Assembly: GCA_005879585.1 (NCBI GenBank)
Contig: VBKG01000342.1
Location: forward strand, 1 to 46,906
Length of the DNA: 46,906 bases
From: Deltaproteobacteria bacterium
GTDB lineage: Bacteria > Desulfobacterota > Binatia > DP-6
Reading direction: 5' to 3'
The translations under genes were made by a program, and so were the position numbers. The notes below the pieces were generated by a model, which made no database searches, was not told the DNA's origin, and saw only the letters and a program-made list of their open reading frames with translations. This document shows, in pieces, positions 1 to 46,906 of the stretch (positions are counted from its first letter, which is position 1; each line of letters opens with the position of its first letter).

Positions 1-1
1 G

Positions 2-169
2 CGGGGCACCGTCGTCGGGTTCGCCACCTTGAGGGTGGACTTCGTCCAGGACACCTCCGATCCCAAGTACATCGACACCACCGTGGTCCCCAACAAGACC
101 GGGTCGACCGATCCGAACACGATCGCCGAGTGCTTCGGCACCGACTGCCGCTCCTTCCTCGTCAATTGA
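2..169 (+). CDS. TadG-like Flp pilus-assembly protein, C-terminal fragment (cut by window edge)
   Basis: An open frame enters from the left edge and ends with TGA at 167-169, giving about 55 C-terminal residues. It contains GFATLRVDF and a late Cys pair (AECFGTDC). The same layout, GFATFVMD then a CAKC pair close to the stop, ends the TadG-like gene at 7061-8008, so I read this as its paralogue. TadG-like proteins are membrane-anchored, mostly extracytoplasmic components of tight-adherence pili. The N-terminal membrane anchor lies outside the window, so the family call rests only on similarity to the downstream copy. Confidence 0.5.
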   Translation, partial: RGTVVGFATLRVDFVQDTSDPKYIDTTVVPNKTGSTDPNTIAECFGTDCRSFLVN

Positions 170-183
170 GCCCGAGGATCGGC

Positions 184-657
184 ATGACACGACGGCTGCT
201 GGCAGCGACGTTCCTGATCGGCTTCGCCTCGCAGGCGGACGCAATGATGCTCTGTACGGGGAAGCACGGGACCGGAACCCTGAGGATGCGCGAGACGTGC
301 TCGAGCCATGAGATGCAGGTCGATCCCATGGAGCTCGGGTTGCAGGGGCCGCCGGGCGACCCGGGCGAGCCGGGACCTCCCGGCGACCCCGGGTCCCCGG
401 GCGACCCCGGATCGCAGGGCGATCCCGGACCGCAGGGCGACCCGGGAGCGTCCGGTCTTGGGAGCGCGGCGCCGTTCGTCTGTGTGAAGGCGAAGCTCCC
501 GGCGCTGTCGACCGCCAGCGGCGACAGCGTCTGCTCGGACCTGCAGATGTTCTGCGTCGCCGAGTTCCTGAACGACACCAAGACCGGCCTCGTTCATCCG
601 TGCGGGGCGCCGGGGGACGTCTTCCCCAACGCCGACGTCCTCTGCTGCCACTTCTAG
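184..657 (+). CDS. Small secreted collagen-like (Gly-X-Y repeat) protein
   Basis: 157 residues if started at ATG 184. An upstream in-frame ATG at 130 would overlap the preceding gene, and only the 184 start puts a signal peptide first (MTRRLLAATFLIGFASQADA). The mature part has a short Cys-containing head, then about 36 residues of uninterrupted collagen-type triplets (GPP-GDP-GEP and GDP repeats, roughly residues 59-95). A C-terminal domain with several Cys ends in CCHF. Collagen triplets form trimeric stalks in bacterial surface proteins. The C-terminal Cys domain could be the trimerising or binding head, which is inference. It starts 14 bp after the TadG-like fragment, so co-transcription is likely. 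Function is unknown. Confidence 0.75.
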   Translation: MTRRLLAATFLIGFASQADAMMLCTGKHGTGTLRMRETCSSHEMQVDPMELGLQGPPGDPGEPGPPGDPGSPGDPGSQGDPGPQGDPGASGLGSAAPFVCVKAKLPALSTASGDSVCSDLQMFCVAEFLNDTKTGLVHPCGAPGDVFPNADVLCCHF

Positions 658-667
658 GCAGCGCGCT

Positions 668-1975
668 TCACTTCCCGAACCGATTCAGCGTCTGGTAGTC
701 GAAGAACACCGGGTCGAGCGGGAGCCGCCGATCGTTCGGCGGCTCCGCCCCCGGGCCGTTCAGCCCCGCGACGGTCGCGCGGTCGCCCTTGACGTTCTCC
801 GACACCTCCATGGCGAAGGTCGCGCCCCACCAGCTCTCGTGCTCGTTGAAGGGAGCCGTTGCGAAGCCCGTCACCTGGTACGTGTTCAGCAGCTCTCCCT
901 GCCACGAGAACTTCCGGTTCCACGCGCCCTGCCACGTGTAGTCGTCGACCCAGAGCTCGAGCCGCCCGTAGAGGTAGTACTTGTCCTTCGGGACGCCCTC
1001 GAGGATCCAGAATCGCCGCCGCGCGACGCCGGCGGCGACGGGCGCCCACGCGACGCCTGGCCAGCCCTTCACCTGGAATCCCGCGGCGCGGTCGTTGTTG
1101 GTCGATATCGTGCGCCAGCCGCCGCCGGGCAACGGGTGGCGGACGACCTTGCCGGCGATGCTGTCCGGGTCGACGATGCGCAGCCCGTCCCGATGGCCGA
1201 CCACCTTCCAGGTGAAGTCCTCCGGCTTGCCGTCGAAGAAGAACCCGTCGTCCTGGCTCGTGTCGGAGCCGAGGAAGCCGTCGGAGCGGTTGGCGGGTGA
1301 CACGGCGCGCACGCGCCGGAGGGCCGGCACATACGCCCAGTTCGCGTCGCGCTTGGTGGGGTCCTTGTAGCGGTGCCCGAGCGCTGCGGTCCCCTGCAGG
1401 TCGGCGGGGCTGATGCTGAGCGCCAGGAACTGGAAGAGGAAGTTCTCCGGGTTCGACGCCGGCGCATACTTCCGCGGCTGCCCGTCGTAGTAGAGGAAGC
1501 GAACATCCTGGACCGCCGACCGATCCTGGCCCGAGCGGCTCACCCAGCTGAGCAGCACGAGATTCCTGCTGTTACCGCCCGTGTAGTACGCGTAGTCGAC
1601 GTTCCACAGGATCTTGGCGCCGGCGTCCGGATCGTCGTCGCGAATGTCCGGGAACGGCAGACCCGTGATGTAGTCCGGCCGCTTCCCCGTCGTCTTGTCG
1701 ACCGGCGACTTGTGCTCGTCGAGCACGAGATGCTCGGCGTTCCAGCGGGTGGCCGCGTCGAACCCGTCGTCCCATTTCCAGCGGCTGTTCGGGAAGTCGA
1801 CGACGGCGTTCCGATAATCACCGTTCCGGTAGTGCTTCAGGATCTCGGGCGGCAGCAGATCGCGTGCGTCATCCGCCGTCGTCTTGTCGAGCGTCGCACC
1901 GGGGTCGAGGACGCCCGCTCCGCACACCGCCGCCACCCCGAGCAGCGCGACGGCCGTCAGCGCCGTGCGCCGCAC
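668..1975 (-). CDS. DUF1329 family secreted/outer-membrane-associated protein
   Basis: About 435 residues from the GTG at 1975, 4 nt after the stop of the MMPL gene. This start gives a clean signal peptide (VRRTALTAVALLGVAAVCGAG). A longer GTG start at 2041 is also open but overlaps MMPL by about 60 bp. The mature protein is rich in Trp and Tyr and matches DUF1329, a LolA/LppX-like outer-membrane-associated family that recurs beside RND/MMPL exporters and YCF48-like proteins. Motifs seen include WNVDYAYYTGG, the RRVRAVSP segment and a C-terminal DPVFFDYQTLNRFGK. It is the last gene of the minus-strand cluster and probably works with the transporter on envelope lipid or hydrophobic-substrate traffic. 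That role is inferred from context. Confidence 0.8.
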   Translation of the reverse strand: MRRTALTAVALLGVAAVCGAGVLDPGATLDKTTADDARDLLPPEILKHYRNGDYRNAVVDFPNSRWKWDDGFDAATRWNAEHLVLDEHKSPVDKTTGKRPDYITGLPFPDIRDDDPDAGAKILWNVDYAYYTGGNSRNLVLLSWVSRSGQDRSAVQDVRFLYYDGQPRKYAPASNPENFLFQFLALSISPADLQGTAALGHRYKDPTKRDANWAYVPALRRVRAVSPANRSDGFLGSDTSQDDGFFFDGKPEDFTWKVVGHRDGLRIVDPDSIAGKVVRHPLPGGGWRTISTNNDRAAGFQVKGWPGVAWAPVAAGVARRRFWILEGVPKDKYYLYGRLELWVDDYTWQGAWNRKFSWQGELLNTYQVTGFATAPFNEHESWWGATFAMEVSENVKGDRATVAGLNGPGAEPPNDRRLPLDPVFFDYQTLNRFGK

Positions 1976-1979
1976 CGCT

Positions 1980-4709
1980 CTAGCGGACGCCGGCGGTCGC
2001 CCGGGCACCTTCGGCCGCGAGCGCCGCCGCAGCAGCCTCACGCTGGCGCTGTCGCTCCTCCGCGTACTTGATCGCGAAGCGCGGCTTCAGGAGCGACACC
2101 ATCGGCGGGATGAACATCAGCGCGCCCATCAGGTGGAAGCCGAGGAGCAGCACGAGGAGCAACGCCATCTGGGCCTGGAACTTCATCGGGAAGAACACCC
2201 AGAAGATGATGCTCGCCGTCAGCGAGACGCCGGTGAACAGCACGGTCTTGCCCGTGGTCTCGAACATCCGGCGGATCGCGACGTCGAAGCCCTCGCCGGC
2301 CACCAGCTCCTCCACGATGCGCGACAGCACGTAGTAGCCGTAGTCGATGCCGATCCCGATGCCGACCGCCGCGACCGGCAACGAGTTGATGTTCATGTCG
2401 ATGCCGAGGAGGTACATGACCGCCTCGGACAGCGGCTGGGCGACCAGCGACGGCAGCATCACGATGAGCGCCCCCGTCACCGAGACGTACGTGGCGTAGC
2501 TCAGCAGGAACACGACGATGAGGATGAGGATCAGGTTCACCCGATAGGACCACTCCACCTCCTCGTTCACGGCGGCGAGGATGCCGATCAGCCCGCCCGC
2601 CAGCCGGTAGCGCACCGACGACGCGTCGCCCTCGTGCTCGGCGATGTACTGCTTCGCGCGCGTGATCGAGTTCTCGATCGTCTCGTGGGTGTAGTCGCGG
2701 TAGAAGACGCTGATCGTCGCGTTCGTGTAGTTCATGTCGAAGAAGCGGTCCATCTCGCCGCGCCGCGTGCCGGAGGTGAGGAGGAAGAAGAGCTGGCTCA
2801 CGTGGTCGTTGCGCGTGGGCAGCATCTCCCACTTGGGATCCGCCTCGTGGAACGTCCGGAAGATCTTCTTGAGCAGCGTCGCCGCCGTGACCGCGCCGCC
2901 CACTTCGGGCCGCTCCGCCATGTAGCGGCCGAAGAGATCGAGCTGGTTGAGCGTCTCGGCGTCCTTGATCGCTCCCTCGCGCTGCTGGCACGTCTCCCCG
3001 CCGCACGCGCCCTCCTGCTCGGGACGACAGGGCTTGCAGGCGTCGCCGGCGCACGGCTTCCCGCCGTCGGTGCAGTACGCCTTCCCCTCCGCGATGATGA
3101 TCAGCTGGCTCGCGCCGAGGAACTTCTCGTTCACCTTCCCGAAGGCGACGTTGTAGGGATGGTCGGCATAGAGAAGCGCCGCGCCGGGCGTCGTGTCGCC
3201 GACCTTCAGGAGATGCTGGAAGTAGAGGCCGACGGTGAGCAGCGAGAGCAGGCAGACCGCCATCGCGCCGCGCCGCCAGCCGCCCGCGAGCCAGAGGAGG
3301 CCGCGCTCGATCGCCTCGTAGAGCGCGCCGAAGAACCGGCCGAAGCCGTCCGTCGCCCGGCTCATCGCCGTGCCGACGGCCGCGTAGCCGAAGAGGCGGC
3401 GGTCGAGCAGCATGTCGACGGCGAGGCCGACCACCGCGACCGCGAGGAGCGCCTGCACCGGCCACGCCGGAATGACGGCGTACAGGTAGAAGAGCCACGA
3501 GACGGCCACGAGGATCATCCACGCCATGAAGCGCTCGAGGATCCCCTGCGCTGCACCCTCCTCGCTCGGCGGCGGCGTGAAGGAAAGGATGATCGGGTGC
3601 AGCGTCACGACGCTCACGAAGATCGAGATGATCCAGAACGAGCAGAGGATCGCGAGCTTCTGGATGATCGGGATGCGCGCGACGAGCAACGTGAGGATCG
3701 CGAGCCCGTCGGCCAGCAGCGACACCATCGCGGGCGCGTAGATCTCGGTGTACGACTTGACGATCGCCCGGTTCTTGTCGCCGAGCCGGCGGTACTCCTC
3801 GTGGTAGCGCTCCATCGACTGGACGGAGTGCGAGTGGGCGCGCGCCGAGATGAGGAGCGGGATGACGAGCACCAACGGATCGAGGCTGAGGCCCCAGAGA
3901 CCGCCGAAGCCGAGCCCCCAGATCGCCGAGAGGAGCCCGCTGAACGCCGGGATCACGACGCCCTGCCAGCTCCGGAACTCCACCCAGAGGATCAGCAGGA
4001 TCATGACGATCGAGGCGCCGAGCACGCCCGTCATCTTCGGCATGATCTCCATGAAGTACGCGAAGAGGATCGGGATGCCGGTGACGTAGATCGTCGTGTT
4101 GTCGTCGGACTCGCGCTTGACGATCTCCTGGATCTTCACCCACATCGTCGGGAGGTCGAAGTACTCCTCCCAGAAGCCGGCGATGATCTGCGTCGCCTTG
4201 TCGTCCTCGGAGACGAAGAGGCCGTGGACGCCCTCGGTGGAGTAGACCTTGAGCTTCAGGAAATCGAGGTCGTCCTTCGACTCCGGGACGCGCGGATACA
4301 TGAGCGGGACGACCTTGATGCCCGAGCCGGCGGTGAGCGTCGTCTTCACCTTCGGGTGGGTGATGGAGAGCACCTGCTCGCCGTTGACGCCGGGGATGTC
4401 GTGCAGGAGCGCCAGCGTGATGCGGTCGACCTTCTGCACCGTCTCGGGGTCGTCGAAGATCGTGCCGTTCTTCACCTCGACGACGATCAGCACCGTGTTC
4501 GCGGTGCCGAACATGCTGCGGTACTGCTGGTAGAGCCGGATGTACGGGTGGTTCTTCGGGTAGAGGTCGAAGAAGTTCGTGAAGACGTGCATCCGGAACC
4601 ACATGAAGAGGGCCAGGCCGACGGTGATGACCGCGACGACCATCGAGACGAGGATGCGGTGACGCAGGAGGAAGAAGAGGTAGGCTTCGATCGTCCGGCG
4701 GGAAAGCAT
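1980..4709 (-). CDS. RND/MMPL superfamily transporter
   Basis: 909 residues with the two-fold RND layout. TM1 is near residues 20-36, then a long periplasmic porter loop, a TM bundle at about 205-400, TM7 near 470, a second porter loop and a second bundle at about 710-870. The transmembrane acidic relay motif GIGIGIDYGYYVLSR near residue 780 is typical of MMPL/COG1033 exporters. The second loop carries a six-Cys cluster (near residues 550-580) that is not a general family feature. The start ATG 4709 lies 4 nt after the stop of the YCF48 gene, so the two are tightly co-transcribed. Family members export lipids or hydrophobic compounds by proton motive force. The substrate here is unknown. Confidence 0.9.
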   Translation of the reverse strand: MLSRRTIEAYLFFLLRHRILVSMVVAVITVGLALFMWFRMHVFTNFFDLYPKNHPYIRLYQQYRSMFGTANTVLIVVEVKNGTIFDDPETVQKVDRITLALLHDIPGVNGEQVLSITHPKVKTTLTAGSGIKVVPLMYPRVPESKDDLDFLKLKVYSTEGVHGLFVSEDDKATQIIAGFWEEYFDLPTMWVKIQEIVKRESDDNTTIYVTGIPILFAYFMEIMPKMTGVLGASIVMILLILWVEFRSWQGVVIPAFSGLLSAIWGLGFGGLWGLSLDPLVLVIPLLISARAHSHSVQSMERYHEEYRRLGDKNRAIVKSYTEIYAPAMVSLLADGLAILTLLVARIPIIQKLAILCSFWIISIFVSVVTLHPIILSFTPPPSEEGAAQGILERFMAWMILVAVSWLFYLYAVIPAWPVQALLAVAVVGLAVDMLLDRRLFGYAAVGTAMSRATDGFGRFFGALYEAIERGLLWLAGGWRRGAMAVCLLSLLTVGLYFQHLLKVGDTTPGAALLYADHPYNVAFGKVNEKFLGASQLIIIAEGKAYCTDGGKPCAGDACKPCRPEQEGACGGETCQQREGAIKDAETLNQLDLFGRYMAERPEVGGAVTAATLLKKIFRTFHEADPKWEMLPTRNDHVSQLFFLLTSGTRRGEMDRFFDMNYTNATISVFYRDYTHETIENSITRAKQYIAEHEGDASSVRYRLAGGLIGILAAVNEEVEWSYRVNLILILIVVFLLSYATYVSVTGALIVMLPSLVAQPLSEAVMYLLGIDMNINSLPVAAVGIGIGIDYGYYVLSRIVEELVAGEGFDVAIRRMFETTGKTVLFTGVSLTASIIFWVFFPMKFQAQMALLLVLLLGFHLMGALMFIPPMVSLLKPRFAIKYAEERQRQREAAAAALAAEGARATAGVR

Positions 4710-4713
4710 GTGC

Positions 4714-5748
4714 TCAGCGTGTCTCGACCGCCGCGGGAAGGACGACGCGGTCCTGCTCGATGCGGGCGGTGAACCCGTTGCCGCCGACGACGAAGCCCTC
4801 GGGGCCGTCGCCGAGGCTCACGGCGCGCAGCCAGACGAGCTGCTGCTTGCCGGGCAGCTCGTGGCGCACCCACGTCTCGCCGCCGTCCGTGCTGGTCAGC
4901 ACCATGCCCGTGTCCCCGGTCACGACGCCGTAGCGGCCCGCCACCTGCACGCCGTAGAGGCCGGGGTTCTTCAGCGCCTCGAGGAACCCGAGCTCCTCGA
5001 TCGAGCCGGCCGCCACCGAGCCGCGCTGGACTTCCCACGTGCCGCCGCCGTCGCGGGTGCGGAGAACGAGCCCGTCGATGCCGACCACCCAGCCCTGCCT
5101 GGGCGTCGAGAAGCTCACGCCGAAGAGCGTCTTCTCGGTGCCGACGGGCCGCTTCGTCCACGTGGCGCCGCCGTCGTCCGTGGCGAGCAGCGTGCCGTAC
5201 TCTCCGGCGACGAACCCATGCTGCGCGTCCGGGAACGAGACGTCGTAGAGGACGACGTCGTCGGTGAGCGAGCGGTCCTCCCAGTTCTCGCCGCCGTCGT
5301 GCGTGACGGTCACCGCGCCCCAGTCACCGACCGCCCACGCGGTCCGCGCGTCGAGCGCCCGCACCTTGAAGAGCGGCTTCTGCGACCCGATCGGGCTCGT
5401 CTGGCGCGTCCACGTCGCCCCGGCGTCCTTCGTGTGGAGGATGAGCGCCGACTTGCCGACCACCCAGCCGTCGTTGCGCCCGGCGAAGTCGACGCCGAAG
5501 AGCGGCGTCTTCGTGCCGCTGTCGCGCGGCTGCCACGTCTTGCCGGCGTCCGCCGTGTGGTAGATCGCCCCGAAGTTGCCGACTGCCCACGCCTCGCGTC
5601 CGTCGACCGCCTTGACGTCGTAGAGGTTGTCGCGGAGGACCGCGCTGGACGCGGGGCGGGCGGACATCGCGCACGCGAGCGCGAGACCGGCCGCGCGCGC
5701 CGCCCGTGTGCAGCGCGGTCGCCCCGGGGCCGGCATCGGTCGCGCCAT
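4714..5748 (-). CDS. YCF48/BNR-repeat secreted beta-propeller protein
   Basis: 344 residues. An N-terminal export signal is followed by at least five repeats of the type AWAVGNFGAIYHTADAGKTW: a G-W/A-V-G strand, then a DGGxTW or DAGxTW Asp-box turn. This is the YCF48/HCF136-like seven-bladed propeller also found in BNR-repeat proteins. In cyanobacteria YCF48 assists photosystem II assembly. In heterotrophs such proteins are commonly encoded next to MMPL and DUF1329 genes, where the role is thought to be in export or envelope assembly. Spacing to the MMPL start is 4 bp. The upstream gap to the truncated CoA-transferase is about 60 bp and could hold the promoter. Confidence 0.85.
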   Translation of the reverse strand: MARPMPAPGRPRCTRAARAAGLALACAMSARPASSAVLRDNLYDVKAVDGREAWAVGNFGAIYHTADAGKTWQPRDSGTKTPLFGVDFAGRNDGWVVGKSALILHTKDAGATWTRQTSPIGSQKPLFKVRALDARTAWAVGDWGAVTVTHDGGENWEDRSLTDDVVLYDVSFPDAQHGFVAGEYGTLLATDDGGATWTKRPVGTEKTLFGVSFSTPRQGWVVGIDGLVLRTRDGGGTWEVQRGSVAAGSIEELGFLEALKNPGLYGVQVAGRYGVVTGDTGMVLTSTDGGETWVRHELPGKQQLVWLRAVSLGDGPEGFVVGGNGFTARIEQDRVVLPAAVETR

Positions 5749-5808
5749 TACACGGGCGTTCTCACGGCGTCAATACAAGCGGACGGTCCGCGTCTCCGAC
5801 CCGTCGCG

Positions 5809-6933
5809 TCAGATCACGCCGTCGCGCTCGAGGGCGCGGAGGTCGTCCGCCGAAAGCCCGAGCAGCTCGCCGTAGACGTCCGCGTTGTGCGCGCCGAGCC
5901 GCGGCGCCCCGCCGCGGATCGCCCCTGGCGTGCGCGAGAAGCGCGGATAGACGCCCTGCATGCGGACGGGACCGATGACCGGATCGTCCACCGCCACGAG
6001 ATCCTCGCGCGCGGCGATGTGCGGGTCGGCGAAGATGTCGGCGGCCGAATAGGCGACGCCGAACGGCACGTCGTGCCGCACGAGGATGTCGGCGATCTCG
6101 GCCGCCGTCCGCGACCGGCACCAGTCCGCGACGATCGCGTTGATGACGTCCCCGTGCTCGGCGCGGAGCGCCAGCGTGGTGAAGCGCGGATCGGCGAGGA
6201 GGTCCTCGCGCCCCATCGCACGGGCGAGGCGCGGGAAGAGGCCGTCACCCGCCGCGACGATGCAGACGAACTTCCCGTCGCGTGTCTCCCAGTTGTCGAG
6301 CGGCGCCGAGTTGGCGAGCCGGTTGCCCTCGCGCTCGCGCACGAGCCCGAGCCGGTCGTACGCGGCGAGCGTGTGCTCCATGACGCGCAGGACCGACTCG
6401 TAAAGCGACAGATCCACCCACTGGCCGCGAGCGGGCGCGCCCGTCTCGCGCGCGCGCCTGTCGCGCTCCCACAGCGCCGACACGATCGCCAGCGCGTTGA
6501 AGACGCCGGTCAGGTAGTCGGCGATGACGACGCCCGGACGCACCGGTGGGCGGTCCGGATGGCCGGTGATGTAGAGGAGCCCGCCGGCGGCGATGCCGTT
6601 CCGGTCGAGGCCGGGCCGATCGCGATAGGGTCCCGTCTGCCCATAGACCGAGACGCGCGTCAGGACGAGCGCGGGGTTCAGCGCGGCGAGTGTCTCGTAG
6701 CCGAGCCCCCAGCTCTCGAGCGTCCCGGGCTGGAAGTTCTCGACCACGACGTCGACGAGCGGCACGAGGCGCCTGAGCAGCGCCTGGCCGGCGGCTTTCC
6801 GCAGATCGCACGTGATCGATTTCTTTCCTCGGTTCTCGACCGCCCAGAAGAGCGAGTAGCCGTCGACGAACGGGCCGATCGAGCGCAGGAAGTCCCCGCG
6901 TGAGCGGGCCGCTGGGCGGATGCATGGCCACAT
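5809..6933 (-). CDS. CaiB/BaiF (class III) CoA-transferase, N-terminally truncated
   Basis: 374 residues. The body is a good CaiB/BaiF protein: WAVENRGKKSITCDLRK, VENFQPGTLESWGLGY, and VIADYLTG holding the expected catalytic Asp. It has the usual C-terminal half (RDGKFVCIVAAGDGLFPRL). However it begins at the segment that normally follows the first Rossmann part. The usual opening of about 40 residues (GVRVLDL...LGADVIKVE) is absent. An in-frame TGA near 6961 prevents extension, and the other two minus-strand frames up to 7060 do not contain it. Since the missing part contributes to CoA binding, this is probably a decayed or inactive gene. The intact homologue in this window is at 17701-18918. 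Confidence 0.7.
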   Translation of the reverse strand: MWPCIRPAARSRGDFLRSIGPFVDGYSLFWAVENRGKKSITCDLRKAAGQALLRRLVPLVDVVVENFQPGTLESWGLGYETLAALNPALVLTRVSVYGQTGPYRDRPGLDRNGIAAGGLLYITGHPDRPPVRPGVVIADYLTGVFNALAIVSALWERDRRARETGAPARGQWVDLSLYESVLRVMEHTLAAYDRLGLVREREGNRLANSAPLDNWETRDGKFVCIVAAGDGLFPRLARAMGREDLLADPRFTTLALRAEHGDVINAIVADWCRSRTAAEIADILVRHDVPFGVAYSAADIFADPHIAAREDLVAVDDPVIGPVRMQGVYPRFSRTPGAIRGGAPRLGAHNADVYGELLGLSADDLRALERDGVI

Positions 6934-7029
6934 GCCATGCCGGGCGCATCGACGCTGTCAAGGCGGTAACGAATCATCATGAAGTCGTCGCTTCCGGGCG
7001 CGCATGTGCCGGCGCCGCGGCGGCCGTCG

Positions 7030-7045
7030 AGGCATCGAAGTTGCT
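7030..7045 (+). promoter_or_regulatory. Possible sigma-54 (-24/-12) promoter
   Basis: AGGCATC-GAAG-TTGCT matches the consensus TGGCACG-N4-TTGCW at GG (7031-7032), C, A and the whole TTGCT, with exact GG-N10-GC spacing. The predicted start site is about 7056, only 5 nt before the TadG-like ATG. Weakest of the six candidates because the first T and two -24 bases differ. Confidence 0.4.
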
Positions 7046-7060
7046 ACTCACACCTGGCAG

Positions 7061-8008
7061 ATGAACCGCTCCCGCAAGAGCGAGCACGGGCAGGCCCTCG
7101 TCACCATGGTGCTGTGGCTGACCGGTGCCTTCTTCGCCCTCACGGTCGTGGGTGTCGACCTCGGTCACCTCGGGACCTCGGCCACCGAGGTGCAGACCGT
7201 CGCGGACATCGCCGCAGCGGCAGGCGCGCGCAACCTCCTGAAGGGCGGCTCGGCCAACACCGCGAAGACGGAGGCGATCAACGTGGTGGCGAAGAACAAG
7301 GTCGACGGGCAGCTGTTCACGATCGCGGCGGCCGACGTCCACGTCGGGACCTACATCAACGGCGTGTTCAACGAGACGAGCATCAACCCGAGCGCCGTGC
7401 GCGCTACGCCGAGCGTCACCGTGAACAACGTGGCCGCGGGCCTCGTCGGCATGAGGACCGCGACGATCCAGAAGGAGGCGATCGCCTCGTTCCAGGGCAT
7501 CTCGAAGGGGCAGCCCACGCTTCCCGTCGTCCTCGGGGAGTGTCTGTTCCCGGAGATCCAGGACTGCTTCAGCGACTCCTGCATGCCGACGGACACCGCG
7601 TTTCCGAAGGACTCCGAGCCGCGGACCGCGTGGACGACCTTCACTGGAGGCAACGCCACGGGCGACATCCTGCAGTGGCTCTCTGCCGCGTGTGGCGGCG
7701 GAGGCCAGACCCCCCCGACCTACAGCGTCGGCGATACCCTCAACGTCGTCACCGGCGCCCACGGGTCCGCGGTCCATGCCATCGCCTGCATGTTCAACAG
7801 CGGGCAGCGGCAGTTCCTGATCCCGATCGTCAAGTGCAACGGCAACGCGTTGACCAGCACGGTGACCGGGTTCGCCACCTTCGTCATGGACAGCGCGGCG
7901 GACAACAAGGGCGTCGACTGGCACACCAAATCGATGGAGATCAACGACACCCCGCTCGCCGGCGGCTGCGCCAAGTGCGGCAGCGGCAAGATGGCGCTCG
8001 TGAAGTGA
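7061..8008 (+). CDS. TadG-like Flp pilus-assembly protein (putative)
   Basis: 315 residues from ATG 7061. The upstream in-frame ATG at 7004 adds an unlikely 19 residues. The N-terminus HGQALVTMVLWLTGAFFALT is the typical TadE/TadG 'E/H-GQ-A' membrane anchor. It is followed by ADIAAAAGARNL, the D-x2-ALAGA-like segment shared by Tad proteins, whose first residues line up with pseudopilin-like processing proteins. The rest is extracytoplasmic with several Cys (CFSDSC, ACGGG, CAKC). It lies downstream of a possible sigma-54 element and upstream of a small secreted protein. It is paralogous to the fragment at 2-169. Other tad genes (tadA, B, C, cpaB) are not in the window. Confidence 0.7.
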   Translation: MNRSRKSEHGQALVTMVLWLTGAFFALTVVGVDLGHLGTSATEVQTVADIAAAAGARNLLKGGSANTAKTEAINVVAKNKVDGQLFTIAAADVHVGTYINGVFNETSINPSAVRATPSVTVNNVAAGLVGMRTATIQKEAIASFQGISKGQPTLPVVLGECLFPEIQDCFSDSCMPTDTAFPKDSEPRTAWTTFTGGNATGDILQWLSAACGGGGQTPPTYSVGDTLNVVTGAHGSAVHAIACMFNSGQRQFLIPIVKCNGNALTSTVTGFATFVMDSAADNKGVDWHTKSMEINDTPLAGGCAKCGSGKMALVK

Positions 8009-8088
8009 GCTGCCCCCGGGCCGGGAGCCCCGGTCCGGGCCGCGTGATCGCCTCCGGAGCGCCGGTGGACGCGCAAGGAAAGGTGCGG

Positions 8089-8358
8089 ATGAACGGGATC
8101 ATCGGAACGGTTTTCATGCTGCTGCTCGCAACCGCAGTGGTGCCTCCGCCGGTGGCGGCCGCCGGCAAATGGTCGCGGCGGCAGGCGAGGCTCGCGAGTT
8201 GCCCACGCAACCGGACGCTCGCGCGGACCGACACGAAGACGTGCCCCGCAACGAAACGCCGGCCCGCGATCACGATGCGGCGTGCGTGCTGCTACAACCC
8301 GAACGGGCGTCTCGTGTGCAAGCCGTTCGGGCCGTGTCCGCCACGTTCGCCGTCGTAG
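8089..8358 (+). CDS. Small secreted Cys-containing protein, function unknown
   Basis: 89 residues from ATG 8089, with a purine-rich ribosome site (AAGGAAAGG, 8075-8083) just upstream. An N-terminal signal peptide (about residues 1-25, ending VAAAG) is followed by a basic mature peptide with five Cys, including RACCYNPNG and CKPFGPC near the end. It begins 80 bp after the TadG-like stop. The collagen-like gene has the same position after its own TadG-like gene and also ends in a CC motif. No family recognised. It could be a minor surface or pilus-associated peptide. Confidence 0.6.
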   Translation: MNGIIGTVFMLLLATAVVPPPVAAAGKWSRRQARLASCPRNRTLARTDTKTCPATKRRPAITMRRACCYNPNGRLVCKPFGPCPPRSPS

Positions 8359-8368
8359 CTCAGGCTGA

Positions 8369-8911
8369 CTATCCGGCGGCCCAGTCGGCGCGCGTGATCG
8401 CGTAGAGAAAGAGGTCACGCGCCGTGCCGGCCTTCCAGCGGTACTGCGCCAGCCGTCCCTCGCGCCGCAGCCCAAGCCGCTCGAGCGTCCGAATCGACCG
8501 CTCGTTCTCGACCGCGCACGCGGCCTGGATGCGCAGGAGGTTCAGCCGGTCGAAGCCGAAGCGAACGAGCAGCCCCGCCGCCTCGGTCGCGTAGCCGTTC
8601 CCCCAGTACGCGCGCGCGAGGCCGTAGCCGAGCTCGGCACGGCGGTCCGCCGGCGAGACGACGCGCAGATCGGCGCCGCCGATCACGGTCGCCGTGTCGC
8701 GCAGCACGATGGCGCGCGCGAACCACGTGTCGCCTCCGCCGAGCGTCGAGCGGATGAACGAAGCCGCAGTGGCCGGGTCGTCGTACGCGTCCCACTGGAG
8801 GTGCCGCGTGACCTCGGGGTCGGAGGCATAGGTCAGCACGGCGGGCACGTCGTCCACCACGAACGGGCGAAGGACCACGCGGCAACCGACGAGTTCTTCG
8901 GCAGCGCTCAT
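8369..8911 (-). CDS. GNAT N-acetyltransferase (RimJ/RimL type)
   Basis: 180 residues. It shows the RimJ/RimL-type opening GCRVVLRPFVVDDVPAVLTY and the acetyl-CoA loop region ELGYGLARAYWGNGYATEA (Q/RxxGxG/A equivalent). The family segment ENERSIRTLERLGLRREG is followed by a final YRWKAGTARDLFLYAI. Such enzymes acetylate N-termini or small amines. The substrate cannot be read from sequence. Its ATG overlaps the stop of the acyl-CoA dehydrogenase (ATGA, 8908-8911), so the two are translationally coupled. It converges with the small secreted gene, leaving about 10 bp. Confidence 0.9.
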   Translation of the reverse strand: MSAAEELVGCRVVLRPFVVDDVPAVLTYASDPEVTRHLQWDAYDDPATAASFIRSTLGGGDTWFARAIVLRDTATVIGGADLRVVSPADRRAELGYGLARAYWGNGYATEAAGLLVRFGFDRLNLLRIQAACAVENERSIRTLERLGLRREGRLAQYRWKAGTARDLFLYAITRADWAAG

Positions 8912-10077
8912 CGCCCGCGCGGCAGCTCGAGCACCCGCTCGGCCAGGATGTTCCGCTGGATCTCGGACGTGCCGGCGAACAGCGTGGCCGCGCGGTAGTA
9001 GAGATAGGAGCGCGCCAGGCGGCCGCCGGCCACCGCGTGCGGGCCGGGCTGCCAGCAGAGCCCGGCGGGCCCGAGGAGCTGCATGAGCGTGTCGTGCATG
9101 CGCTGGCTCATCTCGCTCCAGAAGAGCTTCACGACGCTCGACTCGGGGCCGAGCGGCTCGCGTCGCGCGAGCCGCGACAGCGTGCGCCAGTTGTTGAGGC
9201 GCGTGATCTCGACCTCGATGAAGTGCTGCGCGAGGCGCTGTCGGACCGCCGGATCCGGGCCGCGCGGGGCCGCGCCGTCGACGCCCTCCCGCGCGAGGCG
9301 CAGGAGGTCGTCGAGCAGCATCCGGTGGATGACGAGCTGGCGCGGCGACGTGCCGCGCTCGTGCGCGAGGGTGGTGCCAGCGATCGCCCAGCCGTCGTTC
9401 TCCGCGCCGATGAGCTGGACGCGCGGCACGAAGACGCCGTCGAGGAAGACCTCGTTGAACTCCTCGCTGCCCGTCATCTGCCGGAGCGGCCGCACGTGTA
9501 CGCCCTGCGCCTGCATGTCGCAGATGAAGTAGCTGAGTCCCTTGGCTTTCGGGCCGCCGGTGCGCGCGAGCAGGATGCCCCAGCGCGCGAACTGCGCATA
9601 GCTCGTCCACACCTTCTGGCCGGTCACCGTCCAGCCGCCGGTCACCGGCTCGGCACGCGTCCGGAGCGCGGTCAGATCCGAGCCGGCGCCCGGCTCAGAG
9701 AAGAGCTGACACCAGAGCTCGTCGGCGGGCAGGATCGGCGGCAGAAAGCGCCGCTTCTGCTCCTCGGTGCCGTGCGCGATGAGCGTCGGCCCGACCAGGT
9801 TCACACCGATGCGGTTGATGATCTCCGGTGCGCGCGCCGCCGCCAGCTCCTCCTGCAGGATGTAGTGCTCGACCGCCGACGCCCCACGCCCGCCGTATGC
9901 CCGCGGCCACTGGATGCCCACCCACCCGCCACCAGACAACGTCCGCTGCCAACCTCGCAGCGCCTCGACCTCGTCCGCCAACGATGTCGCCGGCATCGAC
10001 CTCGGCACATGGTCCCGCAACCATGCCCTGAGCTCGCTCCGAAACGCCTCCTCCGCCGGCGTGAACGACAGGTCCAC
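8908..10077 (-). CDS. Acyl-CoA dehydrogenase
   Basis: 389 residues from GTG 10077, chosen because the family usually starts 'MDLSFTPEEEAFR'. A TTG at 10113 is in frame too. Visible parts are the N-terminal helical domain, the FAD/substrate segment LFSEPGAGSDLTALRT, VTGQKVWTSYAQFARWGILL, and the C-terminal LFAGTSEIQRNILAERVL. The position after the conserved TSEIQ is as in long- or branched-chain FadE-type enzymes. The TTG at 10113 overlaps the stop of an upstream coding fragment (TTGA), suggesting the gene was once internal to an operon. Its first 64 codons are duplicated in the inverted repeat to its right. Confidence 0.92.
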   Translation of the reverse strand: MDLSFTPAEEAFRSELRAWLRDHVPRSMPATSLADEVEALRGWQRTLSGGGWVGIQWPRAYGGRGASAVEHYILQEELAAARAPEIINRIGVNLVGPTLIAHGTEEQKRRFLPPILPADELWCQLFSEPGAGSDLTALRTRAEPVTGGWTVTGQKVWTSYAQFARWGILLARTGGPKAKGLSYFICDMQAQGVHVRPLRQMTGSEEFNEVFLDGVFVPRVQLIGAENDGWAIAGTTLAHERGTSPRQLVIHRMLLDDLLRLAREGVDGAAPRGPDPAVRQRLAQHFIEVEITRLNNWRTLSRLARREPLGPESSVVKLFWSEMSQRMHDTLMQLLGPAGLCWQPGPHAVAGGRLARSYLYYRAATLFAGTSEIQRNILAERVLELPRGR

Positions 10078-10220
10078 GCTGCGTAATTGCCCGCCGAACG
10101 CCGGGGCGGTCAACTCGTATCGGGGACGTCGCTCACATACTGTTCAATCGCCGCAAGCACTGCGCGGGAGAACGCGGCGTAGATCGCTGCTCGTCGGCGC
10201 CGTGGTTCACCGGCTGGCGC
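9886..10220. repeat. Left arm of a 335-bp near-perfect inverted repeat
   Basis: This arm is the reverse complement of 10239-10573 over 335 bp without indels. The one difference I found is near 9979 versus 10480 (GCGGACG versus GCGAACG). The arms are separated by 18 bp (10221-10238) and are symmetric about 10229.5. The arm holds the first codons of the acyl-CoA dehydrogenase. It also holds the C-terminal 24 codons of an upstream open frame on the minus strand (IYAAFSRAVLAAIEQYVSDV..., TGA at 10112-10110), whose remaining part is cut off at the centre of symmetry. Confidence 0.93.
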
Positions 10221-10238
10221 GACGGACCCGGGTCGCCA

Positions 10239-10573
10239 GCGCCAGCCGGTGAACCACGGCGCCGACGAGCAGCGATCTACGCCGCGTTCTCCCGCGCAGT
10301 GCTTGCGGCGATTGAACAGTATGTGAGCGACGTCCCCGATACGAGTTGACCGCCCCGGCGTTCGGCGGGCAATTACGCAGCGTGGACCTGTCGTTCACGC
10401 CGGCGGAGGAGGCGTTTCGGAGCGAGCTCAGGGCATGGTTGCGGGACCATGTGCCGAGGTCGATGCCGGCGACATCGTTGGCGAACGAGGTCGAGGCGCT
10501 GCGAGGTTGGCAGCGGACGTTGTCTGGTGGCGGGTGGGTGGGCATCCAGTGGCCGCGGGCATACGGCGGGCGT
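10239..10573. repeat. Right arm of the 335-bp inverted repeat
   Basis: Mirror copy of 9886-10220. Position x in one arm corresponds to 20459-x in the other. Identity stops abruptly after ATACGGCGGGCGT at 10573, inside the codons for the PRAYGGR motif of the dehydrogenase. Confidence 0.93.
10382..10573 (+). pseudogene. 5' fragment of an acyl-CoA dehydrogenase gene
   Basis: 64 codons identical to the start of the complete gene at 8908-10077 except for one Asp-to-Asn change (SLADEVE versus SLANEVE). The homology ends at GGR. The open frame then runs into unrelated sequence and stops at 10723. It lacks the FAD-binding and catalytic parts, so no function is expected. Confidence 0.85.
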
Positions 10574-10593
10574 CTCGATTCCGTTCGGCGCGG

Positions 10594-10669
10594 CGGTAAC
10601 TGCCGCGACGGCAGGGTTCGCCGGGACCCTTCGGGAACGTGCGGTACGCAGTTACCGAGAAGGTCCCGG
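10594..10669. other. Intergenic region with interleaved inverted repeats
   Basis: Between the end of the repeat arm (10573) and the regulator stop (10772) there is no convincing gene. It contains CGGTAACTGC (10594-10603) with its perfect complement at 10648-10657. CCGGGACC (10621-10628) has its perfect complement at 10662-10669. The order A-B-A'-B' would allow a pseudoknot or alternative hairpins. A further imperfect 20-bp palindrome (ATAGG...CCTAT) lies near 10722-10741. Confidence 0.4.
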
Positions 10670-10771
10670 GCCCTGGGCAGGGTCAGCGGACCGGCTCTGG
10701 GAGCGACGTGGGATCGAGAATAGGAAGCACGCTCCCTATCGGCAGCAAACATGCGGCCGTCGGCAGCGTCC

Positions 10772-12229
10772 TCACCCGGCGCGCTCGCGGAGACCGTACT
10801 TCCCGATCTTCTTCTGCAGCGCCCGCACCGAGATGCCGAGCCGCCGCGCGGTCTGGGTGCGGTTCTCCCCGTGGCGGCGGAGCTCCTGGATGATCAGCAG
10901 CTGCTCGATCCGTCCCATGCGATCGCGGAGCTTCCCGTCGTCGCCGTTGGTGGCGGCGAGCGTCGCGTCGCCCGCCACCTCCGTCGAGAGGTGCACGAGG
11001 TCGATCGCCTCGCCGGGCTCAGCGAGCGCGACGGCGCGTTCGAGCTCGTTCTTCAGCTCGCGCACGTTGCCCGGCCAGGGATATCGCTCGAGGCAGCGCA
11101 GCGCTGCCGGCCTGATGCCCTTCAGCTGCTTCCCCGCGTGCGCGTTGTACCGGTGGAAGAAGTGCTGCGCGAGGAGCGCGACGTCGCCGGCGCGCGCGCG
11201 AAGCGGCGGCAGCGGGACCGGGAAGACGTTCAGCCGGTAGTAGAGGTCCCGCCGGAAGCGTCCGGCCTCGACGTCGGCCTTGAGGTCGCGGTTGGTCGCG
11301 GTGATGAGCCGCACGTCGACGCGCACGGATTCGGACGCGCCGACCGGCCGGACCATGCCGTCCTCCACCACGCGCAGCACCTTCACCTGCATCGTCGGCG
11401 ACATCTCCCCGATCTCGTCGAGGAAGATCGTGCCGCCGTTCGCCTCCTCGAACAGCCCGCGCCGGTCACGCAGCGCGCCCGTGAACGCGCCCTTCACGTG
11501 GCCGAACAGCTCGCTCTCGAGCAGCGGCTCGGGCATCGACCCGCAGTTCAGCGCGACGAACTTCCGTCCCTTGCGCACGCTGTTGAAGTGGATCGAGCCG
11601 GCGGCCAGCTCCTTGCCGGTGCCCGTCTCGCCGGCCAGGAGCACCGTGGCCGACGACTGGCTCGCCTTCTCGAGGAGCCGGAAGACGTCGCGCATGGCGG
11701 GGCTCGAGCCGATGAGATTCCCGAGCCGGTAGCGGTCGCTCACCTCCCGCCGGAGCGCCCGGTTCTCGAACTCGAGCTTCTCGTTCGCCGCCTGGAGCTC
11801 GGCGACGAGGCGCGTGTTCTCGTCGAGCAGCCGCGCGTTCCGCCGCCGGAGCCGATAGGTCTCCATGGCGCAGCGGACGATCTGGACGAGCTCCGCGTTC
11901 TCCCACGGCTTGGTGACGAACTGATAGACGCGCCCGGCGTTGATCGCGTCGAGGAGGCTCCCGACGTCGGCGTAGGCGGTCAGCACGATGCGGACGACGT
12001 CCGGCTTCTCCTCGGCGACGCGCGCGAGCAGCTCGGTGCCCGCCATCCCGGGCATGCGCTGGTCGGCGATCACCACGCCCACCTCGGCTTCGGCGAGCCG
12101 GGCGAGCGCCTCCTCGCCGCTGCGCGCGGTGAGCACGGGGAACTCGCCCGGGAAGAGCTGCGGCACGAGGGCGAGGACCGGCTCCTCGTCGTCGACCACC
12201 AGCAGCGCGGGCGTCGGCTCGGCGCTCAT
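10772..12229 (-). CDS. Sigma-54-dependent response regulator, NtrC family
   Basis: 485 residues. The receiver domain (1-120) has the acidic pair VVDDEE, phospho-acceptor Asp in VVIADQRMPG and Lys in FVTKPWE. After a coiled-coil linker comes the AAA+ domain (about 165-400), with Walker A GETGTGKE, a complete sigma-54 contact loop GAFTGA, Walker B GGTIFLDEIGEM and the RYPWPGNVRELKNELERAV segment. A Fis-type helix-turn-helix (TARRLGISVRALQKKI) ends the protein. It should activate sigma-54 promoters after phosphorylation by the kinase encoded just upstream. The kinase stop and this ATG overlap as ATGA (12226-12229). Confidence 0.95.
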   Translation of the reverse strand: MSAEPTPALLVVDDEEPVLALVPQLFPGEFPVLTARSGEEALARLAEAEVGVVIADQRMPGMAGTELLARVAEEKPDVVRIVLTAYADVGSLLDAINAGRVYQFVTKPWENAELVQIVRCAMETYRLRRRNARLLDENTRLVAELQAANEKLEFENRALRREVSDRYRLGNLIGSSPAMRDVFRLLEKASQSSATVLLAGETGTGKELAAGSIHFNSVRKGRKFVALNCGSMPEPLLESELFGHVKGAFTGALRDRRGLFEEANGGTIFLDEIGEMSPTMQVKVLRVVEDGMVRPVGASESVRVDVRLITATNRDLKADVEAGRFRRDLYYRLNVFPVPLPPLRARAGDVALLAQHFFHRYNAHAGKQLKGIRPAALRCLERYPWPGNVRELKNELERAVALAEPGEAIDLVHLSTEVAGDATLAATNGDDGKLRDRMGRIEQLLIIQELRRHGENRTQTARRLGISVRALQKKIGKYGLRERAG

Positions 12230-14721
12230 GTGTTCTCCGCCGACAACGGCGGCGGCTCGACGGGCAGGCGAACCACGAAGGTGGCGCCGCGGCCACGCGC
12301 GCTCTGCAGCTGGATGTCGCCGCCGTGGCGGGCCACCAGCGAGTGCGCGATGGCGAGCCCGAGCCCCGTTCCCTTGCCCACCGCCTTGGTCGTGAAGAAG
12401 GGCTCGAAGATGCGCTCGCAGAGCTCCGGCGCGATCCCCGGACCGCTGTCGGTGACCTCGACGAACACGCTGCCGTTCTCTGCATACGTCCGCAAGCGGA
12501 TTTCGCCCTGTCCTTCGACCGCTTGTACCGCGTTCGTCAAGAGATTCATGAAGACCTGGTCGACCTGTCCCGGATTGCAGAAGGGACGCGGGATGTCGCC
12601 GTACTCGCGGCGAATCTCGATCCGGTCGCGGTACTCGCCGCGCAGGAGCTGCAGCGCGCGGTCGAGGCCGGCGTGCAGGTCCGTCGGCTCGCGTCCATGG
12701 TGCGGCGCGCGGGCGAAGGCCGTGAGCTCGCGGACGATGCGCGCGGCCCGCGCGGCGCCGTCACGGCAGATGGTGGCATTCTGCGTGAGCGCATCGAGCC
12801 GCTCGGTGCAGGCCGGGTCGGCGGCGCCGTCGAGGCGCTCGCGCAGGTCGACGGCCGCCGTGTGGATCAGGTCGACGCTGGCATTCACGAACGCCACCGG
12901 GTTGTTGATCTCGTGCGCGATGCCGGCCACCAGGCGGCCGAGCGAGGCGAGCTTGTCGGCACGCGCGAGGTGCGCCTGGGCGGCGAAGAGCGCCTCGTGG
13001 GTGCGCGCCAGATCCTGCGTGCGCTCCACCACCCGCTGCTCGAGCGTCGCACTCAGCTCGCGCACCGCCGCATAGGAGGCCGCGTTTCGGAGCGCGATGG
13101 CCGACTGGTTGCCGAGCGTCCGGAGCAGCCGGAGATCGTGCGAGCCGTAGGCCGCGCCCGATCGTTTCGGTCCGACGGCGAGCAGACCTTCGAGGCTGTC
13201 CTCGACGCGCAGCGCGACGATCAGCTTGACGCCGGCTGCGGCGAGCACGCGCGCGCCGCGGCTCGCGCCCGCGGCGAGCGACACGACCGAAGCGCCCGGC
13301 CCGGGGACGGCGCCGAGCACCGGATCGTCCGCCGCGACTCCGATACCGCTCCGGTCGCACAGCATCCCGTCGCCGTCCGGGAGGAGGAGGAGACAGGGAA
13401 TCGGCGCCACCGACTGCTCCAGCGTCCGGGCGATGGCCGCGACGATCTCGCTCCGGTCGAGCGACGCGGCGAGCGTCCGGCTGACCGCCTCGACGGTCGC
13501 CTCCGGATCGTACCGCGTCCGGAAGAAGATGCGGTCGACGAGGCGCTGTACGGCGCGCCGGACGGGGGTGAAGATCGCGACCACGACGAGCGTGAAGAGG
13601 AAGGGCGTCCACGCCGTCGCGCCGGGCACCTCGCCCGGCCCGAGGGCGTGCGCGACGCCGAGCAGCGTGACGTACCCCACCGTCACGGCCACGCTGAACA
13701 CGACGTAGAAGACGCTCCGCGTGAGCAGCGGGTCGAGGTCGAGGAGGTCGTGCTTCAGGATCGCGTAGGTGAGCGTCAGCGGCAGCAGCGCGGAGGTGAC
13801 CGGCAGGAGATTCACCGGCAGCGGCACGCGCGCCGCCGCCGCCGCGAGCTCCACGCCCGCCGGCGCGCCGATCGCGACCAGGCTGCCGAGTGCCACGACC
13901 TGCACCCGCACCCGGTCCTCGGGCGTGGCGCCGCGATACCAGGCGACGATCAGCGCGCAGGCACCAAGCGCCATCGCCGCGAAGTAGACGAGGCTCCAGT
14001 CGAAGAAGCGCATCCAGAGCTCGGGCGCGCGGTCGTAGAGCCCGATGTCGAGGCCCGCGTGCAGACAGGTGACGGCGGCGAGCGCGACGAGCAGCGGGCC
14101 CGCGCGGCGCGGCAACGGCCGGTCGGGAAAGGTGAGTGCCAGGACGAGCAGCGCCGCCGGCGCCACCGCCTGCGCGCCCGCGTACAGCGACCGGAAGTGG
14201 AACCGGTAGAAGTCGCCGAGCGTCACCACCATCATGAGACCCCAGGCCGTGCAGAAGACGAGCATCGCCGCGCTCGCCGGCCGGCCGGGCTTCAGGTAGG
14301 CGACCACGAAGCCGAGGACGAGAAACACCGCGCCGTTGACAAGCAGAACGCCGAACAGGGAGACGTAGTCGGCGAGCCCGAAGCGCATGATCGGGACCGT
14401 CCGCTCCGTGCGCCCTGCGGGTGTGAGAAAGGTGTAGCGCACCGGAGTGCCGACATGATTCGCCCACGTCGCCTCGACCAGATCGGCCACCCGCTCCACC
14501 GGCTGCCCGTCGGCGGCGACGAGCTTGGCGCCGAACGGCACGCCCGCCCGGAAGCCGGTCCAGTGGCCGAGGGCGTTCGGTGCGACGATCCGGTTCCGGC
14601 CGAGCAGGAAGCCCATGAACGGCCGCCGCACCCAGGCGGTCGAGTCGAGCAGGCAGACGAGGGTCACGCCCGCGACGGCCGCGACGAGCGGGTGAAGGAA
14701 CCGACGGTCGGTCAACAGCAT
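12226..14721 (-). CDS. Membrane sensor histidine kinase (PDZ-like loop, multi-TM, GAF, HisKA, HATPase)
   Basis: 831 residues from ATG 14721. Longer in-frame sequence upstream is shadow of the divergent lnt-like gene. TM1 (about 11-30) is followed by a PDZ-like extracytoplasmic segment (about 45-115, AGVPFGAKLVAADGQPV). Next come some seven further TM helices to about residue 400, a GAF-like region (about 430-560), and a coiled coil. The H-box GIAHEINNP and HATPase motifs NLLTNAV, DSGPGI and GTGLGLAI follow. It forms an operon with the NtrC-type regulator through a 4-nt overlap. A sigma-54-like promoter sits just upstream, suggesting autoregulation. The ligand is unknown. It has the same architecture as the kinase at 27327-29732. 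Confidence 0.92.
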   Translation of the reverse strand: MLLTDRRFLHPLVAAVAGVTLVCLLDSTAWVRRPFMGFLLGRNRIVAPNALGHWTGFRAGVPFGAKLVAADGQPVERVADLVEATWANHVGTPVRYTFLTPAGRTERTVPIMRFGLADYVSLFGVLLVNGAVFLVLGFVVAYLKPGRPASAAMLVFCTAWGLMMVVTLGDFYRFHFRSLYAGAQAVAPAALLVLALTFPDRPLPRRAGPLLVALAAVTCLHAGLDIGLYDRAPELWMRFFDWSLVYFAAMALGACALIVAWYRGATPEDRVRVQVVALGSLVAIGAPAGVELAAAAARVPLPVNLLPVTSALLPLTLTYAILKHDLLDLDPLLTRSVFYVVFSVAVTVGYVTLLGVAHALGPGEVPGATAWTPFLFTLVVVAIFTPVRRAVQRLVDRIFFRTRYDPEATVEAVSRTLAASLDRSEIVAAIARTLEQSVAPIPCLLLLPDGDGMLCDRSGIGVAADDPVLGAVPGPGASVVSLAAGASRGARVLAAAGVKLIVALRVEDSLEGLLAVGPKRSGAAYGSHDLRLLRTLGNQSAIALRNAASYAAVRELSATLEQRVVERTQDLARTHEALFAAQAHLARADKLASLGRLVAGIAHEINNPVAFVNASVDLIHTAAVDLRERLDGAADPACTERLDALTQNATICRDGAARAARIVRELTAFARAPHHGREPTDLHAGLDRALQLLRGEYRDRIEIRREYGDIPRPFCNPGQVDQVFMNLLTNAVQAVEGQGEIRLRTYAENGSVFVEVTDSGPGIAPELCERIFEPFFTTKAVGKGTGLGLAIAHSLVARHGGDIQLQSARGRGATFVVRLPVEPPPLSAENT

Positions 14722-16167
14722 GATCGGCGCGTTCCGCGCGCCAGGGGAGCAATATCTGCGCCATGGACGGCCGCGGCGCTCAGCGGGCTCGCGCTCGCGG
14801 CGAGCTTCCCGCCCGCGGGGTTGTCCCTGCTCGCCTGGTTCGCCGCGTGGCCGCTGCTCCGCGCCGTGCGCGACGCGTCGTGGCAGCGCCGTCTCGCGCT
14901 CGGTTCGCTCGCGGGGTTTGTCTGGTCGCTCGGCACCGTCGGCTCGTGGCTCTACCCGGCGACCCGCGAACATCTCGCCGCGGGGCCGGCCGCCGCCGCG
15001 GCGCTCACTGCCGCCGCGGCATGGACGTACGGCGGAGCCTACCTCGCGGCGCTCGCTCTGGTCTACGGCTGGCTGCCGCGACCCCGCTGGCTCGCGGCCC
15101 CCGCCGCCCTGGTCCTGCTCGAGCAGCTCCGGACCGGCGTGCTCGGCGGTGCGCCGTGGGCGCTCCTCGGCCAGACCCAGCACGACGTCCTGCCCCTCGC
15201 CCAGCTCGCCGAGCTGACCGGCGTGGCGGGTTTGTCTTTTCTCGTCCTGCTGCCCGCCGCGGCCGCGGCCGAGCCGCGTCCGGCGCGGACGGTGGGCCTC
15301 CTGACGTCGGCGGCGGCGGTCGCCGCGACGCTCCTCTTCGGCGGGATCCGGTTGTACGCCCTCCCCGCCTTCGATCCCGGCGGCGAGCCGGATCTGGCCG
15401 TCGTGAGCGGGCTCAATCTCGCCGCGGATCCGCTGGCCGCGTATGTCGCTGCGAGCGCGACCGCTCCGCCCGCACCGCTCACCGTCTGGCCGGAAGCGGC
15501 CGTTCCGGGCTACCTGTCCGACGACCCCTCTGCCGCTGGCGCCGTCGCCCGCGCCGCGCGGACGCGGGGCTGGCTCCTACTCGGCGCGCCGCGCCACGAG
15601 ATCAGCGGAGGGGCCCGACGATACTTCAACTCGGTGCTCCTCTTCGACGCCGACGGACGGCTCCGGAACACGTACGACAAGCGCCGCCTCGTGCCGTTCG
15701 GGGAGCGCTCGCCTCTCCCCGCGCTCTCCACCGTGCCGCGCCCCTTCAGCGCCGGGACGGCCGATGCCCCGCTCGCCACCGACCGCCTCCGCATCGGGCC
15801 GCTCGTCTGCTGGGAAGCCATCTTCCCCGCGCTCGCCCGGCGTTACGCCGAGCAGGGGGTCGACGTCCTCGTGAACCTGACGAGCGACCGCGACCTGGGG
15901 ACCGGCGCTTCACAGCAGCTCGCGTTCTCCCGCTTCCGCGCGATCGAGACGCGGCGGTGGCTCGTCCGCGCGTCGGGCACCGGTGCGACCGTGCTCGTCG
16001 ATCCGGCGGGACGCGTGCACCGCGCCGACACGCTGCACCTCGGTCCACCGTCCGGTCGCGCCGGCCGGACGATCTACGTGCGCTTCGGTGAGACGATGAG
16101 CTGGCTCTCGGCGGCGCTGCTCGTCGCGCTCTTGCTCCCGCATACCGCGAACGTTTGGCCGCGGTAG
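14692..16167 (+). CDS. Apolipoprotein N-acyltransferase family protein, copy 1 (start uncertain)
   Basis: The recognisable protein begins at about 14760 with the hydrophobic run AALSGLALAASFPPAGLSLL. It continues through several TM helices into a carbon-nitrogen hydrolase domain. The Lnt triad is visible: Glu in TVWPEAAVPGY, Lys in YDKRRLVPFGE, Cys in LVCWEAIF. Lnt transfers an acyl chain to the N-terminal Cys of lipoproteins in the inner membrane. There is no in-frame ATG near the start. GTG 14692 is the nearest plausible upstream codon but overlaps the divergent kinase by 30 bp, while ATG 14763 is in another frame, so a one-base error or unusual start is possible. A second copy lies at 31105-32709. 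Confidence 0.85.
   Translation: MKEPTVGQQHDRRVPRARGAISAPWTAAALSGLALAASFPPAGLSLLAWFAAWPLLRAVRDASWQRRLALGSLAGFVWSLGTVGSWLYPATREHLAAGPAAAAALTAAAAWTYGGAYLAALALVYGWLPRPRWLAAPAALVLLEQLRTGVLGGAPWALLGQTQHDVLPLAQLAELTGVAGLSFLVLLPAAAAAEPRPARTVGLLTSAAAVAATLLFGGIRLYALPAFDPGGEPDLAVVSGLNLAADPLAAYVAASATAPPAPLTVWPEAAVPGYLSDDPSAAGAVARAARTRGWLLLGAPRHEISGGARRYFNSVLLFDADGRLRNTYDKRRLVPFGERSPLPALSTVPRPFSAGTADAPLATDRLRIGPLVCWEAIFPALARRYAEQGVDVLVNLTSDRDLGTGASQQLAFSRFRAIETRRWLVRASGTGATVLVDPAGRVHRADTLHLGPPSGRAGRTIYVRFGETMSWLSAALLVALLLPHTANVWPR
14748..14763 (-). promoter_or_regulatory. Sigma-54 (-24/-12) promoter of the kinase-1/regulator-1 operon
   Basis: On the minus strand TGGCGCA-GATA-TTGCT matches TGGCACG-N4-TTGCW, with GG at 14762-14761, GC at 14750-14749 and exactly 10 bases between. 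The predicted start near 14737 leaves a 16-nt leader before ATG 14721. The element overlaps the beginning of the divergent lnt-like frame. Confidence 0.68.
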
Positions 16168-16234
16168 GGGGCGAAAATAGCGTCGCAGGCAGCCCCTCGA
16201 CGTGCGTGATCGCCGTCCGTACCGTGGGCGCTCC

Positions 16235-16250
16235 GGGCACATCTTTTGCG
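16235..16250 (+). promoter_or_regulatory. Probable sigma-54 (-24/-12) promoter
   Basis: GGGCACA-TCTT-TTGCG keeps GG (16236-16237), CAC, TTGC and the exact 10-base spacing to GC (16248-16249). Only the first T and the flanking bases differ from consensus. The predicted start is about 16261, giving a 34-nt leader to ATG 16295 of the secreted TSP3-repeat protein. Confidence 0.55.
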
Positions 16251-16294
16251 TTGCGTTCGACTGGATAGCTGGGTTAAGAGCAGGCGACGCCTCC

Positions 16295-17389
16295 ATGCGT
16301 CCCCCAAGCCGCGTCTTCCTCGTCGGACTGCTCGCGGTCCTCCCGCTGCTGGCGCTCCGCGTCTCCGCGCACGCCTGGTGCGTCGGCGGGGCGCCGCCGG
16401 CGCTCGACGAGGACAACGACGGGCTCAACGACATCCAGGAACGCTTCTTCGGAACCGACCCGAACAACGCGGACACCGACGGCAACGGCGTCCTCGACGG
16501 CGACGAGGACAACGACCACGACGGCATCCCGAACAAGGACGAGCCGACGATCTTCTCGCTCGAGGGGTTCGTCGATCCGTTCGCAGTCCGGTCCCGCAAC
16601 GTCGCGCTCGTCATCGAGGGGACCAACCTGTTCCCGAACTTCGTCGGCAGCATCAACCGCATCAACTTCGTCCAGACGCGGCAGCTGGTCTGGAGCTCCG
16701 CGCGACGCCGCCTGAACAAGCGCGTCCGTCTCTACCTGCGGATGCCGTGGACGCGGGCGCAGAAGCTCGTCGGCAAGCTCGCGGTGGAGACGGCGGTCGG
16801 ACAGACGAACCTGCTGTCGTTCGAGCGCATGAACTGTCCCGGCGGAGCACCGCAGGTCATGGCCGCCGCCATCGTGAACATGAAGACCCGCCTCAAGGGC
16901 GTGACGTACCATCTCAGCTACGTCGCCATCGGCGGCTGCAACCTGATCGACCGCGAGGGGAAGCGGGCGCGCACGCGGGTCCGTCTCGCCGACCACGACG
17001 TGCTGCTGCGCGTCCCCTACGGCGGGATCCAGATGCTGCCGACGCGCATCATGATCCCGGCGCGCGGCACCGCGAAGCCCGACCCGATCTACCCGTACTC
17101 CGACAACATCAACGTCGGCGACCCGATCGCGATCGTCACCGACGACGGTCCGAGCAACACCGTGACCGTCGAGCCGCCGATCGCCGATCTGCGCATTCCC
17201 GCCGACGACCTGACCGAGGACCACGATCAGGACGGCCTCACGAGCGACGTCGAGCTGCAGATCGGAACCGACCCGCTCGCCTACGACACGGATCACGACA
17301 AGCTGTCGGACGGTCAGGAGATCGAGCGCGGAACCGATCCGCTCGACCCCGACACGAACGGCGACGGCCTGCTCGACGGCGACGAGTAG
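16295..17389 (+). CDS. Secreted protein with thrombospondin type-3-like calcium-binding repeats
   Basis: 364 residues. ATG 16295 gives a signal peptide (VFLVGLLAVLPLLALRVSAHA). An upstream ATG at 16202 would precede the promoter-like element and add charged residues. The N-terminal block (about 30-75) and the C-terminal block (about 310-364) consist of Asp-rich repeats such as DEDNDGLNDIQERFFGTDP and DTNGDGLLDGDE, which are TSP3/EF-hand-like calcium loops. The central 220 residues (SLEGFVDPFAVRSRNVALVI...) look like a beta-rich domain I do not recognise. Exported, probably cell-surface, with structure stabilised by calcium. It has its own sigma-54-like promoter and is followed by a hairpin cluster. 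Confidence 0.8.
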   Translation: MRPPSRVFLVGLLAVLPLLALRVSAHAWCVGGAPPALDEDNDGLNDIQERFFGTDPNNADTDGNGVLDGDEDNDHDGIPNKDEPTIFSLEGFVDPFAVRSRNVALVIEGTNLFPNFVGSINRINFVQTRQLVWSSARRRLNKRVRLYLRMPWTRAQKLVGKLAVETAVGQTNLLSFERMNCPGGAPQVMAAAIVNMKTRLKGVTYHLSYVAIGGCNLIDREGKRARTRVRLADHDVLLRVPYGGIQMLPTRIMIPARGTAKPDPIYPYSDNINVGDPIAIVTDDGPSNTVTVEPPIADLRIPADDLTEDHDQDGLTSDVELQIGTDPLAYDTDHDKLSDGQEIERGTDPLDPDTNGDGLLDGDE

Positions 17390-17537
17390 TTCCGGCGTCG
17401 CCCCGAACGAGCGGTCGCATCGCGAGCCAGAGCGCCCGCGGATCCAAGCTCGCCGGCCGGCACGGTTCTTTCAGGACAGTGACGCGAGCGGCCCCGGTCC
17501 AGTCCGCCAGATCAGACCGCCGGCCCTGGCCGGTGAC

Positions 17538-17569
17538 GAGCGGGCCGATGCAACACGCATCGGCCGCTC
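17538..17569. terminator. Terminator-like hairpin 1
   Basis: GGCCGATGC (17543-17551) pairs perfectly with GCATCGGCC (17557-17565) around the loop AACAC. The flanking GAGC/GCTC extends the stem with one unpaired G. No T-run follows on either strand. Confidence 0.5.
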
Positions 17570-17588
17570 GCCGGCCGACCTAGCTCAC

Positions 17589-17632
17589 GAGGGGACTCTG
17601 TCCCCTCGCCCGTCGGGCAAAGCCCGACGGGC
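17589..17632. terminator. Terminator-like double hairpin 2 and 3
   Basis: GAGGGGAC (17589-17596) pairs with GTCCCCTC (17600-17607) over a 3-nt loop. Directly abutting it, GCCCGTCGGGC (17608-17618) pairs with GCCCGACGGGC (17622-17632) over AAA. Both stems are perfect. Confidence 0.55.
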
Positions 17633-17658
17633 CCCACTCCCCAGCTCGCTTCGCTCGG

Positions 17659-17677
17659 CCGCGCGCTTCGCGCGCGG
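17659..17677. terminator. Terminator-like hairpin 4
   Basis: CCGCGCGC (17659-17666) pairs with GCGCGCGG (17670-17677) over a TTC loop, just before the stop of the minus-strand CoA-transferase. Confidence 0.45.
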
Positions 17678-17700
17678 AGAATCCAATTCGGGTCGCGCTC

Positions 17701-18918
17701 CTAAACGACGCCGAGCGTACGCAACCGTTCGATCTCGCCGGGCGTGACACCGATCTCGTCGAGCAACGTCGCCGTGTCCGCCCCGAGGGGCGCGGCCGCA
17801 CGGTAGCGTGGCGTCACCCCGTCCATCTTGATGGGGCAGCCGACCTCGCGGAGGTCGCCGAAGACCGGATGCGGCACGTCGACGACCATCGCGCGGGCGC
17901 GCGTCTGCTCGTCGGCGAGCGCCTCCTCGACCGAGTGGACCGGCGCGACCGGCACGCGGCCGCGGAGCCGCGTGAGCCACTCCGCCGTCGTGCGGGTGCG
18001 GAACGTCCGTGCGAGCAGCGCGACGAGCGCATCACGGTGCGCGAGCCGGTCGGCGAAGCTCCGGAAGCGCGGGTCGTCGCGCAGCGCGCCGAGGTCGAGC
18101 GCGTCCGCGAGCCGCTCCCAGAACTTCTCCTTCATGCACATGACGACGATCCAGCCGTCGCGGGTGGCGAAACGCTGGCTCGGGACGAGGCTCTGGTGGG
18201 CGCCGTCCGCGAGGCGTGCCGGATGCCAGTCCCGGTTGAGCGTCCACACCGCCAGGTAGTTCAGCATCGAGAGCGCGGCGTCGAACAGCGAGACGTCGAG
18301 GTCGCAGCCCGTGCCCGTCTCGCGCGCCCGGTGGAGGCCGATCATGAGGGCGAGCGCCGAGAGCATGCCGCCCGCGAAGTCCACCACCGAGACGCCCGAG
18401 CGTGTCGGTGGACCGTCGGGCTCGCCGGTGACGCTCATGAAGCCGGCGTACGCCTGGAGGATGAAGTCGTAACCCGGCTCGCCGGCGCGTGGCCCGGTGC
18501 GGCCGAAGCCCGACAGCGTGCAGCAGACGACGCGCGGGTTGGCCGCGCGCAGCGCCGCGTAATCGAGGCCGAGCTTCGGGGGCAGGTCGCCGCGCAGGTT
18601 CGTGTAGACGGCGTCGGCGCGCGCGACGAGCCGCTGGAGCAACGCGCGGCCCTCGGGCGCACGCAGGTTGAGCGTCAGGCTGCGCGCGCCGCGGTTCAGC
18701 GCCTGGTAGTAGAGGCCGTCGGCCGCGGCCGCGTCGGCGAACGGCGGCACGCGCCGCGCCTCGTCGCCGCCGGCGCTCGGGTCCTCCACCTTGACGACGT
18801 CGGCGCCGAGGTCCGCGAGCAGCGTCATCGCGTACGGCCCCGCGCCGAGCTGCGTGAACGCCAGTACCCGCACGCCGGCAAGCGGCGACGCTCCGCCGGC
18901 GTTCGGGTTGACACTCAT
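17701..18918 (-). CDS. CaiB/BaiF (class III) CoA-transferase
   Basis: 405 residues, full length for the family. It opens with the Rossmann segment LAGVRVLAFTQLGAGPYAM and LGADVVKVEDP, which is missing from the copy at 5809-6933. LNRGARSLTLNLRAPEGRALL, FGRTGPRAGEPGYDFILQAY and the catalytic-Asp region SVVDFAGGMLSALALMIG follow. A C-terminal HPVFGDLREVG-type segment ends it. Class III enzymes move CoA between carboxylic acids through an aspartyl-CoA thioester. Donor and acceptor here are unknown. It is divergent from the haem-oxygenase-like gene, with 46 bp between the start codons. Confidence 0.93.
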   Translation of the reverse strand: MSVNPNAGGASPLAGVRVLAFTQLGAGPYAMTLLADLGADVVKVEDPSAGGDEARRVPPFADAAAADGLYYQALNRGARSLTLNLRAPEGRALLQRLVARADAVYTNLRGDLPPKLGLDYAALRAANPRVVCCTLSGFGRTGPRAGEPGYDFILQAYAGFMSVTGEPDGPPTRSGVSVVDFAGGMLSALALMIGLHRARETGTGCDLDVSLFDAALSMLNYLAVWTLNRDWHPARLADGAHQSLVPSQRFATRDGWIVVMCMKEKFWERLADALDLGALRDDPRFRSFADRLAHRDALVALLARTFRTRTTAEWLTRLRGRVPVAPVHSVEEALADEQTRARAMVVDVPHPVFGDLREVGCPIKMDGVTPRYRAAAPLGADTATLLDEIGVTPGEIERLRTLGVV

Positions 18919-18964
18919 CGCGCGATGCTCCTACATTGCCCGCGGCCGTTCAACCGACACTCGC

Positions 18965-19717
18965 ATGCGCGCGCCGTTCAAGGACGTCATCAAGCGCGAC
19001 CGGCCCCGCGACGACGCGCTGCCCGTCGACGAGTTCCTCGCCGGCCTCGATCGCTTCATCGACGCGCACAACCCGTATCGCCAGAACAAGGTCATCCCGG
19101 CGATCGGCAACGGCACCGCGAGCTTCGACGTCGTCCGGCGCTACGCGAAGGAGCTCTACTACCTCGGCCTGTGGATGACGCCCGAGTTCCCGATCCTCAT
19201 CGCCAACGCGCCCGACACCGACGCCTTCACGCTCGAGGACTCCGAGCACTACGCGCACTGGGCGCAGAACTTCGCCGACGAGGCCGGCTACCTGCGCGAC
19301 CCGAACCACGTCGTGATGAAGGTCGACTACACCCGCGCCCTCGGCATCTCCGACGACGAGCTGCGCGCGTACGTGCCGATGCCGGAGACGATCGGCTCGA
19401 TCTACACGCTGCTCTACTACGCGCGCCGCTCCTACGAGGAGGCGCTGGGCGCGCTCGGCTATGCCCGCGAGCGCGTCGCCGGCATGAGCGGCTACGCCAA
19501 GACGCTCTACGAGGGTCTCGCGCGACACTACGACGTCCGCGTGCGTGACCTCGAAGTGCACGCGTACGCCGAGCAGGAGCATGGCGACAAGGCCCTCGAG
19601 CTGATGCAGCGCGTGTGTCTCAGCGGCTACGTCCAGCGCCGCGTGCGGCAGGCGGTCGAGCACACGATCCTCACCAACGAATGGCGGGCGCTGGCGCTGA
19701 ACCGCTGGCTCGAGTGA
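18965..19717 (+). CDS. Haem-oxygenase-like diiron oxidase candidate (TenA/PqqC-like fold)
   Basis: 250 residues, predicted all-helical. Residues match the metal-ligand pattern of haem-oxygenase-like diiron oxidases (HDO: CADD, UndA, BesC): E91-x6-H98, an acidic helix around E158/E159 or E169, and H199-x3-E203-x2-H206. Known members activate O2 to cleave or desaturate fatty acids or amino acids, or to make p-aminobenzoate. The substrate here is unknown. PqqC/TenA-type proteins without metal share the fold but not this ligand set. The SDR gene starts 11 bp downstream, so an oxidation followed by a dehydrogenase step in one operon is plausible. A shorter paralogue lies at 44411-45040. Confidence 0.72.
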   Translation: MRAPFKDVIKRDRPRDDALPVDEFLAGLDRFIDAHNPYRQNKVIPAIGNGTASFDVVRRYAKELYYLGLWMTPEFPILIANAPDTDAFTLEDSEHYAHWAQNFADEAGYLRDPNHVVMKVDYTRALGISDDELRAYVPMPETIGSIYTLLYYARRSYEEALGALGYARERVAGMSGYAKTLYEGLARHYDVRVRDLEVHAYAEQEHGDKALELMQRVCLSGYVQRRVRQAVEHTILTNEWRALALNRWLE

Positions 19718-19727
19718 CCCGCCTCGC

Positions 19728-20489
19728 GTGACCGGGCGGCTCGCCGGCCGGGTCGCGATCGTCACCGGAGCCGGCCAGGGCATCGGCCGCGCCGTGGGGC
19801 TCGTCTTCGCGCGCGAGGGCGCGCGGGTCTGCGTCGCAGAGGTTCGCGCGGACCGCGGGGCGCGCACGGCGGCGGAGATCGCCGCGGCGGGCGGCGACGC
19901 GTTCGCCGTGACGGCCGACGTCGGACGCAAAGACGATGTCGAGGCCATGGTGGCCGAGACCGTCCGGCGCTTCGGACGGGTCGACATCCTCGTCGACAAC
20001 GCCCACGGCTTCGGGCCGCGCGCGCCGCTCGCCGACGTCCCCGACGCGCAGTTCGACCGCTCGTGGACCTCGGGCGTCAAGGGCACGTGGTGGGCGATGT
20101 GCGCCGTCCATCCCCACATGGCCGCGGCCGGCGGCGGCCGGATCGTCAACGTCGTGTCGCTGGCCGCCGAGCGTGGCGACGCGGGGCTCGGCGATTACAG
20201 CGCCGCCAAGGCCGGCATCGTCGCCCTGTCGCGGACGGCGGCGCGCGAGTGGGGCGCCGAGGGCATCACCGTGAACTGCGTCGCCCCGGCCGCGGCCACC
20301 AAGCGCGGCCAGGACTGGGCGGCGCGCGATCCGGAGGCGTTCCGTCAGGCGATGGCGGGCCGACCGATCGCGCGCCTCGGAGACCCGGAAACCGACATCG
20401 CGCCGGTCTTCCTGTTCCTCGCGAGCGATGACGCCCGCTTCGTCACCGGCCACGTGATCCACGTCGACGGCGGCGCGTTCCTCGGCTGA
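19728..20489 (+). CDS. Short-chain dehydrogenase/reductase (FabG-like)
   Basis: 253 residues from GTG 19728. The classical SDR signature is complete: cofactor loop TGAGQGIG (about 14-21), DNAHG in place of NNAG, catalytic Ser in VNVVSLAA, YSAAK giving Tyr-x3-Lys, and the terminal GHVIHVDGGAFLG. The Asp in TADVGRKDDV and the Glu/Arg pair after beta-2 do not settle NAD versus NADP. It follows the diiron-oxidase candidate closely and probably oxidises or reduces a hydroxy/keto product in the same pathway. Confidence 0.93.
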   Translation: MTGRLAGRVAIVTGAGQGIGRAVGLVFAREGARVCVAEVRADRGARTAAEIAAAGGDAFAVTADVGRKDDVEAMVAETVRRFGRVDILVDNAHGFGPRAPLADVPDAQFDRSWTSGVKGTWWAMCAVHPHMAAAGGGRIVNVVSLAAERGDAGLGDYSAAKAGIVALSRTAAREWGAEGITVNCVAPAAATKRGQDWAARDPEAFRQAMAGRPIARLGDPETDIAPVFLFLASDDARFVTGHVIHVDGGAFLG

Positions 20490-20497
20490 CGTCGCCT

Positions 20498-20689
20498 TCA
20501 TCGCGCACCGGGAAGCAGTCCCGCGCGCCCGTCGGCCGTGTGTTGGAGCTGCGTCACGAGCATGCCGAGCTCGGTGCTCGGCGCCGTCATCGGACAGCCA
20601 CCGCCGCGCTCGATCCGCGAGAGCGCCCGGGACAGCCGCCGGATCGGGACCGCGAGCGCGACGGCGAGAATGGCGGCGCGCGCCGGCAT
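20498..20689 (-). CDS. Hypothetical 63-residue protein (weak)
   Basis: Within the 343-bp gap 20490-20832 the only frame with protein-like composition is a minus-strand one starting at ATG 20689. It has a hydrophobic N-terminal stretch (ARAAILAVALAVPI) and a polar tail. No family, no clear ribosome site. The rest of the gap shows nothing I can support. It could be chance. Confidence 0.25.
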   Translation of the reverse strand: MPARAAILAVALAVPIRRLSRALSRIERGGGCPMTAPSTELGMLVTQLQHTADGRAGLLPGAR

Positions 20690-20832
20690 GACCGCCGCGA
20701 CGGTGCACCTGCCATGCCGACGGTGCGCTACGGCTCGCGGCGCGCGGATGCGGCGCGGGTGTCGGCGCTCGCAGCACCGTGCCGGCGCGGTTGATGTGCG
20801 AACCGTCGCTCCCTCCCGATATAAGGTTACGC

Positions 20833-21348
20833 ATGGCGCGCGGGAACGACTGGGCGTGGTGCCCGACGTGCCGCGGCCGGCTCGCCCACGTCGCACGCGG
20901 CGGGCGGCCGCGACCGACCTGCGCTGCCTGCGGCTTCGTCTTCTTCGCCAACCCGGGCGTCGGCGCCGCAGCCGTCGTCCGCAACACCGCCGGGCGCGTG
21001 CTCCTCGTCCAGCGGGCGCCGGACCAGCACGGTGCGGGCGCATGGTGCTTCCCCTGCGGCTTCGTCGAGTGGGGTGAGGACGTCCGCGCGGCGGCGGCGC
21101 GCGAAGCGCACGAGGAGGCGCGCGTCGAGGTGACGGTGGGCGAGGTCCTGCAGGTCGCCTCGAACTTCCACGACCCCGAGAAGCCGACCGTCGGCATCTG
21201 GTTCGCGGCCGAGCTGGTCGACCCGCAAGCCACACCGGTTGCCGGCGACGACGCGGTGGCCGTCGGCTGGTTCGACCCGTCGGAGCCTCCGCCCCTCGCC
21301 TTCCCGACCGACGCGACGCTTCTCGCACGGCTGGCGAGGGGCGGCTGA
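20833..21348 (+). CDS. Nudix hydrolase with N-terminal zinc ribbon
   Basis: 171 residues from ATG 20833, with an AAGG ribosome site about 7 nt upstream. Four Cys (CPTCRGRL and CAACGF, residues about 10-40) form a zinc ribbon as in NudC-like or ADP-ribose-type Nudix proteins. The Nudix box is GFVEWGEDVRAAAAREAHEE, with the conserved G-x5-E-x7-RE-x2-EE. The Gly that usually follows the EE is replaced (EEARVEV). It hydrolyses a nucleoside diphosphate linked to another moiety, but the substrate cannot be assigned. A strong hairpin follows the stop. Confidence 0.9.
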   Translation: MARGNDWAWCPTCRGRLAHVARGGRPRPTCAACGFVFFANPGVGAAAVVRNTAGRVLLVQRAPDQHGAGAWCFPCGFVEWGEDVRAAAAREAHEEARVEVTVGEVLQVASNFHDPEKPTVGIWFAAELVDPQATPVAGDDAVAVGWFDPSEPPPLAFPTDATLLARLARGG

Positions 21349-21355
21349 GAAAGAG

Positions 21356-21390
21356 GACCGGGGTCGAAGCGCGAGGCTTCGACCCCGGTC
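21356..21390. terminator. Bidirectional terminator-like hairpin
   Basis: A perfect 15-bp stem, GACCGGGGTCGAAGC (21356-21370) with GCTTCGACCCCGGTC (21376-21390), around GCGAG. It sits midway between the converging Nudix and peroxidase genes. Confidence 0.75.
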
Positions 21391-21423
21391 CGTGGGGCGA
21401 CCGGCACGGGCGCCGAGCGCGGT

Positions 21424-23019
21424 TTACGGCTGTGAGGGGCTCAGGCCAAGGAAGGTACCGAGCGGTGTGGCCCGGCCGGCGGCGCCGACGGCGGGCACGC
21501 TCGGCCCGTTCGGGGGGTTCAGCGACGGGTGATCGAACGGCGCCCGCTCGAAGCGCACCCGGTCGTCGGTCATGGCGACCAACAGCGAGACGAGCGCATT
21601 CTTCTCGGTCTCGGTCAGCCCGAGCGGCCGAATGGCGCTGTCCGTGAACTGATTCGGGAAGTCGCCGCCCCGGTTGTAGAAGTCGACCACCTGGCGCAGG
21701 GTCGCCTTGTCGCCGGTGTGGAAGTAGGGGCCGCTCAGCTCCACATTGCGCAGGCCGGGTGTCTTGAACTTGCCTTGCCCCGGCTGCAGGATGTCGCCGC
21801 CGTCGTCCGCGACCGGCCGGACGCCGGTGTTGAAGAAGCCCTCGAGGGGATCCGCTACACCGAGCTCGATCGCCCGGCCGACGGTGGCCCTGGTGAGCTC
21901 GCCGCCGTCATGGCAACTGGTGCACCGGCCGTTCCCCTTGAACACGGAGAGCCCGAGCTGCTCCTGGGCGTTGAGGGCGCCGGTGTTCCCGTCCAGGAAC
22001 GCGTCGTAGCGCGTCTGGTCCGAGACCTGCGTCGACCCGTAGAGCATGACGGACAGCCCCCAGTACAGGGAGAAGTTGTTCTCCATGACCGTGAAGCCGT
22101 TCACCACCGCGCTCGAGTTCCACCACGCCGGATCGAACGCGGCCCGGATCAGCGCCGCGTAGGTGGTGTTGAGGCCGAGGCTCGGGAACCCGGAGAGCGG
22201 GCCCAGCACGCTGTCGGTGGGGTCCACGAGCTGCTGGCCGAGCGGCCGGAGCGCGAGGAGCTTGCGGCCGAGCTGGGGGAAGCTCCTCCCCGCGCACGAC
22301 ATCTCGACGCCATTGTTCGGCGGCCCGACTTCCTGGGATGCCAGGCTGGCGTTGGGGAGGGCGATCTGGACCGGTGCCGGCACGCCGTTGGTCACGCGCA
22401 GGACCCGGGCGGTGGGGTCGGTCGGTCCCGCGGGGTTCACGCCGTTGAAGACGTTGTTCGCGCGGCCGTCCCAGAAGTTCCGGAAGTTGAAGACCGCGTT
22501 GATGCTGAGGGGCGTGTTCCGGCCTGTGACTTGGCGATTGTTGCCGAACGGGCTGCTGAGAATCGGCCCGCAGCTGTCCACGGAGCTGGGGAGGTTCAGG
22601 CCGATGAAGTTCCGCTTGAACACGCCCTGGGAGCCGACCACATCATTGACGGTGATGGGGAAGTTGGCGGCCGTCAGGGTGCCGCCCGCAGGCACTGTCT
22701 CGAAGACTCCGTTGGCGCCCGGGTTGACCGTGTTGACGGTGCGGTCGTCCGCGCTTGCGTGGAAGTGGCACGAGGCGCAGGCCTGCACGCCGTCGCCGCC
22801 CGCCTGCGTCTCCCAGAAGAGCGCCTTGCCCAGCTGGATTGCAGCGTCCCGGTTCACCACGAAGGCGCCGAGGTTGGGCGGCAGGGGAACGGGCACCCTC
22901 CGGAGTGCCTTCAGCCCCGCGAGGGCGGGTCCGGCCGCCCCGAGCAGCGCGGCGGCAACCACGAGGGGCCCGGCGGCCCGCAGGAGCCTGGCCGGGCGTG
23001 AACGGAATGCGGTGTTCAT
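21424..23019 (-). CDS. Di-haem cytochrome c peroxidase / MauG-family protein
   Basis: 531 residues from ATG 23019, preceded by GGAGG at ideal spacing. An in-frame ATG at 23070 lacks this. A signal peptide (about 1-34, ALAG) leads to two c-haem motifs, CASCH (residues 81-85) and CTSCH in the second half. The latter is followed by the family segment KFKTPGLRNVELSGPYFHTG and VDFYNRGGDF. The protein is longer than typical CcpA (about 350), with an insertion between the haem domains. Periplasmic and haem-dependent: it may reduce H2O2 or, like MauG, oxidise another protein or substrate. It is divergent from regulator 2. Confidence 0.92.
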   Translation of the reverse strand: MNTAFRSRPARLLRAAGPLVVAAALLGAAGPALAGLKALRRVPVPLPPNLGAFVVNRDAAIQLGKALFWETQAGGDGVQACASCHFHASADDRTVNTVNPGANGVFETVPAGGTLTAANFPITVNDVVGSQGVFKRNFIGLNLPSSVDSCGPILSSPFGNNRQVTGRNTPLSINAVFNFRNFWDGRANNVFNGVNPAGPTDPTARVLRVTNGVPAPVQIALPNASLASQEVGPPNNGVEMSCAGRSFPQLGRKLLALRPLGQQLVDPTDSVLGPLSGFPSLGLNTTYAALIRAAFDPAWWNSSAVVNGFTVMENNFSLYWGLSVMLYGSTQVSDQTRYDAFLDGNTGALNAQEQLGLSVFKGNGRCTSCHDGGELTRATVGRAIELGVADPLEGFFNTGVRPVADDGGDILQPGQGKFKTPGLRNVELSGPYFHTGDKATLRQVVDFYNRGGDFPNQFTDSAIRPLGLTETEKNALVSLLVAMTDDRVRFERAPFDHPSLNPPNGPSVPAVGAAGRATPLGTFLGLSPSQP

Positions 23020-23374
23020 GACGAATCCTCCACTGGCTGGGTGAGTGGACAGCTCGTCATGCCATCGCATGCATGCTTGCCAGCTTTCGAGCTTACGATG
23101 CGATTCGAAACGTGCCGCATGGCGAGCGCTTGGTATCTCTGCACAGCGGACGCTACGGCTCGGAAAGCGGTACCGTAAATTGGGAGTTTCCCGATGCGCG
23201 TCGGCAGTACGCCGAGAAACGCAACGAGGGCGTGGTCCGACGCGCCGCGGCTCAGTGCGTTCACGCAGCGGCTTACCGTCGTTTCTGGGGGGTTCGCCGG
23301 ACTCGGCTACGGGGTTTCCGAAATTGCGGGGACCGTCTGGCTACGAGTACAGGGTGCTGCAGCGAGTGCCGCAG
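23020..23374. promoter_or_regulatory. Divergent intergenic region between peroxidase and regulator 2
   Basis: 355 bp without a convincing gene, presumably holding both promoters. On the minus strand TGGCAAGCATGCATGC (23067-23082) resembles a sigma-54 element but has 11 instead of 10 bases between GG and GC. The overlapping GCATGCATGC is palindromic. No clear sigma-70 boxes were found by eye. Confidence 0.35.
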
Positions 23375-24763
<1,389 letters not shown>

Positions 24764-24767
24764 GAGA

Positions 24768-25256
24768 GTGACGCATCGCTTGCGCATCGCCGTGGTCGGG
24801 CTCGCCCTGGCGGCGGCCGCCCCCGCGGCGCTTCTGGCCTCGGGAACCAGCCCGGCACTCGTGCTCTCCGCCGCCACCGGCTCCGCCGCCGGCAGCCAGC
24901 GTGCCGTCACGCTCGACGGCTCGCTCGACTTCGCCAACGCGGTGCAGGTCGCCTATCCGCTGAGCCTCGTCGTCTTCCAGGGCTCGCGGTTCGTGCGCTA
25001 CCGGCTTCCCGGCGCCGTCGTCGCGGGCACGAGCCCCGAGCTGGCCGACGGCCACCTGACGACCGACGAGATCGACGCCGTCGATCACGAGGGCTCCGCC
25101 GCTCCCGCGGCCGTGCGCATCGTCACGCTCGTCGCGGACCGGATCCGCGTCGCCCTGCCCGCCGACTTCGTCGCGGGCCCGACGACCGCGGTCGTCTATG
25201 CGATCCTGCCCGACAGCAACGTCCTGTCGAACCCGATCGACTTCACGCTACCCTGA
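24768..25256 (+). CDS. Exported protein of unknown function
   Basis: 162 residues from GTG 24768, with GGGAG about 9 nt upstream. The ATG at 24747 would overlap regulator 2. A signal peptide (LRIAVVGLALAAAAPAALLASG) precedes a beta-strand-rich mature part (LVLSAATGSAAGSQRAVTLD...). It lies 4 bp after regulator 2 and 1 bp before the next secreted protein, so the three form one operon. No family recognised. Confidence 0.7.
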   Translation: MTHRLRIAVVGLALAAAAPAALLASGTSPALVLSAATGSAAGSQRAVTLDGSLDFANAVQVAYPLSLVVFQGSRFVRYRLPGAVVAGTSPELADGHLTTDEIDAVDHEGSAAPAAVRIVTLVADRIRVALPADFVAGPTTAVVYAILPDSNVLSNPIDFTLP

Positions 25257-25257
25257 C

Positions 25258-27288
25258 ATGCATCTCCGCCGCGCACCGCTCCGCGTGACTGCCGTCCTGC
25301 TCGTCGTCGGCCTTGCCGCCGCCGTGCCGGCCGCCCACTTCCCCATCTTCGACCACGACCCCGTCGACTCGTCGACGGGCCGGCCCTATCCGATTTTGCC
25401 GGGCACGCCGCTCATCCTCCCGCAGCCCGATGGCAAGTACGATCCGCCGATCGTCGACCGGTCCACGACGGGCGACGTCGACCTCGTGGTACGCGCCGGG
25501 ACGGTGATGATCGGCCCCTCGATCCCGCCTCCCGCCACGTCGCCGCGCACCGCGGTCGCGGGCAGCCCGGCGCTCGTCCCCGGCAGCGGCATCCCGTTCA
25601 CGGTCGCCGTGTCGGACGGAAGCAGCGCGACGGCCACGGGCAACCCGCTCCTCGGACCCGAGATGGACGGCATCCCCGTGCTCGTCCTCGCGTTCGCCGA
25701 CTTCGACGGCGACGGCGTGATCGGACCGACCAGCGCCGACGACGACGGCGTCGCGGACGATGCGCGCGAGCTCCAGGAGTCGGACTACCTCATCGGCCGC
25801 CAGGTTTCGCTCTTCCACAACGGCGTGGCGCAGGGCACGCTCTACATCTGGAAGGGAGCGCCGGCGTCTGCAGGAGGTCTCCGCGTCGTCCTCACGGCGA
25901 TCGCGTACGTCGGATCCTTCAGCCCGAGCTTCTTCTTCGGCAGCGTCCCCGACGGGCCGCCCGTCGCGACTCGGATGCCTTTCTTTCCACGCTACGATCC
26001 GGACCGCGTGGTGGAGGCGAATGGTCGCGGCGGTCCGGCCGAGCCCGCACATCGCCTCGGCATCGAGCTCGAGCCGGCATTCGAGCCGCCCGTGGACGAC
26101 CCCGATCTCGGGACGCCGTTCGCGCTGCCGACCGACGGCTCGAGCCCCACGATCGACCGCGTGGCGGTCGCGGGCGGGCCGATGTCGCGCCTGCGATGCG
26201 TCCGGCCGTCCTCCGCCGCCGGATTCCCGGTGGGCGCCGCGGTCCCACTCTACCGCGGCGCCGCCGGCGCCCTGTACGAGGATCTCTCCTCGGTCGACGT
26301 CCCCGACAACGGCCGGGGCACCGCGGTACCAGTGCGGCTCGTGCCGGTCGACGCGTTCGACAACGTGACCGATCCCCCGGCCGGCGCGCAGGCCACCCTC
26401 ATCGCCGGCCCGGGGCTCGTCATCGCCGAGCCGGACACCGACGGCGACCCCACGCGTGAGACGGTGCCCATCGGCGGCGCCGACGGCGTCGACGTGGCAC
26501 TCGACGACACCGGTGGCATGGGCGACTCGGGAACCGCATCGACGCTCACGGTCGCCGTGGGCGGTGTGCCGGTCGAGACGCTCGCCGTGCGGTTCGTGCC
26601 GGGGCCGGCCGCCACGGAGGTGCCGAGCATTACGCACGACGAGCTCGCTGGCCACCCCGACTCCGTCGTCGTCGGCCATCCGTTGCACGACACGGTGGTC
26701 GTCGTGGTCGACGACCCCCAGCGCGACGCGGAGAGCGTCACCGGCGCCATCACCCTGAACGGGAGCCCCATGGGGACCGTGTTGCTCCACGAGGGACCGC
26801 CGCCCCCCGGCCTGACCCTCCCGCCCGGACAGGTGTTCACCGGGCCGATCGACGTGACGCCGTCGGCGGAGGGCACGCTCGAGCTGTCGCTCACTGCGCG
26901 CGACACCGCGAGCCACGTCTCCGATCCGGCCCGCCTCTCGCTGCCCGTCTACCCCGACGGATCGCCGGCCGTGTCGGAGCTGTCGGTCTCGCCCGACTCG
27001 GCGGGCGCCGGGCGCTTCTTCCTCACCATCATGGGACGCGTCTCCGACACCGACCGCATGACGCGGGTGACCGCCCAGATGGACCGCGGCAAAGGCTTCC
27101 ACCGCGTCGCCGCCCTGAACGACAAGGGGCTCTTCGGAGATGCAACGCCGGGCGACGGCGTGTTCTCGCGGCGCCGTCCCATTCGCGTTCCGGTACCCGG
27201 GTCCTATCCGGTGCGCATGGTGGTGGCGAACCACGCGCGTGGCGTCGTCACGACCGCGCCGGTGCAGCTCCGGGTCGTTGCCCCCTGA
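25258..27288 (+). CDS. Large exported beta-rich protein with calcium-binding segment and choice-of-anchor-X-like C-terminus
   Basis: 676 residues from ATG 25258, one base after the preceding stop. A signal peptide (VTAVLLVVGLAAAVPAAH) is followed by an Asp-rich, EF-hand/TSP3-like stretch, DFDGDGVIGPTSADDDG (about residue 150). Ig-like segments with GGVPVETLAVRFVPGP-type strands come next. The C-terminal domain has LNDKGLFGDATPGDGVFS and so resembles 'choice-of-anchor X' domains (GD-x-x-AGDGVYT). No enzymatic motif seen. Probably cell-surface or secreted. It converges with kinase 2, leaving 38 bp with no obvious terminator. Confidence 0.75.
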   Translation: MHLRRAPLRVTAVLLVVGLAAAVPAAHFPIFDHDPVDSSTGRPYPILPGTPLILPQPDGKYDPPIVDRSTTGDVDLVVRAGTVMIGPSIPPPATSPRTAVAGSPALVPGSGIPFTVAVSDGSSATATGNPLLGPEMDGIPVLVLAFADFDGDGVIGPTSADDDGVADDARELQESDYLIGRQVSLFHNGVAQGTLYIWKGAPASAGGLRVVLTAIAYVGSFSPSFFFGSVPDGPPVATRMPFFPRYDPDRVVEANGRGGPAEPAHRLGIELEPAFEPPVDDPDLGTPFALPTDGSSPTIDRVAVAGGPMSRLRCVRPSSAAGFPVGAAVPLYRGAAGALYEDLSSVDVPDNGRGTAVPVRLVPVDAFDNVTDPPAGAQATLIAGPGLVIAEPDTDGDPTRETVPIGGADGVDVALDDTGGMGDSGTASTLTVAVGGVPVETLAVRFVPGPAATEVPSITHDELAGHPDSVVVGHPLHDTVVVVVDDPQRDAESVTGAITLNGSPMGTVLLHEGPPPPGLTLPPGQVFTGPIDVTPSAEGTLELSLTARDTASHVSDPARLSLPVYPDGSPAVSELSVSPDSAGAGRFFLTIMGRVSDTDRMTRVTAQMDRGKGFHRVAALNDKGLFGDATPGDGVFSRRRPIRVPVPGSYPVRMVVANHARGVVTTAPVQLRVVAP

Positions 27289-27326
27289 GGGGAGCGCTAT
27301 CGATGGCGCCGCTGGCGTTACGCCCC

Positions 27327-29732
27327 TTACGCCGCGGGCAGATCGAGGACGAAGCGGGCGCCGTGCGGGACCGCGGCGTCGAGCGCGATGGTGCCGCCGT
27401 GGCGCTCGATGATCTTCCGCACGACGGCGAGGCCGACGCCGGTTCCCGTCGACTTCGTCGTCATGAAGAGCCCGAAGACGCGCTGGCGCATCTCCGGGGG
27501 CACGCCGGGGCCCGTGTCGGCGAGCTCCACACGCACGCGCCCGGCGCCGTTGCCGGATGCCGCGGCGCTGATCGCGATCCGGCCGCCCGGCCCCATCGCC
27601 TCGATCGCGTTGACGACCAGCTCCTGGATCGCCTGACCGAGGTGGGCGGGGTCGGCCCGTACGAGCGGCAGGTCCGGCGGGACATCGAGGTCGACGGTCA
27701 CACCGCCGGCCTCGAGCCTCGACGCGAGGGTCCGCAGCAACGCCTCGATCAGCGACGCCAGGTGCGTCGGCTCGACGTGCGGCTCGAACGGCCGCGTGAA
27801 GTCGAGGATGCCGCGGACGTGCGCCTCGAGCTTGTCCACCTCTACCAGCACGTCCTGCAGGTTCTCGTGCACCGGCTCGGTCGCCGGGACTTGCTCGAGG
27901 CCGAGCTGGGCGGCGAGCCGGATGCCGGCGAGCGGGTTGCGGATGCCGTGCGCCACTCCCGCGGACAGCTCGCCGATCGCGGCCAGGTGCTCGGCGCGGG
28001 CGAGGCTCTCCTGCGCGTCGCGGAGTTGCTCGAGGGCCGCGGCGTTGGCGAGCGCGATCGCGGTCTGGTTGGCGAGCGTGGTGAGGACGTCGACGTCGTC
28101 GGCCGAGAAGGGCCGGCCGGACGACTTGCCGCCCACCGCGAGGAGGCCCGCCGGCTGGCCGCGGCGCAGGAGCGGGACGAGCAGCACGGCGTCGAGCGCG
28201 TCGAAGAGGCTCCGGAGCGCGTCGCGGTTCGGCCGGAGACGTGCCGCCTCCTCCACCTCGTCGCGCGAAAGTACGCCGCCGCGTGCCTCGAACGCGGCGA
28301 GGCCGGGATCGCTCGCCGGGAGCGAGCGTCGCGTGGCGCGGCCACCGCGGCGTACGAACACGTCGTTCTCCCGCTCCCAGACCGTCGCCCCGTCGATGAA
28401 CAGCACCTCCCGGAGCGCGGTGAGGAGGTGCTCCACGATCGCGCGGCGGTCGAGAAGTGTCGTCATGCGCTCGCTCGCGTGCGCGACCGTGTCCTTGTAG
28501 TCGACCCGGCCGCGGTAGAAGAGCCGGTCGATGGCACGCTGGATGCGGTCCCGCAGCGGAACGGCGGTCGCGAGCGCCACGAGCACGAACGCGATCGGAA
28601 AGACCGGGCTCCGCGACGACACGAGGCCGGCGGCGAGCCCGTCCGCCAGCAGCAGCGCCCCGGCATATGCGAGCGAGACGAGCGCCGTGATCACGGAGTA
28701 GACGAGCGCCTGCTTCACGAACCGGTCGGCCTCGAACAGGTCGTGGCGGGCGATCGCGTAGCCGATCGAGAGCGGGAAGAGGAAGCCCGTCAACGTCAGC
28801 AGGCTGAACGACAGCCGTTGGCCGAAGAGGAAGACCGCGAGGACGCCCAGTACCGGCACCAGGAACGCGACGACGGCGCCCGTGAGGACGACGCGCGCGC
28901 GGCGGCGTGCGAGCGGCGTGCGGCCGCGGAAAGCCGCGACGGCGACCGACGCCATGCCGGCCAGCGATGCCGCCGCGATCGCCAGGAAGACGATCGCGTT
29001 CAGCACGTAGAGGCCCTCGTACCAGCGCCGGAACAACCACAGCTGGGCCATCCCGACCGCGAAGCCGACGGCGTACAGCCATCCGAGGGGGCGGCCGCTT
29101 CGCCGGACGGGCGGCCGCGGCTCGGGGACCGTCAGCGCCAGGTGCAGGATCGCGGCCGGTGCGAGCCCTTCCAGGAGCAGCGCGAGCCCGTGGAAGCGGT
29201 CGGCGGTGAACAGGTCGAGGTCGAGGAGCAGGTAGAGACCCCAGACGACGCCGAACGCGAGGAGGGCGCGACTCTGTCGCGACTCCGGCTTCAGGTAGAA
29301 GACGGCGAGCCCGACCGCGAGGAACGCAACGCCGTTCAGCGCGTACACGCCGAGCGTCGCGACCCAGTCCCGCAGGGTGAACACCATGGAGCGCACGCTG
29401 CGACGCTCCTGGCCGCCGGGCCCTTCGAAGACGAACTCGTGCAGCGTGCCGGGGCGTGCGGCGCGGACCCGCGTCTCGACGTCGTGCCGCGACGTCACCA
29501 CATCGCCGTCGACGCTCACCACCCGCGAGCGGAAGGGCACGCCGGCCACCGTGCCGGTCCAGCCGGGACGGCCGAGCGGGACGACGAACAGGTTGTCCCA
29601 CACGACGAAGCCGGCGAAGGTGTGTCCGACCTCGGCGAGCGAGCCCACCAGGGCGACCGCGGAAAGCGCGACGCTCGCCAGTGAGAGGACGAGGAACAGC
29701 ACAGCGTCCGCGCGGCGCGGGAACCGGCTCAT
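27327..29732 (-). CDS. Membrane sensor histidine kinase, copy 2
   Basis: 801 residues from ATG 29732. Same plan as the kinase at 12226-14721: TM1, a PDZ-like extracytoplasmic segment (AGVPFRSRVVSVDGDVV), about seven more TM helices (IARHDLFEADRFVKQALVYS at the end), a GAF-like region (about 410-540), HisKA and HATPase (VVNAIEA, DTGPGV, GTGVGLAV). The H-box reads GVAHGIRNP: the phospho-acceptor His is present but the usual following Glu/Asp is Gly. Its ATG overlaps the stop of the radical SAM gene (TGATG), so they are co-translated. The adjacent lone receiver (32744-33112) or regulator 2 could be its partner, which is inference. Confidence 0.9.
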   Translation of the reverse strand: MSRFPRRADAVLFLVLSLASVALSAVALVGSLAEVGHTFAGFVVWDNLFVVPLGRPGWTGTVAGVPFRSRVVSVDGDVVTSRHDVETRVRAARPGTLHEFVFEGPGGQERRSVRSMVFTLRDWVATLGVYALNGVAFLAVGLAVFYLKPESRQSRALLAFGVVWGLYLLLDLDLFTADRFHGLALLLEGLAPAAILHLALTVPEPRPPVRRSGRPLGWLYAVGFAVGMAQLWLFRRWYEGLYVLNAIVFLAIAAASLAGMASVAVAAFRGRTPLARRRARVVLTGAVVAFLVPVLGVLAVFLFGQRLSFSLLTLTGFLFPLSIGYAIARHDLFEADRFVKQALVYSVITALVSLAYAGALLLADGLAAGLVSSRSPVFPIAFVLVALATAVPLRDRIQRAIDRLFYRGRVDYKDTVAHASERMTTLLDRRAIVEHLLTALREVLFIDGATVWERENDVFVRRGGRATRRSLPASDPGLAAFEARGGVLSRDEVEEAARLRPNRDALRSLFDALDAVLLVPLLRRGQPAGLLAVGGKSSGRPFSADDVDVLTTLANQTAIALANAAALEQLRDAQESLARAEHLAAIGELSAGVAHGIRNPLAGIRLAAQLGLEQVPATEPVHENLQDVLVEVDKLEAHVRGILDFTRPFEPHVEPTHLASLIEALLRTLASRLEAGGVTVDLDVPPDLPLVRADPAHLGQAIQELVVNAIEAMGPGGRIAISAAASGNGAGRVRVELADTGPGVPPEMRQRVFGLFMTTKSTGTGVGLAVVRKIIERHGGTIALDAAVPHGARFVLDLPAA

Positions 29733-31048
29733 CACGGCCGCACCGTTGCGGGCCCAAGCCGGCGGCGGCGGAACGTCGCCGCGTACTGCAGGCTCACGAC
29801 CAGATACAGGAAGAGCGTGGCGGGCCGGAGGAGGCGTGGGTAGCGGCGGAGCTTCGCGGTGCGGCGGACGAAGGCGCGCCAGCCGTAGAACCGCGCTTCG
29901 ACGTCGCGCACCGCGCTCTCGAGGCGCTCGGGGCTCCAGCCCGGCAGCTCGTAGACGAGATGCTGGAGGTCGTAGCGACGCCAGTCGCGGCTCCGGATAC
30001 GTCCCTCGGCGTCGAGCTTCTGGAACGTCGGCGTGCCGGGAAACGGCGTCAGGATGCCGAACGATGCGGCGAACATGTCCGCCTCGTCGCAGAAAGCGAG
30101 TGTCCGCTCGAAGACGTCCGGCGGGTCGTGGTCGAAGCCGAAGGTGAACATGCCGAGCACGCCGATGCCGTGCCGCTGGAGCGCCTGGATCTGCGTCTTG
30201 TAGCGCGCGACGGCGTTGGTCCGCTCTTTGTTCATCTCGCCGATCGACTGCGGCACGATCGACTCGAACCCGACGAGGACGCCGACGAGCCCGCTGGCCG
30301 CGGCGAGATCGAGCAGCTCCGGGTCGTCCGCGATGTCGATCGACACCTCGCCGATCCACTTCTTGCCGAGCGGCGCGAGCGCACCGAACAGCCGCCGGGA
30401 ATACTCCCGATTGATGAGCAGGTTGTCGTCGATGAAGAAGACCGCGCGGCCGCGAAGCCGCGCCACCTCCGCGACGACGTCGTCCACCGGCCGCCGCCGG
30501 TACTTCGGGTTCACGGTGGACACGCTGCAGAAGCTGCAGCGGTACGGACAGCCGCGCGTCGCCTGGACGAGGTTGGTGGTGAGATAGCCGCGGCCGCGGA
30601 GCAGGCCGCGGTCGAGCAGCGGGTAGGCGGCGAGGTCGGTGCCGTTCTGGCTCACGTACCGCGGCTTCAGCCGGCCGCGCTCGAAGTCGGCGAGGAGCGC
30701 GGGCCAGGTGTCGTCGGCTTCGCCGACCACGACGGCGTCGGCATGGCTGGCCGCTTCCTCGTCGTCGGGGCAGAGCGTCACGTGCCATCCGCCGAGGACC
30801 ACCGGGACGCCACGCGCGCGAAAGACGTCCGCGAGCTCGTAGGCGCGCACCGCACTCATCGTGCTGACGCTGATCGCGACGAGGTCCGGACGCGCGTCGA
30901 GGTCGACCTCGCCGTGGTTGTCGTCGGCGAACGAGATCTCCCAGTGCGACGGCGTGAGCGCCGCCAGGTACGGAATCGTGAGTGTCGGTACGAGACGCTC
31001 GTAGACCGGGAACTCACGGGTCCGAGGCCAGATGAACATCACGCGCAT
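29732..31048 (-). CDS. B12-binding domain radical SAM protein
   Basis: 438 residues from ATG 31048 (MRVMFIWPR, the usual first strand of the cobalamin domain). A GTG-type extension to 31135 would run through a promoter-like element. The N-terminal Rossmann-like B12 domain (about 1-130) includes VLGGWHVTLCPDDEEA. The radical SAM cluster motif is RGCPYRCSFC (Cys-x3-Cys-x2-Cys, about residue 170). Later come FIDDNLLINREYSRRLF and FTFGFDHDPPDVFERTLAFC. Relatives include hopanoid methylases/adenosyl transferases and many methyltransferases of unpredictable substrate. Co-transcription with a membrane sensor kinase is unusual. Confidence 0.9.
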   Translation of the reverse strand: MRVMFIWPRTREFPVYERLVPTLTIPYLAALTPSHWEISFADDNHGEVDLDARPDLVAISVSTMSAVRAYELADVFRARGVPVVLGGWHVTLCPDDEEAASHADAVVVGEADDTWPALLADFERGRLKPRYVSQNGTDLAAYPLLDRGLLRGRGYLTTNLVQATRGCPYRCSFCSVSTVNPKYRRRPVDDVVAEVARLRGRAVFFIDDNLLINREYSRRLFGALAPLGKKWIGEVSIDIADDPELLDLAAASGLVGVLVGFESIVPQSIGEMNKERTNAVARYKTQIQALQRHGIGVLGMFTFGFDHDPPDVFERTLAFCDEADMFAASFGILTPFPGTPTFQKLDAEGRIRSRDWRRYDLQHLVYELPGWSPERLESAVRDVEARFYGWRAFVRRTAKLRRYPRLLRPATLFLYLVVSLQYAATFRRRRLGPATVRP

Positions 31049-31094
31049 GGGACAGCGATCCCCAAGGAGCCCGGCGGCTCCTCGCCGGTGCCGG

Positions 31095-31110
31095 TACAAG
31101 AGCCGTGCCA
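31095..31110 (-). promoter_or_regulatory. Probable sigma-54 (-24/-12) promoter of the radical SAM/kinase-2 operon
   Basis: On the minus strand TGGCACG-GCTC-TTGTA has a perfect -24 box. The -12 box has GT instead of GC, with spacing exactly right. The predicted start is about 31084, leaving a 36-nt leader that contains a GGAGCC/GGCTCC hairpin before ATG 31048. It overlaps the first codons of the divergent lnt copy 2. Confidence 0.5.
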
Positions 31111-32709
31111 AGCTCTTTAGACAGAGCGCATCCATTCAGCGCCCCATCGGCCGTGGCGCTGGCGGCGCTTGCAGGAGCTCTGCATGGCGCCTGCTTTGCG
31201 CCTCTCGCGGTGTGGCCGCTCGGCTTCGTTGCGCTGGCGCCGCTCGTTGCGGCCACGCGCGGGCGGCGGGCGGCGGCGGGGCTCGGCCTCGGCTGGGTCG
31301 CCGGGACGATCGCACCGGCGATCGCGGTCGTCCCCTGGGTGGCCGCGGCGACCCACGACTACTTCACGCAAGGCTCGCTCGGCGCGGTGCTCTTCGCGTT
31401 CGCGGTGACCCAGGTGATGGGCGCGCTGCCCGCGGCGGCGTTCGGCGTGGCGCTCACCCGGCTCGCGGTGCTGCCCTCGGTCTCGGTGCGGGTGCTCGGC
31501 GCCGCGGCCTGCTGGACCGCGCTCGAGCTCGCCCGCGCCCGCCTCTTCGGCGCGCCGTGGGACCTCCTCGCGCACGCGCTCTACGCGCACCCGCTGTGGA
31601 TCCAACCCGCGGAGCTCGGCGGAGCATTCCTCGTGTCGTTCGTGCTCGCGGCGGCCGCGGCCGCCGCCGGGGAGGCGGTCGTGGCACCGCGCGCGGAGCG
31701 GCTGCGTGCGCTGGCGCTCGGCGCCGCGCTCCTGGCGCTCGACGCCGGATACGGCGCGTTTCGCTTGCACGCCGTGCCCGATGACGGCGGGGCGATGATG
31801 CGCGTCGCGCTCGTCCAGGGCAACGCGCCGAATGCGTGGCGTCTGGACGTCGCGCGCGCGGAGGACGCGCTCCACATCTTCGTCGAAACCACCCGGCGCA
31901 CCGCGCCGCTGCGTCCCGACCTCGTCGTCTGGCCGGAGAACGCGGTGAGCTTCCTGCTCGCGCCGAACCCGCAGCTCGGCCGCGCCGTCACCGAGGTCCT
32001 CGGCGCCGACGGTCCGCCGCTCGTCGTCGGCGGACCGCGCTACGCGCCGGCGGGCGACGGCCGGGTGCAGTTCTTCAACTCGGCCTATCTGCTCTCCCCC
32101 GGCGGCGATCCCCTGGCCTTCTACGACAAGCGCCGCCTCGTTCCCTTCGCCGAGTACGCCCCGATCGCACGTCTGCCCGGGCTCGGGTGGCGCTTCGACG
32201 CGCCGGGCGAGTACACGCCCGGCATCGTCCCGACGGTGTTCACTCGGCCGGACCGCTTCGGGGTCCTCATCTGCTTCGAAGCGATCTATCCGGAGCTCGC
32301 ACGCGACCTCGTGCGCGCCGGCGCACGGCTCCTCGTGAACGTCTCGAACGACGCCTGGTTCGGGAGCTCGGCGGGCCTCGAGCAGCACTTCGCCGCGACC
32401 GTGTTCCGCGCGGTCGAGACGCGCCGCGCCGTCGCCCGCGCGACGAACACCGGCATCACCGGCGTCGTGGGACCGTCCGGCCGGATCGTCGCCCGGTTTC
32501 CCACGCACGTCCGGGACGCGTGGGTCGTGAGCGTACCACTGCGCGACGAGATGACGCCGTACGACCGCTGGGGCGACGGGTTCGCGCAGCTCGCGAGCGG
32601 CGCGGCGATGCTCGCGCTCGTTGCCGCGCGAGGGAAATCGGGTCCTTCCGCGCAGCGGCGCGCGAGAAGCCCCAGACCGTCCCCAAGCGCGGCTCGGGAA
32701 TTCGCCTAG
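31105..32709 (+). CDS. Apolipoprotein N-acyltransferase, copy 2
   Basis: 534 residues from GTG 31105. Several N-terminal TM helices include LHGACFAPLAVWPLGFVALA. The carbon-nitrogen hydrolase domain carries the complete Lnt triad: Glu in VVWPENAVSF, Lys in YDKRRLVPFAEY, Cys in VLICFEAIYPEL. It also has the canonical NVSNDAWFGSS segment, which is altered in copy 1. It should N-acylate diacylglyceryl-Cys of lipoproteins in the inner membrane. It is divergent from a sensor kinase operon, as is copy 1. The stop is followed within 34 bp by a sigma-54 promoter and the lone receiver gene. Confidence 0.93.
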   Translation: MPSSLDRAHPFSAPSAVALAALAGALHGACFAPLAVWPLGFVALAPLVAATRGRRAAAGLGLGWVAGTIAPAIAVVPWVAAATHDYFTQGSLGAVLFAFAVTQVMGALPAAAFGVALTRLAVLPSVSVRVLGAAACWTALELARARLFGAPWDLLAHALYAHPLWIQPAELGGAFLVSFVLAAAAAAAGEAVVAPRAERLRALALGAALLALDAGYGAFRLHAVPDDGGAMMRVALVQGNAPNAWRLDVARAEDALHIFVETTRRTAPLRPDLVVWPENAVSFLLAPNPQLGRAVTEVLGADGPPLVVGGPRYAPAGDGRVQFFNSAYLLSPGGDPLAFYDKRRLVPFAEYAPIARLPGLGWRFDAPGEYTPGIVPTVFTRPDRFGVLICFEAIYPELARDLVRAGARLLVNVSNDAWFGSSAGLEQHFAATVFRAVETRRAVARATNTGITGVVGPSGRIVARFPTHVRDAWVVSVPLRDEMTPYDRWGDGFAQLASGAAMLALVAARGKSGPSAQRRARSPRPSPSAAREFA

Positions 32710-32715
32710 TCCTCT

Positions 32716-32731
32716 TGGCACTTCACTTGCT
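32716..32731 (+). promoter_or_regulatory. Sigma-54 (-24/-12) promoter of the lone receiver
   Basis: TGGCACT-TCAC-TTGCT is nearly a perfect consensus, with GG at 32717-32718, GC at 32729-32730 and exact spacing. It fills most of the 34-bp gap after lnt copy 2. The predicted start is about 32742, 2 nt before the GTG at 32744, implying an almost leaderless transcript. Confidence 0.78.
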
Positions 32732-32743
32732 CCCGCGAGAGTC

Positions 32744-33112
32744 GTGGCTCGCCGGATACTCATCCTCGAAGACGAGAAGCTGCTGACGAAGCACCTCGTA
32801 CGTCTCTTCGCCGGCCGGGGCTACGACGTGCAGACCGTCGCGACGGTGGCGAGCTTCCTCCACCTCGCCCGCCGCGAGCGCTTCGAGGCGCTGCTCCTCG
32901 ACCTCCACCTGCCCGACGGTGACGGGCTCGACGCCTGGGAGCAGAGCCGCGGGCAGCAGCCGGGGGCCCGTGCCATTCTCATGACCGCGCACGGCAGCCG
33001 CGACGTCGCGGATCGCGCGCGCGAGCTCGGCATCCACGCCGTCCTCTCGAAGCCGCTGAACCTCTCGCTCCTCCTCGCCTCGATCGGCGAGGCGAGCGCT
33101 CCCGACGCCTGA
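32744..33112 (+). CDS. Single-domain response regulator (receiver only)
   Basis: 122 residues from GTG 32744, the only start that fits the domain edge; longer frames run through the promoter and lnt. The receiver is complete: EDE near residue 9, phospho-acceptor Asp in LLLDLHLPDGDGLD, Thr in ILMTAHGS, Lys in VLSKPLN. There is no output domain, so it probably acts as a phosphorelay or protein-interaction partner. Kinase 2 lies close by on the other strand. The receiver sequence resembles that of regulator 2 (RLPDGSGLD versus HLPDGDGLD). Confidence 0.88.
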   Translation: MARRILILEDEKLLTKHLVRLFAGRGYDVQTVATVASFLHLARRERFEALLLDLHLPDGDGLDAWEQSRGQQPGARAILMTAHGSRDVADRARELGIHAVLSKPLNLSLLLASIGEASAPDA

Positions 33113-33223
33113 CGCGTTGCGCGCGGCTCGCCGTCTGGGTGACGTCGCCCAGCTCCGCGCCATTTGCCCTGACGCGCAGCGACGCAGGACCACCGGACGA
33201 CGGACGTGCGGTCGGGAGACGGG

Positions 33224-33239
33224 TGGACGGGATATTGCT
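33224..33239 (+). promoter_or_regulatory. Probable sigma-54 (-24/-12) promoter of the glycosyltransferase
   Basis: TGGACGG-GATA-TTGCT has GG at 33225-33226, GC at 33237-33238 and exact spacing. The last nine bases (GATATTGCT) are identical to those of the kinase-1 promoter. The predicted start is about 33250, 3 nt before ATG 33253. Confidence 0.6.
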
Positions 33240-33252
33240 TAGAAATCCATCG

Positions 33253-34584
33253 ATGATCGCCGACGCCACACGCGTGACCGCGCCAATGGACGGCGCCCTG
33301 ATCGAGAAGCGGCGAACGGGCGCTCGTGTGCTGCGCTTCACTCGGCGCCACCACACCGGGCAGGAGGCGCCGCCCGAACGCGGCGCCAAGATCCTGCTCT
33401 ACTCGCACGACGCGGTCGGCCTCGGCAGCATGTGGCGCACGCGCCTCGTGTCCGAGGCACTCAAGCGCGCCCTTCCCAGCGCCGCGGTCGTCGTCGTGAC
33501 CGGGTCGCCGGCGGCGCAGGTGCTGCCGTTCCCCGCCGGGGTCGAGCACGTCGCGCTGCCATGGCTCGGCCACGAGACGGGCGACGAGGAGCAGCCGCCC
33601 GAGGACGCCGCATGGTATCCCGACGTCCGCCGGATGCGGCGGGCGATCCTGCGCGCGACCGCGTCGAGCTTCGATCCCAATCTGATCATCGTCGATCAGC
33701 GTCCGGCCGGGGCCGAGAGCGAACTGCTGGGGACGCTCGCGGCCCTCCGGAAACGGCGGCGCCGACCGCGCGTCGTGCTCGGACTCAAGGACATCCCTGC
33801 CAGTCCGACACGCGCGCGGCGGTCGCCGCTGCTCTTCCACACGATCGACCGCTACTACGACGAGGTGTGGGTCTACGGCGTGCGCGACGTGTTCGACACC
33901 GTCCAGGAGCATACGTTCCCGGACGCCGTCGCCGAGAAGACGGTTTTCTGCGGCTACCTCGACGCCCTGCCCGCCGGCGGCGATGCGCTGGCGGAGCCGG
34001 TTCATGCGCCACGCGCGCTTCCGGCCGACCGCGTCGGCCCGCACGTCCTCGTCCTCCCGGGCTGCGGCGTCGACGGCAGCCGCGTGATCGAGCACTACCT
34101 GCAGGGACTCCTCCAGCTGCCGCGCCGCTGCGCGCTCCGCACCACCGTCGTCCTCGGCGGCGTCATGCCGGCCGACAAGCGGACGGCGCTGCTCGAGCGC
34201 TTCGGCATGCTGCCGGACGTAACCTTCCTCGACGCCGCGCCCGCGATCGAGCGGCGCTACGCGCAGGCCGACCTCGTGGTGTCGACCGCGGGATACGACC
34301 GCGTGTGCGAGCTCCTGTCCTTTGGCCAGCGTGCGGTGCTCGTCCCGCGCACCGACACGCGCGGCGACGAGCTGACCCGGGCGCGCCGGTTCGGCGAGCT
34401 CGGGTACTTCGACGTCATTGGTCCCGACGAGCTCGAGTCCGGCCGCCTGATCGCCGCGGTGATGGGCGCGCTCGGCCGGCATGCGGCGGTCGCACCGCCG
34501 GTCGACATGGGCGGTCTCTTCCGCGTCGTCGAGCGCGCGCGTCTGCTCTCCGGTACGCCGATCCCGTCCGCGACCGCTTCATAG
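33253..34584 (+). CDS. GT-B fold glycosyltransferase (COG4671-like)
   Basis: 443 residues from ATG 33253. ATG 33286 is an alternative that would leave a 36-nt leader. The N-terminal Rossmann half begins ILLYSHDAVGLGSMWRTRLV, the signature of predicted MurG-like transferases of COG4671, and includes LIIVDQRPAGAESELLG. The C-terminal half has the nucleotide-sugar site VVSTAGYDRVCELLSFGQRA and VPRTDTRGDELTRARRF. It probably glycosylates a surface lipid or polysaccharide. Donor and acceptor are unknown. It carries its own sigma-54-like promoter. Confidence 0.85.
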   Translation: MIADATRVTAPMDGALIEKRRTGARVLRFTRRHHTGQEAPPERGAKILLYSHDAVGLGSMWRTRLVSEALKRALPSAAVVVVTGSPAAQVLPFPAGVEHVALPWLGHETGDEEQPPEDAAWYPDVRRMRRAILRATASSFDPNLIIVDQRPAGAESELLGTLAALRKRRRRPRVVLGLKDIPASPTRARRSPLLFHTIDRYYDEVWVYGVRDVFDTVQEHTFPDAVAEKTVFCGYLDALPAGGDALAEPVHAPRALPADRVGPHVLVLPGCGVDGSRVIEHYLQGLLQLPRRCALRTTVVLGGVMPADKRTALLERFGMLPDVTFLDAAPAIERRYAQADLVVSTAGYDRVCELLSFGQRAVLVPRTDTRGDELTRARRFGELGYFDVIGPDELESGRLIAAVMGALGRHAAVAPPVDMGGLFRVVERARLLSGTPIPSATAS

Positions 34585-34686
34585 CGCGCTCCGTCGGTAT
34601 CCCACGGCAGGGGCGCATGCTAAGCGCTCCGGTGGCCGAACCCTCTTCCGACAGCTCGTCCGGTCCGGCAAGGAGGTACACACACC

Positions 34687-34899
34687 ATGGTCGAGAAGAC
34701 GATTCATCTGACGGGCACGTCCACCAACTCGATCGAGGACGCCGTCGGACTTGCGGTGACGCGTGCCGCGACGACGATCGACGGCATCCGGCAGGCGGAG
34801 ATCGCGGGCGTGACCGCACTCGTCGAGGACGGCACGGTGACCGCGTGGCGTGTCCAGCTGCGGGTCACGTTCGCCGTTCAGGAGCGCCTTCACGAGTAG
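34687..34899 (+). CDS. Dodecin family flavin-binding protein
   Basis: 70 residues with an excellent ribosome site (AAGGAGGT, 34669-34676). The sequence MVEKTIHLTGTSTNSIEDAV and the TVTAWRVQLRVTF strand with the flavin-stacking Trp are typical of dodecins. These are dodecameric hollow spheres that store or buffer riboflavin/FMN/FAD and protect against flavin-driven oxidation. The MBL-fold gene starts one base after its stop. Confidence 0.95.
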   Translation: MVEKTIHLTGTSTNSIEDAVGLAVTRAATTIDGIRQAEIAGVTALVEDGTVTAWRVQLRVTFAVQERLHE

Positions 34900-34900
34900 C

Positions 34901-35881
34901 ATGCCCGAGGCGGCGAAGGCGCGGGAGATCCTCGACGGGGTCGTGCAGGTGTACCTGCCGCTCCCCATGCGCCCGAGCATCGTGAACGTGTACCTCGTAC
35001 GCGCCGGCGACCGCTGGACGCTCATCGACACGGGCATGAACACCGAGGACAGCGTCGCCGCCTTCCGCGGCGCCCTCGACGAGATCGGCATCGACCCGCA
35101 CGCGATCGGCCGCCTCGTCGCGACGCACCATCACGTCGACCACTTCGGCACGTCGGGGCCGTATCGCGAGCTGGCGCACGCCGAGGTCTACACCCACCCG
35201 CTCGAGGCCCAGGCCGCGGTGGCGATCGGCCAGATCCCGGCGGAGAACACCGCGTACCTCGCCCGCCACGGTGTGCCCGTCGTGCCGCCCGACCGCCGTC
35301 TACCGCCGCCGAGCCGCTTCTTCGGCACCTGGTACGCGCCCGCCGAGCCCGACCACTTGATCGCGGACGAGGACGAGCTGCCGCTGGGCGACGGGCGCTC
35401 GCTCCAGGTCGTGTGGACGCCCGGCCACACGCCGGGCCACTGCTGCCTCCTCCTCCGGCCCGATGGCGTGCTGTTCGTCGGCGACCATCTCCTGCCGAAG
35501 ATCACGCCGCACGTCGGTCTCTGGCCGGGCGGTCCCGAGAACCCGCTCGGCGACTTCCTCGGCTCGCACGAGAAGGTGCAGAAGCTCGATGCGAAGCTCG
35601 TCTGTCCGGCGCACGGCGCCGTCTACGAGGACCACCGCCGCCGCGCCCGGCAGCTGATCGACTTCCACCGCGTCCGGAAGCTCGCGATGCTCGAGCTGAT
35701 CCGGCGCCGGCCACTCACCGCGTACGAGGTGGCGCTCGACGCCTTCGCCATCGCCGCCGACAACCGCTTCCAGGTGTTCATGGCGACGGTCGAGACGCTC
35801 GCCCACCTGGAGCTGCTGCGGCGCGAGGGCCGCGCGCTTCGCCACGAGCAGGACGGCGTCGTCCGCTACCAGGGACGCTGA
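34901..35881 (+). CDS. MBL-fold metallo-hydrolase (LACTB2/glyoxalase II-like)
   Basis: 326 residues from ATG 34901. The metal site is complete: ATHHHVDHFG (HxHxDH), His in WTPGHTPGHC, Asp in LFVGDHLLP, and His in VCPAHGAVY. The C-terminal 80 residues form a winged-helix-like tail (AMLELIRRRPLTAYEV) as in LACTB2-like proteins. Likely a hydrolase of thioesters, lactones or phosphodiesters; the substrate is not readable. It forms an operon with dodecin. The peroxiredoxin follows after 42 bp. Confidence 0.92.
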   Translation: MPEAAKAREILDGVVQVYLPLPMRPSIVNVYLVRAGDRWTLIDTGMNTEDSVAAFRGALDEIGIDPHAIGRLVATHHHVDHFGTSGPYRELAHAEVYTHPLEAQAAVAIGQIPAENTAYLARHGVPVVPPDRRLPPPSRFFGTWYAPAEPDHLIADEDELPLGDGRSLQVVWTPGHTPGHCCLLLRPDGVLFVGDHLLPKITPHVGLWPGGPENPLGDFLGSHEKVQKLDAKLVCPAHGAVYEDHRRRARQLIDFHRVRKLAMLELIRRRPLTAYEVALDAFAIAADNRFQVFMATVETLAHLELLRREGRALRHEQDGVVRYQGR

Positions 35882-35923
35882 CCGTCGTTGCGCGCCGCGC
35901 CGGAGTGTGGGCAGAGTGCCCGC

Positions 35924-36367
35924 ATGCTGAAGGCCGGCGATCCCGCCCCCGAGTTCACGGCGACGTCGTGCGACGGCCGCCGGATCAGCCTCGCGGACTT
36001 CCGCGGGAAGAAGGTGCTGCTCTGGTTCTTCCCGAAGGCCGACACCCCCGGCTGAACGGCCGAGGGCATCGGATTCCGTGATCGAATCCGCGATTTCGAA
36101 GCGCTGAACACCGTGATCCTCGGCGCGAGCTTCGACGGGCCCGAGGACAACGCGGCTTTCGCGAAGAAGTTCGGCTTCCCCTTCCCACTCCTCTGCGACA
36201 CCGACAAGAGCCTCGCGATCAAGTACGGCGCCGCCGACGACGCGTCGGCGCGAAGCGCGCGCCGCGTCTCGTGCCTGATCGACGAGGAGGGACGCGTGCT
36301 GAAGCACTATCCGCAGGTCGCGGCGCGCGAGCACGTGGGCGAGGTCCTGCAGGACCTGGCCGGCTGA
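35924..36367 (+). CDS. Selenocysteine-containing peroxiredoxin (Bcp/PrxQ type), in-frame TGA read as Sec44
   Basis: 147 residues if TGA 36053-36055 is decoded as selenocysteine. The frame before it (MLKAGDPAPEFTATSCDGRR..., LLWFFPKADTPG) and after it (TAEGIGFRDRIRDFEAL..., VILGASFDGPEDNAAFAKKF) continues without shift. TGA stands exactly where Bcp/PrxQ proteins have the peroxidatic Cys (FYPKADTPGCT). The second Cys five residues later is absent. C91 (FPLLCDTD) could be the resolving Cys, as in some PrxQ proteins. A hairpin with its loop starting 21 nt after the TGA fits a bacterial SECIS. Reduces H2O2 or organic hydroperoxides in the cytosol. The alternative, a single nonsense mutation, is less likely. 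Confidence 0.85.
36070..36090 (+). promoter_or_regulatory. Bacterial SECIS-like hairpin
   Basis: CGGATTC (36070-36076) pairs perfectly with GAATCCG (36084-36090) around the 7-nt loop CGTGATC, which contains the GU expected for SelB recognition. The loop begins 21 nt after the TGA, inside the range known for bacterial SECIS elements. Confidence 0.65.
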
Positions 36368-36388
36368 CCGTCGCGCCCGGTCGCACGC

Positions 36389-36844
36389 TCAGACCGCACG
36401 GGACTGCGTCGTCGAGACGGCGTGACGCGCGATGGACGTCTCCGCAGCGCCCGCGGCGATGGAAGGCGCCCCGGCGAGAAACCACACCGCGATGACGGTG
36501 TCGAAGATCATGCAGCCGAACGACGACGTCGGCATGAACGGCCAGATCGCGTTGCCGTAGAAGTGGTGCAGGAGATCCCAGCCCGCGTGCATGAGCCAGG
36601 CGAGGCCGATGAACCGATACGAGCGGAGGCCGAGGTAGGCGACGACGGCCGCGGCGGCGGCATACAGCAGCTCCCACAGGCCGAATCCCCCGCTCAGGTA
36701 GGCGCCCCCCGCGCCGGCGACGAGGATCGCGTTGAAGTTGTGTCGGGCCGGCTCCTTCACGCGCGACATGAGCAGCACGAAGACGATCGCTCCGGCGGCC
36801 GGACCCAGGTAGTCGGCCAGGTGAAGCGGCGGCGCGGTGTGCAT
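36389..36844 (-). CDS. DUF6010-like integral membrane protein
   Basis: 151 residues from ATG 36844. About four to five TM helices are visible (AAGAIVFVLLMS, LVAGAGGAYLSGGFGLWELL, AVVAYLGLRSY, FGCMIFDTVIAVWFLAG), with a conserved-looking GLAWLMHAGWDLLHHFYGN segment. It resembles the DUF6010 family, of unknown function. It is divergent from the GlxA-type regulator with 64 bp between starts, suggesting it is that regulator's target. Confidence 0.7.
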   Translation of the reverse strand: MHTAPPLHLADYLGPAAGAIVFVLLMSRVKEPARHNFNAILVAGAGGAYLSGGFGLWELLYAAAAAVVAYLGLRSYRFIGLAWLMHAGWDLLHHFYGNAIWPFMPTSSFGCMIFDTVIAVWFLAGAPSIAAGAAETSIARHAVSTTQSRAV

Positions 36845-36908
36845 CGCGGTTCCGTCCTGTTGCCCAGCATACGAAACGGCGCATACTCGGCGAGTGGCAC
36901 AAAAGACA

Positions 36909-37895
36909 ATGTTCGCAGGATTTGCGCCAAAGGGTGCAAAGCGTGGCGGCACCCGGCACCTGGTCGCGGTCGTGGCCTTCGACGGCGTGGTGCTCGGGGA
37001 TCTGGCCACGCCGTGCGAGGTGTTCGGGCGGGCCCGCGACTCGAAGGGTCGGCCGCCGTACGACGTGCGGGTCTGCAGCGCGGCACGCGAGGTGAAATCG
37101 ACGCACCTGGCGCTGCGGGTTCCCTGGCGGCTCTCGTGCCTGCGTCGCGCCGACACGGTCATCGTCCCGGGCATCGACGATCTCGACCGGCCGTTTCCCG
37201 AGCCCCTGCTGCGCGCGATTCGCCGCGCCGCCGAGCGCGGCGCGCGCGTCGCGTCGATCTGCAGCGGCGCCTTTCTCCTCGCGGCGACGGGTATCCTCGA
37301 CGGCCGGCGCGCGACGACCCACTGGCGGAGCGCGGCGGAGCTCGCGCGCCGCCATCCGGCGATCGACGTCGACCCGGACGTGCTCTACGTCGACAACGGG
37401 AACCTGCTGACGTCGGCGGGCGCCGTGGCGGGCCACGACCTGTGCCTCCACCTCGTGCGTCGTGATCTCGGAGCGGAGGTCGCGGCGCAGGTCGCGCGGA
37501 TGGCGGTGATGCCCCTCGAGCGCGCCGGCGGTCAGGCGCAGTTCATCGTGCACGAGCCGCCGACGAGCGACGGCGCGTCGATCGGTCCGCTGCTCGCATG
37601 GCTCGAGCGGAACCTCGGCCGGGACTTGAGCCTGCCGGTGATCGCCCGGCAGGCGGCGATGAGCACGCGGACGCTGAGTCGCCGGTTTCGTGAGCAAGCG
37701 GGCACGACGCCGGCGCTCTGGGTCACGGGCGCGCGCGTCCGTCGCGCGCAACGGTTGCTCGAGACGACGGACCTGTCGGTCGAGCGTGTCGCCGCGGAGG
37801 CGGGATTCGGGTCATCGGCCGTATTGCGCGAGCGCTTTGGTCGGATAGTCGGCACGAACCCGCAGGCATATCGACGGACCTTCAGGGCGGCGTGA
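36909..37895 (+). CDS. GlxA-type AraC-family transcriptional regulator
   Basis: 328 residues from ATG 36909 (GTG 36894 is an alternative). The N-terminal DJ-1/PfpI-like domain (about 15-180) contains VAFDGVVLGDLATPCEVF and the nucleophile-elbow region ASICSGAFLLAATGIL. The C-terminal AraC-type double HTH (about 215-328) has LSLPVIARQAAMSTRTLSRR and VAAEAGFGSSAVLRERF. DJ-1-like domains in such regulators sense ligands rather than catalyse. An AT-richer stretch with TTTGC...GCAAA (36921-36940) lies at its beginning. Probably controls the divergent membrane protein and/or itself. Confidence 0.92.
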   Translation: MFAGFAPKGAKRGGTRHLVAVVAFDGVVLGDLATPCEVFGRARDSKGRPPYDVRVCSAAREVKSTHLALRVPWRLSCLRRADTVIVPGIDDLDRPFPEPLLRAIRRAAERGARVASICSGAFLLAATGILDGRRATTHWRSAAELARRHPAIDVDPDVLYVDNGNLLTSAGAVAGHDLCLHLVRRDLGAEVAAQVARMAVMPLERAGGQAQFIVHEPPTSDGASIGPLLAWLERNLGRDLSLPVIARQAAMSTRTLSRRFREQAGTTPALWVTGARVRRAQRLLETTDLSVERVAAEAGFGSSAVLRERFGRIVGTNPQAYRRTFRAA

Positions 37896-37910
37896 GGGCG
37901 ACAGTAACGC

Positions 37911-38630
37911 TCAGCCGAGGTGCGTGCGGAAGAACGCCTCGATCCGCCGCCAGCTGTCCGCCTCGGCGTCGGCGTCGAAGCCGACGGCCATCGGCCCCCA
38001 CGCGGCGAGCGTCGCCATGAGGCCCGTGTGGCGGCTCATGTAGCTGTGGCCGGCGTCGGGGTAGAGGCGGACGTCGTGCGGCACGTGGAGCGCGGCGAGC
38101 ATCTCGTCGAGCCGCCGCCCCTGGCCGGCGAACAAGCGGTCGCGACCACCGTAGCCCGCGACGACCGGACAGACACCGTGAAGCTCTTCGGGAGATTTCG
38201 GCACGTCGCCATAGAAGACGCCGGCCGCCTTGAGCGGCGCCTGCAACGAGTACAGCAGCGCGAAGCCGCCGCCGAGGCAGAAGCCGACCACGCCGGTGCG
38301 AGCAGCGTCCACCTCGGGCCGCTGCGCGAGCCACGTGCGCGCCGCCTCGAGGTCCGCGAAGGCCGGCCCCTCGCGGCGGCGGAGCGCGAGGAAGGCGCGC
38401 AGCACGCAGAGCACTTTCGCCGCTCCCGTGTCGAAGAGGTCCGGCGCCAGCGCCACGTAGCCGAGATCGGCGACGCGCGCCGTGATGCGGCGGATGTCGT
38501 CGTTCAGGCCGAAGATCTCGTGGATCACGATGACCGCCGGCCGTCGCGCGCCGTCGGCCGGCCGCGCGAGCGCCGCCCGCATCGGCCGCCCGGTGGACGA
38601 CGGGAAGGAGAGGTCCTCGATCGCCGCCAC
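37911..38630 (-). CDS. Dienelactone hydrolase family protein
   Basis: 239 residues from GTG 38630, two bases after the hyuA stop. An alpha/beta-hydrolase with the dienelactone hydrolase signature: VIVIHEIFGLNDDIRRI, Cys nucleophile in VGFCLGGGFAL, and Asp in GGRDRLF. The His is in YPDAGHSYMSR. DLH enzymes open lactones in aromatic or haloaromatic degradation. In this operon with hydantoinase-type genes the true substrate may be another cyclic ester or amide. It is the last gene of the minus-strand cluster. Confidence 0.92.
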   Translation of the reverse strand: MAAIEDLSFPSSTGRPMRAALARPADGARRPAVIVIHEIFGLNDDIRRITARVADLGYVALAPDLFDTGAAKVLCVLRAFLALRRREGPAFADLEAARTWLAQRPEVDAARTGVVGFCLGGGFALLYSLQAPLKAAGVFYGDVPKSPEELHGVCPVVAGYGGRDRLFAGQGRRLDEMLAALHVPHDVRLYPDAGHSYMSRHTGLMATLAAWGPMAVGFDADAEADSWRRIEAFFRTHLG

Positions 38631-38632
38631 GC

Positions 38633-40675
38633 TCAGGCCCTCCCGACGCTGATCGCGTAGTTGCCGAAACGGTCGACGCGCGCCTGCTGGCCCGGGTAGA
38701 CGACGACGGTCGTGAACGGCTCGTCGACGAGTGCCGGCCCGTCGATCGTCGCGCCGGGGCCGAGCTTCGTGCCATCGTAGACCGGCGTCGGCACGAGACG
38801 GCCGCCGAAGAACGCCTTCCGCGCCCCTGCGCGCGCCTTCGCCGCGGGTCCGCGCTCGGCCCGCGGCAGCGCTGGCTTCTCGTCGGTGGCGACGGCCTTG
38901 ACGCGCAGGGCGCGCAGGATCGGCTCTTCGTCGCGGCACGCGTAGGTGTGGAGCTCCTCGTGCATGCGGTGGAAGCGCGCGACGGTGTCGGCGAGCCCGC
39001 GCGGCGTGAGCGCGCCGTTCCGCGCCACCAGTGGGACTGGCATGTCGAACGTCTGGCCCGGATAGCAGAGCGCGGCCAGCCGCTCGAATCGCGCCGGGCG
39101 GCCGAGGGCGCGGCGCGCGGCAGCCTCCATCTCGGCGAGCAGCGCGTTCGCGCGCACGAGGTCGACGCGGCCGACCGGGGTCACGTACGACCGCATCTCG
39201 TCGACGACGTGGTCGGAGAGCAACAGGCCGAGGGCGGAGAACGCCGGGGCGAGCTTGGGCACGAAGATGCGCCGGATGCCGAGCTCCCTCGCCTGCATGC
39301 CCGCGTGCACCGGCCCGTTGCCGCCGAAGGCGACGAGCACGAGCGGTCGCGGGTCGATGCCGCGCCCCGCCGAGACCTTGCGGACCGCGTTCGCCATGTT
39401 GGCGTTCACGAGACGGAAGATGCCCTCGGCGGCCTCGAGGACCGAGATGCCGAGCGCACCGGCGACGCGGTCGTGCAGCGCCGCATGCGCCCGCTCGACG
39501 TCGAGGCGCATCTGCCCGCCGGAGAAGCGCTCCGAGCTGAGATAGCCGAGCACGAGGTTTGCGTCGGTCACCGTCGGCTCGACCCCACCGCGGCCGTAGC
39601 ACACCGGTCCGGGCACCGCGCCCGCGCTCTCGGGACCGACCTTGAGCGTGCCCGAAACGACGCGCGCGATCGACCCGCCGCCCGCGCCGACCGACTGCAC
39701 GTCGATCATCGGCAGCCCGATCAGGTAGCGATGATGCCAGTTCCACCCCGCCTTCACCTCGGGCGTGCCCGCGCGCACCAGGCAGACGTCGTAGCTCGTG
39801 CCGCCCATGTCGACCGAGATGAAGTCGCGGATGCCCGCCGCGTCCGCCACCGCGGCCGCGCCGTTCACGCCGCCGGCCGGACCCGAGCCCATGACCGCGA
39901 CCGCCTTCTGGGCGACGTAGCCCCCCGGCATGACCCCGCCGTTCGACTGCATGACGAGCAGCTCGCCCGCGAAGCCGGCGGCGCGGAGCCGCCGGTCGAG
40001 CGTGCCGAGGTAGCGCTCGATCCGCGGGCCGACGTAGGCGTTCACGAGCGTCGTGCTCGTGCGCTCGAACTCGGGCGCCGACGGCATCACCTCGTGCGAG
40101 AGCGACACCATGACGCCGGGCAGCTCTTCGGCCGCGATCTCGCGCACGCGTCGCTCGTGCGCGGCGTCGACGAACGAGAAGAGGAAGACGACGGCGAGCG
40201 AATCGACGCCCTGGAGCTTCATGCGACGGAGCGCGCGCCGGACCGCTTCCTCGTCGAGCGGCACGACGACGCGGCCCTCGAAGTCGAGCCGCTCGGGCAC
40301 GCCGTAGCGCCGTCGCCGCGGGCAGATCGGCGGCGGAGCCGGTAGCGCCGGGTCCCAGATGTCCTCCTTGTAGCCGCGGCGGATCTCGATCTCGTCGCGG
40401 TGCCCTTCGCTCGTGACGAGGCCGACGGTCGCCCCCGACATCTCGATCATCGTGTTGTCGGCGGTGGTGGTGCCATGCACGATCAACGCCGTACGGGCGA
40501 GGAGTGTCTCCGCGCTGAGGCCCTCGGCATCCGCGAGCCGGGCGAGCCCGCCGAGGACGCCGTCGGACTGGTCGGCCGGCGTGGTCGGATGCTTGGCGAG
40601 CCGGATGCGGTCGCCGGCGGCGAGCACGAGGTCGGTGAAGGTGCCGCCGACGTCGATGCCGATGCGGTATTTCAT
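38633..40675 (-). CDS. hyuA: Hydantoinase/oxoprolinase family protein, HyuA subunit
   Basis: 680 residues from ATG 40675, normal length for HyuA/N-methylhydantoinase A. The ASKHA-type ATP-binding start is MKYRIGIDVGGTFTDLVLA. HGTTTADNTMIE, VMQSNGGVMPGGY, FISVDMGGTSYDVCLV and VLVAFGGNGPVHA follow. With HyuB it forms an ATP-dependent enzyme that opens cyclic amides (5-oxoproline, N-methylhydantoin) or, in related acetone/acetophenone carboxylases, carboxylates ketones. The DLH gene follows by 2 bp. Its usual partner hyuB is not adjacent but 1 kb upstream, beyond an opposite-strand gene pair. Confidence 0.93.
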   Translation of the reverse strand: MKYRIGIDVGGTFTDLVLAAGDRIRLAKHPTTPADQSDGVLGGLARLADAEGLSAETLLARTALIVHGTTTADNTMIEMSGATVGLVTSEGHRDEIEIRRGYKEDIWDPALPAPPPICPRRRRYGVPERLDFEGRVVVPLDEEAVRRALRRMKLQGVDSLAVVFLFSFVDAAHERRVREIAAEELPGVMVSLSHEVMPSAPEFERTSTTLVNAYVGPRIERYLGTLDRRLRAAGFAGELLVMQSNGGVMPGGYVAQKAVAVMGSGPAGGVNGAAAVADAAGIRDFISVDMGGTSYDVCLVRAGTPEVKAGWNWHHRYLIGLPMIDVQSVGAGGGSIARVVSGTLKVGPESAGAVPGPVCYGRGGVEPTVTDANLVLGYLSSERFSGGQMRLDVERAHAALHDRVAGALGISVLEAAEGIFRLVNANMANAVRKVSAGRGIDPRPLVLVAFGGNGPVHAGMQARELGIRRIFVPKLAPAFSALGLLLSDHVVDEMRSYVTPVGRVDLVRANALLAEMEAAARRALGRPARFERLAALCYPGQTFDMPVPLVARNGALTPRGLADTVARFHRMHEELHTYACRDEEPILRALRVKAVATDEKPALPRAERGPAAKARAGARKAFFGGRLVPTPVYDGTKLGPGATIDGPALVDEPFTTVVVYPGQQARVDRFGNYAISVGRA

Positions 40676-40762
40676 CCGGGCTGGTCGGTACACCGAATGT
40701 AGCGGAAGCGACAAGGCCACGCGCTTGTGCCGCGTCGCGCACGTCGGCATGCTGCGCCCACG

Positions 40763-41038
40763 GTGAAGCGCGGGACCCCGGAGCGGCACGCGATCGACGC
40801 GATCGCGCGCGCAGTCGTGAGCGGGCGTCGCGGCCAGGGGCGGCGGGCGGACGCGCTCGCGGACGCCGTTGCCGCTTGTATGCATAACCGCCTCGAGGCG
40901 GTCGGGGCGCCCGGCGCGCGCCGCACCCGGCGCCGGACGCCCTACCGTTCCCCGCTGCTACGTCTCCTGTTCGACCGCGCCGCCAAGCACCTCGCGGCCT
41001 GGGGAAGCCGTGCGGAGGTCGGCCCTAACCAAGCGTGA
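40763..41038 (+). CDS. Hypothetical protein paired with nucleotidyltransferase
   Basis: 91 residues from GTG 40763. Very basic, with a helical head (PERHAIDAIARAVVSG) and a tail rich in Arg. It overlaps the nucleotidyltransferase gene by 29 bp on the same strand, the arrangement of many two-gene toxin-antitoxin or abortive-infection cassettes. It shows no recognised domain. It might instead be an unused frame in GC-rich DNA. Confidence 0.4.
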   Translation: MKRGTPERHAIDAIARAVVSGRRGQGRRADALADAVAACMHNRLEAVGAPGARRTRRRTPYRSPLLRLLFDRAAKHLAAWGSRAEVGPNQA

Positions 41039-41636
41039 CCTCGAGCGGTTTCTCGCGGCTGTCGGCCGACAGCTCCCCTGCCGCGTGACCCTCATCCTAA
41101 CGGGCGGAGCGCAGGCGATGCTGCTCGGCAGCCGACGCACCACGGCGGACGCCGACTTCGGCCTCGTCGTGTCCGCGCACGATGAACCGCTGTGGCCGGA
41201 GGTCGAGTCCGCCGTGATCACCGCCGCGCGCGACACTGGCGTGACCGTCCAGTACTCGAACGACATCGACCGGTGGTCGTCCGTCACCATCCCACCCACG
41301 CGGCGCCGCAGCCGGCCTCACCGGCGCTTCGGTCGGCTCTCGGTGCACGTACTCGACCCGGCGTGCTGGGCGGTCTACAAGCTCGCGCGATACCTCGACG
41401 CCGATGTCGAGGATCTGCGGTACGTGCTGCGCCGTGCTCACGTCCCGAGCGGCGCACTGGCACGGCTCTGCGGCACGTCGCTACGCGCGAGCCCGCGGTC
41501 GACGCAGTTGTTCCTCTTCCGGCGCCAGGTCGAGCATTTCTTCCGCACGCACGGCCGCGCCGTCTGGGGACGGGGTTTCGATGCGGGCTCGGCGATCGCC
41601 GCGTTCCACCGCGCGGCGCAGATCACTCCCCGATGA
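41010..41636 (+). CDS. Nucleotidyltransferase, DUF6036/AbiEii-like
   Basis: 208 residues from GTG 41010. The nucleotidyltransferase core is ILTGGAQAMLLGSRRTTADA followed by DFGL: GG-x-A, then a D-x-D-type metal site. The C-terminal part, DPACWAVYKLARYLDADVED, is the family's helical segment. Such proteins occur as stand-alone minimal nucleotidyltransferases or as the toxin half of AbiE-like systems. The target is unknown. The gene lies on the strand opposite to the hyu cluster and sits between hyuB and hyuA, suggesting later insertion. Confidence 0.7.
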   Translation: MRRSALTKRDLERFLAAVGRQLPCRVTLILTGGAQAMLLGSRRTTADADFGLVVSAHDEPLWPEVESAVITAARDTGVTVQYSNDIDRWSSVTIPPTRRRSRPHRRFGRLSVHVLDPACWAVYKLARYLDADVEDLRYVLRRAHVPSGALARLCGTSLRASPRSTQLFLFRRQVEHFFRTHGRAVWGRGFDAGSAIAAFHRAAQITPR

Positions 41637-41694
41637 ACGACAGGTACTCGGTATGCGCGCGCATCAGCCGGCCGCGGCACGCGCCGCGAGGACC

Positions 41695-43527
41695 TCACGC
41701 GCCATCGACGCCGCGCACCGTGCGCCGCTCGGCGCGCAGCCGGGCCGTCGCGTCGTGATCGACGGCGAGCGTAAGGTCGTCGAGCGAGCCGGTCAGCACG
41801 ACACCGTAGTCGCGGCGTGCGGCCCCGACCGAGACGTACTCGTCGAGCACGTCGTCGAGCACTCTTTCCGGGGGCCTGTCCAATGGATCGCCCCACCCGC
41901 CGCCCCCGCCGTAGTGGTACTCGTAGCGCTCGCCGGCGGCGTGCGGGACGTACTCGGCCCGCTCGCCCACCTCGAACGCCTCGGACCCGCCGGCCCGCAC
42001 GACGAGCCGGTTCGGCGATCCCGGCCTGCCGCCCGCGATGCCCGGCATCGGATATCTTCTCCCGACGACGTAGGTGTACACCGTCGCCGGGACCAGGATC
42101 TCCTTCCGGTAGAGGCTGCCGCAGTTGCCGCGGTACGCCCCCGCCCCGCCGCTGTCCGTCTCGTAGTCGCGAGCGAGCTGGCGCACCGGAAAGATCGCCT
42201 CGTTGATCTCGGCGGTGGCGCGGATCAGGTTGCCGAAGGACACGTTCATCGCGCCCCAGCCGTCCTGCCCGCGCACGGCGCCGCAGTACGCGGCAAAGGA
42301 ATCGACCGAGTGATCGATGAAGACCTTGCCGTCGCGCGGATCGGTGCCGAAGATCACCGTCGGCATGCCCATCTTGTAGATCTGCGGGCAGCTGCGCTCG
42401 GGGACGACGCGTTCCAGCGCCTTGGCGATCGCCTCGCCCACCTCCGTCCCAGGGTGGTGCGTGCCGGCGGCGACGGACTTTCCCTCGGGGGGGTTCAGGC
42501 AGCACCCCTTCGGGACGATCAGCTCGATGGCCGCGAAGAAGCCCTCGTTCTTGGGGATCGACGGGTCCATCATCGAGGCGAGCTGCGCGACCACGTAGCC
42601 GCGTGTATTGCCGAAGGTGGAGTACGCCTGGATATCGGGCCGGTCGTCGGAGCCCGTGAAGTCGATCGTGAGATCGCTCCCGCGCACGGTCACCGCGCAG
42701 TGCACGTGGATGTCCCGCTTCCCGTGCGGGTCGTGGTCGACGTAGGCGTCGGACTCGTAGACACCGTCCGGCCAGCGCGCGACTTCCTCGCGGAAGCGCC
42801 GGCGCGCGTGGGCGATGATCGCCCGCACCGCTGCGCGCACCGTCTCCGTCCCGAACCGCGCGAGCACCTCCTGCAGCCGCCGGACGCCGAGCTCGGCCGC
42901 GCCCACCTGCGCACGGAGGTCGCCGAGGAACGTCGGGGTGCGGCTGTTCGCGGCCATCATGTACTCGACGTCGCGCCGCTTCACCCCGTTCTCGACGAGC
43001 TTCAGCGCCGGATAGCGCACGCCCTCGGCCCAGATGTCGGGCGCGTTGACGTTGTAGCCGCCGGGTGCGCCGCCGCCGGTGTCGGCGTGGTGGCACTGGA
43101 TCGACGCGATCAGCACGCACTCGCCCGCGTGGAAGACCGGCGCGAACACGTTGTAGTCGGGCAGATGGCCGCCGCCGTGGTACGGGTCGTTGGCGACGAT
43201 CACGTCGCCGTCGAAAAGGCCGTCGGGCCCGAAGAACTCGACCGCGAAGCGGACGGGCAGCGTCGACGACAGCATGAACTGCGGGATGCCGACGGACAGC
43301 GCGGCGAGCTGGCCCGTGGCGTCGAGGATCGTGGCGTTGCGCTCGTTCGACTGGTTCAGGATCGGCGTCGTGGCCGTGAGACTCACGTGGGCCGCCATCT
43401 CGTAGCAGATGGTCTCGAAGGCGCCGAGCACGATCTCCGTGGTGACCGGGTCGACGCCCGCGGCGCGTCCCGGCCGTCGCCCCACCCGCGAGGCGCGCGC
43501 CGCCTGTCTCCGCGGGGCCGTCGCCAT
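41695..43527 (-). CDS. hyuB: Hydantoinase B/oxoprolinase family protein, HyuB subunit
   Basis: 610 residues from ATG 43527. Characteristic HyuB segments: DPVTTEIVLGAFETICYEMA, SNERNATILDATGQLAALSV, FDGDVIVANDPYHGGGHLPD and DFTGSDDRPDIQAYSTFGNT. The C-terminal half has MPGIAGGRPGSPNRLVVRAG and a Gly-rich GGGGGWGDPLDRPP. It partners HyuA in ATP-dependent cyclic-amide hydrolysis or ketone carboxylation. It begins 2 bp after the alpha/beta-hydrolase stop. 58 bp separate its stop from the opposite-strand nucleotidyltransferase. Confidence 0.93.
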   Translation of the reverse strand: MATAPRRQAARASRVGRRPGRAAGVDPVTTEIVLGAFETICYEMAAHVSLTATTPILNQSNERNATILDATGQLAALSVGIPQFMLSSTLPVRFAVEFFGPDGLFDGDVIVANDPYHGGGHLPDYNVFAPVFHAGECVLIASIQCHHADTGGGAPGGYNVNAPDIWAEGVRYPALKLVENGVKRRDVEYMMAANSRTPTFLGDLRAQVGAAELGVRRLQEVLARFGTETVRAAVRAIIAHARRRFREEVARWPDGVYESDAYVDHDPHGKRDIHVHCAVTVRGSDLTIDFTGSDDRPDIQAYSTFGNTRGYVVAQLASMMDPSIPKNEGFFAAIELIVPKGCCLNPPEGKSVAAGTHHPGTEVGEAIAKALERVVPERSCPQIYKMGMPTVIFGTDPRDGKVFIDHSVDSFAAYCGAVRGQDGWGAMNVSFGNLIRATAEINEAIFPVRQLARDYETDSGGAGAYRGNCGSLYRKEILVPATVYTYVVGRRYPMPGIAGGRPGSPNRLVVRAGGSEAFEVGERAEYVPHAAGERYEYHYGGGGGWGDPLDRPPERVLDDVLDEYVSVGAARRDYGVVLTGSLDDLTLAVDHDATARLRAERRTVRGVDGA

Positions 43528-43529
43528 CC

Positions 43530-44426
43530 TCAGCTCAGGCGGCCGGAAACATCCATGCGGGGTGCAACCGGCCGCGCGCCGCGTGCGGCCGCGGCGCCGG
43601 GCACGGGCGAGGCCTCGACGACGCGCAGGAAATCCGTGACGACGTGGTTGAAGCGCGCCGGCTGCTCCACCATCGGCAGGTGGCCACATCCTTCGAGCAC
43701 GGCGAGCCTCGCGTGCGGCACCGCGCGCAGCAGGCGGCGGCTTCCGGAGAGCGCCACCAGACGGTCGTGCCGTCCCCAGACGAGCAGCGTCGGCTGGAAG
43801 AGACGCTCGAGCGGCTGCCGTCCCGCCGCCAGCGCGCCGCGCAGCGAGCGGCTCACCGCGCGCGCGAACCGCGGATAATCCTCGTGCGTCAGCCGTTCGA
43901 GGAGCACCGTCCGTCGCGCGACGTAGGCAGGCTGTCGCGCGTCGTGGAAGCAGAACTCGAGGGCGCGAGGCAAGGCCAGCCGCAGCGTGCGCGGCCCCGC
44001 GAGCCCTTCGATCGCCCAGCCGACGGCGCGCATCCCGCTCGCGTACCCGCCGGCGGGCGCCGCCAGCACGAGCGCGCGGGTGAACCGCGGATACGCGAGG
44101 CCGAGCTCGACGGCGATCTGTCCGCCGAGCGAGTTGCCGACGACGAACGCCTCCTCCACGTCGAGCGCGCGCGCGAGGCTGCGGATCACGCCCGCGTAGA
44201 AGTCGATCGTGTACGGCGCGTCGGGTTTGTCGGAGCGGCCGTGGCCGGGCAGATCGGGCGCGATCACCCGCCATCGATCGGCAAAGGCCGGAATCGTGTG
44301 CTCCCACGTGAAGTGGCTGGCGGTGAGACCGTGGAGGAGGATCAACGCGGGACCCTCCCCGGCCTCCACGAGATGGATCCGGATCCCGTCGGCGACGACG
44401 TCGCGCTCGGTCAGGCGTCGAGCCAT
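43530..44426 (-). CDS. Alpha/beta-fold hydrolase
   Basis: 298 residues. Oxyanion region LILLHGLTASHFTWEHTI, PDLPGHGRSDKPDAPY, and nucleophile elbow VVGNSLGGQIAVEL with catalytic Ser. Asp is in VWGRHDRLVAL and His in EGCGHLPMVEQP. Similar to meta-cleavage product hydrolases, esterases and haloalkane dehalogenase-like proteins; the substrate is not assignable. The start overlaps the preceding gene by 16 bp and hyuB begins 2 bp after the stop, so it belongs to the hyu operon. Confidence 0.92.
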   Translation of the reverse strand: MARRLTERDVVADGIRIHLVEAGEGPALILLHGLTASHFTWEHTIPAFADRWRVIAPDLPGHGRSDKPDAPYTIDFYAGVIRSLARALDVEEAFVVGNSLGGQIAVELGLAYPRFTRALVLAAPAGGYASGMRAVGWAIEGLAGPRTLRLALPRALEFCFHDARQPAYVARRTVLLERLTHEDYPRFARAVSRSLRGALAAGRQPLERLFQPTLLVWGRHDRLVALSGSRRLLRAVPHARLAVLEGCGHLPMVEQPARFNHVVTDFLRVVEASPVPGAAAARGARPVAPRMDVSGRLS

Positions 44427-45040
44427 CGGTTCATCGCGCGCACGCGCGTCTCGGCGACGAGGAGGACGTTCCGGACGGCCTCGCCGCAGCGGTCGCGCGC
44501 GGGACGGGAGAGGCCGGCGAGGCGAAGCAGCTCGGCGGCGTGGCGCCGCGTCGCCTCGGGGGCACCGCCGGCGACGCCGATGCAGTGCCCCGCATAGCCG
44601 AGCGCGGCAACGCCTTCTTCGTAGGAGCGGCGCAGGTAGTAGAGCAGCGTGAAGACGGTGGCGATCGTCTCGGGAATCGGCTCGTATGCGCGGACGTCGT
44701 CGTCGCTGAGGCCGACCTCGCGGCAGCGCCCGAGCCGGCGCGCGAGCTCGCCGGTACCGTCGCCGAACCCCGTGAGACCCGCGAACCGCTCCGCCCAGTG
44801 GCGGTAATGACGCGTATGGTCGATGGTGAAGGCGTACGCGTCAGGCGCGTTGGCCACCAGGAGCGCCAGCTCGGGCGCGACCCAGCGGGCCGCATGATAG
44901 TCCTCCAGGGCGACGCGGCGGACGACGGCGGCCGGTGCCCTGCCGGCGATGATGGCGGGGCCCACCCGGTCGTGCATGGACGGGTCGCGCGCGGCGACCA
45001 CCCGGTCGAACTCCTCGAGATCGCTGTCGTCTGGCCCCAC
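44411..45040 (-). CDS. Haem-oxygenase-like (TenA/PqqC fold) protein, shortened paralogue lacking metal motif
   Basis: 209 residues. Clearly related to the protein at 18965-19717: shared VANAPDAYAFTI, HYRHWAERFAG, YEPIPETIATVFTLLYYLRRSYEE and terminal MNRWLD. Relative to that protein about 25 residues are missing in the penultimate helix, including the His-x3-Glu-x2-His ligand set, and E91 becomes Asp. It therefore probably cannot form the diiron centre and may be a structural, regulatory or decayed member. First gene of the minus-strand hyu operon. Confidence 0.75.
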   Translation of the reverse strand: MGPDDSDLEEFDRVVAARDPSMHDRVGPAIIAGRAPAAVVRRVALEDYHAARWVAPELALLVANAPDAYAFTIDHTRHYRHWAERFAGLTGFGDGTGELARRLGRCREVGLSDDDVRAYEPIPETIATVFTLLYYLRRSYEEGVAALGYAGHCIGVAGGAPEATRRHAAELLRLAGLSRPARDRCGEAVRNVLLVAETRVRAMNRWLDA

Positions 45041-45134
45041 CGGCCGCGTCCCTCTGGTTCACCTCGTGCCCCGGGCAAGGTATCGCACGGCGCGCGCTTC
45101 GGGCAAGCGCGCCAGCGTCTCCCCCCGCTCCCAC

Positions 45135-45163
45135 TTGCCCGTCGCTGGGCCCGGCGCTACAGT
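45135..45163 (+). promoter_or_regulatory. Possible sigma-70-type promoter
   Basis: TTGCCC (45135-45140) and TACAGT (45158-45163) are separated by 17 bp, each 4/6 to consensus. They lie about 40 bp before the small gene at 45201. Confidence 0.4.
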
Positions 45164-45200
45164 CGAGACCGGTTTGAACGAGGAGGGAGGGGTCGTTGCG

Positions 45201-45431
45201 ATGATGTCGAACTGCTCGCTCTATCGCCTGCGACCGCTGGATCCGGCCATCGATCCTGCCTATCAAGACGGCACGCCACCGCCGCTTCACCGCATGAAGC
45301 ACGTGGGCGAGATCCCCGTCGAGTGGCCGGTTCCGTTCATTCCTCTACCGCTTCGCCGCCTGCGCACGATTTCGATCGAGGCGCTCGAGGACGAGCTCGA
45401 GCGCGAGGCGAAGCGGGAGGAATCGGCGTAG
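45201..45431 (+). CDS. Small protein of unknown function (76 residues)
   Basis: Starts at ATG 45201 (ATG 45204 follows at once), with a strong purine-rich ribosome site (GAGGAGGGAGGGG, 45180-45192). Pro-rich first half (PLDPAIDPAYQDGTPPPLHR) and an acidic/basic helical tail (ISIEALEDELEREAKREES) likely to form a coiled coil. No signal peptide or TM segment. No family recognised. It stands alone behind a possible sigma-70 promoter. Confidence 0.6.
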   Translation: MMSNCSLYRLRPLDPAIDPAYQDGTPPPLHRMKHVGEIPVEWPVPFIPLPLRRLRTISIEALEDELEREAKREESA

Positions 45432-45703
45432 CGCGGAGGGCGCGTAACTCTCCCCGTCGCCCCGGAGACCGCGGGCGACCGTGCGGGTCTGCGTCTCTTG
45501 CAACCCCGCCATCCGTGCTCACCCCTTAGTCCCCCTTTTCGACCCCTCGCAGCAGCACCTCGGTGCCGTGAAACGTCAGTGACCCCGCGCGCTTAGGTTC
45601 CTTTCTCACCCGTCGAACGGTCGCCGCCGGCGGTATGGTTCCTGCTGTGCTCGCCATGTCGTGGCGGCACCGGCACGGGGAGACGGGTTCATCGTGAGCT
45701 CGC
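45432..45703. other. Intergenic region before the MBOAT gene
   Basis: 272 bp with no gene I can support. A weak bulged stem (GACCGC/GCGGGTC, near 45469-45491) could end the small gene. No convincing promoter seen for the MBOAT gene. Confidence 0.4.
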
Positions 45704-46906
45704 GATGAACTACAACGACCCCACCTTCTGGCTGCTGTTCGCGGCGGTGTACGCCGCGTACTGGCGCCTCACCCATCGGCAGCAGAACGACGTGCTCCTC
45801 GTCGCGAGCTACGTCTTCTACGGCTTCTGGGACTACCGGTTCCTCTTCCTGATCCTCATCTCGACGGTGATCGACTTCATCGGCGGCCTCGGCGTCGCCG
45901 GCGTCGAGCTGCCGAGAGCCCGCCGCGTGCGGCTCGCGGCCCTGCTGGTGGGCAGCGCCCTCATCCTCTGCAGCAACGTCCACTACGCAGCGCTGTGGCA
46001 GGGCGTCGCGCAGCTCGACGCAGCTGCCGTGGTCGCGGCGTTGCCGCGCCATGTCCGCGATTTCATCGTGCCGCTCGGTACGGCGGCGGTGACGTTCGGC
46101 TATGCCGCCATCCTGCCGTGGCTGTATGCGCTGCCCGAACGGGCGCGGCGGAAGACGTTCCTCACGATCAGCATGGTCGCCAATCTGGCGATCCTCGGCT
46201 TCTTCAAGTACTGCGACTTCTTCCTCGGCAGCCTGGTCGGCCTGCTGCACGCGATCGGCGTCGAGCACGTCGACGTGCGCCTGCTCGGCATCATTTTGCC
46301 GCCCGGCATCAGCTTCTACACGTTCCAGGCGATGAGCTACACGATCGATGTCTACCGCGGGGAAGCGACGCCCACGGAGGACCTGCGGGACTTCGCGCTC
46401 TTCGTCTGCTTCTTCCCGCATCTGGTCGCGGGACCCATCATGCGCGCGTCGACGCTCCTGCCCCAGGTGATCCAGCCGCGCCACCGCCGCCCGGGCGGCG
46501 CCGCCGAAGGACTGCTCCTCGTGCTGATCGGCATCTTCAAGAAGGTGGTGGTCGCCGACAACCTCGCGCCGATCGCGAACATGATCTTTTTCCAGTTCGA
46601 CCCCGCCAGCCACACGATGCCGACCGGCCCCGAGACGCTGATCGGCCTCTACGCGTTCGCCCTGCAGATCTACTGCGACTTCTCGGGATACTCGGCGGTC
46701 GCGCGCGGCATCGCCAAGTGGCTCGGATTCGACCTCATCATCAACTTCCGCACGCCGTTCTTCGCCGTGAGCCCGGGCGATCACTGGCGCCGCTGGCACA
46801 TCAGCCTCTCGACCTGGCTGCGCGACTATCTCTACTTCCCGCTCGGCGGGAGCCGCCGCGGACGGCGCGCGGACTATCGGAACGTCCTCACGACGATGAC
46901 GCTCGG
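45704..46906 (+). CDS. MBOAT family O-acyltransferase, AlgI-like (cut by window edge)
   Basis: 401 codons from ATG 45704, running off the right edge. Multi-TM protein with AlgI/DltB-type landmarks: [16 protein letters not shown] at the start, [65 protein letters not shown]. The active-site region is [20 protein letters not shown] with the first catalytic His; the second catalytic His should lie beyond the edge. AlgI-like proteins O-acetylate exopolysaccharides together with an AlgJ/AlgX-like SGNH partner, expected downstream. It may work with the surface glycosyltransferase at 33253. Confidence 0.93.

Follow-up and report, generated by a model that had tools for sequence, protein, structure and literature searches.

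A probable selenocysteine-containing peroxiredoxin of the PrxQ/Bcp type in a member of the Binatia, with a putative bSECIS hairpin and cysteine-containing relatives

The gene at positions 35924-36367 (forward strand) of the window, that is, of the whole 46,906-nucleotide stretch of DNA analyzed in this study, very probably codes for a PrxQ/Bcp-type peroxiredoxin that is a selenoprotein, with selenocysteine (Sec) at the peroxidatic position (probability about 0.94). The predicted product has 147 residues with Sec at residue 44, which is read from the TGA at 36053-36055, and the gene also ends with a TGA codon (36365-36367). These are the only two stops in the frame, in agreement with the preliminary description of this DNA, which had reported the frame to be open through the first TGA.

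The read-through frame and its neighborhood

The read-through product matches the AhpC-TSA domain (PF00578) over residues 5-125 with an E-value of 2.4e-31. The query used for the domain, genome, NCBIfam, and plasmid searches (P0001) carries Cys instead of Sec and, as the terminal TGA was translated too, is longer by one residue at its end. Sec is found in the context PKADTPG-U-TAEG with the motif T41-P-G-U44, and the protein thus combines the TxxU motif and the AhpC/TSA domain that mark the Sec-containing peroxiredoxins of COG1225 (judged here via PF00578). T41 and R114 are invariant in a 50-row alignment. The Cys residues of the protein are located at positions 16, 91, and 117, while residue 49 (U+5) is Ile; the absence of a second Cys five residues downstream had been noticed before.

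In the program-made list of open reading frames, this frame is represented only by a fragment of 84 codons (36113-36367), which is the truncation that had been anticipated for standard gene calling. Wherever TGA is taken for a stop, gene calling will cut such genes short, as it does with the window gene, and lineages may therefore look devoid of an antioxidant selenoenzyme that is very likely present.

The gene is preceded on the same strand by two conserved neighbors, a dodecin gene (34687-34899; PF07311, E-value 3.7e-19), also recognized in the preliminary description, and a gene for a metallo-beta-lactamase-fold protein (34850-35881; PF00753, E-value 6.4e-27) with a program-made start, the true start of which may lie later. 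Both genes are also found beside the peroxiredoxin gene in two relatives, G001 and G006. Elsewhere in the window, ARAGORN predicts a tRNA-Gly(ccc) of 86 nt on the reverse strand (28270-28355), which overlaps a long open reading frame on the opposite strand (27303-29684) and is possibly a false call.

Exchange of selenocysteine and cysteine among related genes

A homologue was found in all 145 whole genomes searched (the own genome and its relatives), and a single scan of genome_contigs yielded 41 loci. We read codon 44 in 111 loci (71 plus 40) and found TGA in 69 of them (53 plus 16) and TGC or TGT in the other 42 (18 plus 24), with no other codon occurring at this site. These counts are not prevalences, since 18 of the 40 loci were chosen because the genome search showed a TGA there and the 111 loci include duplicates, such as the pairs L019/L047 and L022/L048. 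The in-frame TGA is aligned with the catalytic Cys of homologues. The preliminary description had placed the TGA at the peroxidatic Cys of Bcp/PrxQ, as the domain match and the 42 Cys-codon loci confirm, and had named Cys/Sec pairs at residue 44 of relatives as support for its reading; such pairs are now at hand. No further internal stop was detected in any of the 111 frames, and the G001 orthologue, which is 84% identical to the window protein, has TGA at codon 44 as well.

According to the record titles, the Sec forms come from Rokubacteria, Acidobacteria, Planctomycetota, Chloroflexi, Proteobacteria, and Deltaproteobacteria. A quick tree was built from 104 proteins (65 Sec and 39 Cys forms, with residue 44 masked; L086, L087, L105, L047, L048, and identical proteins left out). 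It requires the Sec/Cys label to change 13 times, and starred branches force at least five of these changes. The family offers a natural series of Sec and Cys orthologues at one locus, in which Sec/Cys exchange and bSECIS evolution become directly testable. The search of plasmid records gave 85 matches, all below 60% identity and, among the five matches listed, none above 40.4%.

The own genome also encodes two ordinary Cys-containing Bcp paralogues with Cys49 (L129 on contig C148 and L130 on contig C530), so the Sec enzyme is not the sole PrxQ there. In three other genomes a Sec form and a Cys paralogue lie near each other on the tree, namely G110 (L022 and L113), G124 (L028 and L110), and G136 (L023 and L109).

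Selenocysteine machinery

The own genome (5.28 Mb, 99.2% complete, 625 contigs) contains selA, selB, selC, and selD, the last as two pieces at contig edges, which substantiates the earlier proposal that this lineage has the Sec machinery. The tRNA-Sec scores 74.5 bits and is called SeC(tca) by ARAGORN, SelB reaches 358.7 bits (cut-off 242.25), and SelA, encoded directly upstream of selB on the same strand, 571.9 bits (cut-off 267.9). For SelD (cut-off 125), the N-terminal piece at the edge of contig C136 scores 121.5 bits in the genome search and 127.7 bits as a longer frame, and the C-terminal piece at the edge of contig C436 stays below the cut-off with 40.4 bits in the genome search and 39.3 bits in a second scoring. 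The N-terminal piece (L088, positions 2-334, reverse strand) has an in-frame TGA of its own in the context RLTQRAKTSG-U-AGK, which we take to be the catalytic position, with the second Cys of the usual SelD motif apparently replaced by Gly. SelD is thus very likely a second selenoprotein of this genome, as predicted from the position of its TGA.

A TGA-44 peroxiredoxin is present in at least 41 of the 145 genomes among the matches listed, and some of the other 104 may therefore hold further Sec forms. The number results from 43 genomes with a TGA in the genome search minus G024 and G031, which were given one TGA each (presumably the terminal one was counted) and have Cys44 genes; both were left out of the Sec count. 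SelB was found at E<=1e-60 in 40 of these 41 genomes versus 78 of the 104 others (Fisher p 0.0006, relatedness not controlled), and tRNA-Sec of at least 60 bits in 35 of the 41. Four genomes (G008, G085, G103, and G112) have SelB and yielded no tRNA-Sec of at least 60 bits. In the TGA-44 genome G126, no SelB at E<=1e-60 and no strong tRNA-Sec came to light. The TGA-44 Bcp of that genome (L107, contig C534) has Cys49, and a foreign contig or an assembly gap is possible.

The family cut-off for tRNA-Sec is not specific: it was passed by five of 14 control genomes, among them Caulobacter, Thermus, and Thermotoga, which do not belong to the two of 14 that passed the SelB cut-off. We did not count matches of 47-57 bits as tRNA-Sec, since scores in this range recur as extra copies beside a strong match and controls without SelB above its own cut-off pass that of the tRNA-Sec family. 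Three genomes (G097, G101, and G093) have three or four matches each over this cut-off, some of them weak. G001 seemed to be devoid of tRNA-Sec until the gene of the own genome was compared with it: two G001 contigs match this gene, over bases 1-69 and 70-96.

A putative bSECIS hairpin in two layouts

Downstream of the TGA, the window gene contains a putative bSECIS hairpin at 36070-36090 (forward strand), in which 36070-36076 pair with 36084-36090 around the loop CGUGAUC (36077-36083). The stem begins 14 nt after the TGA and the loop 21 nt after it. The preliminary description had reported a perfect 7-bp hairpin with a GU-containing loop starting after 21 nt; the hairpin is real, whereas the distance of 21 nt applies to the loop and not to the stem. 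The published bSECIS consensus calls for a G at either the first or the second loop position, frequently with G or U next to it, and for a loop 16-37 nt after the UGA, and the window hairpin agrees with this description. By folding energy the hairpin is ordinary. Dinucleotide shuffles gave z-scores of +0.41 (36053-36100), -0.49 (36056-36115), -1.07 (36040-36110), and +0.05 (after the terminal TGA), the best fold of 36053-36100 is a different one, the synonymous-shuffle z-score is +0.23, and none of these shuffles gave energy-only support for a SECIS. Given the protein, a stem of this layout with at least six pairs has an 8% chance of occurring. The support for the window hairpin is comparative, not energetic.

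Across the family, two layouts overlie the same codons, and both fit the published consensus. In type I, which most Sec genes other than those of the window's type have, positions 10-17 after the TGA pair with 21-28, and the loop is GUU in most cases. In type II, the layout of the window gene, positions 15-21 pair with 29-35 around a 7-nt loop, which is CGUGAUC in 9 of 11 genes. Under a strict criterion (at least six unbroken pairs next to the loop), a hairpin is found in 46 of 63 distinct Sec genes (35 type I and 11 type II; 3.6 expected from protein-keeping shuffles) and in none of 40 Cys genes (0.6 expected). In reading these counts, it should be borne in mind that the two layouts were derived from the very sequences counted and that possession of the helix was the reason for picking the 11 type II genes. 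A looser criterion (at least five pairs, type I) is satisfied by 59 of 64 Sec genes and also by 9 of 40 Cys genes, which indicates that coding constraint partly meets it. Segments with identical letters were counted once in the hairpin, codon, and folding counts, and L086 was left out of the strict hairpin and Gly50 codon counts.

In the 11 type II genes, 98.7% of the helix cells are paired and 10 cells, in three of the seven pairs, are changed on both sides, the percentage and the cell count each being reached by 0 of 500 shuffles. When the partner strand is slid by one to three columns, 0 to 54.5% of cells stay paired and none is changed on both sides. Of five whole-structure measures, two were not above the shuffles, namely the number of pairs changed on both sides (148/500) and of pair types (464/500). 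Outside type II, all 52 Sec genes use GGG for Gly50, the third base of this codon providing the G of the GUU loop, compared with a GGG share of 13.5% among Gly codons elsewhere in Sec genes. The mean synonymous-shuffle z-score is -1.39 for 65 Sec genes versus -0.14 for 40 Cys genes (Mann-Whitney p 3e-8, relatedness not controlled). With independent pairs, about three of five follow the association of the strict hairpin with Sec and none opposes it, five pairs being too few for significance; when the criterion is loosened, one pair goes against the association in a few of the random pairings.

G006, which belongs to the window's family, offers a natural control. Its orthologue is 81% identical to the window protein and has Cys44 and Ser91; five of the seven type II pairs are left, and the helix is broken near the loop. 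A search for SelB (at E<=1e-60) and tRNA-Sec in G006 found neither, and because this genome is only 80% complete, their absence is likely rather than certain. This Cys gene with a seemingly decayed hairpin and the Sec gene of the window form a Cys/Sec pair, whichever way the exchange went.

Alternative readings of the TGA codon

A Cys codon changed to TGA by mutation in a pseudogene, or misread as TGA through a sequencing or assembly error, is conceivable for a fragmented assembly of 625 contigs, the more so as a single base change separates TGA from TGC or TGT. Such an accident would hardly have struck codon 44 in 69 of the 111 loci, which belong to many genomes and, going by the record titles, to several phyla, and have left Cys in all the rest and no other internal stop in any of the 111 frames; the closely similar G001 orthologue shares the TGA, and the strict hairpin occurs only in TGA genes. 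We consider this explanation highly improbable. A lineage-wide reading of TGA as Cys or Trp, or a general read-through of stops, would likewise leave the frame open without any role for selenium, and we give it a similarly minute chance: the gene itself terminates with TGA, its genome contains tRNA-Sec, SelA, SelB, and the pieces of SelD, and the TGA genes bear a specific hairpin. Pseudogene, sequencing error, and code reassignment were thus rejected on the conserved TGA, the sel genes, the hairpin, and the terminal TGA.

The presence of all four sel genes, the covariation in the hairpin, and the Cys/Sec pairs lead us to infer that SelB carrying Sec-tRNA-Sec would bind the hairpin (36070-36090) in the mRNA and decode the UGA at 36053-36055 as Sec44.

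Proposed catalysis and the resolving cysteine

Peroxide reduction at the peroxidatic residue is established peroxiredoxin chemistry. With the conserved PxxxTxxU loop and Arg114 keeping it in place, Sec44 of the window protein would reduce the peroxide and be converted to a selenenic acid. An AlphaFold2 model with Cys for Sec (pLDDT 97.2) places residue 44 in the first turn of a helix (residues 42-53) and Cys91 at the end of a strand (residues 89-91). Residue 49 (Cp+5) is the resolving Cys position of two-Cys Bcp, and the window protein lacks this mark of a two-Cys PrxQ/Bcp; it has Cys91 without Cys49 or Cys104. Since Cys49 is missing, Cys91 (codon 36194-36196, forward strand), which the preliminary description had already suggested, is the most likely resolving candidate, its role being plausible from its conservation, and oxidised Sec44 may form an intramolecular selenenylsulfide with it that would then be reduced by a thioredoxin-like donor. 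We propose this step tentatively, at slightly less than even odds.

Of the 65 Sec forms, 51 have Cys91, 40 have Cys104, and 22 have Cys49; among the 39 Cys forms, the numbers are 11, 20, and 12, respectively (L086, L087, L105, and identical proteins left out). A tree-controlled test of the association between Cys91 and Sec leans the same way and is not significant. About an even chance is left to a variant that differs in the resolving step only, in which Sec44 is inserted and resolved by an external thiol, Cys117, or Cys16 instead of Cys91. It draws on four Sec forms out of 65 that lack all of Cys49, Cys91, and Cys104 (as do 12 of the 39 Cys forms), which imply that such an internal partner is not universal, and on Cys117 (codon 36272-36274, forward strand), which occurs in only 3 of 104 rows (L017, L018, and L019), all of the window's family. 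The other 61 Sec forms, each with at least one of these three cysteines, and the enrichment of Cys91 in Sec forms argue for Cys91 instead.

For a clade of Sec-PrxQ, we put forward a wider scenario, which we regard as possible and hold with less confidence than the role of Cys91 itself. The resolving Cys would have moved from U+5 to U+47 (Cys91, at the strand end and often with Cys104), and the SECIS would have switched several times between two mutually exclusive hairpins (GUU triloop and CGUGAUC loop) over the same codons, so that RNA pairing would also steer the choice of amino acids. The hairpin layout needs at least four changes among the Sec rows of the tree. In the 11 type II genes, Leu51 occurs only with Ala55 (two genes), and Phe51 with Ile55 (seven), Ala55 (one), or Thr55 (one).

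Comparison with known systems

The window protein shares its fold with the Bcp/PrxQ thioredoxin-dependent peroxidases (PRK09437; 5enu, 3drn, and the Xylella and Xanthomonas PrxQ), with Z-scores of 23.3-25.5. The top structural match is a Bcp chain (Z 25.5), rows within 1 being tied, and AhpE and two-Cys peroxiredoxins follow at 22-23.3. Both sides have the TPG-C/U motif and Arg114 in common, whereas the window protein has Sec for Cys and Ile for the Cp+5 resolving Cys, and it scores 100.8 bits against PRK09437 (cut-off 140). The PrxU of Eubacterium acidaminophilum, reportedly described in a 2001 paper, is a Sec-containing peroxiredoxin like the window protein. The NCBIfam equivalog peroxi_PrxU (NF040737) is, by its name, presumably the family of this PrxU; with 36.3 bits against a cut-off of 270, the window protein does not belong to it, nor does any other of the 14 NCBIfam models listed match this protein above its cut-off.

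Selenoprotein peroxiredoxins have been catalogued before: PMC9312934 gives them as a family under COG1225 (Bcp) with the motif TxxU, peroxiredoxins with PF00578 and TxxU appear in PMC13188914, 43 sequences were counted in the Sargasso Sea set (PMC1088965), and 12 selenoproteins in PMC1794560. The window protein has in common with the catalogued Sec peroxiredoxins (COG1225/PF00578; PMC9312934, PMC13188914) the domain, Sec at the peroxidatic position in TxxU, and a bSECIS in the coding region, and differs, when set beside the family description, in having no Cys at U+5 while keeping Cys91. Since Sec peroxiredoxins with COG1225 and TxxU are already published, the window gene joins a known family and is not of a new kind. 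In the open PMC literature we did not meet the Sec-Cys geometry with Cys91, which is not to claim that Cys91 or the two-hairpin pattern is absent from print. Less expected than the family membership are the missing Cys49, the retention of Cys91 mostly in Sec forms, and the two SECIS layouts over the same codons. The relatives of the window gene, in poorly studied bacteria, thus show cysteines and an RNA signal changing over evolution within a known family of selenoproteins.
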